Source: Meiothermus ruber DSM 1279
GTDB taxonomy: Bacteria > Deinococcota > Deinococci > Deinococcales > Thermaceae
Length of the DNA: 64,000 nucleotides
Assembly: GCF_000024425.1 (NCBI RefSeq)
Contig: NC_013946.1
Span: forward strand, 1,116,001 to 1,180,000
Direction: 5' to 3'
Part shown: in pieces, positions 1 to 64,000 of the stretch
How positions within the stretch are numbered: position 1 is the stretch's first letter
How the letters are laid out: each line of letters begins with the position of its first letter
Made by a program: the position numbers and the translations under genes
The notes under the pieces: model-generated
What the model saw: the letters and a program-made list of their open reading frames with translations, nothing else
Databases searched by the model: none
Told to the model about the DNA's origin: nothing

Positions 1-1275
1 GCCATACTCGCTGTGGTTGATCTGGGCCAGCACCTGCTCGAGGTCGCTAAACTTGTACAGGCTGACCACCGGGCCAAAGGTTTCTTCGTGGTATACGCGC
101 ATCTCGGGCGTTACATCGGTCAGGATGGTGGGCTCGAAGAACAGGGTCCCCAGGTCGGGCCGGGGTCGGCCCCCGGTGAGCACCTTGGCCCCTTTCGCCA
201 CGGCGTCCTGCACGTGGGCCAGCACGGTATCGAACTGCCGCTGGACTGTGAGGGAGCCCATCTGCGAGCGGTGATCCAGGGTGGCCCCCAAACGCAGGCT
301 CGAGGTTTTTTCCACGAAGCGCCGGGTGAAGGCCTCGAAGACCTTTTCGTGCACGTAGATGCGCTCGAGGGAGACGCAAAGCTGCCCGGCATTGGCGAAC
401 GCTCCGCGAACAGCGCCCTCCACGGCGGCCTCGAGGTTGGCGTCCTCCAGCACCAGCATGGGGTTTTTGCCCCCCAGCTCCAGGCTCACCCCAATAAGCC
501 GTTCTCCGGCCTGGCGGGCCACCTTGCGCCCGGTGGGGGTGCTGCCGGTCAGGGCAATGAAATCCGCGGTAGCCACCAGGGCCTCACCCACCTCGCCACC
601 CCCGGTCACAACCTGAAAAAGATCGCGCGGCAGCCCGGCCTCCTCCAGTAGGGACTGAATCCAGAGGGCCGTAAAGGTGGTCTGCAGGTCGGGCTTGAGC
701 ACCACCGCGTTGCCCGCCATCAGCGCGGGAATGGGCTCGCTCACCGCCATCACCAGCGGATAATTCCAGGGCGAGATGACCCCCACCACCCCCACCGGGT
801 GGCGGTACTCCCAGGTCTGGGTCAGGCCCAAAAAAGTACCGCCCACCCGCCGGGGACGCAGCCAGCCCGGGCTGCGGGTGGCGTAGTACTGGGCCACAAT
901 GGCCGTGTCCAGCAGCTCTTCCTGGGCATCGCGGCGGGCCTTGCCGGTCTCGTACTGGGTCAGGTCGAGGATCTCGGCCTGCCGCTCCAGCAGCAAGTCG
1001 TGGAAGCGCAGCATGATGCGGGCTCGAGACCTGGCATCCATTCGGGCCCAGGCCGGCTGGGCCTGCCGGGCACGCTCCACGGCCTGGCGCACATCCTGGG
1101 CGTTGCTCAGCGGAAAGACACCCAGCACCCTTCCATTGAAGGGGGAGTACAGGGTGTAGGGGGTGTGGGGCTTCGACGCAGAGACTCGCTGCGCCAGCCG
1201 CTCGAGCAGCTCTGGGGTGAACAGGGGTGTTTCCCGCGGGGGATTGATGGCGCGCAGCCGGCCTGTTTCGATCAT
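1..1275 (-). CDS. NAD(P)-dependent aldehyde dehydrogenase, succinate-semialdehyde dehydrogenase-like (3' end cut by window edge)
   Basis: The minus strand reads open from ATG at 1275 to the window edge, 425 codons without a stop. The protein belongs to the ALDH superfamily, which oxidises aldehydes to acids with NAD(P). Visible landmarks are the SPWNYPL segment of the cofactor fold, LELGGKNP with the general-base Glu near residue 266, and GQLC with the catalytic Cys near residue 300, followed by the late EETFGPV segment. The order and spacing fit the succinate-semialdehyde type, but the substrate cannot be fixed by eye. An ATG at 1286 in another frame runs into a stop at once, so 1275 is the likely start. 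Only the last part, an estimated 25-60 residues, is missing. Confidence 0.9.
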   Translation of the reverse strand, partial: MIETGRLRAINPPRETPLFTPELLERLAQRVSASKPHTPYTLYSPFNGRVLGVFPLSNAQDVRQAVERARQAQPAWARMDARSRARIMLRFHDLLLERQAEILDLTQYETGKARRDAQEELLDTAIVAQYYATRSPGWLRPRRVGGTFLGLTQTWEYRHPVGVVGVISPWNYPLVMAVSEPIPALMAGNAVVLKPDLQTTFTALWIQSLLEEAGLPRDLFQVVTGGGEVGEALVATADFIALTGSTPTGRKVARQAGERLIGVSLELGGKNPMLVLEDANLEAAVEGAVRGAFANAGQLCVSLERIYVHEKVFEAFTRRFVEKTSSLRLGATLDHRSQMGSLTVQRQFDTVLAHVQDAVAKGAKVLTGGRPRPDLGTLFFEPTILTDVTPEMRVYHEETFGPVVSLYKFSDLEQVLAQINHSEYG

Positions 1276-1327
1276 CCTGAGCCCATGTTGGGATGCAGGG
1301 GTTGTCCAGTCAAGCCCCCGGATTTAT

Positions 1328-1339
1328 AAAAGCGCTTCC
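1328..1339. promoter_or_regulatory. LacI-type operator upstream of malF
   Basis: The 12-mer AAAAGC-GCTTCC is centred at 1333/1334 and matches the palindrome GGAAGC-GCTTCC at 10 of 12 positions. Related sites precede malE (7859-7870) and malQ (11968-11979). Two promoter readings are possible: TTCCAC (1336-1341) with TATTCG (1358-1363), where the site overlaps the -35, or CTTACA (1376-1381) with TATGCT (1400-1405, 18 bp spacing), where it lies upstream. Inference: a sugar-responsive LacI/GalR-family repressor, not encoded here, binds this site. Confidence 0.6.
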
Positions 1340-1468
1340 ACATCGATTAGAAGCCCGTATTCGCACTCCAGTGGTCTTACAAAATGGGGCCTTCGAGTAT
1401 ATGCTATGGGCGTTCAAAAAGGTACGTTGGTTGGGCAATCCCAAGCAACGCCCACGACGGAGGTCTAT

Positions 1469-2821
1469 ATGCATCGTTCTCCACCTGGCGCTCGAGGTTT
1501 TTTGATCGCTATTGGGCTGTTGGGCGGGGCCCTGACGGTGGCTGCGCTGGCGGGGCTCCTGCTGTTCTGGGCCTTGCAGGCGGCTTTCCCCAGGCCGGTA
1601 GAAGAAGGTTATCCGGGCTACCTGATCCTGATTTTTGGCGCGCTCGTCCTGATTCCCATTCTGGTTGTACTGGGGCGCAGGGTGCCCTACCTCACCGACT
1701 GGTACTACCTGCTTCCAGCCATCACGTTCTTGCTAGCGTTCACGGTATTTCCCATCATCCTGACCACTTATTACGCTTTTACCGATTACACCGGCCTGCG
1801 CAACGGCAAACCCGACCGCTCCACCGAAACCGCCATCGTGCGGGTAGAGGGGCGGCAGTTATTCGTGGAGGGCAATGCCCACGACCTCTTGCGCTGCGAT
1901 GAGCCCGACTGTGCCGGCCAGGCCCTGGAGATCACCACCCGCACCCAACGGGCCCGTGTCCGGGTCGAGCAGGCCAGCGGCAATACCATCACCCTCACCG
2001 CACCCCCACCCTTCGCACCCACCCTGGTCTACAAGATCAACGAGTTCCGGTTCATCGGCTTCCGCAACTTTGTGGAAATCTTCAGCCGGGCTGGTACGGT
2101 GCTGATTCCCGTGCTGGTCTGGAACATCATTTTTGCGGCGGGGGCGGTGGTGGTGGGGGCCATCCCCGGGCTCATCCTGGGCCTGATGCTCAACAACAAG
2201 AACCTGGCCTTGCGGGGTTTTTATCGCACGGCCCTGATTATCTCCTGGGCCATCCCGGTGGTGATCAGCGTGCAGATTTTTACCGCGATGCTCAACGTGC
2301 AGTTTGGCCCCATCAACCGCCTGTTGGGGTTGCTGGGCGCTTACCCCATTCCCTGGCTGACCGACCCCGAGTGGTTCAAGGTATCGGCCCTGCTGATCTG
2401 TCTATGGTTGAGCTTCCCTTACTGGATGACGGCTACCCTGGGCGCGCTCTCCACCATCCCGGATGACGTCTATGAAGCAGCTAAAATTGACGGGGCCAAC
2501 GGTTTTCAGACCCTCACCGGCATCACCCTGCCCCTGTTGCGTCAGCCTTTTATTCCGTTGCTGCTGGGCTCTTTTGCCTATAACTTTAACAACTTCGGCC
2601 TGATCTACCTGATGGGCCCCCAGCCAGGGGTTGAGGGGCGGCCTTCCACTGCCCAGGCTGGCGATATCCTGATCACCTGGGCCTATAAAACCGCCTTCCA
2701 GGCCGATGGAGGACAGGCGTATGGCCTGGGTGGGGCCATCTCCATCCTGATTTTCTTCCTTACCATGGCGATTAGCCTGATCAACTTCCGCTTTACCGGG
2801 GCTTTGCGGGAGGTGCGCTGA
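1469..2821 (+). CDS. malF: maltose/maltodextrin ABC transporter permease MalF
   Basis: Inner-membrane subunit of a maltodextrin importer, 450 residues. ATG 1469 is chosen because GGAGG sits just upstream at 1459-1463; the open frame extends further upstream without support. Two hydrophobic helices come first (residues about 10-65), then a helix, a hydrophilic external loop (about 110-195, with two Cys) and the conserved permease core with an EAA loop (YEAAKIDGANGFQ) that docks on the ATPase. It overlaps malG by TGATG, so the two are probably translationally coupled. No ATPase (malK) gene is in the window. Confidence 0.93.
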   Translation: MHRSPPGARGFLIAIGLLGGALTVAALAGLLLFWALQAAFPRPVEEGYPGYLILIFGALVLIPILVVLGRRVPYLTDWYYLLPAITFLLAFTVFPIILTTYYAFTDYTGLRNGKPDRSTETAIVRVEGRQLFVEGNAHDLLRCDEPDCAGQALEITTRTQRARVRVEQASGNTITLTAPPPFAPTLVYKINEFRFIGFRNFVEIFSRAGTVLIPVLVWNIIFAAGAVVVGAIPGLILGLMLNNKNLALRGFYRTALIISWAIPVVISVQIFTAMLNVQFGPINRLLGLLGAYPIPWLTDPEWFKVSALLICLWLSFPYWMTATLGALSTIPDDVYEAAKIDGANGFQTLTGITLPLLRQPFIPLLLGSFAYNFNNFGLIYLMGPQPGVEGRPSTAQAGDILITWAYKTAFQADGGQAYGLGGAISILIFFLTMAISLINFRFTGALREVR

Positions 2822-4149
2822 TGGCCGCCATTTTGCGCTACCTCGGTTGGGCCCTGTTTGGGCTGCTGGTGGCCTGGGTGCTTTTTGTTTACTTCCCTGG
2901 CCTGCTGGCCCGCATCCAGCCCAACACCCCCCCGGGCTTCATTCGCGTTGAGAACGGCTGGGTCTATGCCCTGGGCGGTCTTTTGGTGGCCGTGGGCCTG
3001 ATTGTGCTGTACGCCTGGCTGGCCACCCTGGTGTCCAACCGGCGGGCCCAGCGCAAGCGCAGTTTCTGGCCGCTGGTGGGGCAGGGGCTTACGCACCTGT
3101 TCATGTTCCTGGTGCTGGTATTTGCCTACTACCCGGTGCTGCAGATTCTGGCGGCTTCGTTTGACCCCCGCAACACCCTTTACCGCATCCTGCCCCCCGC
3201 CAGCGACAACCTGCTGGTGCGGGCTCGAGTGGTACCGGACTTTTCCCAGCTGAGCTGGGAAAACTACGCCAAGCTGTTCGATGGTTTTATTCTCTACCCC
3301 TACCAGGCTTTTTTGCTCGTGGTCGCGGCGCTGTGCTTGTTGTTGGTGCTGGTGCTGGCCGCCTACCGCCGCCTTATCGGCGATACCGATAGCGACAGCA
3401 GCCTGGGGAAGCTGCAGGGGCACAGCCTGGCGGCTTTTGCTATCCTGAGCTTCATCCTGGTCATTTTCCTTTCCCCTGAGCAGTTCACCGGCCAGGGCAC
3501 CGAGGCCAAATTCGTGCTCTGGGTGCGCAATACCCTGTTTGTCTCGGGCATTACCGGCATCCTGGCAGTGCTGCTCACGGCCACGGCGGGTTACGCCTTC
3601 GCCCGCTTCAACTTTCCGGGCCGTTACCCCATGCTACTGGTCTTTATTTTCATCCAGATGTTCCCCGGTTTCTTGGGGCTGGTAGCCACCTACGTTTTGA
3701 TCTCCAACCTGGGCCTGCTGAACACCTTTACCGGCCTGGTGCTGGCCTACTCGGGCGGGATTATCAGCTTCGGCACCTGGGTGTATAAGGGGTTTTTGGA
3801 GAGCATCTCCAAAAGCCTGGAGGAAGCCGCCCTGATCGACGGGGCCAGCAAGTGGCAGGTGTTTACCAAAATCCTGATGCCGCTTTCGGCCCCCATGTTC
3901 GTGTTCATCTTCTTGTTGCAGTTTGTGGGTACTTACTCAGAGTTCATCGTGGCCAACCTGTTCCTCACCGGTGTGGACTCCTGGACGGTGGGGATGGGTC
4001 TGCGCAACTTCACCACCGGGCAGTTCTCCACCCGTTGGGGGCTGTTTGCGGCGGCCTCGGTGCTGGGTTCGCTGCCCATCTTGCTGACCTTCTACGGCTT
4101 CCAGCGCTACTTTGTTTCGGGGTATACCGCAGGCTCGGTGAAAGAATGA
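2821..4149 (+). CDS. malG: maltose/maltodextrin ABC transporter permease MalG
   Basis: Second permease of the importer, 442 residues, longer than the E. coli protein (296) because of an N-terminal extension with two extra hydrophobic helices and a long linker. The EAA loop reads LEEAALIDGASKWQVF near residue 340, and the C-terminus ends QRYFVSGYTAGSVKE as MalG proteins usually do. The start ATG overlaps the malF stop, and the stop overlaps the amylase start (ATGA), so malF, malG and the amylase form one tight unit. Confidence 0.93.
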   Translation: MAAILRYLGWALFGLLVAWVLFVYFPGLLARIQPNTPPGFIRVENGWVYALGGLLVAVGLIVLYAWLATLVSNRRAQRKRSFWPLVGQGLTHLFMFLVLVFAYYPVLQILAASFDPRNTLYRILPPASDNLLVRARVVPDFSQLSWENYAKLFDGFILYPYQAFLLVVAALCLLLVLVLAAYRRLIGDTDSDSSLGKLQGHSLAAFAILSFILVIFLSPEQFTGQGTEAKFVLWVRNTLFVSGITGILAVLLTATAGYAFARFNFPGRYPMLLVFIFIQMFPGFLGLVATYVLISNLGLLNTFTGLVLAYSGGIISFGTWVYKGFLESISKSLEEAALIDGASKWQVFTKILMPLSAPMFVFIFLLQFVGTYSEFIVANLFLTGVDSWTVGMGLRNFTTGQFSTRWGLFAAASVLGSLPILLTFYGFQRYFVSGYTAGSVKE

Positions 4150-5888
4150 GACACTACCACGACTGGGAGCCTTTTTGCGTAGACCCCCTGAAGCCCGAGC
4201 TGGGGCAGGAAATCACCCTGCGCCTGCGCACCCCGGCCCGGGCTGGTTTTCTGATCCTCGAGCGCTACGGCGAGGTGGAGCGGCGGCCCATGAAAGCCGT
4301 GCCGGGCGGGCTGGAAATCAGGCTCCCGCTTCACACCTCCCCTTTGCGGTACTGCTTTTTTCTGACCGAGGAAAAGGCCTACCTCGCAGCAGATGGGCTA
4401 CAGGGCCCCATGCCCCGCTACGACAAGTTTTTTCACCTGCTGGCCCAGCCCACCGTGCCCGACTGGGCGGTGGGGGCGGTGTTTTATCAGATCTTTCCCG
4501 ACCGCTTTCGCAACGGCAACCCCCACAACGACCCCCAGAGCGGTGAATGGGTGTATATGGGCCGGCCCATCGTGCGCAAAGAGTGGGACGAACCCGTGAG
4601 CTACGGGCCCGGCGAGGGGCCTATCCAGCACTATGGGGGCGACCTCGAGGGCATTCTGGAGAAGCTCGACTACCTCGAGGCGCTGGGCATCGAGGCCCTC
4701 TACCTCAACCCCATCCTGCCCTCGGGCTCCAACCACCGCTACGACGCCAGCGACTACCACAACGTAGACCCCCACCTGGGGGGCAACCCGGCCTTCGAAA
4801 AGCTGGTCGAGGCCCTGCACCAGCGCGGTATGAAGCTGGTACTGGACGGGGTTTTCAATCACATTGGCAACACCCACCCCGACTTCCAGAAAGCCCTGCA
4901 AGACCCCACCTCCCCCGAGGCCGGGCAGTTTACTTTTTACGCCGACGGCTCGTACGCCGCCTTCTACGGGGTCAAAACCCTGCCCAAGCTGGACTACGCC
5001 AACCCCCTCACAGTGGAGCGCTGGATTGACGGCTACCACGCCCCGGTGCGGCACTGGATTCGCAAGGGGGCCGATGGCTGGCGGCTGGATGTGGCCCACC
5101 AGATGGGCGAAGGGGGCACCGACCGGCGCAATGCGGAAATCCTGCGCCTGATCAAACACAACAGCATGGAGGAAAACCCCGAGGCCTTGGTGTTTGGCGA
5201 GCTGTTCTTCGACACCCTGCCCACCCTGCGGGCCCACACCCTGGATGGCTCCATGCACTACGCCGGGTTTGCCAACCCGGTGATGGAGTGGTTATCGGGC
5301 AAAAACGTGTACGGCTGGGAGGTGGCGGTCTCGAGCCAGGCGGCGTGGGATACCCTGTGGGACCATTACACCGCCCTGCCGCTGCAACTCCGCCAGAGCA
5401 TGTACACCCTGATTAGCAGCCACGATATTCCCAGGGCCCTGTGGCGGCTCTCGGGGGATGTGCAGCGCTTCAAGCTGGCGTTGGGGCTTCTCTTTACCTT
5501 TCCCGGCGCGCCGGGCCTCTACTACGGCGACGAGATCGGGCTCGACCAGGCCAACCCCTACCACGACTGGAACGGCGACCCCATGTGCCGGGGGACGTTT
5601 CCCTGGGATGAGCGCCGCTGGAACCACGAGGTGCTGGCCTGGGTCAAAACCCTCATCCGGCTCAAAAAGAGCGTACCGGCCCTGCGGCGGGGGGGCTTGC
5701 TGCCCTTGCAGGTTACGGAGCAGTGCCTGGCCTTCAGGCGCATGTATCAGGGTGAGGAGGTCTGGGTTTACGCGGCCTTGGAGCCCCTCGAGGTCGTACT
5801 GCCCAGGGTGGAAAACCTGCTAACCGGCCAGACCCAGACCGGCCGGGTTCGCCTTTCGGGCCTGGGGGTGTTTCGCCTGTTGCAATAG
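4146..5888 (+). CDS. GH13 alpha-amylase family enzyme, neopullulanase/cyclomaltodextrinase type
   Basis: 580-residue glycoside hydrolase that should cut maltodextrins, probably inside the cell because no signal peptide is present. An N-terminal beta domain (about residues 1-110, CBM34-like) precedes the TIM barrel that begins WAVGAVFYQIFPDRF. Conserved regions include DGVFNHIG, GWRLDVAHQ with the nucleophile D315, FGELFF with the acid E352, and SSHD with D427 (the usual NHD is SHD here). ATG 4146 overlaps the malG stop by ATGA. Position in the malFG operon fits hydrolysis of imported dextrins. The exact specificity (neopullulanase, cyclomaltodextrinase or maltogenic amylase) is not decidable by eye. 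Confidence 0.88.
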   Translation: MRHYHDWEPFCVDPLKPELGQEITLRLRTPARAGFLILERYGEVERRPMKAVPGGLEIRLPLHTSPLRYCFFLTEEKAYLAADGLQGPMPRYDKFFHLLAQPTVPDWAVGAVFYQIFPDRFRNGNPHNDPQSGEWVYMGRPIVRKEWDEPVSYGPGEGPIQHYGGDLEGILEKLDYLEALGIEALYLNPILPSGSNHRYDASDYHNVDPHLGGNPAFEKLVEALHQRGMKLVLDGVFNHIGNTHPDFQKALQDPTSPEAGQFTFYADGSYAAFYGVKTLPKLDYANPLTVERWIDGYHAPVRHWIRKGADGWRLDVAHQMGEGGTDRRNAEILRLIKHNSMEENPEALVFGELFFDTLPTLRAHTLDGSMHYAGFANPVMEWLSGKNVYGWEVAVSSQAAWDTLWDHYTALPLQLRQSMYTLISSHDIPRALWRLSGDVQRFKLALGLLFTFPGAPGLYYGDEIGLDQANPYHDWNGDPMCRGTFPWDERRWNHEVLAWVKTLIRLKKSVPALRRGGLLPLQVTEQCLAFRRMYQGEEVWVYAALEPLEVVLPRVENLLTGQTQTGRVRLSGLGVFRLLQ

Positions 5889-6052
5889 CTGGGTGCTCAA
5901 AATACTTCGGGTCTTTGGGCAATAAAAGTTTGTTGGCTCGAGGTTGTGGCCGACCGGGTGTTCAGCTTATGAATCCGATCCGGTGGTCTGTGCGTAGCTA
6001 GGGGTGGAGGTGAAAGATGCGCGGGTCGAGACCCCCTTAAGGGAAGCCAGGG

Positions 6053-6081
6053 TTGTTTTGAGGGCTGGTGCCTGGTACAGG
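6053..6081 (+). promoter_or_regulatory. candidate promoter for the cupredoxin/CxxCH pair
   Basis: TTGTTT (6053-6058) and TACAGG (6076-6081) are 17 bp apart, just before the cupredoxin gene. A perfect CCCTTAAGGG palindrome (6034-6043) lies upstream of the -35. An alternative -10, TACACT (6085-6090), would place the transcript start at GTG 6097. The rest of the 5889-6081 gap shows nothing else I can support. Confidence 0.35.
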
Positions 6082-6474
6082 ATGTACACTGGGTTTGTGC
6101 GGTGGTTAGGAGTGTTTGTGCTGCTGATTGGGCTGGTCTCCTGCCAGCCTGCTGCGCCGAAGGCCTGCGTTGTGATTCGGGCGGTGAGCGTGGAGGCGGG
6201 CTTTAAGGTGGGCAATACCGATAGCCCGGATGTAACCATCCAAAGGGGCGACTGCATCGAGTTTGTGAACGCTGATCCCAGTTCGTCCCATACGGTGCAG
6301 ACGAAGCCTTTTTCCAATCCACCAGAGGAAATCCCCGCAACCAACTTACCCTACGAGCCCAATAGATTCAAAAAAGTGTTCAACATCGCGGGCGAGTACG
6401 AGTACATCTGCTCGTTGAGCACAAACAACGTGGCGCACGCCCGAACCATGTACGGCAAGATCACCGTTCGATAG
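6082..6474 (+). CDS. cupredoxin-like copper lipoprotein
   Basis: 130 residues with a lipoprotein signal: a hydrophobic stretch ending in the lipobox LVSC, so Cys21 would be lipid-anchored outside the membrane. The remainder is a cupredoxin-like beta sandwich with His70 (SSHTVQT) and the C-terminal ligand cluster Cys110, His119 and Met123. The Cys-to-His gap is eight residues, longer than in plastocyanin or azurin. Cys29 and Cys58 could form a disulfide. A GTG at 6097 is an equally possible start and also leaves a normal signal. The CxxCH gene 25 bp downstream suggests a small extracytoplasmic electron-transfer pair. Confidence 0.75.
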   Translation: MYTGFVRWLGVFVLLIGLVSCQPAAPKACVVIRAVSVEAGFKVGNTDSPDVTIQRGDCIEFVNADPSSSHTVQTKPFSNPPEEIPATNLPYEPNRFKKVFNIAGEYEYICSLSTNNVAHARTMYGKITVR

Positions 6475-6499
6475 TGACGCGGCCCCAAAGGAGGGCATT

Positions 6500-6910
6500 G
6501 TGCGAAAAATCAGTTTTTGGGTTTTGATGTTGGTCGTGGTTGCGATGCCGCTGGTGCAGGCTCGAGGCCCCTATCGCTTGCAGGCCATTGCGCAGTTTAA
6601 CCTCGTGGCCGACAATGGCGAGGTGCGTACGGTAACCTGCCAGTACTGCCATGTGAGCCCCAACGGGGGCGCACCCTGGAATGCCTTTGGCAATCAAGTG
6701 CGGGCAAACTTCAAAGGTAGCATTGGCGAGGCCCTATACGAGGCGCTCAAGGCTATGAAAGACTCGGACGGGGATGGCTATGCCGATGTGCTCGAGGTGT
6801 TTGCCGGCACCCTGCCGGGCGATGCCAGCAGCAAACCCCTGGTAACCGCGCAGTTCCTCATGCAGAACCTGGAAAAAGCGGGTGGGGTGGATATCTATAA
6901 ACCCAAATAA
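6500..6910 (+). CDS. exported CxxCH protein with a calcium-loop-like segment
   Basis: 136 residues starting at GTG 6500 behind a strong AGGAGGG. An N-terminal signal peptide ends around VQA-RG. TCQYCH gives one c-type heme site (Cys47, Cys50, His51), and DSDGDGYADVLE at 88-99 resembles a calcium-binding loop of the EF-hand or thrombospondin type 3 kind. It shares a transcript with the cupredoxin lipoprotein and is followed by a strong terminator. Inference: a periplasmic redox protein. The distal heme ligand is not obvious, so heme attachment remains unproven. Confidence 0.65.
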   Translation: MRKISFWVLMLVVVAMPLVQARGPYRLQAIAQFNLVADNGEVRTVTCQYCHVSPNGGAPWNAFGNQVRANFKGSIGEALYEALKAMKDSDGDGYADVLEVFAGTLPGDASSKPLVTAQFLMQNLEKAGGVDIYKPK

Positions 6911-6925
6911 CCGAGCCTGTTGGTG

Positions 6926-6958
6926 AGGGCGAACACAAGGTTCGCCCTGTTTTTTTTG
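6926..6958 (+). terminator. Rho-independent terminator after the CxxCH gene
   Basis: A perfect 9-bp stem (AGGGCGAAC / GTTCGCCCT, loop ACAAG) is followed by a run of T at 6950-6957. It lies 16 bp after the stop codon and directly before the SDR gene. Confidence 0.9.
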
Positions 6959-6970
6959 CAGTATGAGCGC

Positions 6971-7672
6971 ATGAGTGGTTTGCGTGGGAAAGTGGCCCTG
7001 GTTACCGGGGCTTCCTCTGGAATTGGCCTCGAGGTCGCTAAGCAACTGGTGGCTAACGGTGTGGGGGTTGGTTTGTTTGCCCGAAGCCAGGCCAGGCTGG
7101 CCCGCCTGGCGGCGGAACTGGGTAACAGCCTGGCCCTGCCGGGCGACGTGACCCGCTACGAAGACCTGGAGCGGGCTGTGCAGCAGCTCGAGGCCCATTT
7201 TGGCGGCCTGGACTTTCTGATCAACAATGCTGGAATAGGTATTTTCAAACCCGTGCACGAACTGACCCCAGAGGAGTGGCAGCAGGTGCTGCAAACCAAC
7301 CTCACCGGCTCCTTCTATGCCACCAAAGCCGCCGTACCGGCCATGCAGCGCCGCGGCGGGGGGTACATCATCAACATAGGTTCGCTGGCTGGGAAAAACG
7401 CCTTTGCCAACGGAGCCGCTTACAACGCCAGCAAGTTTGGCCTGCTGGGCTTTTCCGAAGCGGCTATGCTGGATTTGCGCTACCACGGCATTCGGGTGAG
7501 CAGCATCCTGCCCGGTTCGGTGGACACGCCCTTTGCGGGCAACAGCACCGGGGCCCCCTGGAAGATTCAGCCGCAGGATATTGCGCAGGCCGTGCTGTAC
7601 CTGCTGCAAAGCGATCCCCGCATCATCCCCAGCCAGCTGGATCTGCGGCCCAGCCAGCCACCCAAAAAATAA
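6971..7672 (+). CDS. short-chain dehydrogenase/reductase (SDR)
   Basis: 233-residue classical SDR that should oxidise or reduce a small alcohol or ketone with NAD(P). It shows the glycine-rich TGASSGIG near the N-terminus, INNAG, and the active-site YNASK with a Ser (IGS) about 13 residues earlier. ATG 6971 is chosen because the open frame upstream runs through the preceding terminator. No strong ribosome site is visible. The substrate is unknown. It stands alone between the redox pair and malE. Confidence 0.88.
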   Translation: MSGLRGKVALVTGASSGIGLEVAKQLVANGVGVGLFARSQARLARLAAELGNSLALPGDVTRYEDLERAVQQLEAHFGGLDFLINNAGIGIFKPVHELTPEEWQQVLQTNLTGSFYATKAAVPAMQRRGGGYIINIGSLAGKNAFANGAAYNASKFGLLGFSEAAMLDLRYHGIRVSSILPGSVDTPFAGNSTGAPWKIQPQDIAQAVLYLLQSDPRIIPSQLDLRPSQPPKK

Positions 7673-7780
7673 AACCCGTCTCCGGCTGGTTTTTGCGCTT
7701 TCCCTTGGTGGGGGCTGGTATGGCACCTGGCGGAAAATGTGCGGCTGGGCCTGTGCTTGGCTTTGGAGCAATTCCGGGCC

Positions 7781-7809
7781 CTTTACTTGCAGATTGGATG
7801 TAGTAAGAT
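7781..7809 (+). promoter_or_regulatory. candidate malE promoter
   Basis: CTTTAC (7781-7786) and TAAGAT (7804-7809) are 17 bp apart. Transcription would start near 7816 and give a leader of about 110 bases that contains both palindromes upstream of malE. Confidence 0.5.
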
Positions 7810-7842
7810 ACCTCTGACGCAGAAGGTAGACTTCCAAGAGCG

Positions 7843-7858
7843 ACGTTGTGGACAACGT
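7843..7858. promoter_or_regulatory. inverted repeat ACGTTGT-GG-ACAACGT in the malE leader
   Basis: A perfect 7-bp inverted repeat with a 2-bp spacer lies directly next to the LacI-type site at 7859-7870. It is absent from the malF and malQ promoter regions, so it may be a site for a second regulator or a small leader hairpin. Confidence 0.45.
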
Positions 7859-7870
7859 GGAAGCGCTGCC
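7859..7870. promoter_or_regulatory. LacI-type operator in the malE leader
   Basis: GGAAGC-GCTGCC, flanked by T and A to give TGGAAGCGCTGCCA, matches the mal palindrome at 11 of 12 positions. It lies downstream of the candidate malE transcription start, a position from which a repressor would block elongation. Confidence 0.6.
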
Positions 7871-7927
7871 ATCGAGTGTCGTCGGAGCGGCCAGGGTCTG
7901 TGCTTGAACCCGGCCAAGGAGGAAGAC

Positions 7928-9130
7928 ATGAAGAGAGGTTTTTGGATTGGGGCTGTGGCGGCCTTGAGCCTGCTAGGCTCCGCTATGGCGCAAGGTAAGC
8001 TGACGGTCTGGACTCATTACGGCGGCCCTGAGCTGGCCTGGCTCAAGCAGACCGCGGCCAGCTTTGCCAAAAGCAGCGGTACCCAGGTTGAGGTGGTGGA
8101 GGTACCTTTTAGCGATATCCAGAATAAGTTCATCCTGGGGGCGCCCCAGGGTCAGGCGGCCGACCTGGTGGTGAGCATCCCCCACGACTGGGTGGGGGCG
8201 ATGGCGGCTGCGGGGGTGCTCGAGCCTATGGGCAAGTACGCTACCCGTAGCTACATTCAAAGCCTCTCGGATGTGGCGGTGGATGCCCTCACCTACCGCA
8301 ACCAGCTTTTCGCGCTGCCCATGTTCGCCGAGGCCGTGGCCCTCATCTACAACAAAAAGCTGGTCAAGGAAGCCCCCAAGACCTGGGACGAGTTCCTGAA
8401 AATTGCCCAGGACAACACCAAGGGCAACTCCTTTGGCTTCCTCTACGACCTGGCCAACCCCTACTTCAACTACGGCTGGTTCACGGCCTATGGGGCCAGC
8501 GTGTTTGGCCGCACAGCCCAGGGCGTGGATGCCAGCCAGACCCGTCTGGGCGGGGATGCGGGCAACCGCGCGGTGAGCTTTATCAAAGACCTGCGCTACC
8601 GCTACCGGCTGGTTCCCGAGGGGGTGGATTACGGCGTGGCCGATAGCGCCTTCAAGGAAGGGGCGCTGGCCATGATTCTCAACGGCCCCTGGGCGGTTGG
8701 CGAGTATAAAAAAGCCAACATCGACTTTGGCATCGCCCCCATGCCCAACCCCCCCGGCGGTGGGCAGTGGCGCCCGTTTGTGGGGGTGCAGGGCGTGGCC
8801 ATGAACGCCTACTCGCGCAACAAGACCGCGGCGGCTAACTTTGCCAAGCTGCTGGTGAGTACCCAGAACCAGGTGGCCTTTAACAAGGCCGGTGGCCGCC
8901 TGCCGGTTTCCAAGCAGGCCGTGCAGCAACTGCGCAACGACCCGGTGGTGGCCGGTTTCTCGGCGGTGATCGCCCTTGGCACCCCCATGCCCAACATCCC
9001 CGAGATGGGTAAGGTCTGGGGGCCCTGGGGCAACGCGCTTTCCCAGGCGGTGCAGAAGTCGGACACCAACGTGGCCCAGATTGTGACCGCTATGGTGGCT
9101 GAGATTAACCGCGGTCTTTCCGGCCGATAA
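7928..9130 (+). CDS. malE: maltose/maltodextrin-binding protein MalE
   Basis: 400-residue solute-binding protein of the maltodextrin importer. ATG 7928 follows a strong AAGGAGGAAG. A Sec signal peptide ends at SAMA-QG, and the mature protein opens with GKLTVWTHYGGPE, typical of MalE. Further family features are the GPWAVGEYKKANIDFGIAPM segment and a late APN-free hinge region. Unlike in many bacteria it is separate from malFG, about 2 kb downstream behind three other genes, with its own promoter and operator and its own terminator. High expression is likely from the strong ribosome site. Confidence 0.93.
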   Translation: MKRGFWIGAVAALSLLGSAMAQGKLTVWTHYGGPELAWLKQTAASFAKSSGTQVEVVEVPFSDIQNKFILGAPQGQAADLVVSIPHDWVGAMAAAGVLEPMGKYATRSYIQSLSDVAVDALTYRNQLFALPMFAEAVALIYNKKLVKEAPKTWDEFLKIAQDNTKGNSFGFLYDLANPYFNYGWFTAYGASVFGRTAQGVDASQTRLGGDAGNRAVSFIKDLRYRYRLVPEGVDYGVADSAFKEGALAMILNGPWAVGEYKKANIDFGIAPMPNPPGGGQWRPFVGVQGVAMNAYSRNKTAAANFAKLLVSTQNQVAFNKAGGRLPVSKQAVQQLRNDPVVAGFSAVIALGTPMPNIPEMGKVWGPWGNALSQAVQKSDTNVAQIVTAMVAEINRGLSGR

Positions 9131-9145
9131 ACCTTACCTGCCGAA

Positions 9146-9183
9146 CCCCCTTCCTGGAAGACGGGAAGGGGGGTGCTGTTTGT
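9146..9183 (+). terminator. terminator after malE
   Basis: CCCCCTTCC (9146-9154) pairs with GGAAGGGGG (9164-9172) across a 9-base loop, followed by the T-rich TGCTGTTTGT. It starts 16 bp after the malE stop. Confidence 0.75.
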
Positions 9184-9270
9184 ATGAGAGAAAAGAATGT
9201 GCATCCCCCCATCGTCAAAAAGTGACCATGCGCTACCCTTGTCGTATAACGCTGTCTTCAGGAGACCGAG

Positions 9271-10305
9271 ATGCGGCGTTTTGGGTTGCTTGCTCTGATC
9301 CTCGGCGCGGTGGGCTGGCTGGCGGCTGTGATTCAAGCCCAGCCGCTGCAAGCGCCCCGCGCCCTCACCTCTGAGGTGCGCGCGGCCCTCGAGCGGGTCT
9401 ATACCCAGGCCCTTCCGGCGGCGGTGCGCATCGAAACCGTGCCTGAGGGCACGGGCTCCGGCTTTTTCATCAGCGCCGATGGCCTGGTGATGACCGCCTA
9501 CCACGTCATCGAGGATACCCGCAGCTTCCGGGTGATCAACTCCAAGAACCAATCGTTCGCCGCCGAACTGGTGGGCTACGACGAGTTTCGTGATATCGCC
9601 ATTTTGCGCGCCAGGGTAGAGGAGCCGGTGCAGTTTTTGCCCCTCGAGACCACCCTCGGCCCACGGGTGGGCGAGCCCTTGCTGGCTATTGGGAACTCGA
9701 GGGGCCAGTTTATCGCGCCCCGATACGGGCTGGTTAATACCGTCGAGCGCGATATTTTCCCCTTTTTCAACTCCATTGCCATCTCCACCACCATCCCTTT
9801 AGCCCCCGGCGACTCGGGCGGCCCGGTGCTGAACCTGGCGGGGCGGGTGGTGGCGGTGGTGGTGGCGATTGGACAGCCCAATGGGGTATTCGAAAGCTAC
9901 CTTTCCCCGTTGCAAGGCTTGGATGAGGTGATTGCGCAACTGCGGGCCGGCCGCAGGCGCGATGTGCCCTACATTGGCGTGCAGCTTTTCCAGATTGACG
10001 ATGAAACCGCAGCCACCCTGCGCATCCCCAGGGAAGGGGTTTTGATCCAGGGCCTGCTGCGCGGTGGAGCCGCCGAGCAGGCGGGTTTGCGCGGCTTTGC
10101 TATTCGGCGTGAGAACGGTCGAGAGGTCTACGAGTTTGACGTGATCCTCGAGGCCGATGGCCGCCCCTTCAACAACGTCACCGAGTTGCAGCGCTACATT
10201 CGCAGCAAAGAGGTGGGGGACACCGTTGTCCTTACGGTGCGGCGGGGGCAGCAGATACTAAAAGTTGAGCTGCGGCTAACCCCAAACCCCACACGGCGCG
10301 GTTAG
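9271..10305 (+). CDS. HtrA/DegP-like exported serine protease with one PDZ domain
   Basis: 344 residues. The N-terminus is a signal or anchor helix ending near IQA-QP. The trypsin-like domain carries the triad His78 (TAYHV), Asp108 (FRDIAIL) and Ser182 (GDSGGPV). One PDZ domain (about 235-335) ends the protein, in contrast to two in DegP, which makes it closer to DegS/HtrA1-type proteins. Role: envelope protein quality control. The start has AGGAG eight bases upstream. It lies between the malE terminator and the aminotransferase and probably has its own promoter. Confidence 0.9.
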   Translation: MRRFGLLALILGAVGWLAAVIQAQPLQAPRALTSEVRAALERVYTQALPAAVRIETVPEGTGSGFFISADGLVMTAYHVIEDTRSFRVINSKNQSFAAELVGYDEFRDIAILRARVEEPVQFLPLETTLGPRVGEPLLAIGNSRGQFIAPRYGLVNTVERDIFPFFNSIAISTTIPLAPGDSGGPVLNLAGRVVAVVVAIGQPNGVFESYLSPLQGLDEVIAQLRAGRRRDVPYIGVQLFQIDDETAATLRIPREGVLIQGLLRGGAAEQAGLRGFAIRRENGREVYEFDVILEADGRPFNNVTELQRYIRSKEVGDTVVLTVRRGQQILKVELRLTPNPTRRG

Positions 10306-10407
10306 ACCGGCGGGCTTACAGACCGGTTTTTGGACACTCTGACCATTGCCTCCCCCCGCTGTGAGGGCTACCATTGAGGCAACCAGATACCTAAGGGAGG
10401 CTCGGGT

Positions 10408-11748
10408 ATGGAACGCTCGTCCAAGGAAGTTATCCAGGAAAACCGCGACTACACCTTGTTTTCGTGGTCGGTGCAAAGCGCCGCCAATCCCATCCATATG
10501 ACCCGCTCCAAGGGTGTGTGGTTCTGGGATGGTGAGGGCAACAAGTGGCTGGACTTCAGCAGCCAGCTCATCAACATCAACGTGGGCCACCAGCACCCCA
10601 GGGTGCTCGAGGCCATCAAGAAACAGGTTGACGAGCTGTGCTTCGCCGGCCCCAGCTTTGCCACCGAGCCTCGAGGCCAACTGGGCAAAAAGCTGGCCGA
10701 GGTGACCGGGCTGGCCAAGTCGTTTTTCTGCCTGGGCGGGGCCGAGGCCAACGAGAACGCCATGAAGATAGCCCGCCTGTATACGGGCCGGGACAAGATC
10801 ATCACCCGTTACCGCTCCTACCACGGGGCCACCATGGGGGCCATGACCGCCTCGGGCGACCCCCGGCGCTGGCCGGTGGAGCCGGGTGTGCCGGGCATTG
10901 TGCGGGTTTTTGATCCCTACTGCTACCGCTGTCCTTTTGGCAAAACCCCGGATAGCTGCCAGCGGGAGTGCGTGAGCCACATCGAGGAGGTTATCCAGCT
11001 CGAGGGCCCCCACACCATCGCGGCCATTATGGTAGAGGGGATTACCGGCTCCAATGGGCTTTTGGTACCGCCCGACGACTACTACCCCAAGCTGCGGGCT
11101 TTGTGCGACAAGTACGGCATCCTGCTTATTACCGACGAGGTGATGAGCGGCTTTGGTCGCACCGGCAAGTGGCTCTCCACCCAGCACTACGGTATCAAGC
11201 CCGACATCGTGACCTGCGCCAAGGGCCTTACCAGCGGCTATATGCCCTTGGGGGCGGTGATTGTTTCCAAGCCCATCGCCGACTTCTTCGAAGACCACAT
11301 GCTCTGGGGCGGGCTGACCTACTCCGGTCACCCGGTCTCGTGTGCAGCAGCGGTAGCCAACCTGGCGGTGTACGAAGAGGAGAACCTGTTTGAAAACACC
11401 CTCGAGCAGGGCCGCTACCTGGGGGAGCGCCTCGAGGCCATGCGCAAGAAATACGCCTGTGTGGGGGATGTGCGCTATATCGGGTTGTTCAGCGTGCTCG
11501 AGCTGGTCAGGGACAAAACCACCAAAGAGCCCCTGGCGCCCTTCAACGGCACCTCGCCCGAGATGCAAAAACTGGCGGGCTACCTCAAGTCCAGGCACAT
11601 CTACGCCTTTAGCCGCTTCAACATGCTGTGGGTCTGCCCACCCCTGGTGATCAACCGCGAGGAACTGAAATACGGCCTGGATGTGATTGAAGAGGGGCTG
11701 GCCCTGGTAGACGAAGCCCTGGGCGTGGTCGGGGCCGCTGCCGACTAA
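10408..11748 (+). CDS. class III PLP-dependent aminotransferase
   Basis: 446 residues, fold type I. It transfers an amino group from an omega-amine or beta-amino acid to a keto acid. The PLP lysine is K272 (TCAKGLTSGY), and TDEVMSGFGRTG and LGGAEANENAMKIAR are standard class III segments. The closest general resemblance is to taurine- or beta-alanine-pyruvate aminotransferases, but the substrate is not determinable. A four-cysteine cluster (C172, C175, C184, C188; C-x2-C-x8-C-x3-C) is inserted after FDPY, possibly a metal site. ATG 10408 has AAGGGAGG upstream. A weak G+C hairpin follows at about 11769-11800 without a clear T run. Confidence 0.9.
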   Translation: MERSSKEVIQENRDYTLFSWSVQSAANPIHMTRSKGVWFWDGEGNKWLDFSSQLININVGHQHPRVLEAIKKQVDELCFAGPSFATEPRGQLGKKLAEVTGLAKSFFCLGGAEANENAMKIARLYTGRDKIITRYRSYHGATMGAMTASGDPRRWPVEPGVPGIVRVFDPYCYRCPFGKTPDSCQRECVSHIEEVIQLEGPHTIAAIMVEGITGSNGLLVPPDDYYPKLRALCDKYGILLITDEVMSGFGRTGKWLSTQHYGIKPDIVTCAKGLTSGYMPLGAVIVSKPIADFFEDHMLWGGLTYSGHPVSCAAAVANLAVYEEENLFENTLEQGRYLGERLEAMRKKYACVGDVRYIGLFSVLELVRDKTTKEPLAPFNGTSPEMQKLAGYLKSRHIYAFSRFNMLWVCPPLVINREELKYGLDVIEEGLALVDEALGVVGAAAD

Positions 11749-11967
11749 CGCACAGCTTCTCCCCGCCTGCCCCGGTTATCTTTCGCTGGGGCGGGTCAGT
11801 TATTGTCTGGAGTGAGGCCAGCTGCGCTAAGGAAAGCCGGAGTATCCGTGATCAACGGACTACAACGTTTTGTAGAAGGCGTGGAGGGGTACATCGCAGG
11901 AAGCTAAAAGCAGCCTATCGGTTTTGGGATTGATTTCCTGGCCCCTTTACGGTTTGATTTTCCCCAT

Positions 11968-12005
11968 AGAAGCGCTTCCATAATGTGCCGGTCTGGGTAT
12001 AGACT
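11968..12005 (+). promoter_or_regulatory. malQ promoter with overlapping LacI-type operator
   Basis: The operator AGAAGC-GCTTCC (11968-11979, extended ATAGAAGC/GCTTCCAT with one mismatch) overlaps the likely -35 TTCCAT (11976-11981). The -10 TAGACT (12000-12005) follows at 18 bp and lies nine bases before the malQ ATG. Binding here should block RNA polymerase directly. Confidence 0.65.
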
Positions 12006-12014
12006 AGCCTTGCT

Positions 12015-13520
12015 ATGCAACTCCAACGCGCTTTTGGAATTTTGCTCCACCCCACCAGTTTTCCGGGTCGCTGGGGGATTGGGGCTCTGGGCCGCGAGGC
12101 CGAGCGGTTTTTGGACTGGCTGGCCGATGCGGGAGCCCGCTGGTGGCAGGTCTTACCGCTGGGCCCTACCAGTTACGGCGACTCGCCGTACCAGTCCTTC
12201 TCGGCTTTTGCCGGTAACCCGTATTTGGTTGACCCCGAGATGCTGATTGAAAAAGGCTGGCTGGAACAAAGCGAAGCGCCCCCGCCGTATCCGACCCAGC
12301 GCGTGGATTATGGCTGGCTTTACCAGACCCGCTGGCCCCTGTTGCGGCGGGCTTTCGCGGGGTTTCGGGCAAGGGCTTCGGCCCAGGATAAGACCCGACT
12401 GGAAGCCTTTATCGAGGCCGAGCGCTTCTGGCTGGAAGACTATGCGCTCTTTATGGCCCTCAAGACCCGGTTTGACGGCAAGCCCTGGAACGAGTGGAGC
12501 CCCGAGCTGCGCGACCGTGAACCGGCTGCCCTGGCCAGGGCCCGTGAGGAGCTGGCCGAGGAGGTGGCCCTTTACGAGTGGATTCAGTGGCTTTTTTATC
12601 TGGAATGGGGCCAGACCAAGGCCTATGCCGAATCCAAGGGGATTCAGATTATCGGCGATATGCCCATCTTTGTGGCCTTCGATTCCTCAGATGTCTGGGC
12701 CAACCCGCAGTACTTCTACCTCGAGGCCGATGGCAACCCCACGGTGGTGGCGGGCGTTCCGCCGGACTACTTCTCCGAAACCGGCCAGCTCTGGGGCAAT
12801 CCGCTCTATCGCTGGGATGTGATGGAAAGGGACAACTTTGCCTGGTGGATTGCCCGCATAAGGCAGTCGCTCAAGCAGTGCCACCTGGTGCGCATCGACC
12901 ACTTCCGCGGGTTTGAAGCCTACTGGGAGGTTCCGTTTGGCCGGCCCAATGCTGTGGAGGGGCGCTGGGTCAAAGCCCCAGGGGAGAAGCTGTTTGCTGC
13001 GGTGCGGGCCCAACTGAGCGATGCGCCCATCATTGCCGAAGACCTGGGGGTGATCACCCCCGAGGTGGAGGCTTTGCGCGATGGCTTCGGGTTCCCCGGC
13101 ATGAAGATTTTGCAGTTTGCTTTTTCCGGTGAGGACAACGCCTTTTTGCCCCACAACTACCCCGCGCACGGCAATGTGGTGGTGTACAGCGGAACCCACG
13201 ACAACGACACCACCCTGGGATGGTTCCGCACCGCGCCGGAGGCCGAGCGGGCCTTCATGCGGGCCTACCTGGCCCGCTATGGCATCCGTTGTTTGTCGGA
13301 ATACGAGGTCGCGGGCGCTTTGATCGAGCTGGCCTTCAAAAGCCCGGCCAAGCTGGCTATTGTGCCTTTGCAGGACGTGCTGGGGCTGGGCCCCGAGGCC
13401 CGCATGAACTTCCCCGGACGGCTGGGGGACAACTGGGCGTGGCGCTACGCCGAAGGCGACCTCGAGCCCGGTCTGGCCGCGGGACTGCGGGCCCTGGCCG
13501 AGGCCAGCCAGCGCGCTTGA
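12015..13520 (+). CDS. malQ: 4-alpha-glucanotransferase (amylomaltase) MalQ
   Basis: 501 residues, GH77, the usual Thermus amylomaltase length. It moves maltodextrin segments between chains and releases glucose in the cytoplasm. The N-terminus LQRAFGILLHPTSFPG and the loop GDSPYQSFSAFAGNPYLV are hallmarks. Catalytic regions are VRIDHFRGFEAYW (nucleophile Asp), IIAEDLG (acid Glu) and GTHDNDTTLGW (third Asp). It has its own promoter with a LacI-type operator and so should be co-induced with malFG-amylase and malE. The start lies close to the -10 box, giving a leaderless or very short-leader mRNA. Confidence 0.95.
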   Translation: MQLQRAFGILLHPTSFPGRWGIGALGREAERFLDWLADAGARWWQVLPLGPTSYGDSPYQSFSAFAGNPYLVDPEMLIEKGWLEQSEAPPPYPTQRVDYGWLYQTRWPLLRRAFAGFRARASAQDKTRLEAFIEAERFWLEDYALFMALKTRFDGKPWNEWSPELRDREPAALARAREELAEEVALYEWIQWLFYLEWGQTKAYAESKGIQIIGDMPIFVAFDSSDVWANPQYFYLEADGNPTVVAGVPPDYFSETGQLWGNPLYRWDVMERDNFAWWIARIRQSLKQCHLVRIDHFRGFEAYWEVPFGRPNAVEGRWVKAPGEKLFAAVRAQLSDAPIIAEDLGVITPEVEALRDGFGFPGMKILQFAFSGEDNAFLPHNYPAHGNVVVYSGTHDNDTTLGWFRTAPEAERAFMRAYLARYGIRCLSEYEVAGALIELAFKSPAKLAIVPLQDVLGLGPEARMNFPGRLGDNWAWRYAEGDLEPGLAAGLRALAEASQRA

Positions 13521-13555
13521 CCGTGAGCCGGCAGATGGGTTTTGATGGAGCCAGT

Positions 13556-13966
13556 ATGGGCATTGCAGGGGTGCTCGAGACCTGTGTCTACGCGGGCGAC
13601 CTCGAGGCCGCCCGGGGCTTTTACCAGGGGTTGCTGGGCCTGGAGCTTTTCGCCGAGCAGCCGGGGCGGCATCTGTTTTTTCGGGCCGGGCCGGGGGTTT
13701 TTCTGGTCTTCAACCCCCAGGCCACCCAGCAGGAAACCACCCTGCCGCCGCATGGGGCCTTAGGCAGCGTGCACGTGTGTTTCCGGGTGGCCGCAGAGGA
13801 GCTGCCAGGCTGGGCGGAGCGCCTCGAGGCCCACGGCTACCCGGTCACCTGGGCCGAGTGGAAAGCCGGCCCCAGCCTGTACGTGCGCGACCCGGCCGGC
13901 AACCTGGTGGAGCTGGCTCCTGCCGCGATCTGGGGTCTGCCCGACGGCCACCTCAAACCCCAATGA
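13556..13966 (+). CDS. VOC-superfamily (glyoxalase/bleomycin-resistance fold) protein
   Basis: 136 residues with the paired beta-alpha-beta-beta-beta modules of the vicinal oxygen chelate fold. The N-terminal module begins VLETCVYAGDLEAARGFYQGLLG and the C-terminal module ends YVRDPAGNLVELA. Metal ligands are only partly clear (H near the middle, terminal E), so the reaction is unknown. ATG 13556 has GGAG upstream; an in-frame ATG at 13535 is the alternative. It follows malQ by 35 bp and may be cotranscribed. Its last 14 bases overlap the convergent gene on the other strand. Confidence 0.75.
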   Translation: MGIAGVLETCVYAGDLEAARGFYQGLLGLELFAEQPGRHLFFRAGPGVFLVFNPQATQQETTLPPHGALGSVHVCFRVAAEELPGWAERLEAHGYPVTWAEWKAGPSLYVRDPAGNLVELAPAAIWGLPDGHLKPQ

Positions 13967-14513
13967 TCTGATGGGGGGTGGCGATCAGATCTACCCTTCG
14001 TTCGGGCGGGCAGGGCAGCTCATCAAAAATCATCAGGGTGTGGGCCAGGGTAACCCAGGGCGCGGCCACCTGCAGGTCTTTGTAGGGGAAGCCATAGCCT
14101 TTGCCGATCCAGTGTCGCTGCTCGTCCACCGCCACGCTCCCCACCAGCACCAGGTCGATGGTGGTCTCTTTTAGCTCGATGGGTTTGCCTAGCTGGGCCA
14201 CCTCCCGCACCCGCTTGAGTTGGTGGGGTAAGAGGCCCTCGAGGCTCAGGTACCGCCCGGCTTTGTCGGGGTGGGGCATGAGGACGATTTTGCCGGACTT
14301 CAGGGCGGCCTCGCGCAGCGGCTTGAGCACCTGGTCGGGCCCGGCCAGGATCACCGTCGCCAACTGCCACAGCCGGAGGCCCATCAGGCGCTCGGCGGCG
14401 CGGCTGGCCCCCACAAAGTTGGGATGATGCCCGTGCGGTGGGGTGGGGTAGGTGGCGGCCCGGTGCTGGGCCAGGGCGTTCCAGACCAGTTCGCGTACTT
14501 CACCTTGCGTCAC
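13953..14513 (-). CDS. 5-formyltetrahydrofolate cyclo-ligase-like protein
   Basis: 186 residues with the general layout of the MTHFS/YgfA fold: an early VWNALAQHRAATYP region, a central LMPHPDKAGRYL segment, and GKGYGFPYKDL in place of the usual GxGxGYYDR. That motif and the lack of a clean N-terminal RK pair argue for a family relative (MTHFSD-like) rather than the housekeeping enzyme. The start ATG is at 14513. It converges on and overlaps the VOC gene by 14 bp. Confidence 0.65.
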   Translation of the reverse strand: MTQGEVRELVWNALAQHRAATYPTPPHGHHPNFVGASRAAERLMGLRLWQLATVILAGPDQVLKPLREAALKSGKIVLMPHPDKAGRYLSLEGLLPHQLKRVREVAQLGKPIELKETTIDLVLVGSVAVDEQRHWIGKGYGFPYKDLQVAAPWVTLAHTLMIFDELPCPPERRVDLIATPHQIIGV

Positions 14514-14545
14514 GGCGGCAGTCTAGCGCATCCGGCGGCTTTGGG

Positions 14546-15586
14546 CTAACCCTGCCCGGTCAGGAGCAGGCGCAGAAAAACCGCATCGGAGAAGCCGGTT
14601 CGGCGCCCGGCCAGGCTTTCCACAATGCCCTCGGCCTGCCGCACCACCACCAGCCTGAGCTGGCGGCTGATGTAGAGGCGCTGGTCGCCCGCGCCAGCGG
14701 CGATGACCAGGTCGTCGGGGAGGCCGGGGATACCGGCCAGCGAGTCGATCTCCCGTCCTACGCGTCCAATGGCCGCGCGCTGGGCTGGGCTGATGGGCCG
14801 TCCCAGCCACCAGGTCAGGCCGTAGATGGGGTTGACCCTCGAGGGCTCAAAACACTTTTGCAGCAAAGCCTCGTCCACCACCTGCCGGCCCTGCCAGCGC
14901 CCGCCCTGGCGTACCAGCTCGCCAAACCGGGCCCAGTTGCGGGCGGTGAGAAAGGCCCCGGAGGGCAGGTGGGGGTGGCCGTCGGGCCCCCGGCGCCAGA
15001 AGGCGTACTCCAGGCCAATGGGCTTGAAGATGCGGCGCGTGAGGTACTCGAGGGGGTCACCCTTCAGCTTGCGGCGCATCAGCTCACCAAAAATCTGAAA
15101 GGGGATGGGGCCGTAGGAAAAACGGGTGTCGGGCGGGGCCTCGGCGGGGGTCTCGAGGGCGGCCTGGTAGGTGGGGGGGCGGGCCAGGTTGCCGCCGGGA
15201 ATGCCGCTGGTGAGGTGGAGGAGCTGGCGCAGGTTGATTTGCGAACGCCAGGGGTCGTCCTGCCACTCGGTCAGGGTCTGGGCCAGGGGTTCTTCCAGCG
15301 AAAGCAGGCCGTCCTGCACAGCGGCCACGGCCATGACGCCGCTGAAGCTTTTGGTGCCGCTGGCCAGTTCGTGGGCGCGGCTGGGGCGGCCTTGGCCCGG
15401 ATAATCCTCGAACAGGATCTGGCCGTCCACCATCACCAGCAGCGCGATGCCGCGGTGATGGGCCGAGTACGAGGCGGCCAGTTGGTGGTGGCGGGGGTTG
15501 CTGGGGTCGGGGGCGACTTGCGCTAGCACAGAGGGGCCGGCCAGCAGGGCCGAGGCCAGGCCTTTGAGTACGGTGCGACGGTGCAT
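14546..15586 (-). CDS. exported serine hydrolase of the class C beta-lactamase/esterase family
   Basis: 346 residues. The N-terminus MHRRTVLKG followed by a hydrophobic stretch and AQ looks like a Sec or Tat export signal. The catalytic SxxK is S76-G-T-K79, and a YGP around residue 165 stands where the YxN Tyr is expected. The family includes esterases, D-amino-acid peptidases and beta-lactamases; activity cannot be chosen from sequence alone. Upstream neighbours on the same strand are 24 bp or more away, and the gene may be independent. Confidence 0.8.
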   Translation of the reverse strand: MHRRTVLKGLASALLAGPSVLAQVAPDPSNPRHHQLAASYSAHHRGIALLVMVDGQILFEDYPGQGRPSRAHELASGTKSFSGVMAVAAVQDGLLSLEEPLAQTLTEWQDDPWRSQINLRQLLHLTSGIPGGNLARPPTYQAALETPAEAPPDTRFSYGPIPFQIFGELMRRKLKGDPLEYLTRRIFKPIGLEYAFWRRGPDGHPHLPSGAFLTARNWARFGELVRQGGRWQGRQVVDEALLQKCFEPSRVNPIYGLTWWLGRPISPAQRAAIGRVGREIDSLAGIPGLPDDLVIAAGAGDQRLYISRQLRLVVVRQAEGIVESLAGRRTGFSDAVFLRLLLTGQG

Positions 15587-15609
15587 GGGGGTAGCCTAGC
15601 CGTTATGGC

Positions 15610-16212
15610 TTAAGTCGAGCTGAAGCGCAGGGGCTCGAGCTCGGGGAGCCTTTTGAGGTGCTCGCGGAAGGCCTCGAGGGTGGCTTTACGCTCGGCCTCG
15701 CTCATCTCGCCCGGCCCGTAGGCGATAAAGGGGGGCAGCACCTCCAGGCCGCAGTAGGCAAAAATGCCGTAGTGGATGGGCTCGAGCACCCGCATCAGGT
15801 CGCGCTGGGGGGCCTGGCGGAAGTAGTCTTCGCGGGCCCCCACGGTCAGGCTGAGCATGGCTTTCTTACCCCGCAAAAGGCCGTTCTCGAAACTGTGCTG
15901 GTCGTCGTAGGCAAATCCGTAGGCAAATACCCGGTCAATCCAGCCTTTCATGATGGCCGGCATCCCGTACCACCAGTCGGGAAACTGAAACAGCAGCAGG
16001 TCGGCCCGCCGCACCTTCTCGATCTCGGGCTGGATGTCTTGCAGGTCGCCCTGCAGCTCCTGGGCGCTCAGCACCGGGTTGAAGCGCATGGTGTAAAGGT
16101 CGGAAAGCAGAATGCTGTGCCCGGCCTGGCTCAGGGTGCGCACGGCCAGATCCCGCAGGGTGGCGTTGAAGGAGCTGGGGTTGGGGTGGGCATAAATGAT
16201 CAAGACATTCAT
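15610..16212 (-). CDS. NAD(P)H dehydrogenase (quinone)/flavodoxin-fold reductase
   Basis: 200 residues, starting MNVLIIYAHPNPSSFNATL, the classic opening of the KefF/NQO-type flavin reductases. FPDWWYGMPAIMKGWIDRVF is the conserved FMN-binding and active-site segment. It would pass two electrons from NAD(P)H to a quinone or similar acceptor. ATG 16212 is chosen over an upstream in-frame ATG at 16233 because family members start at this Met. It sits downstream of the acyl-CoA dehydrogenase on the same strand with a 48 bp gap. Confidence 0.87.
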   Translation of the reverse strand: MNVLIIYAHPNPSSFNATLRDLAVRTLSQAGHSILLSDLYTMRFNPVLSAQELQGDLQDIQPEIEKVRRADLLLFQFPDWWYGMPAIMKGWIDRVFAYGFAYDDQHSFENGLLRGKKAMLSLTVGAREDYFRQAPQRDLMRVLEPIHYGIFAYCGLEVLPPFIAYGPGEMSEAERKATLEAFREHLKRLPELEPLRFSST

Positions 16213-16260
16213 CGGCTCAAAGCCTACGGCCAAGAGCCCCAGGGCTGCAACCGGGCGGGT

Positions 16261-17382
16261 TTAGCGGTAAAGCTCGCGAGTGATTACCAGCTTCTGTATC
16301 TCGCTGGTGCCCTCGTAAATCTCGGTAATCTTGGCATCGCGGTAATAGCGTTCCACCCGGTACTCGCGGTGGTAGCCATAGCCCCCCAGCACCTGCACGG
16401 CCTCGCGGGTTACGTTCACGGCCACATCGGAGGCAAAGAGCTTGGCGGTGGAGGCCTCGAGGGTGTACTTTTCGCTCCGGTCTTTTTTAGCGGCGGCTTC
16501 CAGCACCAGGGCCCGGGCGGCGGCTATGCGGGTGTGCATCTCGGCCAGCTTGAAGCCCACCCCCTGGAATTCCCGAATCTTCTGACCGAACTGGGTGCGC
16601 TCATCGGCGTACTGCTTGGCAATCTCGAAGGCCGCGCGGGCCATTCCCACGGCCTGGGCGGCAATGCCGATGCGCCCCGAGTCCAGTCCGGCCAGGGCCT
16701 GGGCCAGCCCGCGCCCCTCCTGGCCCAGAAGGTTCTCTTCAGGCACGAAAACCCCCTCGAAGCGCAGCTCACAGGTGTGCGCGGCGTGCAGGCCCATCTT
16801 TTCCTCGGGGCTGCCGAAGCTGAGGCCGGGGGTGTCTTTTTCCACAATAAAGCTGCTGATGCCGGCCTCGCTGCGGGCCATCACCACATACACCTGGGCC
16901 TGTCCGCCGGAGGTGACCCAGCTCTTAAGTCCGTTTAGCTCCCAGCCGCCGGGCACTTTCTGCGCCGAGAGCTTGAGGGAGGCCGGGTCGGAGCCGGCGT
17001 GGGGCTCGGTGAGGGAGAAGGCCCCAATCCACTCGCCGCGGGCCAGGGGCACCAGGTACTTCTTTTTTTGCGCCTCGCTGCCAAAGCGGTTCAGCATGTA
17101 CTGGGGCAGGCCGGAGGTGACCGAAAGAATTACCGCCACGCTGGGGTCGGCGGCGGCGATCTCCTCCATGGCTAAAGCCCAGGTGACCGAGTCGAGCCCG
17201 GCCCCGCCCCAGGCCTCGGGGGTGGTCATGCCCAGGAGCCCGAGCTGGGCGAGCTGTTTGAGCTGGGGCCAGGGGTACTGCCCCGTGCGGTCGTACTCGG
17301 GGGCCATCGCCCACAGCACCTCGCGGGAGACAGCTCGCACCATGTCCAGCACCATTTTCTGGTCGGTGGTCAAAACGGCCAT
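16261..17382 (-). CDS. acyl-CoA dehydrogenase
   Basis: 373 residues, FAD enzyme of fatty-acid or branched-chain acyl-CoA oxidation. It shows FSLTEPHAGSDPASL in the N-terminal domain, GLDSGRIGIAAQAVGMA in the C-terminal domain, QVLGGYGYHREYRVERYYRDAKITEIYEGTSEIQ near the end split over two conserved blocks, and the catalytic Glu in IYEGT. The substrate chain length is not decidable. The mRNA may be leaderless: TACGAT lies six bases before the ATG. Confidence 0.93.
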   Translation of the reverse strand: MAVLTTDQKMVLDMVRAVSREVLWAMAPEYDRTGQYPWPQLKQLAQLGLLGMTTPEAWGGAGLDSVTWALAMEEIAAADPSVAVILSVTSGLPQYMLNRFGSEAQKKKYLVPLARGEWIGAFSLTEPHAGSDPASLKLSAQKVPGGWELNGLKSWVTSGGQAQVYVVMARSEAGISSFIVEKDTPGLSFGSPEEKMGLHAAHTCELRFEGVFVPEENLLGQEGRGLAQALAGLDSGRIGIAAQAVGMARAAFEIAKQYADERTQFGQKIREFQGVGFKLAEMHTRIAAARALVLEAAAKKDRSEKYTLEASTAKLFASDVAVNVTREAVQVLGGYGYHREYRVERYYRDAKITEIYEGTSEIQKLVITRELYR

Positions 17383-17497
17383 GAATATATCGTATCACGC
17401 GTTTTGTGCATAAAAAGCGTCATAAAAAGTTGCCAGATAACCCTGTCCAACAGCCCGGCAGGCGGTTTTTCTCGAGGCTGGGTCGGTAATCGGTAAG

Positions 17498-18292
17498 ATG
17501 ATCACGATGCCCGGATTATCGCTACGGTTACTGATGGCTGCGGGACTGAGCCTGCTGCTCTTACCGCTGGGGCTGGTGATCAACCCCGAGCTGGGCCTGG
17601 GGCCGCTGGTGGGGCTGTGGCTGGGCGGAACGCTGCTGGGGGGGTGGGGCCCCACCTTCCGGGTTTTGCTTGGAGGGGGTGTGTTGTGTGCGCTGCTGGT
17701 TGCGGCGGTGGTGTTTACCCCGCTCACCCGGACGCTGGCCGAGGGGCTGATTGTGAATGAAGCCCCGCAAAAAGCCGACCTGATTGTGGTGCTGGGGGGC
17801 GGGATGCACTGCGGGGCGGGGGAGCTCGAGGCCTCCTCGCTGGCCCGGCTGGAGAAGGGCCTCGAGCTCTGGCGGGCCGGGTATGCCCCCCGCATCACCC
17901 TCTCCGACACGGTGGGGGAGATTTTTGGCGACGCCCGCTGCCCTTCGCTGGGCCGGGTGGCCGCCCAGCGCGTGCAGGCCTTGTACGGGGACGAAGGCCC
18001 GGAGATCCTTTTTTTGCCCCAGATGCGCACCACCCGCACCGAGGCCCTGGCGGTGGCTGAGCTGGTACAGGCGCGGGGTTGGCAGCGGGTGCTCCTGGTT
18101 ACCACGCCCGCCCACAGCCGCCGGGCGGCGGGGGCTTTTCGCAAGCTGGGCCTCGAGGTGCTGAGCGTGAACTCGAGCGAGCCCCGCTTCGATCGGGCCC
18201 TGGCAGCCCCCGCCGACCGCTTGCAGGCCCTGACCCCGCTTGTCCGGGAGTACCTGGGGCTGCTGGTCTACCGGCTGCGCGGCTGGTTGTAG
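17498..18292 (+). CDS. DUF218/ElyC-SanA-YdcF family membrane protein
   Basis: 264 residues. Two or three hydrophobic helices occupy about residues 1-80, followed by a DUF218 domain beginning ADLIVVLGGGMHCGAGELEASS and containing MRTTRTEALAVAEL and LLVTTPAHSRRAAGAF. Relatives act in envelope biogenesis, but the biochemistry is poorly known. An in-frame ATG at 17507 lies seven bases after TAAGAT (17494-17499) and could be the start of a leaderless message, which would shorten the protein by three residues. Confidence 0.8.
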   Translation: MITMPGLSLRLLMAAGLSLLLLPLGLVINPELGLGPLVGLWLGGTLLGGWGPTFRVLLGGGVLCALLVAAVVFTPLTRTLAEGLIVNEAPQKADLIVVLGGGMHCGAGELEASSLARLEKGLELWRAGYAPRITLSDTVGEIFGDARCPSLGRVAAQRVQALYGDEGPEILFLPQMRTTRTEALAVAELVQARGWQRVLLVTTPAHSRRAAGAFRKLGLEVLSVNSSEPRFDRALAAPADRLQALTPLVREYLGLLVYRLRGWL

Positions 18293-18302
18293 TCCTGCTC
18301 GA

Positions 18303-18323
18303 AGGCCTATCAACGATAGGCCT
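18303..18323. terminator. hairpin between convergent DUF218 gene and korB
   Basis: A perfect 9-bp stem AGGCCTATC / GATAGGCCT with loop AAC spans the korB stop codon. There is no T run on either side, so its role as a bidirectional terminator is a guess. Confidence 0.4.
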
Positions 18324-19353
18324 GCAACAACTGCTCCAGAGCGGCCGGGCTGGGGCGCAGTTGCTCGGGGGAAAGCTGGGCCAGGGGGGTGCTCAGGCCC
18401 TCGAGCTCGGCCAGGCTGGGCCGCTCGGGGTTGTAGTAGATCAGGCCGGTGATGAACTCCCCGGTCTCCTGGGCCCGCTGGAGGCGCTCCAGGGCTGCTA
18501 GCTTGTTGGTGGGGTCGTAGTCGTGGCCCAGGTTGCGCAGGCTAATCAGGGAGCCGTCGTGTAGCCGCACCGTGCGGAACTCGCCGGGCTCTAAAGGCTC
18601 GATGGCAATTTCCTCGGCGTAGGGTATAAAGCCCAGCTCGTGCAGGGGCTGCTCGTGCTTGGTGCCATAGCCGTAGCTCTTGGGGCTGTCGTCCTCGTTG
18701 TTGAAGGCCACACAGGGGCTGATGATGTCGAGCAGGGCGGTGCCCCGGTGGGAGAGGGCAGCTTTGAGCAGCTCGCGCACCTGCTTGGCGTCGCCGGCAA
18801 AACTGCGGGCCACAAAGCCGCACCCGGCGATGATGGCCTCCATGCACAGGTCGACCGGGGGAAACTCGTTGTGACCAGCGTATTTGAGCTCGAGGCCCTC
18901 TTCCGCGGTGGCCGAGAACTGCCCCTTGGTGAGGCCGTACACACCGTTGTTCTCCACGATGTAAACCATCCGCAGGTTGCGGCGCATCAGGTGCTTGAAC
19001 TGCCCCATCCCGATGCTGCCGGTGTCGCCGTCGCCCGAGACCCCAATGGCTTTCAAGGTGTGGTTGGCTAGCAGGGCCCCTGTAGCCACGCTGGGCATCC
19101 GCCCGTGCAGGGCGTTGAAGCCGTGAGACATGCCCAAAAAATAGGCCGGCGACTTGGACGAGCAGCCGATGCCCGAGAGCTTGATGATCTGGTGGGGCCG
19201 TAGGTTGAGCTCGAAGGCGATTTGCACGATCTGGCTGGCAATGCTGTTGTGCCCACAGCCTTTGCACAGGGTGCTGGGACTGCCGTCGTAGTCTTTTTTG
19301 CTGAGACCCACCGCGTTGAGCTTGATGGGGGAGGCTGGGTTGAGGTTTTCCAT
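18310..19353 (-). CDS. korB: 2-oxoacid:ferredoxin oxidoreductase, beta subunit
   Basis: 347 residues. This subunit binds thiamine diphosphate: CKGCGHNSIA near the start, GIGCSSKSPAYF, and the GDGDTGSIGMGQF...NNGVYGLTKGQ block. With KorA it should convert a 2-oxoacid such as 2-oxoglutarate and CoA to acyl-CoA, CO2 and reduced ferredoxin. ATG 19353 follows GGAGGATGATCCT; the open frame upstream is in korA. The gap to korA is 22 bp and they form an operon. Confidence 0.92.
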   Translation of the reverse strand: MENLNPASPIKLNAVGLSKKDYDGSPSTLCKGCGHNSIASQIVQIAFELNLRPHQIIKLSGIGCSSKSPAYFLGMSHGFNALHGRMPSVATGALLANHTLKAIGVSGDGDTGSIGMGQFKHLMRRNLRMVYIVENNGVYGLTKGQFSATAEEGLELKYAGHNEFPPVDLCMEAIIAGCGFVARSFAGDAKQVRELLKAALSHRGTALLDIISPCVAFNNEDDSPKSYGYGTKHEQPLHELGFIPYAEEIAIEPLEPGEFRTVRLHDGSLISLRNLGHDYDPTNKLAALERLQRAQETGEFITGLIYYNPERPSLAELEGLSTPLAQLSPEQLRPSPAALEQLLQAYR

Positions 19354-19375
19354 AGGATCATCCTCCGGCTTGCTT

Positions 19376-21199
19376 TTATGCGCCGGCTTCTGCTTGCAAC
19401 AGGCGTTCTTGCACCCAGCGGGCCGTGAGGGGCAGCCCGTCCAGGTGTGCGATGGAGCGAATCCGCGCGGCGTAATCGGGCATCTCGGCCCGTAGGATGC
19501 TGCACATCTGCCCGTCGTGGTTGAGCTCGATGACGTAGACCCGCTCGTGGGCCGCCACGAAATCGCGCACCTGCTGGTTGATGGGCAGGGCCCGCAGGCG
19601 CAAAAAGCTGGTGGGAAGCTGGGAGGCCAGCCGGTCGCGGGCTTCCTCGATGGCATAGCGGGTGGTGCCGTAGGCAATCAGGCCCACCTTGGCCGCGGGG
19701 TGGTGGTCTATGGCGGGGGCTGGCACCAAGCGGCGGGCGGTCTCGAACTTGCGGGCCAGACGGGCCATGTTGCGCGCCCAGTCGTCGGCCCGCTCGCTGT
19801 ACTGGGCTAGCTCGTTGTGGCCGCTGCCGCGGGTGAAGTAGGCGGCCAGGGGGTGGGGGGTGCCGGGCAGGGTGCGGTAGGGGATGCCATCGCCGTCCAC
19901 GTCCTTGTAGCGGGCGAAGCCGCCTAGGGCCTCGAGCTGCTCGGCGCTCAGCACCTTGCCGCGCTGCATGGGCTGGTCGGGGTACTTGAAGGGTCGGCCC
20001 ATCCAGTTGTTCATGCCCAGATCCAGGTCGGAGAGTACAAACACCGGGGTCTGAAGCTGCTCGGCCAGGTCCAGCGACCTCCAGCCAAACTCGAAGCACT
20101 CCTCAATCGAGGAGGGAAATAGAATGGGGTGTTTGGTGTCGCCGTGGCCCAGGGTGTAGGCGAAGGCGACATCCCCCTGGCTGGTGCGGGTGGGCAGGCC
20201 GGTGCTGGGGCCTACCCGCTGGATATCCCATATAACCGCGGGAATCTCGGTGAAGTAGCCGTAGCTGACGAACTCGGCCATCAGGCTGATGCCGGGGCCG
20301 CTGGTGGCGGTGAGGGCCCGGGCCCCCGCCCAGCCCGCGCCCATCACGATGCCCGCCGCGGCCAGCTCGTCCTCGGCCTGAATCACGGTGTAGGTGGGAT
20401 GGCCGTTTTCATCCTTGCGGAGCTTGGGCAAGAACTCCCGCAGGGCATCCATAAAGCTGGTGGAGGGGGTGATGGGATACCAGGCCGCCACGCTCACCCC
20501 GCCGAACACCGCCCCTAAGGCCCCGGCCTCGTTGCCGGTCATGATGATCAGGCCCTCGGTCTTGTTCATGGGCTCGAGGCGGAACGGGTCTTGTTTGTGC
20601 AGGTTCTCGGTGGCCCAGGCGTGGGCCCGGCGCACCACCTGCATATTGCTTTCCACCAGCTTTTGGCGGTAGTCGAACTGCGCACCCAGGGCTTCTTCCA
20701 CCACCTCCAGCGGCACCCCCAGCATCCAGGCCACCACCCCCACGTAGGTCATGTTGGCGATGTAGGGCTTGCGCTTGACCGGCACGTCAATCCCAGCGAT
20801 CAGCTCGTTGACCGGAACCGGGTAATAGGTGATATCGTTGCGCTTGGGCAGGTTCTTCAGGTCGGCGTTGTAGATACACACCCCGCCACTGGGCAGCTCC
20901 TGCAGGTCTTCGTGGGCGGTGGCGGGGTTGAAGGCTACCAGAATTTCCGAGGGCTTGCGGGCAATGTAGCCCTCGTGGCTCACCCGGATGTGATACCAGG
21001 TAGGAAGCCCCTGGATGTTGGAAGGAAAGATGTTCTTGCCGTGAACCGGTATGCCCAGCTTAAAAAAAGACCGCAACAGCGTGAGGTTTGCGGTCTGACT
21101 TCCGGTTCCGTTGGCGGTGGCTACCACTAGCGAAAAGTCGTTGATGATGGGTGTAGGGGTTGCCAGGCCCGCCTCCTGCTGTCGTTCCAGAACGTTCAT
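19376..21199 (-). CDS. korA: 2-oxoacid:ferredoxin oxidoreductase, fused gamma-alpha subunit
   Basis: 607 residues. The N-terminal 190 residues are the gamma domain (VVATANGTGSQTANLTLLRSFF, FPSNIQGLPTWY), fused to the alpha domain with WYPITPSTSFMDALREF, QAEDELAAAGIVMGAGWAGARALTATSGPGISLM and a C-terminal domain. The YPITPST motif is typical of 2-oxoglutarate-type enzymes. AGGAGGTG sits just before ATG 21199. It is the first gene of the korAB unit. The exact 2-oxoacid cannot be fixed by sequence reading. Confidence 0.92.
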   Translation of the reverse strand: MNVLERQQEAGLATPTPIINDFSLVVATANGTGSQTANLTLLRSFFKLGIPVHGKNIFPSNIQGLPTWYHIRVSHEGYIARKPSEILVAFNPATAHEDLQELPSGGVCIYNADLKNLPKRNDITYYPVPVNELIAGIDVPVKRKPYIANMTYVGVVAWMLGVPLEVVEEALGAQFDYRQKLVESNMQVVRRAHAWATENLHKQDPFRLEPMNKTEGLIIMTGNEAGALGAVFGGVSVAAWYPITPSTSFMDALREFLPKLRKDENGHPTYTVIQAEDELAAAGIVMGAGWAGARALTATSGPGISLMAEFVSYGYFTEIPAVIWDIQRVGPSTGLPTRTSQGDVAFAYTLGHGDTKHPILFPSSIEECFEFGWRSLDLAEQLQTPVFVLSDLDLGMNNWMGRPFKYPDQPMQRGKVLSAEQLEALGGFARYKDVDGDGIPYRTLPGTPHPLAAYFTRGSGHNELAQYSERADDWARNMARLARKFETARRLVPAPAIDHHPAAKVGLIAYGTTRYAIEEARDRLASQLPTSFLRLRALPINQQVRDFVAAHERVYVIELNHDGQMCSILRAEMPDYAARIRSIAHLDGLPLTARWVQERLLQAEAGA

Positions 21200-21270
21200 A
21201 GCACCTCCTGTGCTTGCCCATATCCTATCGGAAAACCATGCGGTAGTTGAGTGACTTTAAGCCCTATTTC

Positions 21271-22593
21271 ATGGGAAAAATAGTACAAACGCATGGGGTG
21301 TTAGACTTGCCTGTGTTGCCTATAACCCTCCTCCAAAACGCCAGCGTGCTGGATGTACAAGCTGGCCTGCTTTTGCCCAATCAGCGGGTGGTGGTTCGGG
21401 ACGGCCTGATCGAGCGCCTCGAGCCCATGCACCTAGAAGCCCCCGAGGCCCGGGCTGCCGGGGTGGTACAGATTGACCTGGGGGGTAAAACCCTCCTGCC
21501 AGGGCTGATTGATGCCCACGTGCACGTGCTGGCCTGGACAGCCAACCTGCGTGAACTGCACAACGCCTCCCCGCACTACAACGCCCTGCAGGCCGCCGAG
21601 ATTATGCGGGCCATGCTCTTGCGCGGCTTTACCACCGTGCGGGACGCGGCCGGGGCCGACTTTGGCCTCAAGCGGGCGGTGGAGGAGGGGCTGATTGTGG
21701 GGCCGCGGCTTTTCATCTGCGGGCGGGCCCTGAGCCAGACCGGGGGCCACGCCGACAGTCGGGCGGCGGGTGAAATCGCAGTCGAGACGGTTAGCACCCC
21801 GGTAGCCTTTGGCCGGGTGGTGGACGGGGTGCCCGAGGTGCGGCGGGCGGTTCGCGAGGAGATTCGCCGGGGGGCCGACCACATCAAGCTGATGCTGGGG
21901 GGCGGCATCGCCTCGCCCACCGACCGCCTGACCAACGACCAGTTCTCCCTCGAGGAGATCCGGGCCGCGGTGGAGGAGGCCGAGATGGCCGACCTGTACG
22001 TCATGGCCCACACCTACACCGTCCGCGCGGCCAACCGGGCCCTGCGCGCGGGGGTGCGGAGCCTCGAGCACTGCAACCTGATTGACGAGTCCAGCGTGGA
22101 GCTGTTCTTGCAGCACGATGCCTGGATGGTGCCCACCCTGGTCACCTATCAGGCCCTGGCCAAAGAAGGGGTCGCGGCGGGTCTGCCCCGGGAGGTGGCC
22201 TACAAAATTGACCTGGTGCTCGACAAGGGGCTGGCCGCGCTGGAGATGGCCTATAAAGCCGGGGTGAACCTGGCCTACGGCACCGACCTGCTGGGGGCCA
22301 TGCACCGGCACCAGCTCGAGGAGTTCACCATCCGGGCGCAGGTGCAGCCCAACCTCGAGGTCATCCGCGGCGCGACCCTGTATGCCGCCCGGCTGCTACG
22401 GGCCGAGGGGCGGCTGGGGGTGGTGGCCCCCGGTGCCTACGCCGACCTGATTGCGGTGGAGGGGAACCCGCTCGAGGACATCCGGGTGCTTACCCGCCCC
22501 GAGCAGCACCTCGAGCTGGTGATGAAGGGCGGCGTGGTGTATTACCGGCGGGACGGCGGAACAGGGGTGTGGAAGTCTGGAGCGTGGTCATAA
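21271..22593 (+). CDS. metal-dependent amidohydrolase (imidazolonepropionase/Xaa-Pro dipeptidase-like)
   Basis: 440 residues in this reading. The TIM-barrel metal site is complete: DAHVH, a Lys in HIKLMLGGG, HTYT, LEHCN and YGTDLLG. The family hydrolyses cyclic amides and peptides; the substrate is unknown. The start is uncertain. The frame is open from a TTG at 21247, ATG 21271 is the first ATG, and two GTGs follow before the conserved LPITLLQNASVLD. No clear ribosome site helps. It is divergent from korA and converges on sbtB. Confidence 0.85.
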   Translation: MGKIVQTHGVLDLPVLPITLLQNASVLDVQAGLLLPNQRVVVRDGLIERLEPMHLEAPEARAAGVVQIDLGGKTLLPGLIDAHVHVLAWTANLRELHNASPHYNALQAAEIMRAMLLRGFTTVRDAAGADFGLKRAVEEGLIVGPRLFICGRALSQTGGHADSRAAGEIAVETVSTPVAFGRVVDGVPEVRRAVREEIRRGADHIKLMLGGGIASPTDRLTNDQFSLEEIRAAVEEAEMADLYVMAHTYTVRAANRALRAGVRSLEHCNLIDESSVELFLQHDAWMVPTLVTYQALAKEGVAAGLPREVAYKIDLVLDKGLAALEMAYKAGVNLAYGTDLLGAMHRHQLEEFTIRAQVQPNLEVIRGATLYAARLLRAEGRLGVVAPGAYADLIAVEGNPLEDIRVLTRPEQHLELVMKGGVVYYRRDGGTGVWKSGAWS

Positions 22594-22601
22594 CGGTCTG
22601 G

Positions 22602-22904
22602 CTAGGTGTATTTATCACCCCGCACCACCTCGACGTTCTCCACAAAGGCAATCACGGCGTAGTTGGCAAAATACACTTCGGCCAGGTGGTTCAGGATTCT
22701 CTCAGCCACAGCGGGGCTTACGATGGTCTCGAGGCGGATGTTGCTGCCCTCCCACTCGCTGGCCCGCACCCCCCGGCTGCCCTCGCCCCGGGCATCCGTA
22801 ATGGTGTAGCCTTTGGCCCCGAGCCTCTTGATGTCCCGCACCAGCTTTTCTTCTAGAAACCCCTCGGCGATGATGGTGACCAGTTTGAGTGAAACCAAGG
22901 CCAT
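22602..22904 (-). CDS. sbtB: P-II-like regulator SbtB
   Basis: 100 residues with the ferredoxin-like P-II fold. KLVTIIAEGFLEEKLVRDI starts the first module, YTITDARGEGSRG the T-loop, and WEGSNIRLETIVSPAVAERIL the second module. In cyanobacteria SbtB binds adenine nucleotides and gates the bicarbonate transporter SbtA. The C-terminus ends shortly after VEVVRGDKYT and lacks the CGPxGC R-loop found in many cyanobacterial SbtBs. Its ATG overlaps the sbtA stop (TAATG), so the two are translationally coupled. Confidence 0.85.
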   Translation of the reverse strand: MALVSLKLVTIIAEGFLEEKLVRDIKRLGAKGYTITDARGEGSRGVRASEWEGSNIRLETIVSPAVAERILNHLAEVYFANYAVIAFVENVEVVRGDKYT

Positions 22905-23872
22905 TAGCTACCTCCATGCAGCCAGCGAGAAATGGCGTAGTAGATGGGGATGCCCAGGGTCAGATTGAAGGGAAAGGTGATGCCCAACGAGGCGGTCAGA
23001 TAATAGCTGGGGTTGGCCTGGGGCAGGGCGATGCGCACCGCTGCTGGAGCGGCAATATACGAGGCGCTTGCGGCCATGGTGCCCAGCACCATGGCACCGC
23101 CCACCGACATGCCGGCCAGGCTGCCCAGCCACACCCCCAGGCTGCCCTGGATTAGCGGCATAACAATTCCAAAACCAACCAAAAAGCCCCCCACCGAGCG
23201 CAAGTCGCGCAGGCGTTTGGCCGCTATCATTCCCAGCTCGAGCAAAAACAGCACCAGCACACCGCGGAAAGGATCCACGAACACCGCTGCTACCTGCTTG
23301 AGGCCCTCGGGCCCGGTCAGGAACCCCATCACCGAACCCCCTACCAGCAGCAAAACGCTCTTGCCGGCGAAAATTTCCCGTACCGCCTCGGCCAGCGAGC
23401 CACCCCCCAGGCTTCGACGGGCAATTAGCAGGGCAATTACGATGGCCGGAACCTCCAAAATGGCTACCAGTGTGGGCAGAAAGCCTTCCACCGGCTGTTT
23501 TGCGGCTTGCATGAAGGTGGTGGCGGCAATGAAGGTAACCGCCGAGACCGAGCCGTAGTGGGCGGCGATGGCCGCTGCGTTGACCACATCAAAGCGCCCC
23601 AGGCGGCGCAGGACAGCATAGGAGAGGAGTGGGGTGATCACGCTTAAAGCCAGCGTGGCCAGCGCGGGCTTCCATACCTCGACAAAAGGTGTGGTGGCAA
23701 GGGCAGCTCCTCCTTTGAGCCCGATGGAGAGCAGCAGATAGATTGAGAGGGTGGTGTAGAGTGCATCGGGAATTTTTAGATCGGACTTGACCAGGGTGGC
23801 CACGATGCCCAGAGCAAAGGCCAGCACGGCAGGGGAGAGTAGGTTGATACGGAGCAATTCCAGCGTATCCAC
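22904..23872 (-). CDS. sbtA: sodium-dependent bicarbonate transporter SbtA
   Basis: 322 residues, about ten hydrophobic segments, in the SbtA (DUF897) family. Conserved blocks include LLSPAVLAFALGI at the N-terminus, GLKGGAAL, AAHYGSVSAVTF and ASASYIAAPAAVRIALPQANPS near the end, the last covering the pseudo-symmetric substrate site. It should import bicarbonate with sodium. The start is GTG 23872, seven bases after a TAGAAT -10 box. Coupling to sbtB by a one-base overlap is strong support for the assignment. Confidence 0.88.
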   Translation of the reverse strand: MDTLELLRINLLSPAVLAFALGIVATLVKSDLKIPDALYTTLSIYLLLSIGLKGGAALATTPFVEVWKPALATLALSVITPLLSYAVLRRLGRFDVVNAAAIAAHYGSVSAVTFIAATTFMQAAKQPVEGFLPTLVAILEVPAIVIALLIARRSLGGGSLAEAVREIFAGKSVLLLVGGSVMGFLTGPEGLKQVAAVFVDPFRGVLVLFLLELGMIAAKRLRDLRSVGGFLVGFGIVMPLIQGSLGVWLGSLAGMSVGGAMVLGTMAASASYIAAPAAVRIALPQANPSYYLTASLGITFPFNLTLGIPIYYAISRWLHGGS

Positions 23873-23879
23873 GCCAAAG

Positions 23880-23910
23880 ATTCTAAGGCCACTGGGAGCG
23901 CTCGAGCGCT
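23880..23910 (-). promoter_or_regulatory. sbtAB promoter with 14-bp palindrome
   Basis: The -10 TAGAAT (23885-23880 on the minus strand) is seven bases before the GTG start. The perfect palindrome AGCGCTCGAGCGCT (23897-23910) covers the expected -35 region, where no consensus -35 is visible. This layout fits an activator or repressor site at the -35. Confidence 0.55.
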
Positions 23911-23988
23911 TTGTACCAGATTCAAACAGGAGGGCACGCTTTACTTAGAAAGAAACAATAGAGCGGCTTCCCGCTGCTTGCGGGGTAA

Positions 23989-24396
23989 TCAGGCCAGCCC
24001 AAACGCCTCTTGAACCTCCAGGGGCGCCGATTTGGGGCGCTGGCGCAAGGGGTCGATCCAGACCCAGTCGGTCTCGCACGAGACCAGCAAGACCCCGGCG
24101 CGAACTATCCGGTTGTGGCGGGTGGCCCGGAAGCTGCTGAAATTTACGATTTCAGTGCTGACCTCGAGCTCTTCGCCTAGATGGGCCGGGCGGTGGTAGG
24201 TGATGGTATGCCGGTGCACCACTGGAACAACCCCCAGTTGGCGCAGACGCGATAGACTCATGCCCACGCTTTGAGCGTGGGCTGTTACGCAATCTTCGAT
24301 ATAGCGCAGGTAGACGGTGTTGTTGACGTGTCCCAGGCTGTCTATATCACACTCCTGCACCGTGATTCGATGACTGAATCGCCTTCTGGACTCCAT
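23989..24396 (-). CDS. acyl-CoA thioesterase, 4HBT/YbgC-like hot-dog protein
   Basis: 135 residues. CDIDSLGHVNNTVYLRYIEDC is the family signature of the 4-hydroxybenzoyl-CoA thioesterase type, with Asp and the HVNN segment at the active site. It should hydrolyse acyl-CoA esters in the cytoplasm. A CCCGC/GCGGG mini-stem followed by T-rich sequence lies just after the stop (to about 23945) and may be a weak terminator. The gap back to icd is 60 bp, so it may be read through from icd. Confidence 0.82.
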   Translation of the reverse strand: MESRRRFSHRITVQECDIDSLGHVNNTVYLRYIEDCVTAHAQSVGMSLSRLRQLGVVPVVHRHTITYHRPAHLGEELEVSTEIVNFSSFRATRHNRIVRAGVLLVSCETDWVWIDPLRQRPKSAPLEVQEAFGLA

Positions 24397-24456
24397 CCCC
24401 GATAGTCTAATCCAGCCTGGCCCATATGAGTTCTGCCCTGAGAAAGCTGGGTTTCC

Positions 24457-25902
24457 CTACTGCCCCTGCCCCAGCGAGTACCCCGGCTTGCCGTCGAAGT
24501 TGTAAAGATGTTCGGTTTTGATGAAGTCCATGCCGGCAGCAGCAATTTTGCCTAGCAGTTCCACAATGTCGTGGTGGTTGGGGGTGCCCTGCTGGGCCAT
24601 GAACCGCCCGCGCCAGTGGTCGGTGCGGAAGGTTTCGGGAAAGCCCCCCGGCCATACCTTTACGCCCCGGTTGGTGATCAGGGTGAGCTTGAACTTCTCG
24701 GTGGAGAGGGGCTCGAGCAGCTTGGCCAGCTCCTCGGGTTTGGTGCCGCGCCAGTTGAAAAACACGTCAATCCCAACCAGTTCTTTTTTAGCCGGCTTGG
24801 GGTTGCGAACCATCAGCGGTACCATGGGTTGTTTGCTGGCCTCGCCAAACTTGGCCGGGCGCAGGCGCTCGGGTTGCTGGCCCAGCCGTTCAATCACGGC
24901 CTGGGCAAACTCAGCGGTGCCCACCTTTTTGACACTGACCCGTTCGTCGTAGATATCGGCGGTGTGGATGCCGTCCTCCAAGGTCTTGAGCCAGGCGTTT
25001 TTGATGCGGGCGGCGGCCTCAGGCTGCCCGATGTGCACCAGCATGAGGATCGCCCCCTGCAACAGGCCGGAGGGGTTGGCGATGCCCTTACCGGCGATAT
25101 CGGGTGCGCTCCCATGCACCGCCTCGAACATGGCGCAGTCGTCACCCACATTGGCGGAGCCGGCCAGCCCCACCGAGCCGGCCACCTCGGCGGCGATGTC
25201 CGAGAGGATGTCGCCGTATAGGTTGGGCGCCAGAATTACGTCGAAGCGCTCGGGCATCTCGGCCAGGCGGGCTGCGCCGATATCCACAATCATGTGCTCC
25301 TTTTGCAGCTCGGGGTACTCCTGCCCAATCTCGTCGAAGACCCGATGGAATAGCCCATCGGTGAGCTTCATGATGTTGTCCTTGGTGATGCAGGTGACCT
25401 TCTTGCGCCCATTGCGCCGGGCAAACTCGTAGGCATACCGCACGATGCGCTCGGTGCCGGGGCGGGAGATGAGCTTCAAGCACTGCACCACCTCGTCGGT
25501 CTGCTGGTGTTCGATGCCGGCGTAAAGGTCTTCCTCGTTTTCCCGCACAATCACCAGGTCGATGGATTTGTGCTTGGTGGTGACGAAAGGCTCGTAGCTC
25601 TGTACCGGGCGCACGTTGGCATATAGCCCCAGGGTTTTGCGCACCGTCACGTTGAGGCTCTTGTAGCCCCCGCCCTGGGGGGTGGTGATGGGAGCCTTTA
25701 AGAAGACCCTGGTGCGACGTAAGCTTTCCCAGGCCCTCTCCTCGATGCCGCTGGTGTGCCCACGCCGGTAGACGCTCTCGCCGATCTCGATAACCTCGGG
25801 CTCGAGCTGTGCCCCTCCGGCTTCTAGGATTTGCAGCGTGGCTTGCATGATCTCCGGGCCGATACCATCGCCATAAGCTACCGTAATGGGTGTTTTGCTC
25901 AT
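24457..25902 (-). CDS. icd: isocitrate dehydrogenase, Thermus type
   Basis: 481 residues. Oxidises isocitrate to 2-oxoglutarate in the TCA cycle. YGDGIGPEIM opens the protein, RENEEDLYAG and NLYGDILSDIAAEVAGSVGLAGSANVGD carry substrate and metal contacts, and a C-terminal extension of about 140 residues (from KPAKKELVGIDVFF) matches the long form known from Thermus thermophilus, which is about 15 residues longer. ATG 25902 follows GGAGAGAGC; an upstream in-frame ATG lacks support. A TGCGCC/GGCGCA hairpin sits directly before the ribosome site. Confidence 0.93.
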   Translation of the reverse strand: MSKTPITVAYGDGIGPEIMQATLQILEAGGAQLEPEVIEIGESVYRRGHTSGIEERAWESLRRTRVFLKAPITTPQGGGYKSLNVTVRKTLGLYANVRPVQSYEPFVTTKHKSIDLVIVRENEEDLYAGIEHQQTDEVVQCLKLISRPGTERIVRYAYEFARRNGRKKVTCITKDNIMKLTDGLFHRVFDEIGQEYPELQKEHMIVDIGAARLAEMPERFDVILAPNLYGDILSDIAAEVAGSVGLAGSANVGDDCAMFEAVHGSAPDIAGKGIANPSGLLQGAILMLVHIGQPEAAARIKNAWLKTLEDGIHTADIYDERVSVKKVGTAEFAQAVIERLGQQPERLRPAKFGEASKQPMVPLMVRNPKPAKKELVGIDVFFNWRGTKPEELAKLLEPLSTEKFKLTLITNRGVKVWPGGFPETFRTDHWRGRFMAQQGTPNHHDIVELLGKIAAAGMDFIKTEHLYNFDGKPGYSLGQGQ

Positions 25903-25912
25903 GCTCTCTCCT

Positions 25913-25928
25913 TGCGCCTTTTGGCGCA
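25913..25928 (-). promoter_or_regulatory. hairpin in the icd leader
   Basis: TGCGCC and GGCGCA flank a four-base loop. The stem ends about ten bases before the icd start and abuts the AAGGAGAG ribosome site, so it could influence translation or mRNA stability. No regulator is evident. Confidence 0.35.
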
Positions 25929-26053
25929 CGAAGAACAATCTAGGTCAAGGAAGTATGGGAAAAACAGGGTTGCGTCATGGTGGTTTTTTGCTAAACTGAC
26001 CAATACCCTGGGGAATAACAGCTTTTTTGCAGGCCGCGGTAAACTGAGCCAAC

Positions 26054-26560
26054 ATGGAGCTACCTCGTCATCCTTTGGTGGGCCTGATTATGGGCTCGAG
26101 GTCGGACTGGGAAACCATGCAGCACGCTGCACAGGTCTTAGAGCAGCTACAGGTGCCGCATGAGGTGCGGGTGGTCTCGGCCCATCGGACTCCGGACTTG
26201 CTTTTTGAATACGCCGAACAGGCCGAGGCGCGGGGCCTCGAGGTCATCATTGCCGGGGCCGGGGGCGCGGCGCACCTGCCGGGCATGACCGCGGCCAAGA
26301 CCCGCCTGCCGGTGCTGGGGGTTCCGGTGGAGTCCAGAATCCTCAAAGGGCTGGACTCGCTGCTGTCCATCGTGCAGATGCCGGCTGGGGTGCCGGTGGG
26401 TACCCTGGCGATTGGCCGCGCCGGCGCGATTAATGCGGCGCTGCTGGCGGTCAGCATCCTGGCCAATAAATATCCCCGCTGCAAAGAAGCCCTCGAGCGG
26501 TTCCGTAAGACCCAGATGGAGGCGGTGCTGGCCGAGCCGGATCCCCGCACCGCCCGATAA
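26054..26560 (+). CDS. purE: N5-carboxyaminoimidazole ribonucleotide mutase PurE
   Basis: 168 residues. It moves the carboxyl group of N5-CAIR to C4 in purine synthesis, working after PurK. The signature [12 protein letters not shown] starts the protein, with [21 protein letters not shown] and the late [21 protein letters not shown] (26040-26045) lies eight bases before the ATG, suggesting a leaderless message. Its usual partner purK is 3.9 kb downstream, separated by the GGDEF/EAL gene. Confidence 0.95.
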
Positions 26561-26619
26561 AGCTCTTAATAAAGCGAAATTAAAGAGAAATTTGGGCATA
26601 ATTTTTCAACCCAATGCAC

Positions 26620-26632
26620 TAGACTAAGCGAG
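26620..26632 (+). promoter_or_regulatory. leaderless -10 box of the GGDEF/EAL gene
   Basis: TAGACT (26620-26625) is followed by seven bases and the GTG start. The DNA upstream (26565-26610) is AT-rich and could act as an UP-like element. No good -35 hexamer is visible. Confidence 0.45.
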
Positions 26633-29600
26633 GTGAGCAAGAGCAAACGCCCCCTGGACTGGGCCTGGCCGGTGGTGGTGCTGCTGGCTGCGTCCCTGGT
26701 GGTGTGGGGTGCGGTGGCCCGCCTGTGGGGGGTGTCCTTGGCGGCCTTGTTGCTGCTGGTCTGGCTGTGCTGGCGGTGGGGCGTTTGGGCTGGCGAGCGT
26801 CGAACCGAAACTTGGTTCGAGAACCTGGAACTGCTGATGGTCAGGCTCGACCGCGAGGGCCGCATCGTCTTTTGTAACCGGTATTTGCTCGAGCTCACCG
26901 GCTGGAGCTGGCCGCAGGTGGCTGGCCGTAACTGGTTTGAACTGTTCGTGCCTGAGGAGGAAGGTCTTAGGGCGTTGTTTGAGCAACAAATGGCCCAGGA
27001 AACCATCATGCCCCAGCACAGGAACGCCATCCGGACGCGCAGCGGTGAGCTTCGGCAGGTGGTTTGGAGGAATGCCCTGGCACGCGATGCGCACGGGCGG
27101 GTGGTGGGCGCCACCTCCATTGGTCAGGACATTACGGCCATTGAACGGGCCGAAGAGGGGCGTTTGCGCAGCGAGAGGATACTTCACCAGATCGTCGAGA
27201 CCGTGCAAGATGTGGTGTTGCTGACCGATGCAGAGATGCGGATTCAGTACACCACCCCCTCGATGTACCCTGTGGGCGGCTGGAGGCCAGAGGAACTGGA
27301 AGGGCGTTCGGTGTTTACCCTGCTCGATCCCGAGCAGCAGCGCATCTTCCAACGAATGATCCGCGAAGCGACGCCCCAGAACCACACGAACCGGGCGCGC
27401 TTTTCCTACCAACGCCCCGACGGCCAGCGGCGGATTTTAGAGGCCTCCATCAACTTCCTGTTCTCAGCAAAGGGGGCGTTCCAGGGGGCTGTGGTGGGCA
27501 TCCGTGACGTTACCGAGCACTACCAGGCCGAGCAGGCCGTGCGGGAAAGCGAGCAGCGCCTGCGCGAGCTGGCCAATTCCATGCGCGATGTGGTCATGAT
27601 GCTGGATCCCAAAGGCCTGATTGAGTACGTCACCCCCTCGGTGCGGGCCGTGCTGGGCTACGACCCGCAGGAGCTGGTGGGCCGCAGCGCTTTCGATTTT
27701 TTTGAACCAGAAGACCACAGTTGGGTACTGGAGGCAGTACGGGCTGCGCGGGAGGGGAGACGGCCACTGCGGCTGGAGTACCAGCACCGCCACAAGGATG
27801 GCTCGAGGGTCTGGCTCGAGACCCAGCTTGATTTTGTTTACGACCTCGAGGGCAACCCTATCCGGATGGTGCTGGGGGCGCGGCAGATCCAGGATCGCCG
27901 CGAGGCCGAAGAGCAACTGCGCAAAAGCGAACAGATGCTCCGTCAGGTGACCGATGCCATGCAGGATATCGTGCTCCTGACCGACGAGAACGCCATCGTT
28001 CGCTACATTACCCCTTCGGTGCAAAAGGTGACAGGAATTCACCCCCAGGCGCTGGTGGGCCGCTCGGCTTACGAGCTGCTCGACGCCGAACAGTCCAGGC
28101 GCTTTAAGGAGCTTTCGGCGGCCGCCACACCCGAAAACCCTACCGCACAGTCGAGCTTTGTGTTTGTGTGCCCGGATGGCCGCGAGCTTTACATGGAGGC
28201 CTCCATCAAATTCCTGTTTGACGAGAAGGGCCTGGATCGGGGTGCGGTCACCGGGATTCGCGACCTGACCGAGCGATACCGAGCCGAGCAGGCCGTGCGC
28301 CAGAGCGAGCAGATGCTGCGGCAGATCACCGACGCCATGCAGGATGTGGTGGCCCTGACCGATCCGCGCGGCTACTTTCGCTACTTGACGCCTTCGGTTG
28401 AGCGCCTGCTGGGTTACCGCCCGGAGCAGATGCTGGGCCAACTGGCCTTCGATTATCTGGCCCCCGAAGACCGCGAGAAAGCCATGCGTTTGGCTGAACA
28501 GAGCCTGGCCGGCGCCGGTTCGTACCAGCTCGAGGGCCGCTATCGCCACGCAAAGGGGCACTACGTCTGGATCGACACCCTGGTTACCTACATCTACGAT
28601 GGGGAGGGAAGGCTTGTGGGCAGCGTGGTAAGCGGCCGGGATGTCACCGAGCGCCGCCAGGCTGAGGAGGCCTTGCGGGAACGGGAGTACCGCTTGCGCC
28701 AGATCACCAACTCCATTCGCGACGTGGTGGTGCTGCTGGATCCCCTGGCCAGGGTGCAGTACGTGACCCCTTCGGTTGAGCAGATTCTGGGATACCGCCC
28801 GGAAGAACTGGTGGGTAAGCCGATTTCCATGCTGGCCGGTAAGGCCCAATGGGCTGAGATCCGGCGGCGGGGCTTGCAGGCCATCCGGGAAAAACGGGTC
28901 TACTCCACCGAGTGCGGCTGTAAGCACAAAGATGGCCACGTGGTCTGGATCGAGAGCCTGGTTAACTTCGTATGGGATGACGCGGAGGCCTTACAGGGCA
29001 TTGTGGTGGGGATGCGCGATATCAGCGAGCGCAAGCAGCAGCAGGCCTATGTGGAGTACATGGCCTACCACGACGAGCTCACCAAGCTGCCCAACCGCCG
29101 GGCTTTGCGCCGGGCGGCCGAGGAACTGCTGTCCAGGGCAAGCCAGCGGGAGATACCGGTCAGCCTCCTGTACCTCGACCTCGATAACTTTAAAACGGTC
29201 AACGACACCCTGGGCCACGATGTGGGCGATGAACTCCTGGTAGAGGTATCGCAGGTGTTGAGCAAGCAACTGCGCGCGGAGGATATGCTGGCCCGGCTGG
29301 GCGGCGACGAGTTCGCCTGCATTCTGTTCAACACCGATACCGAGCAGGCCCGGCAGGTGGCTTCGCGCATGTCCAGGGCCATTCGCAGTGCGCTGGGTGC
29401 GGGCAACCCTGCCCACAAGCTGCCCAGCCTGGGGGTGAGCGTGGGCATCGCCAGTTTTCCCAAGGATGGCCGCACTTTTGTTGAGCTGCTCAAGGTGGCC
29501 GATATCGCCATGTACCAGGCCAAGGGCTCGGGCAGCCGGGTGGTCGTGTATGATCCGGCCAAAAGCCCCTATACCGAAGAACGGCTCCAGTTTGAGGCGG

Positions 29601-30064
29601 CCATGCGCAAAGCCGTCCAGGAACAGCAGCTCCAACTGCTGTACCAGCCCATCTGGCATCTGCGGGAGCGGCGCATAGAGGAAGCCGAGGCGCTTTTGTG
29701 CTGGCCTTACCAGGGAACAATACTGCGGGCATCGGAGTTTGTGCCCCTGGCCGAAGAGGTGCATCTCGTTGAACAGATGGACTGGCTGGCCTTGCAAAAA
29801 GGGCTCATGCAGCTCAAGCTCTGGCATGAGAGGGGCTATTTGTACCGCCTTTCCATCAACCTCTCGACCCAGTCGTTGGTGCAGCCCGAGGTGATGCGGG
29901 AACTGCTGGCCTTGCTGAAAGATGCAGCGCTGGATCCCCAGTGGCTGACCCTCGAGGTCACCGAGAGCGTCTTGTTGCGTGAGCCCGAGCAGGCTCGAGC
30001 GGCCCTCGAGGGTTTCAAGGCCCTGGGGGTTCAGATTGCCATCGACGACTTTGGCAGCGGTTAA
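26633..30064 (+). CDS. membrane-anchored multi-PAS diguanylate cyclase with EAL domain truncated by an in-frame stop
   Basis: 1143 residues from GTG 26633. Two hydrophobic helices (about 9-52) are followed by one PAS domain (about 60-175), five tandem PAS domains starting at residues 184, 310, 436, 562 and 688, a GGDEF domain with intact GGDEF at 890-894, and an EAL domain with E1019-A-L, SINLS and LEVTES present. Translation stops right after IAIDDFGSG, where the family motif DDFGTGY continues with an aromatic residue. The same frame continues past the TAA. Predicted outcome: an intact cyclase half (c-di-GMP synthesis) and a phosphodiesterase half missing its last 100 or so residues. Confidence 0.85.
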   Translation: MSKSKRPLDWAWPVVVLLAASLVVWGAVARLWGVSLAALLLLVWLCWRWGVWAGERRTETWFENLELLMVRLDREGRIVFCNRYLLELTGWSWPQVAGRNWFELFVPEEEGLRALFEQQMAQETIMPQHRNAIRTRSGELRQVVWRNALARDAHGRVVGATSIGQDITAIERAEEGRLRSERILHQIVETVQDVVLLTDAEMRIQYTTPSMYPVGGWRPEELEGRSVFTLLDPEQQRIFQRMIREATPQNHTNRARFSYQRPDGQRRILEASINFLFSAKGAFQGAVVGIRDVTEHYQAEQAVRESEQRLRELANSMRDVVMMLDPKGLIEYVTPSVRAVLGYDPQELVGRSAFDFFEPEDHSWVLEAVRAAREGRRPLRLEYQHRHKDGSRVWLETQLDFVYDLEGNPIRMVLGARQIQDRREAEEQLRKSEQMLRQVTDAMQDIVLLTDENAIVRYITPSVQKVTGIHPQALVGRSAYELLDAEQSRRFKELSAAATPENPTAQSSFVFVCPDGRELYMEASIKFLFDEKGLDRGAVTGIRDLTERYRAEQAVRQSEQMLRQITDAMQDVVALTDPRGYFRYLTPSVERLLGYRPEQMLGQLAFDYLAPEDREKAMRLAEQSLAGAGSYQLEGRYRHAKGHYVWIDTLVTYIYDGEGRLVGSVVSGRDVTERRQAEEALREREYRLRQITNSIRDVVVLLDPLARVQYVTPSVEQILGYRPEELVGKPISMLAGKAQWAEIRRRGLQAIREKRVYSTECGCKHKDGHVVWIESLVNFVWDDAEALQGIVVGMRDISERKQQQAYVEYMAYHDELTKLPNRRALRRAAEELLSRASQREIPVSLLYLDLDNFKTVNDTLGHDVGDELLVEVSQVLSKQLRAEDMLARLGGDEFACILFNTDTEQARQVASRMSRAIRSALGAGNPAHKLPSLGVSVGIASFPKDGRTFVELLKVADIAMYQAKGSGSRVVVYDPAKSPYTEERLQFEAAMRKAVQEQQLQLLYQPIWHLRERRIEEAEALLCWPYQGTILRASEFVPLAEEVHLVEQMDWLALQKGLMQLKLWHERGYLYRLSINLSTQSLVQPEVMRELLALLKDAALDPQWLTLEVTESVLLREPEQARAALEGFKALGVQIAIDDFGSG
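27182..29071 (+). repeat. five tandem PAS repeats with an exact 378-bp period
   Basis: The equivalent codons for the first residue of the L-x-x-[IVL]-x-x-[SAT] start motif are at 27182, 27560, 27938, 28316 and 28694, each 378 bp (126 codons) apart. Repeats 1 and 3 resemble each other (EASI, GAV, GIRD, AEQAVR), as do repeats 2, 4 and 5 (RYVTPSV or similar, GYxPEE, WIE/WLE). This points to duplication of a two-PAS unit without later indels. Confidence 0.85.
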
Positions 30065-30373
30065 GCCTCGCTGGGCTACCTGCGCCAACTACCCCTCGAC
30101 CGCCTCAAAATAGACCGTAGCTTTATCAGCTACCTGGGCACCAGCGTGCGCGACGAGAAGCTGATTCGCGCGGCCATTGACCTGGCCCACAGCCTCGAGG
30201 TCGAGGTGGTGGCCGAGGGGGTTGAGACCCAGGAGCAGCTCGAGTGGTTGTGCAAAAACGACTGCGACCTGGTACAGGGTTATCTGGTGGGCCAGCCGGT
30301 GCCGGCCGCCGACTGGCCGCCGTCGCAACCCCTCGATCACCCGCTGCTTTCCCTGCCGAGGCTGGAAGGCTAG
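30065..30373 (+). pseudogene. in-frame 3' remnant of the EAL domain
   Basis: After the TAA at 30062-30064 the same frame continues for 102 codons as ASLGYLRQLPLDRLKIDRSF, then VAEGVETQEQLEWL and QGYLVGQPVPA, ending at TAG 30371-30373. These are the catalytic K, E and Q motifs of an EAL phosphodiesterase, well conserved. An internal ATG-like start at GTG 30146 would give only 75 residues. The conservation of sense after the stop suggests a very recent mutation, a sequencing error or readthrough. Confidence 0.85.
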
Positions 30374-30394
30374 GCCCGACTAGAAAGCAACGGG

Positions 30395-30423
30395 TTGGCC
30401 CTTTCTCCAACCTAAAGTAGGCT
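30395..30423 (+). promoter_or_regulatory. purK promoter, leaderless
   Basis: TTGGCC (30395-30400), a 17-bp spacer and TAGGCT (30418-30423) are followed by six bases and the GTG start of purK. The promoter lies in the gap after the EAL remnant, so purK does not depend on read-through from purE. Confidence 0.65.
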
Positions 30424-30429
30424 ATAGGC

Positions 30430-31530
30430 GTGCAGATAGGGGTTCTGGGTGGTGGACAACTCGGGCGCATGCTGGCCCTGGCGGGGTATCCATTGGGGCT
30501 GCGCTTCAAGTTTTTTGACACGACGGCGGAGGCCCCGGCGGGCCAACTGGCCGAGCTGGTGGTGGGCGACTATGCCGACGAAGGGGCGCTGGCCCGGTTT
30601 GCCGAGGGGCTCTCGCTTCTGACCTACGAGTTCGAGAACGTACCGGTGGCGGCGGCGGCCCGGCTGGCCCAGCACCGGCCGGTGTACCCCCCGCCCGGGG
30701 CGCTGGAGGTGGCCCAGGATCGGGTGGCTGAGAAGACCTTTTTTCAGGAACTGGGCATCCCCACGCCTTTGTTTTACCCGGTGCAGACGCGCAACGACTT
30801 GCTGGACGGCCTCGAGCGCACCGGATGGCCGGCCCTGCTCAAAACCCGGCGGCTGGGCTACGACGGCAAGGGCCAGCGGCTCCTGCGCTCACCCGCCGAC
30901 CTCGAGGCGGCCTGGCAGGAGCTGGGTGGGCAGCCCTTGATTCTGGAGGCCTTCGTGCCCTTCGAGCGCGAGCTTTCCATCTTGGCGGTGCGCGGTAGAG
31001 GCGGCCAGGTGGCCTTCTACCCGCTGGTGGAGAACCACCACGCTGGGGGTATCCTGCGCAAAAGCCGGGCCCCCGCCCCGGCCACCCCGGCCCGCTTGCA
31101 GCACGAGGCCGAGCGTATCGCCACACGGGTGATGGAGGCGCTGGACTACGTGGGGGTGCTGGCCATCGAGTTATTCGAGGTGGAGGGCACCCTCTGGGCC
31201 AACGAGATGGCCCCGCGGGTGCACAACTCCGGCCACTGGACCCTCGAGGGGGCCGAGACCAGCCAGTTTGAAAACCACCTGCGGGCCATTCTGGGCCTGC
31301 CGCTGGGCTCCACCGCCCCCCGCGGCCAGGCGGCCATGCTGAACCTGATTGGCCTGAAGCCCGACTTTGCGCGGGTGCTGGCAATTCCGGGGGCCCACCT
31401 GCACTGGTACGGCAAAGAGGTGCGCCCCGGGCGCAAGGTGGGGCACATCACCCTGCGGGCCGATACCCCCGAGGCGCTCGAGGCCCACCTGGGCCGGCTC
31501 GAGGCGCTGCTGGCGGAAACTAAAGATTGA
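30430..31530 (+). CDS. purK: N5-carboxyaminoimidazole ribonucleotide synthase PurK
   Basis: 366 residues, ATP-grasp enzyme that carboxylates AIR with bicarbonate and ATP. The N-terminus IGVLGGGQLGRMLALAGYPLG is diagnostic; TYEFENVP, KTRRLGYDGKGQ and NEMAPRVHNSGHWT are the other conserved blocks. The start is GTG 30430. The 3' end overlaps the metH 3' end on the opposite strand by 11 bp (31520-31530). Need for bicarbonate gives a loose functional link to sbtAB elsewhere in the window. Confidence 0.95.
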   Translation: MQIGVLGGGQLGRMLALAGYPLGLRFKFFDTTAEAPAGQLAELVVGDYADEGALARFAEGLSLLTYEFENVPVAAAARLAQHRPVYPPPGALEVAQDRVAEKTFFQELGIPTPLFYPVQTRNDLLDGLERTGWPALLKTRRLGYDGKGQRLLRSPADLEAAWQELGGQPLILEAFVPFERELSILAVRGRGGQVAFYPLVENHHAGGILRKSRAPAPATPARLQHEAERIATRVMEALDYVGVLAIELFEVEGTLWANEMAPRVHNSGHWTLEGAETSQFENHLRAILGLPLGSTAPRGQAAMLNLIGLKPDFARVLAIPGAHLHWYGKEVRPGRKVGHITLRADTPEALEAHLGRLEALLAETKD

Positions 31531-34500
31531 AATACTTGGCCGCCGGGTGGTGCACCACAATGGCGCTGGTGGACTGCTCGGGGTGAAGCTGGTACTCCTC
31601 GCTCAGCTCCACCCCAATCTCCTGCCACTGCAAAAGCTCTTGCAGATACTTCTGGTCTTCCAGGCGGGGGCAGGCCGGGTAGCCGAAGCTGTAGCGGCTG
31701 CCCTGGTAGCCCTGGCGGAAGAGTTCTTCTAAGCTGGTGGCGTCGTCCTGGGCGATGTCGAGCTGCTGGCGGATGCGCTTGTGCCAGTACTCGGCCAGGG
31801 CTTCGGCCATCTCCACCGAGAAGCCGTGCAGATAGAGGTAGTCCTGGTAAGCATCGGACTGGAATAGCTCCTGGGCCACCTGCGAGACCTTGCGGCCCAT
31901 GGTGACCACCTGGGCGGCCAGCACGTCGCGCGCCCCGTTGGCCCAGGCCGCCGGCGGGAACCAGCCCTGCTCGTCCCCGATGGGAGGGGCATGGCGGGGG
32001 CGGAAGAAGTCGGCGATGCACAGATGGCGCGAGCCGGCCCCCATCTGGCGGGGGAAGTTGAAACGAAACAGCTCGGCCCCCGAGTCGGGGTCGAAGACGA
32101 TCAGCTCGTTTTTGTCCGAGGCCACCGGCCAGTAGCCGTAGACCACTGCGGGCTCGAGCCACCCCTCGGCCATGGCCTGCAAGACCATCTCCTCGAACAT
32201 GGGCTCGGCCAGCCGCTCGAGGTAGGCCTCGTACTCGGGCTGGCTCATCTCGCCCTTGCGGAAGCCCCACTGCCCGCGGAAGAGGGCGTTTTTGTTGACG
32301 TAGCGGGAGATGACCCCAATCTCCAGTTCGCTCTTGTCCACCACCCGGCGGCCCCAGAAGGGCGGCCTGGGGATGCGGGGGGCGGGGGGGGTGTTGGAAG
32401 GGATGTACTCTGAACCGGCCATCAGCTTCTCCTGCAAGATTTCATAGGCGGTTTTGTATTTGTGGCCGCTCACCTCGCGGCTGGTAAGGCGGGGCGGGGC
32501 ATGCCCGGTCAGCTCTTCCATGAGCTGCAGGCCATCGAAGGCATCGGAAGCATAATAAACCTGGCCGGTGGTGTATACCCGGCGCAGGTCGTTTTCCACG
32601 TAGTGCCGGTTGAGCGCGGCCCCACCCAGCACCACCGGCAGGCTGATGCCTCGAGCCGCCATGTACTCGAGGTTCTCCTTCATCACCACGGTGCTTTTGA
32701 CCAGGAGCCCGCTCATCCCCACCACGTCGGGCCGGTGCTCCTCCACCGCGGCCAGAATCTCCTCAATGGGCTTTTTGATGCCCAGGTTAATCACCTTGTA
32801 GCCGTTGTTGGAGAGGATGATGTCCACCAGGTTCTTGCCGATGTCGTGCACGTCCCCCTTGACCGTGGCGATCACCATGGTGCCCTTGTGAACGCCCTCG
32901 AGCTTTTCCATGCGGGGCTCGAGGTAGCGCACCGCAGCCTTCATGGTCTCGGCGGCCTGCAGCACGAAGGGCAGTTGCATCTTGCCCGCACCGAACAGAT
33001 CGCCCACCACCTTCATGCCTTCCAGCAGAATCTGGTTGATGATCTCCACCGGGCTGTACTTTCCCAGGGCCTGTTCCAGGTCGGCCTCGAGGCCCACCTT
33101 GCGCCCCTCGATGATGCGCTTCTTGAGGCGCTCCTCGAGCTCGAGGCCGGCCAGCGGGTCGCGGGCTTGGGCCTTGTCCACCTTGTTTTTGGCGAAGTAG
33201 TCGACGTAAGCAAAAAGCGGGTCGTGGATCACCTCGCCGGCGGGCCCAAACTGCCGCCGGTCGTAGATCAGGTCCAGGGCCAGCTGGTACTGCTCCTGGG
33301 GAATCTGGTTGATGGGCAGAATTTTCCCGGCGTTCAGGATGGCCGCGGTCAGGCCGGCCCGGATGCACTCATCCAGAAACACCGAGTTCAAGACCACCCG
33401 GGCCTGCGGTGAGAGCCCGAACGATACGTTGGAGATGCCCAGAATAAAGCCCACCTCGGGAAGCTGCTGGCGGAGCTGGCGGATGCCCTCGATGGTCCAG
33501 AGGGCCAGCTTGCGGGTATCCTCGTCGCCCTGGGTGATGGGGAAGGTGAGCAGGTCGAACAGAATGGACTCACCCGCGATGCCGTGCACCTGGGTCAGCC
33601 GCTCGTAGATGCGCAGGGCGATCTCCACCTTGCGCTCCACGGTTTTGGCCATGCCGGCTTCCTTGTCCTCGTCAATGGTCAGGGCCACCAGGGCCGCGCC
33701 GTGCCGCTTGGCTAAGGCCGCCACCCGGTCGAACTTCTCCAGGCCGTCCTCCAGGTTGATGGAGTTCAGAATGGCCCGCCCCCCCAGGTGCTTGAGGGCC
33801 TCCTCCATCACCTCGGGCTGGGTGGTGTCCACCATGATGGGGATCGGCACGCTGGTGGCAAAGCGCTTGAGCACCTCGCGCATGTCGCGCACCTCGTCGC
33901 GCCCGGTCCAGGCCACCGAGACGTCCAGCACGTGGGCCCCTTCGGCCACCTGTTCGTTGGCCAGCGCCTCCATGCCGTCGAAGTCGCCCGCAAACAACAG
34001 CTCGCGGAACTTCTTGCTGCCCGTGGCGTTGGTGCGCTCCCCCACGATCAGAATGCCGGTGTCCTGCCGCAGCGGCACGCTCTGGTAGAGGCTGGCCACC
34101 TGGCCCAAGGGGGAAGGGGTCTGCGCTTGCTGGCTGCTGCGCAGCGGGGGGGTGTGGCAACCCCCCAGCGCTTCGACCAGGGCCCGGATGTGCTCCGGCC
34201 CGGTGCCGCAACACCCCCCCACCACGTTCAGCCCGTACTCCCGCACGAACTTGAGCTGCCAGCGGGCCAGCTCGGCGGGGGTCAGGTCGAAGACGGCCCG
34301 GCCCCCTTCGTTGCGGGGCAGCCCGGCGTTGGGCAGGCAGGCCACCCAGCGGGTGCTGTGCTGGCAGAAATGGCGGATGTGGCTGTCCATCAGGTCGGGG
34401 CCCACCGCGCAGTTAATGCCCACCACGTCCACCGGCAGGCTTTCCAGCACGGTCAGGGCCGCCCCGTCGTCGCTGCCGACCAGCAGGGTGCCGGTGGCCT

Positions 34501-35167
34501 CGAAGGTGACCTGCACCTGCAAGGGCACCTCCCGCCCCAGGTCTTGCATGGCCTGGCGGCTGGCCAGCACCGCGCAGCGCACCTGCAGCACGTCCTGGCA
34601 GGTCTCGATGATCAGCAGGTCCACCCCGCCCCGGATCAGGCCGCGGGCGGCGGTGCGGTACGACTCAAACATCTCTTTCCAGCCGATCTGCCCCAGCGAG
34701 ATGAGCTTGGTGCCCGGCCCCAGCGACCCCGCCACAAAGCGGGGTTTTTCGGCCGACTTCTTATCGGCTTCGCTGCGGGCAATCTGGGCGGCGGCATAGG
34801 CCAGGTCTTCGGCCTCGGCCTCGAGGCCATACTCGGCCAGCACGTGCGGCATGGAGCCGAAGCTATTGGTCTCGATCACGTCGGCGCCGGCCTCGAGGTA
34901 GCTCCGGTGAATGGCGGCAATCACGTCGGGCCGGGTGCGGTTCAGAATTTCCGGGCAGCCGTTGTACTGGGGCCCACCAAAGTCGGCGTCGCCCAGGTTG
35001 TACTTGAATATCTCCGTCCCCATGGCCCCGTCGTAGACCAGCACCCGTTCCGAGAGGGTCTTCAGATAGGGGAAAGCCTGGGCTCGAGCCTCCCGGGCGT
35101 AGCCCTGGGCCGTGAGGGGCTCAACCCCTTGTTCCGCAAAAAAGTCACGCGGTGCGCTCACACTCAC
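31520..35167 (-). CDS. metH: cobalamin-dependent methionine synthase MetH
   Basis: 1215 residues from GTG 35167, a full-length enzyme. Modules in order: homocysteine-binding with the zinc cysteines (GINC, [10 protein letters not shown]), pterin-binding ([16 protein letters not shown]), cobalamin cap and Rossmann domain with [20 protein letters not shown] supplying the cobalt His, and the C-terminal AdoMet reactivation domain with [11 protein letters not shown]. It remethylates homocysteine with methyltetrahydrofolate. The start is chosen because TACAAT lies seven bases upstream, leaving a leaderless message and thus no room for a cobalamin riboswitch. A second GTG is two codons in. Confidence 0.95.
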   Translation of the reverse strand: [1215 protein letters not shown]

Positions 35168-35174
35168 AACGGCT

Positions 35175-35180
35175 ATTGTA
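35175..35180 (-). promoter_or_regulatory. metH -10 box (leaderless)
   Basis: On the minus strand TACAAT at 35180-35175 is followed by seven bases and GTG 35167. A -35 hexamer is weak (CATACA near 35203-35198). The divergent queG promoter starts about 40 bp away. Confidence 0.5.
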
Positions 35181-35219
35181 GAGCACGGTATACCAAATGT
35201 ATGCAGCGGGCTTCCTGGC

Positions 35220-35248
35220 TTGTATTTACCTGTTGAACCCCAGACAAT
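35220..35248 (+). promoter_or_regulatory. queG promoter (leaderless)
   Basis: TTGTAT (35220-35225), 17-bp spacer, GACAAT (35243-35248), then six bases to the GTG start at 35255. Confidence 0.6.
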
Positions 35249-35254
35249 TGGCGT

Positions 35255-36352
35255 GTGCAGGTGGCTGAAGCGCTTACCCAAGCAGCGCAGGAGCGGGGCT
35301 TTTTAACCGCCTGGGCCGGCCTGGACTTGCCGCAGGAAACCCAGCAGCGCTACCGCGACTGGCTGGCCGAAGGCAAGCAGGCTGGGATGGCCTACCTGCC
35401 CCGGAACCTGGAAACCCGGCTTAACCCCTCCCAGCGCTTTACATGGGCCCGCAGCGTGCTGGTGCTGGCTGCGCCCCACGCCTACCCGCCGCCTCCCAAA
35501 CCCCCCGGCGGTCTCCGCCTGGGTCGGGTGGCCCGCTACGCCTGGGTGCGTGACTATCACCGCTTGATGCAACCCCACCTGGAAGCCCTCGAGCACCTGG
35601 CCCAGCGCCTGGGGGCGCAGGCCAAGGGCTACGTGGACACCGGCCCGCTGTCCGAGCGTTCCTATGCCGCGCTGGGGGGCCTGGGCTGGATTGGCCGCAA
35701 CGCCATGCTGATGCGGATGGGGGAGGGCACCTACCTTACGCTGGCGGTGCTCCTCACCTCGCTCGAGGCCCCCCCCGCGGAGCCCTACCCCAACCGCTGC
35801 GGACGGTGCAGCCGCTGCGTAGCCCACTGCCCCACCCAGGCCCTGCTGGGCGACGGAACCCTGGACTCGAGGCGCTGCATCAGCTACTGGACCATCGAGC
35901 ACCGCGGCCCGATTCCGGGCGAGCTTTGGGCGGGCATTGGCGACTGGCTGTTTGGCTGTGATATCTGCCAGGAGGTGTGTCCCTGGAACCGCAAGGCCAG
36001 GTCTTTCTGGCAGGATTTTGTCCCCGAACCCGAGCTGGCCTACCCCAACCTGGAAGACTTTTTCTTTCTTTCTTCAAAAGCCTTCGAACGCAAATACGCT
36101 GGAACAGTGTTCCTGCGTCCGGGCCGCACCCGCATGGCCCGCAACGCGCTGGTGGTGCTGGCCAACCTGGGCAACCCGGACTACCTGCCGCTGGTGCGCC
36201 GGGCCGCCCAGGACGTCAATCCTTTGGTAAGGGCCACCGCCGCTCGAGCCCTGGCCCGGCTGGGTGATTTTGTTTCGCTTGAGCCGCTGCGCCGCGACCC
36301 GGTGTTGCAGGTGGCGGGATTGGCACGGGGTCTGCTGGAAAGACAGGGCTGA
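35255..36352 (+). CDS. queG: epoxyqueuosine reductase QueG
   Basis: 365 residues. Reduces epoxyqueuosine to queuosine in tRNA using a cobalamin cofactor and two 4Fe-4S clusters. The cluster ligands are visible as CGRCSRCVAHCPTQAL and GCDICQEVCPWN. A C-terminal HEAT-like segment (YLPLVRRAAQDVNPLVRATAARALARLG) is typical of the longer QueG form. It is divergent from metH, another B12 enzyme, though the promoters are separate. The start is GTG, placed by the nearby -10 box. Confidence 0.93.
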   Translation: MQVAEALTQAAQERGFLTAWAGLDLPQETQQRYRDWLAEGKQAGMAYLPRNLETRLNPSQRFTWARSVLVLAAPHAYPPPPKPPGGLRLGRVARYAWVRDYHRLMQPHLEALEHLAQRLGAQAKGYVDTGPLSERSYAALGGLGWIGRNAMLMRMGEGTYLTLAVLLTSLEAPPAEPYPNRCGRCSRCVAHCPTQALLGDGTLDSRRCISYWTIEHRGPIPGELWAGIGDWLFGCDICQEVCPWNRKARSFWQDFVPEPELAYPNLEDFFFLSSKAFERKYAGTVFLRPGRTRMARNALVVLANLGNPDYLPLVRRAAQDVNPLVRATAARALARLGDFVSLEPLRRDPVLQVAGLARGLLERQG

Positions 36353-36355
36353 GTA

Positions 36356-37066
36356 TTACTGAGGAAACCGCCCCTGCCGCACCACTTCTGCCAGCACCTC
36401 GGGTAGCTCCCAGGCTGCCAGGTCGAAGGTCACCTGGCCGTAGTCGTAGGGTAGTTTCAAGAAGCGGTGGAGCACCTCGCCGTGGATATCGTCCTCCAGA
36501 ATCAGCACGTCGGCCCCCGGCTCACCCCCCAGGCTCAGGCCCACCGAGCCCGGATCGAAGACCACACCCCTGTGCACCACCCGGCGAAAGGGGATGTGTT
36601 TACCGGCCACCACCGCGTAGCGCGAACGGATGGACTCGAGCATCTTCAAAATTTCCTGGGGATGGGCTTCGTTCAGGTCAATTTTGTTCTCTGGATCTTC
36701 CGGCGAGCCGTGGAAGGCCATCAGGCGGCCCCCGGGGGTGTCGTAGCGGTGGCGTGAGCGCAGGTTGCGCAGGAAATGTAGTTCGCGCTGGCCGAGCTGC
36801 TCGCGCGTCCAGATGATGGTGGTCTCGGCGATGCCCTCCCGCGGCGGCGCGGGCAGGGCATAGGCCACCCGCAGGTCGGCTGCGCCGGGCACACAGGGAA
36901 TACCCTCGCGGTCGAGTCTGCGGATCACCTGCCGGGGATGGGGCCCGTAGCCGACTATATCTCCAACCGCCAATACCTGTTCAACCCCTTCCTTGCGCAA
37001 GGCCTCGAGGGCGGCCTCGAGCGCCGGTAGATTGGCATGGATTTCGGCAATAATTCCGAGTCGCAT
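36356..37066 (-). CDS. metallophosphoesterase-like protein with degenerate metal motifs
   Basis: 236 residues with the YfcE/ApaH-like calcineurin fold: GDIVGYGP (D36) and FHGSP (H119) are in place. Other metal-binding motifs are altered. The first motif DxHGN reads AEIHAN (E8, H10), GNHD reads GAAD (61-64) and GHTH reads GKHI (155-158). Several metal ligands are therefore replaced, so catalysis by the usual two-metal mechanism is doubtful. It may be a binding protein or an enzyme with changed metal use. It converges on queG with a 3-bp gap. Confidence 0.75.
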   Translation of the reverse strand: MRLGIIAEIHANLPALEAALEALRKEGVEQVLAVGDIVGYGPHPRQVIRRLDREGIPCVPGAADLRVAYALPAPPREGIAETTIIWTREQLGQRELHFLRNLRSRHRYDTPGGRLMAFHGSPEDPENKIDLNEAHPQEILKMLESIRSRYAVVAGKHIPFRRVVHRGVVFDPGSVGLSLGGEPGADVLILEDDIHGEVLHRFLKLPYDYGQVTFDLAAWELPEVLAEVVRQGRFPQ

Positions 37067-37156
37067 GTTGTTCTCATTCTGCCATGAGCGGGCTTTGCGG
37101 ACGAACCATTTTTTACCGTTAATCCCGACGCTACAGATAATACCGCTTATGATTGG

Positions 37157-38551
37157 GTGGTGCAGAGCTGGTTGTCCCTGCTATCCGGCATGGCCTTGGC
37201 TGCAGCCCTACCGCCCGCTCCTTTGGGCATTCTGGCCCCTCTACCCCTGGCCTGGCTGCTGGGCCGGGGGGGGTTTGGTGCTGGCTTTCTGGCCGGTCTG
37301 GGGTTCTGGGCCCTACACCTGGTCTGGCTGCCCCTGAGTTTTGTGGCGCTGTTCGAAACCCCCTGGGGTGCGGTGCCCTACCTGCCCCTGGTGCTGATCA
37401 AGGCCGCCCTCTGGGGGGTGGTCTTTGGCCTTAGCCGAGGCCGGCCCCTGCGCCGCGCGGGGCTCTGGGTGGTGCAGGAATACCTCACCTCGCTGGGTGA
37501 GGTGGCTTTCCCTTGGGGTTTTATAGGCTACGCTCTGGTCGAGGCCCCAGGACGGATACTGGCCAGCCTGGGCGGGGTGTACCTGCTCTCGCTGGTGGTG
37601 CTGGGGGTGGCGGTGGGCCTACAGGCGGCCTGGCGACGGTTGTGGGCCGACCCGGTGGTCTTCTCCTTTCCGACCCTGGGCCTGCTTGGGCTGGTCATCT
37701 TCTGGGTCGGCTTGTGGGTGATGCCCTTGCCAGCCGCACAGGGCAACGAACAGGCCCTGCTGGTACAGGGCAACATCAATCCATTGCGGAAGCTCGAGGG
37801 CCTCTCAGCCGAGGCCACCTACCTACAGCTCACCCGCCAAGGCTTGCAGGCTCATCCGGGTGTTGCTGTGGTGGTTTGGCCGGAAACAGCCGTTTCCGGC
37901 TTCGCACCGGAGCTCGAGGCTTTGCTGGCCGACCGCGAGCTGCTGAGCGGCCTCGAGACCGGCCTAACCAACCGCGTGGTGCGGGTGTACCAGGGTCAGA
38001 TTACCCACTACTATGATAAAAACCGCCTGGTTCCCTTCGGCGAATACTTTCCCTGGAGCGGGGCCCTGCACCCGGTGTACAGCTTCTTTTTCCGCGCCTT
38101 TGGCTTCCCTCAAGGATTGGAGAGCCGTACCCCTGGCCAGGCCTATCAGCCCCTGGGCCGATATGGGGCCTTCATCTGCTATGAGTCGGTGTTCCCATCG
38201 GTGACGCGCAGGCTGGTGCTGGCCGGCGCCGAAGTTCTGGAACTGGGCTCCAACGACGCCTGGTACGGCCCCAGTTTTGGCGGCCTGCAGCACTTCCAGA
38301 TGGGCCGCTTGCGGGCTGTGGAAACCGGACGCTGGCTGCTGCGTGCGGGCAACGATGGGGTAACAGCCATTATCGATCCCTACGGGCGGGTTACCGCCCG
38401 CATACCCCAGCGGCAAGCAGCCTACCTGGTGGGGGCCTTCGCCGCCCAGCGACACCAGACCCCCTATGTGCGCTTTGGAGACTGGGCGGTGGTTCTGGCC
38501 GGGCTTTTGGGCATCGGCTTGCGAAACCGAGCAAAAGGCACTATAGTTTAG
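37157..38551 (+). CDS. lnt: apolipoprotein N-acyltransferase Lnt
   Basis: 464 residues. Adds the third acyl chain to lipoproteins at the outer face of the inner membrane. About seven N-terminal hydrophobic helices are followed by the nitrilase-like domain with the catalytic Glu (VVWPETAVSG), Lys (YYDKNRLVPFGEYFP) and Cys (FICYESVFP), and one final helix. Two adjacent GTGs, 37157 and 37160, could start it. TATGAT (37148-37153) or GATAAT (37136-37141, with TTTACC 18 bp upstream) are candidate -10 boxes. The cupredoxin lipoprotein in this window is one plausible client. Confidence 0.92.
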   Translation: MVQSWLSLLSGMALAAALPPAPLGILAPLPLAWLLGRGGFGAGFLAGLGFWALHLVWLPLSFVALFETPWGAVPYLPLVLIKAALWGVVFGLSRGRPLRRAGLWVVQEYLTSLGEVAFPWGFIGYALVEAPGRILASLGGVYLLSLVVLGVAVGLQAAWRRLWADPVVFSFPTLGLLGLVIFWVGLWVMPLPAAQGNEQALLVQGNINPLRKLEGLSAEATYLQLTRQGLQAHPGVAVVVWPETAVSGFAPELEALLADRELLSGLETGLTNRVVRVYQGQITHYYDKNRLVPFGEYFPWSGALHPVYSFFFRAFGFPQGLESRTPGQAYQPLGRYGAFICYESVFPSVTRRLVLAGAEVLELGSNDAWYGPSFGGLQHFQMGRLRAVETGRWLLRAGNDGVTAIIDPYGRVTARIPQRQAAYLVGAFAAQRHQTPYVRFGDWAVVLAGLLGIGLRNRAKGTIV

Positions 38552-38586
38552 ACTTGCTGGCCCATAGGCCAGGTGGCTGCAAGCGT

Positions 38587-38672
38587 GCCGGGATGGCGGA
38601 ATTGGTAGACGCACCCGACTCAAAATCGGACGGTTAACAGCCGTGTGGGTTCGAGTCCCATTCCCGGCACCA
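38587..38672 (+). tRNA. tRNA-Leu (anticodon CAA), CCA encoded
   Basis: GCCGGGA pairs fully with TCCCGGC in the acceptor stem. The T-arm has TTCGAGT with a five-pair stem. The anticodon loop CTCAAAA presents CAA at 38621-38623, reading UUG. The long variable arm (CGG...CCG) makes it class II, as expected for leucine. The discriminator A and CCA (38670-38672) are encoded. The outermost anticodon-stem pair looks like C.A, which is slightly unusual. Confidence 0.95.
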
Positions 38673-38700
38673 ACCAATCCCCCTGTAGCGGAGGCCCTAA

Positions 38701-38928
38701 GTGGAGTTCTTGCAAAACGTTCTAATTTTCTTTTACATCGCCATAGCCGGGTTGCTGGTCTACCTGGTGCTTTCCCAGGAGCCCAGGCAGGGCGCTGGGG
38801 ATATGTTCGGTGGTTCGACCGACCTTTTCAGCACCCGCGGGGTTACCGGTGGCCTGTATCGGATTACCGTGGTGCTGGGGGTGCTTTTTGTGGCCCTGGC
38901 TTTCTCCTTCCGCTTTTTTACCCGCTAA
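38701..38928 (+). CDS. secG: preprotein translocase subunit SecG
   Basis: 75 residues, two hydrophobic helices (about 3-24 and 52-71) around a Gly-rich loop (DMFGGSTDLFSTRG), the SecG pattern. It assists SecYE in export. GTG 38701 follows AGCGGAGG at a good distance. It starts 28 bp after tRNA-Leu and may share its transcript. Confidence 0.92.
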   Translation: MEFLQNVLIFFYIAIAGLLVYLVLSQEPRQGAGDMFGGSTDLFSTRGVTGGLYRITVVLGVLFVALAFSFRFFTR

Positions 38929-39117
38929 AGCGCGCATTCGACGATAAACCTATGGTCTGACGAGGCCACCGGGGTCGTGTGTGCACGGTGTTCTGGTGAG
39001 CGTTTCAATACACCTAAAACCAACGCGACCACTCGGGGCAATGGCCCAGGGTGCCGGGTGATCTTTACCTGTTCAGGACGTTTTTTTCTGATAGGCCACA
39101 CACCCATAGACCCCACG

Positions 39118-39137
39118 CATCCACCGTTTGGTGGATG
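39118..39137. repeat. 8-bp perfect hairpin/palindrome upstream of dppA
   Basis: CATCCACC and GGTGGATG flank a four-base GTTT. It ends 30 bp upstream of the dppA -35 box and is not followed by T residues, so an operator or a processing hairpin is as likely as a terminator. The rest of the 38929-39167 gap shows no gene or other element I can support. Confidence 0.5.
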
Positions 39138-39167
39138 TAATTCTGGCCGCATTGGGTTCCCGGGGCC

Positions 39168-39196
39168 TTGACAGCTGCATGATGGCTTTATAGCTT
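39168..39196 (+). promoter_or_regulatory. dppA promoter
   Basis: A perfect consensus TTGACA (39168-39173), 17-bp spacer and TAGCTT (39191-39196). Transcription should begin near 39203 and give a 70-base leader that ends with GTAGGAGG before the dppA ATG. It is the strongest-looking -35 in the window, as expected for an abundant binding protein. Confidence 0.75.
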
Positions 39197-39275
39197 TGTA
39201 CCAAGTCCATCTCGCTTAGATGCTTTCTTCAAAAGAGAGCGAAGGTGGTGAACTGTTTATCGTAGGAGGCACAGA

Positions 39276-41009
39276 ATGAAGAAACTCTTGATCCTAGGAA
39301 TGCTAGCCCTGGCCGGGTTGGCCCTGGCCCAGCCCAAGGTATTCAAGGGCACCGAGCCGGGTCGTGCCGGTGGAGCTTATCGCATCACCGCGATCTCCGA
39401 CCCGCGCACCTGGAACCCCTTCGTAGCCCGCGAAACCTCTTCCACCGATATCATCAGCCTGTTCCTGCCTACCCTTACCGGCTACAGCCCCTACACCCAG
39501 GCCCCTGAGGGCAACCTGGCCAAGTCGTGGGAGGTTCGCAACAACGGCCTGACCGTAATCTTCCGCCTGCGTGAAGGGGCCCGCTGGTCGGACGGCCAGG
39601 CCATCGACGCTGACGATGTGATCTTCAGCGCGACCGTGCACGCCGATCAACGGGTCAACTCCAACGCACGCAGCAGCTTCATCCTCGATGGGCAGCCCAT
39701 CCGCTGGACCAAAGTAGATCAGTACACGGTGCGGGCCGACTTCCCCAAGCCCTACGCACCGGCCCTGATCCAGGGTTGGTACATTGCGCCGGAGCACATC
39801 TTTGGCCCGGCCTACCGCGCGGGCGTGCAGCAGCTCCAGGCCCTGTGGAACCTGGACACCCCGCCGGCCCAGGTGGTCTCGGGCGGCCCCTTCAAGCTTG
39901 ACAGCTACGTCAAGGGCGAGCGGGTGGTGCTGGTGCGAAACCCCAACTACTGGGGGGTGGACGATCGCAACAACCCGGTGGCCTACCTCGAGCGCTACAC
40001 CGTACAGGTCGTGCCCGACCTTAACGCCCAGCTCGCGCGCTTCCTGGCGGGTGAGGCCGACACCTTTGCGGCTGCTAACGCCGACCAGGTGGCCCAGGTG
40101 CTGGAGCGCATCCGGGGCAACCGTCTGCGGGCTGAAATTTTCCCCAACGCCGACGTAACCCTTGGCACCAACTTCATCGTCTTCAACTGGAACCACAAAG
40201 ACCCCTTCAAGGAAAGCCTCTTCCGCCAGGTGAAGTTCCGCCGGGCCATGGCCCACCTGATGGACAAGAAGTCCATGATCGAGGTGGCCCTGGGCGGCCT
40301 GGGTCAGCCCCAGTGGAGCCCCATCTCCATCCCCAATAAGGCCTTCTTCACCGACGATGTGGTCAAGTACGAGTTCAGCCCGCAAAAAGCCGCTCAACTC
40401 CTGGCTGAGCTGGGCTTCCGTAGCAAGAACCGCGATGGCTGGCTGGTGAACGCCCAGGGCAAGGTGCTGGAGTTCAACCTGGTCACCAACCAGGGCAACA
40501 ACGTGCGCGAGCGCATCGCCCAGATCTTCCGCGACGAGGCCCGCAAGATCGGGGTCAAGGTGGAGTACCGGCCCATCGACTTCAACGAACTGGTGCGCCA
40601 GCTCACCAGCCCGGCCGCCGACGGCACCCGCGACTTCGACGCCATCCTGATCGGCCTGACCGGTGGTATCGAGCCGGCCTTCAGCCGCAACGTCTGGGAG
40701 CTCAACGGCCCCCTGCACATGTGGAACCTGGGTATCGGCGGTAAAAACCCGGCTAAGGTCGAGGCCTTCGAGGTGCTGATTGATACCCTAATGAAGCGGG
40801 GTGCGACCACCCTCGACCAGGCCCAGCGCCGCCAGATCTACGTGCAATTCCAGAAGGTGGTGGCCGAGAACCTGCCCATCATCTACACCGTGGCACCGGC
40901 CTACAACCCGGCCCGGCTGACCCGCCTGGGTGGTATGTTCCCCAAAGAGCAGATCAACTCCATCACCGGGCAGGCGCCGTACATCGAGACCGTTTTTGCT
41001 AAGGAGTGA
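39276..41009 (+). CDS. dppA: peptide ABC transporter substrate-binding protein (DppA/OppA type)
   Basis: 577 residues, SBP family 5. A signal peptide ends GLALA-QP; there is no lipobox Cys. LAKSWEVRNNGLTVIFRLREGARWSDGQAIDADDV is the family region, given here across two conserved blocks. It delivers di- or oligopeptides to DppBC. It is the first gene of dppABCDF, driven by a strong promoter and AGGAGG, and separated from dppB by a strong hairpin, which should leave it at higher expression than the membrane parts. Confidence 0.92.
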   Translation: MKKLLILGMLALAGLALAQPKVFKGTEPGRAGGAYRITAISDPRTWNPFVARETSSTDIISLFLPTLTGYSPYTQAPEGNLAKSWEVRNNGLTVIFRLREGARWSDGQAIDADDVIFSATVHADQRVNSNARSSFILDGQPIRWTKVDQYTVRADFPKPYAPALIQGWYIAPEHIFGPAYRAGVQQLQALWNLDTPPAQVVSGGPFKLDSYVKGERVVLVRNPNYWGVDDRNNPVAYLERYTVQVVPDLNAQLARFLAGEADTFAAANADQVAQVLERIRGNRLRAEIFPNADVTLGTNFIVFNWNHKDPFKESLFRQVKFRRAMAHLMDKKSMIEVALGGLGQPQWSPISIPNKAFFTDDVVKYEFSPQKAAQLLAELGFRSKNRDGWLVNAQGKVLEFNLVTNQGNNVRERIAQIFRDEARKIGVKVEYRPIDFNELVRQLTSPAADGTRDFDAILIGLTGGIEPAFSRNVWELNGPLHMWNLGIGGKNPAKVEAFEVLIDTLMKRGATTLDQAQRRQIYVQFQKVVAENLPIIYTVAPAYNPARLTRLGGMFPKEQINSITGQAPYIETVFAKE

Positions 41010-41020
41010 ACGCCTTCTGG

Positions 41021-41051
41021 GGCAAGGGGTGGCCCACCACCCCTTGCCTTT
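41021..41051 (+). terminator. intercistronic hairpin between dppA and dppB
   Basis: A perfect 12-bp stem GGCAAGGGGTGG / CCACCCCTTGCC with loop CCCA and only three T residues after it. It is probably a partial terminator or 3' stabiliser that raises dppA over dppBCDF. Confidence 0.8.
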
Positions 41052-41064
41052 ATGCTGAGGTTCT

Positions 41065-42261
41065 ATGTTTGCTTACGTCGTACGAAGGCTGCTCCAGCTC
41101 ATCCCGACCTTCTTTGGGGCTACCCTGCTGGCGTTTCTGGTGATTCAGCTTGCCCCGGGCGATTTTGTGACCCGGCTCGAGCTCGATCCCACCCAGACCC
41201 GCGAGTCCATCGCCAACCTGCGCCAGCAACTTGGCCTCGACCAGCCCCTGCCGGTGCAGTATGCCAAGTGGCTTTCCGGCATTCTGCAGGGCTATCTGGG
41301 GCTGTCCCTCTCCTACAAGACCGATGTCTGGAATGTGATCGGCCAGCGCATCCTCAACTCCATGGTGCTGGTGGTGCTGGCCACCCTGATGATCTACCTG
41401 ATCGCCATTCCCATCGGGGTGTACTCGGCCATCCGCAAGTACACCTGGCCCGACCGCACTTTTACGGTGCTGGCTTTTTTGGGCCTGGCCATCCCCAACT
41501 TCTTCTTTGGTCTGATCATGCTGTTTCTGGCAGTCTGGCTCAACGATCTGACCAATATGCGTATCCTGCCTATTGGGGGTATGACCACCGAGTTTATTCA
41601 CCTGGGCAACCTGACCCGCGCGGCCCAGATTCTCTTCCCATTCGCTTTGCTAGGAACCCTGGTTTTTGCTGGGCTCTTCTGGCAGCGAAGCCGGCGTGGG
41701 CAGGCCGCCACCTTTGGTATCTGGGTGGGGCTGGTGCTGTTTGGTATGAGCACCCTGCTGATGCTGGCGCCCCTAATACAGGGGCCGGGCTTGCCCGAAC
41801 GGCTGCCCTACACCGAGTCGCCCCTCTGGGCCCGGGCCACCAATGTGCTCTGGCATGCCTTCCCGGTGGTGATTGTGGTGGGCACCTCGGGGCTGGCCGG
41901 GCTGATGCGGGTGATGCGGGGCCAGATGCTGGATGTGCTCTCGCAGGACTACATCCGTACCGCCCGCGCCAAGGGTCTGAACGAGCGGGTGGTGATTTAC
42001 AAGCACGCGCTGCGCAACGCAGTGATCCCCTTCATCGCTGGCATTGGGGGGCTTTTGCCGGGCTTGATCGGTGGGGCCGGACTGGTGGAAGTGACCATGG
42101 CCTGGCCCGGAATCACCCCGGCGCTGCTCGAGGCCATCTCGGCCATTGATATCTATGTGATTATGGGCCTCATCACCATTACCACCGTTTTGTTGATGAT
42201 CGGCAATGTGGTCTCGGATCTGCTGCTGGCCTGGGTGGATCCGCGTATCCGCTACAGCTAG
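41065..42261 (+). CDS. dppB: peptide ABC transporter permease DppB, with extra membrane segment
   Basis: 398 residues against about 310-340 in most relatives. The N-terminus FAYVVRRLLQLIPTFFGATLLAFLVIQLAPGD is standard, and the EAA-type loop YIRTARAKGLNERVVIYKHALRNAVIPFIAG is intact. Between LPIGGMTTE and LWHAFPVVIVV lies an insertion of about 70-80 residues with two hydrophobic helices (about 190-240). It starts 13 bp after the intercistronic hairpin; GAGG is the likely ribosome site. Confidence 0.9.
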   Translation: MFAYVVRRLLQLIPTFFGATLLAFLVIQLAPGDFVTRLELDPTQTRESIANLRQQLGLDQPLPVQYAKWLSGILQGYLGLSLSYKTDVWNVIGQRILNSMVLVVLATLMIYLIAIPIGVYSAIRKYTWPDRTFTVLAFLGLAIPNFFFGLIMLFLAVWLNDLTNMRILPIGGMTTEFIHLGNLTRAAQILFPFALLGTLVFAGLFWQRSRRGQAATFGIWVGLVLFGMSTLLMLAPLIQGPGLPERLPYTESPLWARATNVLWHAFPVVIVVGTSGLAGLMRVMRGQMLDVLSQDYIRTARAKGLNERVVIYKHALRNAVIPFIAGIGGLLPGLIGGAGLVEVTMAWPGITPALLEAISAIDIYVIMGLITITTVLLMIGNVVSDLLLAWVDPRIRYS

Positions 42262-42270
42262 GGGGAGGGC

Positions 42271-43842
42271 ATGCTACGAAGAGCGCAGAGAAATACCACC
42301 CCTCAGGCCAACCGCAGTTTTTTTCAGCAAGCCTGGATCCGTTTCAAGCGGCACCCCCTGGCCCGGCTGGGGGCGGTGGTGCTGCTGGTGTTTTATCTGG
42401 GAGCCCTTTTTGCCGATTTTCTGGCACCCTACCCAGAGGAGAAGAGCTTCCGCGATTTTACTTTTGCTTCGCCCACCCAGATTTTCTGGCGTGACGAGCA
42501 GGGGCGTCTGACCCGGCCTTATGTGTGCGCCTCCGAGCGGCGCCGGAACCCCGAGACCTTCAGGGTGGAGGTGATTACCGACTGCGAGAAGGGCCGCTAC
42601 CCCATATACTTCTTTGTAAAGGGCGAGCCTTATCGTTTTTTAGGACTGATCCCTACCGACCTGCGCCTGATGGGGGGGCCGTGGCTGCTGGAAGACAAGG
42701 CCAAGCTGTTCCTGTGGGGCACCGATGATTTTGGCCGGGACATCTGGGGCCGTATCTGGTTTGGTGCGCGCATCAGCCTGACCATTGGCATCTTTGCGGT
42801 GGCCCTGGCCCTTGTGATCGGCATTTTCATGGGCAGTATCTCCGGCTACTATGCCGGTCGTCCGGTCACCTTCAGTATCGGGATCCTCAACCCAGAATTC
42901 TGGGCTTTTATCCGGGGTAGCCCCTGGTATACCCATTTGCTGGCGGCTGTGGGGTTGGTGCTCATAGGTGCCCTGCTGTTTGCCATGGGGTATGGCTACC
43001 AGAACTACATCCGCCCCGATCTTCAGCGGATTAGCACGCTGGCTTTGGGTGCGCTGGGTCTGGTGGTGGGGCTGGTGCTGCTGGGGGGAATTCTGTACGC
43101 CTTAGTCTGGAAAAGCCATCTGGCAAGGGCTTTGCTCTGGCTTTCGGCCTGGGTGGGCATCGCCTGGCTGCTCTGGATTACGATCTGGGGCTTCTGGCAG
43201 AGCAGCCGCGGCCTCGAGGCCATCATAGCAGCCTTGATTGGTGCGGCCTTGCTAGGGGCAATCGGCTACATTCTGCTCTGGCCCCGCATCGAGCTCGACC
43301 TGGACACCATCATCATGCGCACCGTCGAGGTGCTGGCGGCCATCCCCGACCTCTTCTTGCTGATCATCCTCTCGGTGCTGATTCCCATGGAAGTGCCGCC
43401 GGCGGTGCGCTTCGTGCTGGTGGTGACGATTCTCTCCTTTGTGAACTGGGGTGGGCTGGCCCGTATCATCCGCAGCCAGGTGTTGCAACTGCGCGAGATG
43501 GAGTTTGCCCAGGCTGCGCAGGCCCTGGGCGCTGGCGATGCCCGCATCATCATCCGGCACGTGCTACCAGGCACCTACACCTATCTGATTGTGGCGGTTA
43601 CCCTGGCTATTCCGGGCTTCATCCTGGGTGAGTCGGGCCTTTCCTTCCTGGGGCTGGGCATCCAGGAGCCTGCTACCTCCTGGGGGTTGATGCTTTCCAA
43701 GGCCCAGGCCACCGGCATCACGGCCTTCACCGAGCGGCCCTGGCTTCTCATACCAGGGTTGTTCATCCTGCTGGCGGTGCTGGCCTATAACTTTTTGGGG
43801 GATGGCCTGCGCGATGCCCTGGATCCCCGCACCAAGGTGTAG
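42271..43842 (+). CDS. dppC: peptide ABC transporter permease DppC, with large membrane insertion
   Basis: 523 residues against about 300 in most relatives. Standard parts are FKRHPLARLGAVVLLVFYLGALFADFLAPY, GTDDFGRDIWGRIWFGARISLTIG and the EAA loop AQAALGAGDARIIIRHVLPG region. Two additions are visible: an external loop of about 90 residues (50-140) with two Cys, and a 150-residue insert after ISGYYAG (about 195-350) with four or so hydrophobic helices before DTIIMRTVEVLAAIPDL resumes. GGGGGAGGG precedes the ATG. Confidence 0.88.
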   Translation: MLRRAQRNTTPQANRSFFQQAWIRFKRHPLARLGAVVLLVFYLGALFADFLAPYPEEKSFRDFTFASPTQIFWRDEQGRLTRPYVCASERRRNPETFRVEVITDCEKGRYPIYFFVKGEPYRFLGLIPTDLRLMGGPWLLEDKAKLFLWGTDDFGRDIWGRIWFGARISLTIGIFAVALALVIGIFMGSISGYYAGRPVTFSIGILNPEFWAFIRGSPWYTHLLAAVGLVLIGALLFAMGYGYQNYIRPDLQRISTLALGALGLVVGLVLLGGILYALVWKSHLARALLWLSAWVGIAWLLWITIWGFWQSSRGLEAIIAALIGAALLGAIGYILLWPRIELDLDTIIMRTVEVLAAIPDLFLLIILSVLIPMEVPPAVRFVLVVTILSFVNWGGLARIIRSQVLQLREMEFAQAAQALGAGDARIIIRHVLPGTYTYLIVAVTLAIPGFILGESGLSFLGLGIQEPATSWGLMLSKAQATGITAFTERPWLLIPGLFILLAVLAYNFLGDGLRDALDPRTKV

Positions 43843-43862
43843 CTCGAGACCTCTTAGCCCAG

Positions 43863-43885
43863 GCCAACCCAGTTGGCGATATAAT
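43863..43885 (+). promoter_or_regulatory. internal promoter with operator-like repeat before dppD
   Basis: TATAAT (43880-43885) lies 35 bp before dppD. Directly upstream is the perfect inverted repeat GCCAAC-CCA-GTTGGC (43863-43877). No consensus -35 is present. The ATPase genes could thus have an additional, regulated promoter. Confidence 0.5.
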
Positions 43886-43920
43886 GGCACAATCTGCGTT
43901 TGCAGTGTTTAGGAGTTGGA

Positions 43921-44945
43921 ATGGACGAGAAACGGCTGGTGGATGTAAAAGACCTCAAGGTTCACTTCTTTACCGACGATGGCGTGGTCAAGGCCGTGGA
44001 CGGGGTGTCCTTTCACATTGACAAAGGCGAAACCCTGGCGGTGGTAGGCGAGTCGGGCTCGGGAAAATCGGTCACGAGCCTGGCTATGATGCGCCTGATT
44101 CCCAATCCGCCCGGCAAAATCGTGGGGGGGCAGATGCTCTTCCGGGGCAAGGACGGCAAGGTGCGCGACCTGGTCAAAGAAGACGAGGCCAGCATGCGCA
44201 AGATTCGTGGCAACGATATCGCCATGATCTTCCAGGAGCCCATGACCAGCCTTAACCCGGTTTACACCGTGGGCGATCAGATTGCCGAGGCCATCGTGCT
44301 GCACCAGGGTAAAAGCAAAAAGGAGGCGCTCGAGCAGGCTGCCGAGATGCTCGACCTGGTGGGCATTCCCGAGCCTAAAAAGCGCCTGGCCAACTACCCT
44401 CACCAGATGTCGGGGGGGATGCGCCAACGGGTGATGATCGCCATGGCGCTCTCCTGCAACCCCTCGCTCCTCATCGCCGACGAGCCCACCACCGCCCTGG
44501 ACGTAACCATCCAGGCCCAGATCCTCGAGCTCATGAAAAAGCTCCAGGAGGAGATCGGCATGAGCATCCTGTTCATCACCCACAACCTGGGCGTGGTGGC
44601 CGAGATGGCCGACCGGGTGGTGGTGATGTACGCGGGTCGAGCCGTCGAGGAAGCCGATGTGGTGCCCACCTTCAAGAAGCCCCTGCACCCCTACACCATG
44701 GGCCTCTTGAACTCGGTGCCCCGGCTTGACCTGGCAGCCACGCACCAGCAGCGCTTGGAAGCCATCCCAGGCAACGTACCCAACCCACTCAACCTGCCCC
44801 CGGGCTGTGCCTTCCACCCGCGTTGCAAGTTCTTCAAACCGGGGTTGTGCGATGCCGATATCCCCGTGCTACAGGACGCCGGGGAGGGGCACATGGTGCG
44901 CTGCGTGCGCTGGGCTGAGATTCAAAAAGGTGAGGCGGTGGGAGC

Positions 44946-44949
<4 letters not shown>
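43921..44949 (+). CDS. dppD: peptide ABC transporter ATP-binding protein DppD
   Basis: 342 residues. Walker A GESGSGKS, signature [14 protein letters not shown], Walker [13 protein letters not shown] and the switch His (FITHNLG) are intact. The C-terminal OppD/F extension includes [10 protein letters not shown] and further Cys, a region that binds an iron-sulfur cluster in some relatives. ATG 43921 follows TTTAGGAGTTGG. It overlaps dppF by ATGA. Confidence 0.95.
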
Positions 44950-45956
<1,007 letters not shown>

Positions 45957-45967
45957 GCGCCACTGGC

Positions 45968-45998
45968 GAAAAGAGCGCCCCATTGGGGCGCTCTTTTC
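45968..45998 (+). terminator. terminator of the dpp operon
   Basis: A perfect 14-bp inverted repeat GAAAAGAGCGCCCC / GGGGCGCTCTTTTC with loop ATT; the arms carry A and T runs, so it works as a terminator on the plus strand and could on the minus strand too. Confidence 0.92.
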
Positions 45999-46060
45999 AC
46001 TTGAAGGCTTGATAAGCTTCCTCTCATCCCGCTGGGCGAGGGGAATGCTTTACTAGGCCC

Positions 46061-47287
46061 ATGCGCAAACAACTGCTGATAGGAACGATGGCGCTGCTGG
46101 GTGTGGTGCAGGCACAGGAAGCCCTGGTGTACAGGGGTTTTGCCGAGCTGCGGCAGCCGCAAACCCTACCGCCCAACGAATGGGTCTGGGAGCCCGGCGA
46201 GGCTTTGTTTCAGAGTTTGGTGCCGGGCACCCTGCGCTTGATTGGGGTGGTCGAACAGTCGCGGCGTGTGCAGGTGGCGGCCCAGCCGAACCCCCTGCAG
46301 GCCTACGTGGGCAAGGAGGTGCAGTTTTACTGGGAGGGCCAGTGGCGCAGGGCCACTTTGGTGAGCGCCGAGCGGAATCTGTACCTGTATGAGGGCCGCT
46401 ACCTGGTGGGGCTGCCCGGTACGGTGGCCTACCCTGATCCCAGTGGGTTTAGCGCGGCGCCGGGCCCCAGGGTTACCTTCCGCTACCAGGGGGTAGGGGC
46501 GGCCACGCTGGCCTACCTGACTCGAGCCCTCACCTGGAGCCTGCGCTACACCCTCGAGGACGGCGAACTCACGGGCTGGGCCACCCTGAACAACGCGCTG
46601 GGCCACTCCGTGCGCTTGGGCCGAACCGAGCTGGTGGCCGGGAGCGTGCCCTTGCTGGAGGGGGGGTTCAGCGTACCGGCCTCCCGCCCCGAGGCCCGGA
46701 TGCTGCAGGCCGCCCCTGCCATGGCCGACGCTACAGAAGCAGAGTTTGTGGGAGAGGCGGCCGGCACCTACCGCTACCGCCTGCCCGGGGAGGTGGCCCT
46801 CGAGCCCGGCCTGACCGAGCTGCCCTTTATCCGGGCCAGAGTACAGCCGGTGTATTTGTGGCGCTTGCAAACGGGTTTTAGCACCGAGCGGGAGCTGGCT
46901 TTCATGCGGGGTTTCCGCTTCGTGGCACCAGAAAACCTGGCTGCCGGGGTGGTGAGCATCCGCGAGCAGGGGGTGTTTGTGGGGCAGGCCGGCACCAGCG
47001 ATACCGCCAAAGGCAACAACGTGACCTTGATGCTGGGCCCCGATCCCGAGGGCCGGGCCACCCGGCAGGTGGAGCAGCAGGCCCGCAACCGCTTCCGTGT
47101 GACCACCAGCGTGCGCAACCCCAAGCCGTATCCGGTGGAGGTCGAAATTCAAGAGGCGATGCCCCAGCCCTTTACGCTGGAAGGGGAAGGCCTCGAGCGC
47201 ACCCCCGAGGGCTACCGCATCCGCTTTACCCTGGCCCCAGGCCAGAGCCGCTCGTATGTCTATACCCTCACCCTGCAACAGCGTTAG
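46061..47287 (+). CDS. exported DUF4139-like protein
   Basis: 408 residues with a short signal peptide ending VVQA-QE. The later half (YRYRLPGEVALEPGLTELPFI, VTTSVRNPKPYPVEVEIQEAMPQPF, RIRFTLAPGQSRSYVYTL) reads like the beta-rich DUF4139 domain found in proteins that enhance mucin-like or wall functions. Function is unknown. No ribosome site is obvious and the start is the first ATG before the signal. It stands alone between the dpp terminator and the S9 peptidase. Confidence 0.7.
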   Translation: MRKQLLIGTMALLGVVQAQEALVYRGFAELRQPQTLPPNEWVWEPGEALFQSLVPGTLRLIGVVEQSRRVQVAAQPNPLQAYVGKEVQFYWEGQWRRATLVSAERNLYLYEGRYLVGLPGTVAYPDPSGFSAAPGPRVTFRYQGVGAATLAYLTRALTWSLRYTLEDGELTGWATLNNALGHSVRLGRTELVAGSVPLLEGGFSVPASRPEARMLQAAPAMADATEAEFVGEAAGTYRYRLPGEVALEPGLTELPFIRARVQPVYLWRLQTGFSTERELAFMRGFRFVAPENLAAGVVSIREQGVFVGQAGTSDTAKGNNVTLMLGPDPEGRATRQVEQQARNRFRVTTSVRNPKPYPVEVEIQEAMPQPFTLEGEGLERTPEGYRIRFTLAPGQSRSYVYTLTLQQR

Positions 47288-47306
47288 GTGTTTTAAGGGT
47301 ATGTAC

Positions 47307-47335
47307 TTCGCACTGACCCGCGGGTCAGGTAGAGT
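47307..47335 (+). promoter_or_regulatory. S9 peptidase promoter with a 16-bp palindrome filling the spacer
   Basis: TTCGCA (47307-47312), 17-bp spacer and TAGAGT (47330-47335). The spacer contains the perfect palindrome CTGACCCGCGGGTCAG (47313-47328). Six bases after the -10 is GTG 47342, giving a leaderless option. A repressor bound here would block both promoter elements. Confidence 0.65.
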
Positions 47336-49192
47336 ATGGGGGTGACAACCGACCTGCTCTATCAACTCCGTTTTCTGTCCGATCTGACCGAAGGCCCTGC
47401 TGGCAAGCCGCTTTTTGTCTACACCGACATCGAGCGGCCCGAAAAAGACCCGCCCCGCTACCGCAGCCGCCTGGCTACCTGGGATGGGGGGCTGCGTTTT
47501 TTAACCCAGGGCGAGGCCAAAGCGCCCTTCTGGCGTGGTGAGTACATCTACTTCACCCGCAAGGTGGACAAGGCCAGCCAGCTTTTTCGCCTGCCCCTGT
47601 CGGGCGGTGAGGCCGAGCAGGTGACCCAGCTCAAGGCCGGCATCGAGGGCTATAAGGTAAGCCCGGATGGCCGCCGAATCGCTTTGCTGACCCGGGGGGA
47701 GTACGAGCCCCCCAAACCCGATGCACCCCGCATCTACGAGACCTGGCCGGTGAAGTTTGATGGCAGGGGCCTGCTGCCGGGGCAGCCCAGGGAGCTCTGG
47801 CTGTGGGAGGATGGGCAGGCCAAACCCTTGGTCAAACTGGCCCAGGATGTGGAAGATGTGGCGTGGAGCCCGGCGGGCGACGGGCTGTATTTTACGGCCT
47901 CGAGCGCGCCGCAGGAGCGCTGGGGCTGGATCCAGCGGGCCTACCACGTGGGTCTGGACGGCCAGGTTAACGAGCTGTTCGGGGGTGTGGGGCCCATCGT
48001 CGGTCTGGAGCCCACCCCCGACGGCGGCCTGGTCTACCTGGCCCACGCCTGGGAGCGGGGGGGTGGCACGGAACACAAGCTGCACTACCGCAGCGCGGAT
48101 GGACAGGTGCGTGTGCTGGCCCAGGGTTCTTTTTTGAACTCGGTTAACTCGGATGTGCGCATCGGCGCGGGAACCCAGACCCCCAGGATGGGGCCCGATG
48201 GGCGGATTTATGTGGTGGTCACCCAGGAGGGCTCGGCCCGTCTCTTGGCGGTGACGCTCGAGGGCCAGGCTGAGTGGGTGAGCCCGGCCACGCTCAACAC
48301 CCTGGGCTTTGCCTTCTGCGACCACAGGCTCTACACCCTTTCGGAAGACCATACCCACGGGGCCCGCCTCACCTGTGGGGACGAGGTGCTTTATGACCCC
48401 AACGCCGAGGCGCTGCCCAGCCTGCCCACCCCCCTCGAGGTGCGCTACAAGGCCCCGGAAGGCCATACCGTGCAGGGCTGGGTGCTGCTTCCGGAAGGGC
48501 CCGGCCCCCATCCGGTGATTCTGTACATCCACGGGGGCCCCCACACGGCCTTCGGCAACGCACTGATGCTCCAGCTCCAGCTCTTCCGCGCCGCCGGTTT
48601 CGCAGTGGCCTACTGCAACCCCCGGGGTTCCACCGGCTACGGGCAGGACTACACCGACCTGGGCCGGCGCTGGGGGGATATTGACGAGCAAGACCTGCTG
48701 GGCTTTTTAGACCACGTGCTGGGCCGGTTTCCCCTGGATGCTAACCGTGTTGCAGTGGCCGGGGGGTCGTATGGGGGTTACATGACCAACTGGCTCACCG
48801 CCCGCCACCCCGAGCGCTTCAGGGCCGCCGTTACCGACCGGAGCATCTGCAACTGGACGAGCTTTTATGGCGCCGCCGATATTGGGCCGCGCTTCACCTA
48901 CCTTCAGCTTGGGGCCAGGCCCTGGGAGAACCCCGAGGTGTTGTGGCAAAAAAGCCCGCTCTCGCTGGCCCATCGGGTACAAACTCCTACTCTGGTGGTG
49001 CACTCCGAGCAAGACCACCGCTGCCCCATCGACCAGGGTGAGACCTGGTATACGGTGCTTCTGCAAAGGGGTGTGCCCACCCGGTTCTTTAGGGTGCCCG
49101 AGGAGGGGCATGAACTGAGCCGCTCCGGACGGCCCGACCGCCGCATAGCCCGGCTGGAGGCTTACCTGGAGTGGTTTAAGAAGTATCTGTGA
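47336..49192 (+). CDS. S9 family serine peptidase (acylaminoacyl-peptidase/oligopeptidase type)
   Basis: 618 residues. The N-terminal two-thirds is a beta-propeller with repeats such as YKVSPDGRRIALLTRG and DVAWSPAGDGLYFT. The C-terminal alpha/beta hydrolase begins near VQGWVLLPEGPGPHPVILYIHGGPH and has the triad Ser in VAGGSYGGYMTNWL, Asp in HSEQDHRCPI and His in EEGHELSR. No signal peptide is seen. It should degrade short peptides in the cytoplasm, a natural partner of the dpp importer nearby. GTG 47342 may be the true start rather than ATG 47336, judged by its distance from the -10 box. Confidence 0.92.
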   Translation: MGVTTDLLYQLRFLSDLTEGPAGKPLFVYTDIERPEKDPPRYRSRLATWDGGLRFLTQGEAKAPFWRGEYIYFTRKVDKASQLFRLPLSGGEAEQVTQLKAGIEGYKVSPDGRRIALLTRGEYEPPKPDAPRIYETWPVKFDGRGLLPGQPRELWLWEDGQAKPLVKLAQDVEDVAWSPAGDGLYFTASSAPQERWGWIQRAYHVGLDGQVNELFGGVGPIVGLEPTPDGGLVYLAHAWERGGGTEHKLHYRSADGQVRVLAQGSFLNSVNSDVRIGAGTQTPRMGPDGRIYVVVTQEGSARLLAVTLEGQAEWVSPATLNTLGFAFCDHRLYTLSEDHTHGARLTCGDEVLYDPNAEALPSLPTPLEVRYKAPEGHTVQGWVLLPEGPGPHPVILYIHGGPHTAFGNALMLQLQLFRAAGFAVAYCNPRGSTGYGQDYTDLGRRWGDIDEQDLLGFLDHVLGRFPLDANRVAVAGGSYGGYMTNWLTARHPERFRAAVTDRSICNWTSFYGAADIGPRFTYLQLGARPWENPEVLWQKSPLSLAHRVQTPTLVVHSEQDHRCPIDQGETWYTVLLQRGVPTRFFRVPEEGHELSRSGRPDRRIARLEAYLEWFKKYL

Positions 49193-49207
49193 GCTAAAGG
49201 GCTTGAA

Positions 49208-49237
49208 GGGCCGGCTGAGGCCGGCCCCGGTTATTTT
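49208..49237 (+). terminator. terminator after the S9 peptidase
   Basis: GGGCCGGC / GGCCGGCCC-type stem (GGGCCGGC at 49208-49215, GCCGGCCC at 49220-49227, loop TGAG) followed by GGTTATTTT. Confidence 0.75.
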
Positions 49238-49340
49238 CTGGGATGGCTGCACCTCAAAAAGCAAAGATCGCTTCCGCTGTTTCCGGCGGCCTCGCAAATC
49301 GACCCCGCAAGGCCTCTTGAGCAGAGCACCGACCTATCCA

Positions 49341-49368
49341 AAAAGAAAAAAGGCGGGCTGGCCCGCCT
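49341..49368 (-). terminator. terminator of the DUF3467/Roadblock genes
   Basis: AGGCGGG / CCCGCCT stem (49351-49357 and 49362-49368, loop CTGG). On the minus strand it is followed by TTTTTCTTTTT (49350-49340). It lies 16 bp beyond the DUF3467 stop. Confidence 0.85.
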
Positions 49369-49384
49369 TTCAAGCGCTTTGCGA

Positions 49385-49678
49385 TTAGGCTTTAGAGGTA
49401 TCCATGGCCTCGGGGATGACCCCGTAGGTCTCTTCGTAGCGCTGGATGTTTTCGGCCAGGCTACGCAGCAGGGCCTTGGCGTGCTGGGGGCTGGTGATAA
49501 TCCGGCTGGTCACCACCGCCACCACCTGATTGGGCTGTCCGCCGGGCTGCATCAGGGCAAAGTCGAGGTAGAACTCGTTTTTCTGATGGGAGAAGATGGC
49601 AAAGTTGGCGTATTTGCCAAGGGCGGTTTCGCGGTCAATGTCTACGCGCAGCTCGGGTACCTGTGAAACTTCACTCAC
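49385..49678 (-). CDS. DUF3467 family protein
   Basis: 97 residues. The pattern NFAIFSHQKNEFYLDFALMQ, then VTSRIITSPQHAKALLRSLAENIQRYEETYG fits DUF3467, a small bacterial family of unknown function. Its GTG start overlaps the stop of the upstream Roadblock gene (GTGA), so the two are translationally coupled. It is the last gene before the terminator. Context links it to the two Roadblock proteins. Confidence 0.75.
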   Translation of the reverse strand: MSEVSQVPELRVDIDRETALGKYANFAIFSHQKNEFYLDFALMQPGGQPNQVVAVVTSRIITSPQHAKALLRSLAENIQRYEETYGVIPEAMDTSKA

Positions 49679-50028
49679 GATAAAGCCTCCTGGAGGCGTG
49701 GAATACTTTTCTTGAGCTGGAAGCGCACCCGACCCAGGCTTTGCATGGAGTCTATCAGCACGACCAGCAGGTATCCACCCTCGAGCGGAACCAGCAACAC
49801 TGGCCCCTCGGGGTACTCTACCATGACTTCCTCCACCTCGCCGCGCTCGAGCTCCTGTGACAGAGCTCGAGCCGAGGCCAGCGCGGTGGAGGCTGCACTG
49901 CCGAGGAAGTCGATGTCCGGGGCCTGCTCGGCGCGCAGACTCTCTACCACAAAGCCGTCCTCAGCGACCAATGCCGATGCCACGACCCCCTTGGTGGCCT
50001 GGAGTTCTCCGATTACCTCTTGAATCAT
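49675..50028 (-). CDS. Roadblock/LC7 (MglB-like) protein, second copy
   Basis: 117 residues: GVVASALVAEDGFVVESL, then ALASARALSQELERGEVEEVMVEYPEGPVLLVPLEGGYLLVVL, the alpha-beta-beta-alpha-beta layout of Roadblock domains. Such proteins dimerise and often serve small GTPases of the MglA/Ras-like type as activating partners. No MglA-like GTPase is in the window. ATG 50028 begins the protein 10 bp after the first copy ends; an extended frame upstream overlaps that copy and is not preferred. Confidence 0.82.
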   Translation of the reverse strand: MIQEVIGELQATKGVVASALVAEDGFVVESLRAEQAPDIDFLGSAASTALASARALSQELERGEVEEVMVEYPEGPVLLVPLEGGYLLVVLIDSMQSLGRVRFQLKKSIPRLQEALS

Positions 50029-50038
50029 AGCTTGACCC

Positions 50039-50371
50039 CTAAATTGTTTGCGATAAACGCGTAGCCAGGCGTGATAGCTCGGCACCGATGTTTTTGCGGT
50101 CGGCCCCCCGCTCGACGATAGCGCCTAGGCAGTAACCGTTAAAAACCACCACCAACACCTCGCGGTGCTCGGTAGCGATGGTGAAGCGCTTGAGTTCGCC
50201 GCCCAGGCTTTGGGCCAGGACGCGGCTGGCCCTGGCCAAGGTTGCCAGTTCGGCGGCCAGCAGTTCGGGCTCCGGTGTGTTCTTGCCGACGCTTTCGATC
50301 ACCAGGCCGTCCTGGCTTACCAGAACAGCCTGGCGTGCGCCCAGCGGTACCAGGCTCTCGAGCATTTTCAT
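50039..50371 (-). CDS. Roadblock/LC7 (MglB-like) protein, first copy
   Basis: 110 residues: LVPLGARQAVLVSQDGLVIESVGK, then LARASRVLAQSLGGELKRFTIATEHREVLVVVFNGYCLGAIV, again the Roadblock fold. Sequence divergence from the second copy is large, so the two may form a heterodimer. A promoter (TTGCGC, 17 bp, TATGTT) lies upstream, separating this pair from recR. Confidence 0.82.
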   Translation of the reverse strand: MKMLESLVPLGARQAVLVSQDGLVIESVGKNTPEPELLAAELATLARASRVLAQSLGGELKRFTIATEHREVLVVVFNGYCLGAIVERGADRKNIGAELSRLATRLSQTI

Positions 50372-50414
50372 GCCAGCCCCCCGCTATCATTCCAGACCAT
50401 ACGGCACCTAGCCT

Positions 50415-50443
50415 AACATAGTCCCAGCCGGGCTTCTGCGCAA
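50415..50443 (-). promoter_or_regulatory. promoter of the Roadblock/DUF3467 genes
   Basis: On the minus strand TTGCGC (50443-50438), 17-bp spacer and TATGTT (50420-50415), about 45 bp before the first Roadblock start. Confidence 0.6.
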
Positions 50444-50487
50444 TTGCACATACGCATGAAAAGAAGCCCATCGAACGCGGCTCAGAA

Positions 50488-51075
50488 CTATAGGTAGCCC
50501 CGGCGGTTTTCCAGCGCCCGGGCCAGGGTCACTTCGTCGGCGTACTCGAGGCTGCCCCCTACCGGGAGGCCATAGGCCAGCCGGGTTGGGCGGATGTTGT
50601 GCTGGCTCAGGCGTTCGGCCAGATAGCCTGCGGTGGCCTCGCCCTCGACGGTCATGCCGGTGGCCAGGATCACTTCGTTGACCCCCTCGAGCCGGGCAAA
50701 GAGCTTTTCCAGGTAAAGCTGCTCTGGCCCAATTCCCTCCAGGGGGTTGAGCGCGCCCCCCAGCACATGGTAAAGGCCGCTGTACTCCCCGCTGCGCTCG
50801 ATGGCCATCAGATCCGAGATGGTCTCGACCACGCAGATGACCGTCCTGTCCCGCTCGGGGTCGGCGCAGATCGGGCACAACTCGTCTTCGGCCAGGTTGC
50901 CGCAGACCGGGCAAGGGTGCAGGGCTTGTGCGGCCTGTAGGCTGCTTAAAAGCTCTGCGGACGCATCGGGGTTTTGCACCAGGTATAGGCCCAGTTTTTG
51001 CGCACTCTTAGGCCCTACCCCCGGCAGACCTGCTAGGGCGCGAACGAGCTTGAGGAGTCTTTCGGGGTAGCGCAT
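50488..51075 (-). CDS. recR: recombination mediator RecR
   Basis: 195 residues. The helix-hairpin-helix LAGLPGVGPKSAQKLG, the C4 zinc finger (CPVCGN...CPIC at about 55-72) and the Toprim domain (ICVVETISDLMAIE) are all present. It helps RecO and RecF load RecA on gapped DNA. It follows ebfC with a 51 bp gap, a common pairing. dnaX, often in front of ebfC, is not here. Confidence 0.96.
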   Translation of the reverse strand: MRYPERLLKLVRALAGLPGVGPKSAQKLGLYLVQNPDASAELLSSLQAAQALHPCPVCGNLAEDELCPICADPERDRTVICVVETISDLMAIERSGEYSGLYHVLGGALNPLEGIGPEQLYLEKLFARLEGVNEVILATGMTVEGEATAGYLAERLSQHNIRPTRLAYGLPVGGSLEYADEVTLARALENRRGYL

Positions 51076-51126
51076 AGGTGTCTGCCGTTGAAAACCGTCT
51101 GGTGCTGGCGCAGGCTGGCGGCAAGT

Positions 51127-51441
51127 TTAGAACATGTTGCCGAGCATACTGCCGATCCCGCCCAGCTCGCGGCTCATCTCTTTTTCCGAAAGGTCGTGGG
51201 CTTTTTTCTGGGCGTCCTGAATGGCAACCAGGAGGAGATCCTCGAGGGCCTCGAGGTCGTCTTTATCGAGGGCCTCGGGCTTCAGCTTGACAGCCTGAAT
51301 CTGGCCGTGACCGTTGGAGGTCACCTCTACCAGGCCTCCGCCTGCGCTGCCCACCACCGTCATCTGACCCAGGCGCTCCTGAACTTCTGCAGCTTTCCTC
51401 TGGGCTTTTTGGGCCTCCTTCATGAGTTTTTGTATGTTCAT
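51127..51441 (-). CDS. ebfC: YbaB/EbfC nucleoid-associated protein
   Basis: 104 residues. NIQKLMKEAQKAQRKAAEVQERLGQMTVVGSAGGG is split across an N-terminal helix and the start of the sheet, and VTSNGHGQIQAVKL is characteristic. It binds DNA as a tweezer-like dimer and often sits with recR. GGAGGAACTAG precedes the ATG. Confidence 0.93.
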   Translation of the reverse strand: MNIQKLMKEAQKAQRKAAEVQERLGQMTVVGSAGGGLVEVTSNGHGQIQAVKLKPEALDKDDLEALEDLLLVAIQDAQKKAHDLSEKEMSRELGGIGSMLGNMF

Positions 51442-51515
51442 CTAGTTCCTCCAAACAACCCCCCCATTATCGCACCTAAAGGGGCCTTGGTGTAGCTGGG
51501 TTGGGGTGTGGGCTT

Positions 51516-52715
51516 TTAGCTGGACTGCGGCTCGATCTTCGGTTGAGGGATTCCCCCCCGCAGCATCACGGTAAAGGCCACCACAAACACCGTAAAGCCC
51601 GACAAGCACAAGACGGCCAGCACCCCCAGGCGCGGCTCCAACAGCCCGGCCAGCAGCGTGCCCATCAGCACGGCGCTTTGCATGGTGGCACCAAAAGCGG
51701 CCATGATGCGCCCGCGCAGCTCGGCGGGGGCTGAAAGCTGGATAATCGAGCGGGCCGGGACGATGAACATGGTATTGAGCAGACCCATCAGCACCATGAC
51801 CACACCGGCCCAGATGGGGTTGGGGAAGAGGCCCAGGGAAGCAAACACAAGCCCCCACAGGGCCAGGCTTCTAACAAACACCACCTCCCGCGTCCAGCGC
51901 TTAATCAGCGGCATGGTCACCCACAGCCCCAGCACAGCCCCGGCGGCCATCAGGGCCTCGAGGACGCCAAAGCCCTGCACGCCAATCTTCAGGGCCTCCA
52001 CCGCATACACAATGCCCAGGGCGCCCTCTACCGAGCCAAACGCAGCGGCCAGGGCCAAAGTGCCGATGGTTCGGCTAAGAACGGGGTTTTGCCACAACGG
52101 GCGCAGGCCTTCGGCCACGGCCTGAAAATAATTGCTCCTGCCGGCCTTACCCGCCAGGGAGGGAAGCAGGGCCAGCAACCCCGCGGCCAGCAGGTGCGAA
52201 GCGGTGTTGATCCAGAAGGCCGGCGCCGGGCCCACACCGGCCACCAGCACGCCCGCTAATGCCACAAAGGCGATCTCAGAGAAGCGCTGCACGAACATCA
52301 TCAGCCCGTTGGCGCTATCGAGCGCCGGCTCGGGCACCATCTCGGGAATTGCGCTGTTGCTGGCGGAGTAGTAAATGGCCTCAAAGGCGGCCAGCAAAAA
52401 AGAAATTACCATCAACGCCGGCATCGAGTTGATGGCAAATAGGGGAATGCACGCGACCAGGGCGGCTCGAGCCAGGTTGGAAATCACCATGAGGCTGCGC
52501 CGGTCGTAGCGGTCGACCAGGGGCCCCATCAACGGGCCCAGCACAGCGCTGGCCAGGAACTGGGCTCCCAGTATGAGCGAGACCCAGACTGCGTTCTGGG
52601 TTTCCTGGTAGGCCACAAACAGCAGGGCGATGCGGTGAATTTTGCTTCCAGCCAGCGAAAACAAAGTAGAAAGAAAAAGCCATCTGAATGCCGGGTACTG
52701 TAATGCGTTCCACAT
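51516..52715 (-). CDS. MFS transporter, probable exporter
   Basis: 399 residues with about 11-12 hydrophobic helices. The loop GPLMGPLVDRYDRRSLMVISNL carries the MFS motif between helices 2 and 3, and the repeat appears as LRGRIMAAFGATMQ. The general look is the MFS_3/EntS-like exporter group; the substrate is unknown. TTTACC, 17 bp and TATTAT lie upstream, ten bases before ATG, so the leader is very short. Confidence 0.87.
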   Translation of the reverse strand: MWNALQYPAFRWLFLSTLFSLAGSKIHRIALLFVAYQETQNAVWVSLILGAQFLASAVLGPLMGPLVDRYDRRSLMVISNLARAALVACIPLFAINSMPALMVISFLLAAFEAIYYSASNSAIPEMVPEPALDSANGLMMFVQRFSEIAFVALAGVLVAGVGPAPAFWINTASHLLAAGLLALLPSLAGKAGRSNYFQAVAEGLRPLWQNPVLSRTIGTLALAAAFGSVEGALGIVYAVEALKIGVQGFGVLEALMAAGAVLGLWVTMPLIKRWTREVVFVRSLALWGLVFASLGLFPNPIWAGVVMVLMGLLNTMFIVPARSIIQLSAPAELRGRIMAAFGATMQSAVLMGTLLAGLLEPRLGVLAVLCLSGFTVFVVAFTVMLRGGIPQPKIEPQSS

Positions 52716-52832
52716 AGGTGGACTTATAATAATGTGTCAAGAACAAGTGGTAAAGTTAGACCGGATTGATTTAAAGGTGGCGCTGGCTATTGCGTACCAT
52801 AGGTATTCGGGTAGAGAGCGGCCTGCCCGGAC

Positions 52833-54629
52833 TCAGGGCGTGCTTCTTGAGATGGGGTGGATGGAGACCAGTTCGTACGCGACCCGTGCGCCTTCGCGCG
52901 CCAGCACCAGCCCACCTTCGGGCACCATCCAGACCAGCAGGTCTTGTAGCTTGCGGGGTATCAGCCCGGTGGACGAAACATAGACCTGGCCGTCCTGGTA
53001 CCGCAGCGAAAGCACCGTGCTACCGGCCTTGATGGTGCTGGGGCTATCGCCTACGGTGGTGGAGTTCAGATCCCCCAGGGTATCGCGGGAAGGTGGGCTA
53101 AACCCCAGCCACTCGTTGAGCTCGCGGTGTATTACCTGGGCATAGGGCTCGAGCCCCAGGGCCTTCGCAACCTCGCTCAGGCGGGCTGCCCATTGCGGGG
53201 AGCGCTCGATGCGGCCCCGGACGACCTCGAGGCCCTTGCGGGCGAAGTCCTGGAGGTTGTCTATCGGTGCCTCGCTGTATTTACTGGCCGAATCCGCAGC
53301 AAACTGGGCGTGGTTGATCTCGCCTTTCAACCGGGCCGAAAGGGCACGCAGCAGGCGCAGGTAAGCGTAGTGATTCTCCGGCCACATCAGGTACGACAGC
53401 ATGCGACCTTCGGCCAGCAGGCTGGATATGCTGGCGGCTTCACGGGGCCCAATGCGCAGGTGGAGGTAGTCCTTATAACGCACGACGTGCAGCTCGGCAT
53501 CCGGTAGGGTGAGGCTGAAGGCTGCATCCTCCTCGATGATGCGCTCCTGCTCGGCGACGCCGATGCCAAAAACCCTGCCCGCCTGCGAAATCCTTATTTC
53601 GTGGTTCCAGAAGTAGAAGCGCTGGGGCATAAGGCGCAGGTTGAGCGCTTTGGCATCGTGCGGAATGGCCTCCAGCGCGTAGTTGGGGTTCTGGCTACCC
53701 AGAATTTTGGGCGGCACATGCGGCCAGGTGGCCTCGCCCATGGGGCTGGGCAGGTAGCGGGAGAGCAGGGTGGCGAGGCGTTCTATGGCGGCTGAGAACC
53801 GGGCCCGATCCTCTTCTATAACCAAGGACAGGCGCCGTTCCTCAGCGGCAGCAGCATGCAAGCGTTCCTCCAGCGCCCGTATCTCCCCAATGCTGAGGTT
53901 CTGGCGGTGGGCCTCCTCGAGGGCCCGGCGCAGGGTCTCTAGGGTGGGCCCCCGCGTGCTGCTGCGCAGCGCGCCTTCACTTTCCAGCACCCGCCGGGCA
54001 AACCGCCGGATATAGGGCACGGTTTCTTCGGGTGGGAGCTTGAGTTTGCTGGGAAGGGTAAAGGCCTCACGAAACAGTTCCAGCAAAAGATTTTTAGCAA
54101 CCGAGGGATCCTCGAGGTGAACCCGGGGGTCTGAAACGCCGGGGATGGGGTGAGAAAGCGTGAAGCGCGAGAGGTTGTAGTCCTGAGAAAAAAGGGGGTT
54201 TTTAGAGTAGGTCTCGAGGTTCTGCAGGATGGCATAGGCCATGCGCAGCTCGTCGCGCTTGCCGTGGTTGAGGGTTTTGGCGATGCGGAGTAGGTCGCGA
54301 TCGAGTCGGCTCCAGTACACGGCCTCGGTTAGCCTGTCCAGGGCTTCCCGCTCAGGGCTGGAGGCAACCCCGTCGTCTTCGACCAAAATCGCGCTCAAAT
54401 CGGGGGCACTGCCCTCGTCCACAGCGGTTTTGTAGCCGGGGCGGTGGGCCTTAAAGCGCCCATCAATATCGCGAAACTTTTTGGCTAGAGGGCCGGACAG
54501 GTTGGATTGAATTAAGGCTTGACGCAAACGGGCAAGGCCGGCCATACCCCCTTTGGGTTCGTTGCCTGCAACAAGGTCGTCTACCTTGTACTCATAGAGC
54601 TCGAGTAATTCAACCAGGCCTATCTTCAT
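52833..54629 (-). CDS. unrecognised 598-residue cytosolic protein divergent from PP2C and kinase
   Basis: I do not recognise this family. There is no signal peptide or membrane helix. The first 230 residues are mostly helical and charged, residues about 230-300 look like a coiled coil (LRRALEEAHRQNLSIGE, LEERLHAAAAEERR), then a beta-rich segment follows (about 330-420: FYFWNHEIRISQ, LHVVRYKDYLHLRIG). A Ser/Thr-rich stretch (521-542: LNSTTVGDSPSTIKAGS) could be a phosphorylation target. ATG 54629 is nine bases after TATAAT. The 22 bp separating it from the PP2C gene suggests it belongs with that signalling unit, as substrate, scaffold or regulator. Confidence 0.85.
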   Translation of the reverse strand: MKIGLVELLELYEYKVDDLVAGNEPKGGMAGLARLRQALIQSNLSGPLAKKFRDIDGRFKAHRPGYKTAVDEGSAPDLSAILVEDDGVASSPEREALDRLTEAVYWSRLDRDLLRIAKTLNHGKRDELRMAYAILQNLETYSKNPLFSQDYNLSRFTLSHPIPGVSDPRVHLEDPSVAKNLLLELFREAFTLPSKLKLPPEETVPYIRRFARRVLESEGALRSSTRGPTLETLRRALEEAHRQNLSIGEIRALEERLHAAAAEERRLSLVIEEDRARFSAAIERLATLLSRYLPSPMGEATWPHVPPKILGSQNPNYALEAIPHDAKALNLRLMPQRFYFWNHEIRISQAGRVFGIGVAEQERIIEEDAAFSLTLPDAELHVVRYKDYLHLRIGPREAASISSLLAEGRMLSYLMWPENHYAYLRLLRALSARLKGEINHAQFAADSASKYSEAPIDNLQDFARKGLEVVRGRIERSPQWAARLSEVAKALGLEPYAQVIHRELNEWLGFSPPSRDTLGDLNSTTVGDSPSTIKAGSTVLSLRYQDGQVYVSSTGLIPRKLQDLLVWMVPEGGLVLAREGARVAYELVSIHPISRSTP

Positions 54630-54637
54630 TCAGACGG

Positions 54638-54644
54638 TATTATA
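54638..54644. promoter_or_regulatory. overlapping divergent -10 boxes
   Basis: On the plus strand TATTAT (54638-54643) is eight bases before the PP2C ATG. On the minus strand TATAAT (54644-54639) is nine bases before the ATG of the 598-residue protein. The boxes share five base pairs, so polymerase cannot occupy both at once. No good -35 exists for either. Confidence 0.6.
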
Positions 54645-54651
54645 AGGTGTC

Positions 54652-55410
54652 ATGCGATTGGCGCGGCTCGAAATTGCCACAGAATCCAACATCGGTCGGC
54701 GTCGTCGGAACAACGAGGACTTTCACCGCGTAGCCATACATCCGACCCCGGCTGGCAACCTGGTGTTGCTGGCTGTGGCCGATGGTATGGGGGGGGCTGA
54801 GGCCGGTGAGCTAGCCAGCAAACTGGCCATTGAAGGGGTTAGCTCAGCGGTCAGGTCGTACGCTGAGCACGCTGCCACGGGCCGGCCTGGGGTGGGGCTT
54901 AGCCTGGTTATGGATAAGGCTTTTAAGCTCTCCCAAAGGCGAATTTTGCAGGAAGGTGAGCGGGTGCCCTCGCGCAAGGGTATGGGTACGACCCTGACGG
55001 CGGTGATGCTTACCGAATGGAACCGCCAGGCGGTGATCGGACATGTGGGGGATACCCGGGCTTACCGATACTCCTCGGGCCGCTGGACCCTTCTCACCCA
55101 GGATCACTCCTGGGTGGCCCAGCAGGTGCGCCAGGGGGTGCTGAGCGCTGAGCAGGCCGAAGAGCACCCCTGGAAGCATATGCTCACCCAGGCCTTGGGG
55201 CTTTCCGATGTTAAGCACGATATTTTCTCGGTCAATTTTGCGCCGGGTGAGGTGCTGGTGCTGGCGACCGATGGTTTATATGGTCTGGTACCCCCCGAAG
55301 AGTGGAGCATTACGGGCGATCTGCAATCGGCCCTCGAGAGCTGGGTGGCTAAGGCGCTGATGCGGGGGGGGACGGACAACATCACGGTGGTGGCGGCGAG
55401 GTTCAGATGA
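54652..55410 (+). CDS. PP2C-type Ser/Thr protein phosphatase
   Basis: 252 residues. All PP2C metal motifs are intact: RRNNEDF, VADGMGG, GMGTTLTAVML, GHVGDTRAYR, TQDHSWV, ATDGLYG and GGTDNITVVA. It should remove phosphate from Ser/Thr of targets, most likely of the kinase encoded next and its substrates. ATG 54652 is close to a -10 box, giving a leaderless message. The stop overlaps the kinase start by ATGA. Confidence 0.95.
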   Translation: MRLARLEIATESNIGRRRRNNEDFHRVAIHPTPAGNLVLLAVADGMGGAEAGELASKLAIEGVSSAVRSYAEHAATGRPGVGLSLVMDKAFKLSQRRILQEGERVPSRKGMGTTLTAVMLTEWNRQAVIGHVGDTRAYRYSSGRWTLLTQDHSWVAQQVRQGVLSAEQAEEHPWKHMLTQALGLSDVKHDIFSVNFAPGEVLVLATDGLYGLVPPEEWSITGDLQSALESWVAKALMRGGTDNITVVAARFR

Positions 55411-57425
55411 GTTACCTGCTGGCTTTACTCTTGGTCGCTATTTCCACGGCCCTGATGCTGCGCCTTGGGCGAACCTGGCCCATGCTGGTCTTGCTCATTC
55501 TGATGCTCGGGGGTTTGGCGGCCCTGGGCGTTGAGCCTTTGGTGCTGGTGGTGGCCCTGTTGTTGGGCCTGGGGGCGATGTGGGTTCCCAGCTCGCGTTC
55601 CAGCTTCAGACCCCGGCCTAAACCAGCCCCTCGAGCTGCTAAAACCAAGAACAACCCAAAGATCTCGACAGGTAACAGCGTGACCGGCCTCGAGGCTTTG
55701 TACGAGATCCAGGAGAAGGTTGGCATAGGGGGGATGGCCACCGTTTACAAGGCCCGGAGTAAAAGAGATGGCCGCCTGGTGGCCCTCAAAATTCCCCAGG
55801 AGAAATACGTGGGCGACCCCCGGTTTGTGCGGCGCTTCCACCGCGAGGCCGAGCTGCTGGCCCACCTCGATCACCCCGGTATTGTTAAGGTTTACGACCA
55901 CGGCAACCAGGGCGATACCCACTACATCGCTATGGAGTTTCTCGATGGTGAGGGGCTAGATCGGCTCATCGAAAATAAGCGCCTTTCCACCAAGAGCGTT
56001 GTGCAGATCATGAGCCGGGTGGCTGAGGCCCTTCAGCACATCCACGCCCAGGGCATCATTCACCGCGATATCAAGCCCGGCAACATCATGGTGCTCAGGA
56101 ACGCGCTGCGCGATGATGGTAGTGTGGACCCTCGAGGGGTGCGCCTGATGGATTTTGGCATTGCGGCCGGTAAGGTCTTGACCCGCCTAACCATTACCGG
56201 TGCGCGCATCGGAACCCCGGTGTACATGAGCCCTGAGCAGGCTAAAGGTCAGCGGATAGATCACAAGTCCGACATTTACAGCCTGGGGGTGGTCTTCTAC
56301 GAGGCCCTGTGCGGCCAGCCGCCCTTTCAGGGTGCGTATGAGGCGGTCATCCACCAGCAGATCACCCAGATGCCGGCTCCTCCCAAGCAGGTTAATCCCG
56401 AGATTCCCCAGGTGCTCTCCGACCTGGTTCACCGTATGCTGGAAAAAGACCCGGAGAAACGCCCCGGTCTGGAGGCGGTGCTCGACGTATTGCGCGGGAA
56501 CTGGGACGAAGATCCCGGCCTCACCGCACCCATCTACCTCGCCCTGGCGGTTGAGACCAAGAAGGGCACCCTGCGGCTGATGGATTTGAATGGCACCCTG
56601 ATGCGGATGTGGAGCGGGGTGGGCAGTGGGCGGGGTATGTTCCCCTCCCCACCCCTGGCCCTGGCCGTGGACCAGCAGGGGGGGGTCTGGATTAGCTTAT
56701 TCGAGTATGGCGGCGGGGCTGTGCGGCTGCTGCACCGCTTCGATGTGGAGGGTGAGATCACCCACTCGGTGGGGCCTTATGGCATGAAGCTGGGGGAGCT
56801 GCTCTACCCGATCTCGCTGGCGACCTTGCCGGACGGGCTTTTGGTGCTGGATGGCGAGGCCTGCACCATTACCCGTTTTGACCTCGAGGGCAACCCCGTG
56901 GCCCGCTTTGGCGGGGCGGGGCCGGGTCGGGGCACCTACGAGTCGCCCAGGGCTATTTTGGCTAGCCAGAATTACATTTTCGTCCTTGATTACGGCAACC
57001 GTCAGATACAGCGCCTCGACCACAAAGGGCAGTACATCTCACGCTACGCCTTCCGCAAGAGCCGCGAGTCGCAAGAGCTGCGCCTGCTGGGTGGACTGGG
57101 CCTGACCCCACAAGAGGAGCTTTTGATCTACGATGTCGACAGCCAAAAAATCCGCAAGCTCTCCCTCGAGGGCGAGGTGCTGCTCTCACTGCCGCTGCCG
57201 CTCGCCGAGGGCGAAGACGCCAACAGCCAGGTGGAGATGGTGGTGTTGGACGAGACCATCTACGCCATTCGCCGGGGCGGCACTAAAATCCACCGCATCA
57301 AGCTGGGGGGTCAGGCCCTGCCCAGCCTCGAGGTCTACGCACCGCTGCGGGGCATTGCCATCTGGCACAACACCCTACACGCCCCCACCGGAGCGCCCGT
57401 GAGCCGCTCGGTTCGCGGGGTGTAG
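55407..57425 (+). CDS. membrane Ser/Thr protein kinase with C-terminal beta-propeller
   Basis: 672 residues. Three hydrophobic helices lie at about 2-20, 24-41 and 43-60, followed by a basic linker (61-85). The Hanks-type kinase (about 99-365) is complete: GIGGMATVYKA, VALK (K128), HRDIKPGN (D221), MDFG (D249) and YMSPEQ. Residues about 375-665 form a six-bladed, NHL-like propeller (LAVDQQGGVWISL, ITRFDLEGNPVARFGG, IFVLDYGNRQIQRLDHKGQY, IYDVDSQKIRKL). No membrane helix separates kinase and propeller, so both should lie in the cytoplasm, unlike PknD. Coupled to the PP2C gene by ATGA. Confidence 0.93.
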   Translation: MSYLLALLLVAISTALMLRLGRTWPMLVLLILMLGGLAALGVEPLVLVVALLLGLGAMWVPSSRSSFRPRPKPAPRAAKTKNNPKISTGNSVTGLEALYEIQEKVGIGGMATVYKARSKRDGRLVALKIPQEKYVGDPRFVRRFHREAELLAHLDHPGIVKVYDHGNQGDTHYIAMEFLDGEGLDRLIENKRLSTKSVVQIMSRVAEALQHIHAQGIIHRDIKPGNIMVLRNALRDDGSVDPRGVRLMDFGIAAGKVLTRLTITGARIGTPVYMSPEQAKGQRIDHKSDIYSLGVVFYEALCGQPPFQGAYEAVIHQQITQMPAPPKQVNPEIPQVLSDLVHRMLEKDPEKRPGLEAVLDVLRGNWDEDPGLTAPIYLALAVETKKGTLRLMDLNGTLMRMWSGVGSGRGMFPSPPLALAVDQQGGVWISLFEYGGGAVRLLHRFDVEGEITHSVGPYGMKLGELLYPISLATLPDGLLVLDGEACTITRFDLEGNPVARFGGAGPGRGTYESPRAILASQNYIFVLDYGNRQIQRLDHKGQYISRYAFRKSRESQELRLLGGLGLTPQEELLIYDVDSQKIRKLSLEGEVLLSLPLPLAEGEDANSQVEMVVLDETIYAIRRGGTKIHRIKLGGQALPSLEVYAPLRGIAIWHNTLHAPTGAPVSRSVRGV

Positions 57426-57446
57426 TTTTTGGGGGCGATTGGGGTC

Positions 57447-57469
57447 AGCCCCACAGCCAGCGTGGGGCT
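57447..57469 (+). terminator. hairpin after the kinase gene
   Basis: AGCCCCAC / GTGGGGCT, perfect 8-bp stem with a 7-base loop, 22 bp after the kinase stop. There is no T run; instead GATACT (57477-57482), a possible -10 box, follows seven bases before the peroxiredoxin ATG. Confidence 0.4.
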
Positions 57470-57489
57470 TGGAACCGATACTAAATTAC

Positions 57490-58026
57490 ATGAAGCTGAA
57501 ACCGGGTGATCCCGCCCCCCTCCTTCAAGTACAGGACGCGCTGGGGCGAACCGTGGACCTGGCTGAGTTGGTGCAACAAGGGCGCTACATCGTGCTGTGG
57601 TTTTATCCCAAATCCAACTCCCCCGGCTGTACGGCCCAGGGCCGGCAGTATGCCATGCTGCGCGAGGAATTCCAGCAGCTTGGGGCCGAGGTGTTCGGTG
57701 TAAGCGCCGATCCTGCCTCGGAGCAGTGCGCTTTTATGGATAAGCTGGCGCTCGAGGGCGGCCTGATCCCCGACCCCTCGGGCCGGCTGGGGAAAGCCTT
57801 TGGGGTGGGGGGCTTATGGGGTGTGGGGGCTTTGCTGGGCCTGTACAGCCGCGATACCATCCTGATCAATCCACAGGGCAAGGTTGAGCAGGTCTGGCGC
57901 AACGTCAACCCTTTTCGCGATGCCCAGGTGGTGCTGGACTACCTCAAGCAGGCGAGCGGTAGGGGAGACCCCCTCGAGGTGAAGCCTGGCTTACAGCCGA
58001 CAGAGGACGCTACCGGCAAACTTTAA
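57490..58026 (+). CDS. peroxiredoxin (AhpC/TSA, BCP-like), cytosolic
   Basis: 178 residues without a signal. WFYPKSNSPGCTAQ holds the peroxidatic Cys47. The usual Prx Q resolving Cys five residues later is absent; the only other Cys is C80 (SEQCAF). It should reduce peroxides with thiol reductants. ATG 57490 is chosen over an upstream in-frame ATG because the family starts KLKPGDPAP. It is followed 2 bp later by an exported paralogue. Confidence 0.88.
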   Translation: MKLKPGDPAPLLQVQDALGRTVDLAELVQQGRYIVLWFYPKSNSPGCTAQGRQYAMLREEFQQLGAEVFGVSADPASEQCAFMDKLALEGGLIPDPSGRLGKAFGVGGLWGVGALLGLYSRDTILINPQGKVEQVWRNVNPFRDAQVVLDYLKQASGRGDPLEVKPGLQPTEDATGKL

Positions 58027-58028
58027 CC

Positions 58029-58526
58029 ATGCGGCGCTTCTGGTGGATACTCCTGGTACTGGCCCCGGTGCTGGCCCTCTCGCCCGGTGACCCGGTGGAT
58101 TTGCCCAGGGTGCGCGACTCCTACGGCAAGCCCATCGATCTGGCGGCCACGGCCAGGGCGGGCAAGTATCTGCTGTTTTGGTTTTACCCCAAGGCCAGCT
58201 CGCCCGGCTGTACCGCTCAGGGCAAGCGCTACGCTGAACTGTATGGCGAGTTTGAAAAGCTCGGCGTGGAAATTTTCGGCGTAAGCGCCGATCCCGCGGC
58301 TGATCAGTGTGCGTTCATCGAACAGATGGCCCTTAAGGGCGCCATGCTGCCTGACCAGGACGGCCGCCTGGCCCGGCTCTTCAAAGTTGGGGGGCTCTTT
58401 GGCTTTTACAACCGCGATACCATACTGGTCAACCCCCAGGGCCGTGTCGAGCGTATATGGCGCAACGTGAACGCCTTCCGCGATGCCGATGTGGTGCTGG
58501 CCTACGTGCGCCAGCTAAAGAGGTAG
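58029..58526 (+). CDS. peroxiredoxin (BCP-like), exported paralogue
   Basis: 165 residues. An N-terminal signal (MRRFWWILLVLAPVLALS) is followed by a domain closely similar to the preceding gene: WFYPKASSPGCTAQ with Cys61 and ADQCAF with Cys94, the same 33-residue spacing. It is likely to act outside the cytoplasm. The pair looks like a tandem duplication followed by retargeting. Two bases separate the genes. Confidence 0.87.
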   Translation: MRRFWWILLVLAPVLALSPGDPVDLPRVRDSYGKPIDLAATARAGKYLLFWFYPKASSPGCTAQGKRYAELYGEFEKLGVEIFGVSADPAADQCAFIEQMALKGAMLPDQDGRLARLFKVGGLFGFYNRDTILVNPQGRVERIWRNVNAFRDADVVLAYVRQLKR

Positions 58527-58548
58527 ACCAAAAACCGCCTGGGTTTTT

Positions 58549-60051
58549 ATGCGGGTTGTGGTTATTGGGGCCGGGGTGGGGGGCCTGACAACAGCGGCCT
58601 TGCTGGCCCAGGCGGGCCTCGAGGTTACCGTTCTGGAGCACCACACCTACCCTGGGGGCTCGGCCGGCACCTTCTGGCATGGGGGTTTTCGCTTCGATGC
58701 CGGAGCCACCCTTTTAGCCGGCTTCGACGAAGAGGGGGTTTTTACCCGTCTGGAACGGCGGCTGGGGGTGCATTTTCCGGTGCGCCGCCTCGCGCCCGGC
58801 GAAGCCCTGATGGAGGTCTGGCTGCCCGACGGGGGGGTGGTGGTTCGCCCGGTGGGCCGGGCCAGCGAACTGGAAGCCCAGCGGGCCGTGTTTGGCCGGG
58901 TTGTGGAGGGTTTCTGGCGATGGCAGGAAAAGCGGGCCCTGGCCTTATGGAAGCTGGCCCCGGGCCTGCCCTTTCCGCCCGTCGATCGAAAGGAACTGTC
59001 CAGCCTGGCCCAGCGAGGGCTGTCCTGGGCACTGGCGCATCGGGCCGATCTGCTGGGCCTCCTGGCCGACCTGGTGCGGCCCATTTTGGCGCACGCCCCG
59101 GCCCATGAGGGCTTCCGGCGCTTCCTGGACGCCCAGCTACTGATTGCCTCCCAGGCCGATGCGGGGCGCACCTACGCCCTGTTTGGCGCCGCCGCGCTGG
59201 ACCTGCCCCACCGCGGGCCGGTCATGCCTTTGGGCGGTATGGGGGTTATTGCCGAGACCCTGGCCCAGGCAGTGGGGCGGTATGGGGGGCGGGTGCTGTA
59301 CCGGCACCGCGCGGAGCGGTTGCACGTCAGAAATGGGCGGGTGGAAGCGGTCGAGGTGGTCTTGGGCGGACGCCGGCGGGGGGAGCGGGAAAGGCTCGAG
59401 GCCGACCTTTTCGTAGCCAACCTTACCCCCGGCGACCTGATGGCCTTGCTGCCCGGCGCCGCCCAGCAGGCCCCGCCCGCCGATGGCTGGGGGGCTTTTA
59501 TGCTGCACGCCGCCATTCCCGAAGCGGTGGTTCCACCAGGGGCGCTTTACCGGCAGTGGGCCGGTGAGGGCGAGTGGGTATTCCTGAGCTTATCTGACCC
59601 GGGCGATGCCCTGCGGGGCCCACCCGGCGTACGGGTGCTCTCGGCCTCGGCGCATACCCGGCTGGCTGAATGGCGGGGGCTTTCCAAAGAAGATTACCGC
59701 CTGCGGAAAAGGGCCTGGCAGGAGCGGATGGTGCGCCAGGTAGAGCAACTGCTGCCTGGATTCAGGGAGTCGGCGTTGTGCCTGCTGGGTGCTACCCCGC
59801 GCACCTACCATTTCTACACCCGACGCCAGGACGGCTGGGTGGGCGGCTATCCCCAGGTGCACCCCTTCCGCACCTCCAGCCCGAAAACACCCTTTCCCAA
59901 CCTTTGGCGGGTAGGGGAGAGCATATTTCCAGGCCAGTCGGTGCCGGCCGTGGCCATGGGCGGTGAACGGGTGGCCGCGCTGGTGCTACACCGGTTGGGT
60001 CTTGCTCAGCTCGAGGCCAGGCAGCCATCCACACCAGGCGGCAACCGCTAA
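58549..60051 (+). CDS. FAD-dependent oxidoreductase of the CrtI/CrtISO (phytoene desaturase-like) family
   Basis: 500 residues. The dinucleotide fold VVVIGAGVGGLTTAALLAQAGLEVTVLE and the following YPGGSAGTF are typical, and the C-terminal NLWRVGESIFPGQSVPAVAMGGERVA is the second FAD-binding block. Relatives desaturate or isomerise carotenoids. No other carotenoid gene is nearby, so the substrate is open. It starts 22 bp after the exported peroxiredoxin and may belong to that transcript. Confidence 0.83.
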   Translation: MRVVVIGAGVGGLTTAALLAQAGLEVTVLEHHTYPGGSAGTFWHGGFRFDAGATLLAGFDEEGVFTRLERRLGVHFPVRRLAPGEALMEVWLPDGGVVVRPVGRASELEAQRAVFGRVVEGFWRWQEKRALALWKLAPGLPFPPVDRKELSSLAQRGLSWALAHRADLLGLLADLVRPILAHAPAHEGFRRFLDAQLLIASQADAGRTYALFGAAALDLPHRGPVMPLGGMGVIAETLAQAVGRYGGRVLYRHRAERLHVRNGRVEAVEVVLGGRRRGERERLEADLFVANLTPGDLMALLPGAAQQAPPADGWGAFMLHAAIPEAVVPPGALYRQWAGEGEWVFLSLSDPGDALRGPPGVRVLSASAHTRLAEWRGLSKEDYRLRKRAWQERMVRQVEQLLPGFRESALCLLGATPRTYHFYTRRQDGWVGGYPQVHPFRTSSPKTPFPNLWRVGESIFPGQSVPAVAMGGERVAALVLHRLGLAQLEARQPSTPGGNR

Positions 60052-60078
60052 AAGTGAAGCCAGCCCCGTGGATGGGCG

Positions 60079-61836
60079 CTACTGATCGGTCAGGGGTTGC
60101 CCCACCTTCCAGTAAGCGGCCATCACCTTCTGGGCTGCTGGAAGCGCCACCCCACTGCCCTCGCCACCGTTTTCGAAGAAAGCCACCACCACCAGCGGGG
60201 GGCGGGGGTCGGATGGGTCTACCGGCCCGTAGCCCATATACCAGGCGTGCTCGAGGCCCGGGGTCAGGGTTTCGTTCTGGGCAGTGCCGGTTTTGCCGGC
60301 GGTGGCTACCGGAAAATTGCCCAGCACGTGCCGTGCGGTGCCCCAGGTTACGGTCTTGCGCATTCCTTCCTGAAGCTCGCGCCAGTAGCGCCCGGAGACC
60401 CGGCTGCTGGGGCGGCGAATTTCCTGATTGCCAATGCGGCGCACCAGGTGCAGCTCGGGCTGCTGGCCGTTCTGGGCAATGGTGGCTAGCATCCGGGCGA
60501 TCTGTACCGGTGTGGCTTTATTGTAGCCCTGCCCGATTATGATGGAGAGGGTCTCGCCGGGCCACCAGCGCGGGTCTTTGGGGAGGTTCTGCTTTTTCCA
60601 GGCGATGGAGGGCACAATACCGTTTTGCTCGCCGATTTCCAGGCCTGTGGGCCGGCCCACACCGAGCTCGAGGGCCCGCTTGTGCAGCTTGTCCACCATG
60701 CCGATGGGGTCGAGCATGGCCACCTGGTAGTACCAGGTGTTGCAGCTCTGGGCAATGGCCTCCTGAACGGTCATCATGCCCATATCGACACGAGCCCAGT
60801 TGCGCCGAATCCCGCCAAAAACGATGTAGGGGCTGCAGCGAAAGGTCGTGCTGGCCGTAACATAGCCGCTTTCTAGAGCCATGCTCGAGCTCACCAATTT
60901 ATAGGTGGAGCCAGGTGGGTAAGCGTTCACCGCGCGGTTGAGCGTAGGGCGATCCTTATCGCTGAACAGTTCGCGGATTTTATCGTTCGGGCGTGGCCTG
61001 CGACCGAAGAGGTTGGGATCGAAGGCTGGCGCTGTGGCCATAGCCAAAACCTCGCCGTTGCGCGGGTCAACCGCCACAATGGCGCCCTTGGCTTGCTTGA
61101 CCAAAGGCAGGCCGTTGCGCTGACGGATGCGGTTAATATCAACCACGGCTTCCCGTAAGGCCCGTTCGGCTACCTGCTGCAGGCTCAGATCCAGGGTGAG
61201 GTAGACATCGGTGCCGGCCTGGGGTTCCCGGATCTCCTCGAAGCGCACCCGCTGGCCCCGGGCGTTGACCTCGGCCAGCACCACCCCTTTGATGCCCCTT
61301 AGCTGCTGCTCCAGGGCGGCCTCGAGGCCCGCGGCGCCCACCAGCTCTTCTGGGTCGTAACCTTCCTTGAGCTGTTCCTGGCTGGGCAGGGCCGTATAAC
61401 CGATGACCGGCCCGGCGATCGGATTGGGGTAGACGCGCTCAATGCGCTCGAGCAGCTTCAGATTGGGCTCGCCTGCGACCAGCTCGGCCAGGGTGGGCAC
61501 CAGCGCCTCGGGTATGTTGACCATCAGTTCCACGGGTTCATGCCCCACCTTGGGCAGCGCCTTGAGCCCGGTCAGGGCCAGGATTCGATCCTTGAACAAC
61601 ACCTCGCCCCCCAGGTACAGCAAATCCACCGCCAGCCGGTTGGTTGCGATAACCCGGCCGTTCCGGTCGAGGATGCGACCCCTTGGGGCCAGGGTGGTTT
61701 CGGTGCGCAGGTAGTTGCCCTGGCTGCGGGTGGCGTACTGCTCGTACTGCATTACCTGGAGCTGCCATAGCCGGGCTGCAAACAGCACCAGCAAAAGGTA
61801 AAAAAAAACCAGCAGAATCCAGATACGGCTGTTCAC
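60079..61836 (-). CDS. mrdA: penicillin-binding protein 2 (elongation transpeptidase)
   Basis: 585 residues. One membrane helix (about 7-25) precedes the PBP dimerisation domain and the transpeptidase with SxxK in PGSTYKLVSS, SxN in AQSCNTWYY and KTG in AGKTGTAQN. It crosslinks peptidoglycan during cell elongation. The GTG start at 61836 has AGGGGGGTGGT upstream and lies nine bases after the mreD stop, so mreC-mreD-mrdA is one operon. It converges on the CrtI-like gene. Confidence 0.95.
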   Translation of the reverse strand: MNSRIWILLVFFYLLLVLFAARLWQLQVMQYEQYATRSQGNYLRTETTLAPRGRILDRNGRVIATNRLAVDLLYLGGEVLFKDRILALTGLKALPKVGHEPVELMVNIPEALVPTLAELVAGEPNLKLLERIERVYPNPIAGPVIGYTALPSQEQLKEGYDPEELVGAAGLEAALEQQLRGIKGVVLAEVNARGQRVRFEEIREPQAGTDVYLTLDLSLQQVAERALREAVVDINRIRQRNGLPLVKQAKGAIVAVDPRNGEVLAMATAPAFDPNLFGRRPRPNDKIRELFSDKDRPTLNRAVNAYPPGSTYKLVSSSMALESGYVTASTTFRCSPYIVFGGIRRNWARVDMGMMTVQEAIAQSCNTWYYQVAMLDPIGMVDKLHKRALELGVGRPTGLEIGEQNGIVPSIAWKKQNLPKDPRWWPGETLSIIIGQGYNKATPVQIARMLATIAQNGQQPELHLVRRIGNQEIRRPSSRVSGRYWRELQEGMRKTVTWGTARHVLGNFPVATAGKTGTAQNETLTPGLEHAWYMGYGPVDPSDPRPPLVVVAFFENGGEGSGVALPAAQKVMAAYWKVGQPLTDQ

Positions 61837-61845
61837 ACCACCCCC

Positions 61846-62322
61846 CTACTTGCTATGGCCTGCAAAAAGCTGCTGATAAACACGAAGTACCAAAGGCGCA
61901 ATGAGCAGGGTCAGCAGCATCTCCGGTACGATAACCGACCAAAGGGTGAGAGGGTTGAACCCCCCCATCCGCAACCACAGCGCCACCAGCAGGATCCCCA
62001 GCCACTTAGCCACAAAGCTGCCGCCAAGAATGACCACCTGTCCGGCCAGCTCGTCCCAGTGCACCAGGCGCGAGAGCCGGTAGTAGGCGTACGCGGCCAG
62101 CAACAGCCCCACCGCGTGCAGCCCAGGGTAGCCCGCCGAGAGCAGGTCTTGCAACAGCCCCACCGAGAAGGCCAGCGGCAGCCCCAGGAAGGGCGAGACC
62201 GAGGCGGCCATCAGTAGTGTGGCCAGGTAAACCAGGTCGGGCGGCGGGATGCCCTCACCCAATAACCCGGATACAAAGCCTTGCAGCAAGAAAGCGATGA
62301 CGATGAGCAGAACCAGTCGCAT
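61846..62322 (-). CDS. mreD: rod-shape-determining protein MreD
   Basis: 158 residues with about five hydrophobic helices (for example LVLLIVIAFLLQGFVSGLLG and the central LYLATLLMAASVSPFLGLPLAFSVG region). Size, topology and position between mreC and mrdA identify MreD, the membrane partner of MreC in the elongasome. Confidence 0.9.
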   Translation of the reverse strand: MRLVLLIVIAFLLQGFVSGLLGEGIPPPDLVYLATLLMAASVSPFLGLPLAFSVGLLQDLLSAGYPGLHAVGLLLAAYAYYRLSRLVHWDELAGQVVILGGSFVAKWLGILLVALWLRMGGFNPLTLWSVIVPEMLLTLLIAPLVLRVYQQLFAGHSK

Positions 62323-62368
62323 ATGAGGTCAAGAGGGCCGGGGCGGGGTATGCAGGCCAGCCCCTTCA

Positions 62369-63160
62369 TCACAGCGGTCGCAGCACCTGCACTTCTTCCA
62401 GAAGCGATAGCTGAACGGCGGGCCGTACCATCAACACCTTTTTGAGCGCCCCGGGGGCCAGCGGGAGTACTTGCTCAACGGTGCCCACGGTAATGCCAGC
62501 AGGGTAAAGGCCCTGGATGGCCCCAGAGACCACGGTGTCACCGGGTTTGACGCTGGCCTCGGGCGCGATCTCAACCCGCAGCATGCGGGGCGGGGCCCCG
62601 TAGGCAATCCCCCGGCCTGGGGCGTTGGCGAGCCGAACCCCCACCCTTGACTCGGGGTCGAGGATGGTGCGCACAACGGCCTGGTGGGGGGTGACCTCGG
62701 TGATGACCCCTACCAGCCCGTTGGCGGTGGTGACGGGCATACCCACCCGGAGCCCCTGGGCCGATCCAGCCCCCAGGAATAATCTCTGGTATAACCCCGA
62801 GGGGTCTTCGTCGATGACCGGGGCGACCGCCACCACCCCCAGGCCCTGAACCGCCTGCACCCGCAGGGTGGCCTGGAGGCGCCGGTTTTCCAGGGTTAGA
62901 CGCTGGTTTTCCTGTCGCAGTTGTTGTAGCTCGGCCTGCATGCGGCGCAGCTCAGCCCGCAGGTCGCGTCGGTCAAAAATGGCGGCCAGGCTGGCCCGGG
63001 TGTTCTGGCCCAGCCGAAAGGAAAAGCCAAACACTGGTGCGATGCGCGCGGCAAACTCCCCCGGCAGGGTGGGGGCCGACTGCCGGGTAACAGTGGCCAA
63101 AAGCAGGCCCAGTACGACCAGCCCCAGCAATAAACCCCGGCGCAGTATTGTGACGCTCAC
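62369..63160 (-). CDS. mreC: rod-shape-determining protein MreC
   Basis: 263 residues. One membrane helix (about 8-25), a coiled coil (about 45-90: LRRMQAELQQLRQENQRLTLE) and the beta-barrel pair typical of MreC. It couples wall synthases to the cytoskeleton. The start is GTG 63160. Upstream the 296-bp gap to mscL holds a direct repeat CCTTTCAA (63212 and 63236 region) and the hairpins described at 63352. mreB, usually directly upstream of mreC, is missing. Confidence 0.92.
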   Translation of the reverse strand: MSVTILRRGLLLGLVVLGLLLATVTRQSAPTLPGEFAARIAPVFGFSFRLGQNTRASLAAIFDRRDLRAELRRMQAELQQLRQENQRLTLENRRLQATLRVQAVQGLGVVAVAPVIDEDPSGLYQRLFLGAGSAQGLRVGMPVTTANGLVGVITEVTPHQAVVRTILDPESRVGVRLANAPGRGIAYGAPPRMLRVEIAPEASVKPGDTVVSGAIQGLYPAGITVGTVEQVLPLAPGALKKVLMVRPAVQLSLLEEVQVLRPL

Positions 63161-63351
63161 AGCCTACCGACCTCGAGCCTGCGGACGGTGCTTTTTTGAC
63201 AGGACACGCGACCTTTCAACAGCCTAACCTCTTATAGCCTTTCAAAACCGTGTGTTATGGTGACCCGCCTATTCGGCCCAACCACACTATATTACTCAGT
63301 TATATGAAGATGTAACCAACTGCGCTTCGGATGGCTGTCCCGGGTAAAGAC

Positions 63352-63433
63352 CAGCCCCTGGTGCCAGGGCTGCTTTGATGAGGCGTGTCGTTGCACAAAA
63401 TGGCCCGACAAGACGGTTTTGCACCCTGGCACC
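63352..63433. repeat. competing inverted repeats downstream of mscL
   Basis: CAGCCC-C-TG and CA-GGGCTG form a local stem (63352-63372). GGTGCCAGGG (63360-63369), part of that stem, is also perfectly complementary to CCCTGGCACC (63424-63433). On the minus strand the local stem is followed by GGTCTTTA and may terminate mscL transcription. The alternate pairing makes the element worth noting. Confidence 0.45.
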
Positions 63434-63456
63434 GTTGGGAATGGCCGAGGACTGCC

Positions 63457-63825
63457 TTACCTCTTCAACGCATCACGAATCTCCCGCAGCAGGATAATCT
63501 CTTCGGGTGGGCTGGCAGGGGTTACCTCTGGCTCTTTTTTCCTGGAGATCTCTTGCAGTTTGTTCATAGGCGTGACCACGAAGAAATACAACGCAAAACC
63601 CACCATCAAGAAACTCACCACGGCGTTGATAAACTTGCCAACGTTCAGGGCGCCCAGCTTGAGGCCCGAGAAGTCCGGAGTCCCAAAGATCATGCCGATA
63701 AGGGGGGTAAGGATATCAGCTACCAGCGAGTTAACGATGGCTCCAAAGGCGCTGCCGATAATCACGCCCACGGCCAGGTCGATCACGTTCCCACGGAAGA
63801 TAAATTTCTTGAATCCCTCCAACAT
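63457..63825 (-). CDS. mscL: large-conductance mechanosensitive channel MscL
   Basis: 122 residues. FKKFIFRGNVIDLAVGVIIGSAFGAIVNSLVADILTPLIG is the TM1 region (two conserved blocks), NAVVSFLMVGFALYFFVVTPMNKL is TM2, and the C-terminal helix ends ILLREIRDAL. It opens on membrane tension to release solutes. AAGGAGG is placed well before the ATG, and TATACT (63872-63867) is a plausible -10 box. Confidence 0.96.
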   Translation of the reverse strand: MLEGFKKFIFRGNVIDLAVGVIIGSAFGAIVNSLVADILTPLIGMIFGTPDFSGLKLGALNVGKFINAVVSFLMVGFALYFFVVTPMNKLQEISRKKEPEVTPASPPEEIILLREIRDALKR

Positions 63826-63901
63826 ACCAGCCTCCTTCTGAACAGCTTGAACCCGGGTAGTTAGAGAGTATACCTGCTGTGTGCGAATTGTGGGGCGGGC
63901 T

Positions 63902-64000
63902 TCAAGCCGGTGATGCGGCCTCGAGGTCGCGCTGGTGGGCCCGGCGATAAAGCGCTTCGTACTGATCGGTGATCAGCTCCGGGTTGAAGTGGGCCTGGGC
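63902..64000 (-). CDS. glycosyltransferase, C-terminal end (start beyond window)
   Basis: The last 32 residues and stop of a protein entering from the right edge. The segment HFNPELITDQYEALYRRA matches the closing helix of GT4-type glycosyltransferases (F-x-x-E-x-I-x-x-QYE-x-LY). The family is suggested by this motif only; the rest is not visible. Confidence 0.6.
   Translation of the reverse strand, partial: AQAHFNPELITDQYEALYRRAHQRDLEAASPA

Follow-up and report, generated by a model that had tools for sequence, protein, structure and literature searches.

The window, the whole 64,000-nucleotide stretch of DNA analysed here, belongs to the single 3,097,457 bp contig of the genome of Meiothermus ruber DSM 1279 (type strain 21T), a hot-spring bacterium. 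Between purE and purK it carries a gene for a protein with a probable membrane segment, an array of PAS units, a GGDEF domain and an EAL domain, and the frame of this gene is interrupted by a TAA codon within the EAL domain. The features to which we refer, numbered from the first letter of the window, are as follows.

26054..26560, + strand: purE, the upstream neighbour, identified by translation; its homologues likewise adjoin the gene in sister species
26620..26625, + strand: -10-like TAGACT, a probable leaderless promoter 7 nt before the GTG start, by consensus only
26633..30064, + strand: the gene as it stands, with GTG start at 26633, for a 1143-residue PAS-array/GGDEF protein ending within the EAL domain
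26663..26719, + strand: probable N-terminal membrane segment, residues 11-29 (top mean hydropathy over 19 residues, 2.16)
27170..29059, + strand: five tandem PAS units, each of exactly 126 residues (378 nt), from the 378-nt repeat spacing and the unit starts
29063..29533, + strand: GGDEF domain, intact (Pfam and motifs)
29600..30061, + strand: the EAL domain up to the TAA, containing EALLCW, INLS, LEVTES and DDFGSG (Pfam and motif alignment)
29687-29704, + strand: EALLCW (Arg to Cys), from the motif alignment
30062..30064, + strand: premature TAA at residue 1144, from the orthologue alignment
30065..30370, + strand: remainder of the EAL frame, which is probably not translated (Pfam and open frame)
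30107-30124, 30212-30229 and 30275-30286, + strand: KIDRSF, AEGVET and QGYL, the EAL motifs past the TAA
30371..30373, + strand: ancestral stop codon TAG, from reading of the frame
30418..30423, + strand: -10-like TAGGCT, conserved, 6 nt ahead of the purK start codon GTG
30430..31530, + strand: purK, the downstream neighbour, identified by translation and by its neighbours in sister species

Pfam matches six PAS domains in the protein, one of them preceding the five tandem units. The GGDEF domain matches PF00990 above the cut-off (156.5 bits, profile positions 1-158 of 161), its GGDEF motif (29300-29314, residues 890-894) and the RxxD I-site, here RAED (29273-29284, residues 881-884), are both intact, and the orthologue comparison places the domain under strong constraint. 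The EAL domain is incomplete as encoded. Read from the GTG at 26633, the frame runs ...GVQIAIDDFGSG, TAA at 30062-30064, then ASLGYLRQLPLDRLKIDRSF...VVAEGVET...QGYLVGQP... to TAG at 30371-30373, with no further stop between the two, and the Pfam EAL matches on either side of the TAA abut in the profile (positions 3-157 ahead of it and 159-236 past it, of 236). An initial annotation of this DNA had described a single TAA cutting the EAL domain at its DDFGTGY motif, right after IAIDDFGSG, and a frame continuing to a stop at 30371 with the K, EGVE and Q motifs present, and it is borne out on both points. In the EAL barrel, the DDFGTG motif forms the loop that joins strand 5 to helix 5 and binds metal (PMC5301497); because the TAA directly follows this loop, the Lys, EGVE and Gln motifs fall behind the stop and are missing from the product. 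A whole-genome scan found four EAL domains; the purE-linked one scores best, and none of the other three contains an internal stop.

The initial annotation had proposed a comparison with orthologues of sister strains as a check; among sister species, the comparison gave nine orthologues in other Meiothermus species. They share 67-85% identity with the M. ruber gene over the best segment, have the same architecture and place (purE before the gene and, in most, purK after it), and all nine have tyrosine at the position of the TAA (TAT in eight, TAC in one), with frames open on both sides; against these intact orthologues the stop in M. ruber is premature. Since TAA occurs in one of the ten orthologues and tyrosine in the others, the change is private to the M. 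ruber genome, whether it arose by mutation or in sequencing. That it should fall exactly in the DDFGTGY motif is unsurprising in itself, because both tyrosine codons are one substitution away from TAA.

The codons past the stop show no decay. Between M. ruber and G012, the nearest of its relatives to have kept the gene, dN/dS is 0.11 over 78 conserved codons past the TAA; for the other pairs compared, of which most contain no stop, the range over the codons past this position is 0.03-0.10. With changes assigned by parsimony and G001 as the outgroup, the M. ruber branch carries three nonsynonymous and eight synonymous changes past the TAA and the branch of its sister three and six, against about 25-30 nonsynonymous changes that we would expect without selection along the whole branch (our own estimate from the synonymous rate). 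The earlier observation that neither frameshift nor decay follows the stop therefore stands. A long-standing pseudogene is ruled out by this constraint, and the undecayed codons imply that the stop is recent, or an error, or that the stretch behind it is still translated.

We favor, with a probability of about 0.8, a real and recent nonsense mutation confined to the M. ruber lineage that was sequenced; its likeliest outcome is that a dispensable c-di-GMP gene has lost its function in part or in full. A conserved tyrosine codon would have changed to TAA in the gene between purE and purK, translation would stop past the DDFGSG loop, and the product would retain the sensor array, the GGDEF domain and, of the EAL barrel, just the part ahead of the stop. 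Such an EAL domain should be able neither to close nor to hydrolyse c-di-GMP; the truncation is read from the sequence, and from established EAL chemistry we infer that hydrolysis by the M. ruber copy is excluded. The partial TIM barrel may also destabilise the protein. Expression of purK would probably be unaffected, as purK is probably transcribed from a leaderless promoter of its own; a polar effect on it is unlikely, given that a -10-like element precedes purK in those sister species readable there and in G017, a genome without the gene.

Roughly half of the genus keeps a PAS/GGDEF/EAL gene between purE and purK, and it is cleanly absent there in other species, G017 included. By rpoB, the nearest relatives of M. 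ruber are G013 (95.7%) and G017 (94.1%), nested among species that bear the gene. In G017, whose genome is 99% complete, purE is followed directly by purK without a trace of the gene (C14:46917-48562), while purE, purK and the orthologue were all not found in G013, a genome only 84% complete. A tree of purE and purK groups M. ruber with G012 and not with G017, at weak support, and because this pairing is unlike that of rpoB it is possible that G017 lost the gene by local recombination. A second GGDEF gene of M. ruber is frameshifted (chromosome positions 772113-774133; L076:614-2634), being one base short at a stretch of seven G immediately ahead of the GGDEF motif; all 16 other Meiothermus species in which this gene was located have it intact. 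This break could be either slippage or a 454 homopolymer error, and as a homopolymer indel it is the more suspect as an error. The absence in G017 and the second broken gene fit an ordinary erosion of the c-di-GMP network in the M. ruber lineage.

An error of sequencing or assembly in the reference, the strain truly having a tyrosine codon, would equally leave the codons past the stop without decay, and the break in the second GGDEF gene, at a G homopolymer, does sit in a context that is error-prone for 454 reads. The TAA, however, is a substitution and lies in no homopolymer. Sanger and 454 data with Illumina polishing went into the finished genome, for which its paper gives an error rate of less than 1 in 100,000 and lists 38 pseudogenes (PMC3035268), and an assembly of the strain from 454 reads alone shows 0.33 mismatches per 100 kb against the reference, or about ten in all (PMC4671558). 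As few random substitutions make a stop, we estimate that less than about one false nonsense codon is expected genome-wide. A base error at the TAA is unlikely in our view, and less likely than a recent mutation. Readthrough of the TAA, giving some full-length bifunctional protein, would also fit a coding constraint that continues beyond the stop, and it has a possible precedent in Shigella dgcQ and dgcN, which carry nonsense codons and gave bands of full-length size (PMC11327459). The 47 typed tRNA genes of the genome, on the other hand, include no anticodon for TAA, TAG or TGA and thus no suppressor (the only Tyr tRNA has the anticodon gta), the RNA past the stop is no more structured than its shuffles (z = 0.41) and matches no Rfam family, and the stop is found in one of the ten orthologues with a sense codon in all others, hence no conserved recoding. 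The initial annotation had kept readthrough as an alternative; with neither suppressor tRNA nor recoding element, and with the stop unconserved, we reject it as highly improbable. Even more remote is a two-piece enzyme, in which a C-terminal EAL fragment made from an internal start would complete the barrel. In-frame GTG codons are present at 30146, 30206 and 30209, but the first of them lies past KIDRSF, so that the fragment would come without the Lys strand, and no conserved start or promoter was seen for it.

The nonsense mutation that we favor would be compatible with a more specific outcome, namely that it converted the protein, adaptively or neutrally, into a cyclase only: the truncated PAS-GGDEF protein would be stable, make c-di-GMP and raise attachment or biofilm formation. 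The intact GGDEF and RxxD motifs and the strong constraint on the GGDEF domain speak for this sub-case, as does E. coli YciR/PdeR (strain B-11870), likewise a PAS-GGDEF-EAL protein, in which one nonsense change behind the GGDEF domain removes EAL function and leaves an active cyclase (PMC5635171, PMC10333796). YciR differs in that it loses the whole EAL domain, whereas the M. ruber protein retains about two thirds of it, in that its activity was tested while the M. ruber product is known from sequence, and in the EALLC variant found across the family of the M. ruber protein. The Zymomonas ZMO1055 PAS-GGDEF protein deprived of its EAL domain, by contrast, is nearly inactive though well expressed (PMC12900916), the roughly 155 residues of unfinished barrel that remain in M. 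ruber could trigger degradation, and the gene is wholly absent in the near relative G017. The precedents thus point both ways and a GGDEF domain without EAL is not automatically active; cyclase activity of the truncated protein is possible by analogy, and the conversion as a whole we entertain only tentatively, at somewhat below even odds.

A further point concerns the EAL domain before the stop. EALLCW takes the place of EALLRW in all ten orthologues (loci L002-L010 and L021-L023). The canonical EAL phosphodiesterases RocR (3sy8) and MorA (4rni, E = 2e-25) align with this part of the domain, and the replaced arginine, for which the MorA alignment was also used, corresponds to RocR R179, the Arg of the EALxR motif, which has a substrate-binding role (PMC7911125). 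In M. ruber this residue is cysteine, and the product ends ahead of the last three catalytic motifs. The remaining catalytic motifs (Asn, ExxE, DD, Lys, EGVE and Gln) are conserved in the ten-orthologue alignment, and the arginine is kept in more distant homologues, inside and outside the genus, and in two other EAL proteins of M. ruber. The family thus has cysteine throughout in place of the substrate-binding arginine, which makes the phosphodiesterase activity of the ancestral protein uncertain; it may have hydrolysed c-di-GMP weakly or have acted as a sensor. A bolder reading, to which we give little credence, is that the EAL domain of the purE-purK-linked Meiothermus proteins is a Cys-for-Arg "EALLC" sensor of c-di-GMP or of redox state that controls the attached cyclase and is not a phosphodiesterase. 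If so, the stop in M. ruber would free the cyclase from control and would remove no hydrolase. The initial annotation had proposed that a two-way c-di-GMP enzyme was turned into a one-way one. Of this, it can be retained that the EAL domain has lost its catalytic half and that the GGDEF and RxxD motifs are intact, whereas descent from a phosphodiesterase is unproven in view of the EALLCW motif and the cyclase activity cannot be taken for granted. The family-wide change of Arg to Cys is perhaps the more useful by-product of the analysis, as a caution against calling such proteins bifunctional unassayed.

What happened in M. ruber looks like a further example of a familiar kind of event, in which a domain or gene that the cell can spare has recently been lost in an ordinary way, and points to no new mechanism. 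In Shigella and Yersinia pestis, c-di-GMP genes have similarly become pseudogenes through lineage-specific nonsense changes or frameshifts (PMC11327459, PMC10333796); the difference is that the breaks there lie before the GGDEF domain or inactivate phosphodiesterases with a known physiological role. M. ruber adds a clean natural case in a non-pathogenic thermophile, in which one nonsense mutation removes the EAL function of a GGDEF-EAL protein while the remainder is still undecayed, and the purE-purK locus offers intact (nine sister species), truncated (M. ruber) and absent (a near relative) states for comparison.

Two minor differences among the orthologues were observed. Three of them have one PAS unit fewer, those of G012 (L007/L019), G014 (L008/L020) and M. 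hypogaeus (L023), which suggests that the number of units differs by recombination between the repeats, as loss or gain. Upstream of the gene, the -10-like element of M. ruber reads TAGACT, whereas the eight further orthologues with a readable start have TAAACT there, except for one with TAAAAT, and the strength of the promoter may also have been changed by this difference.
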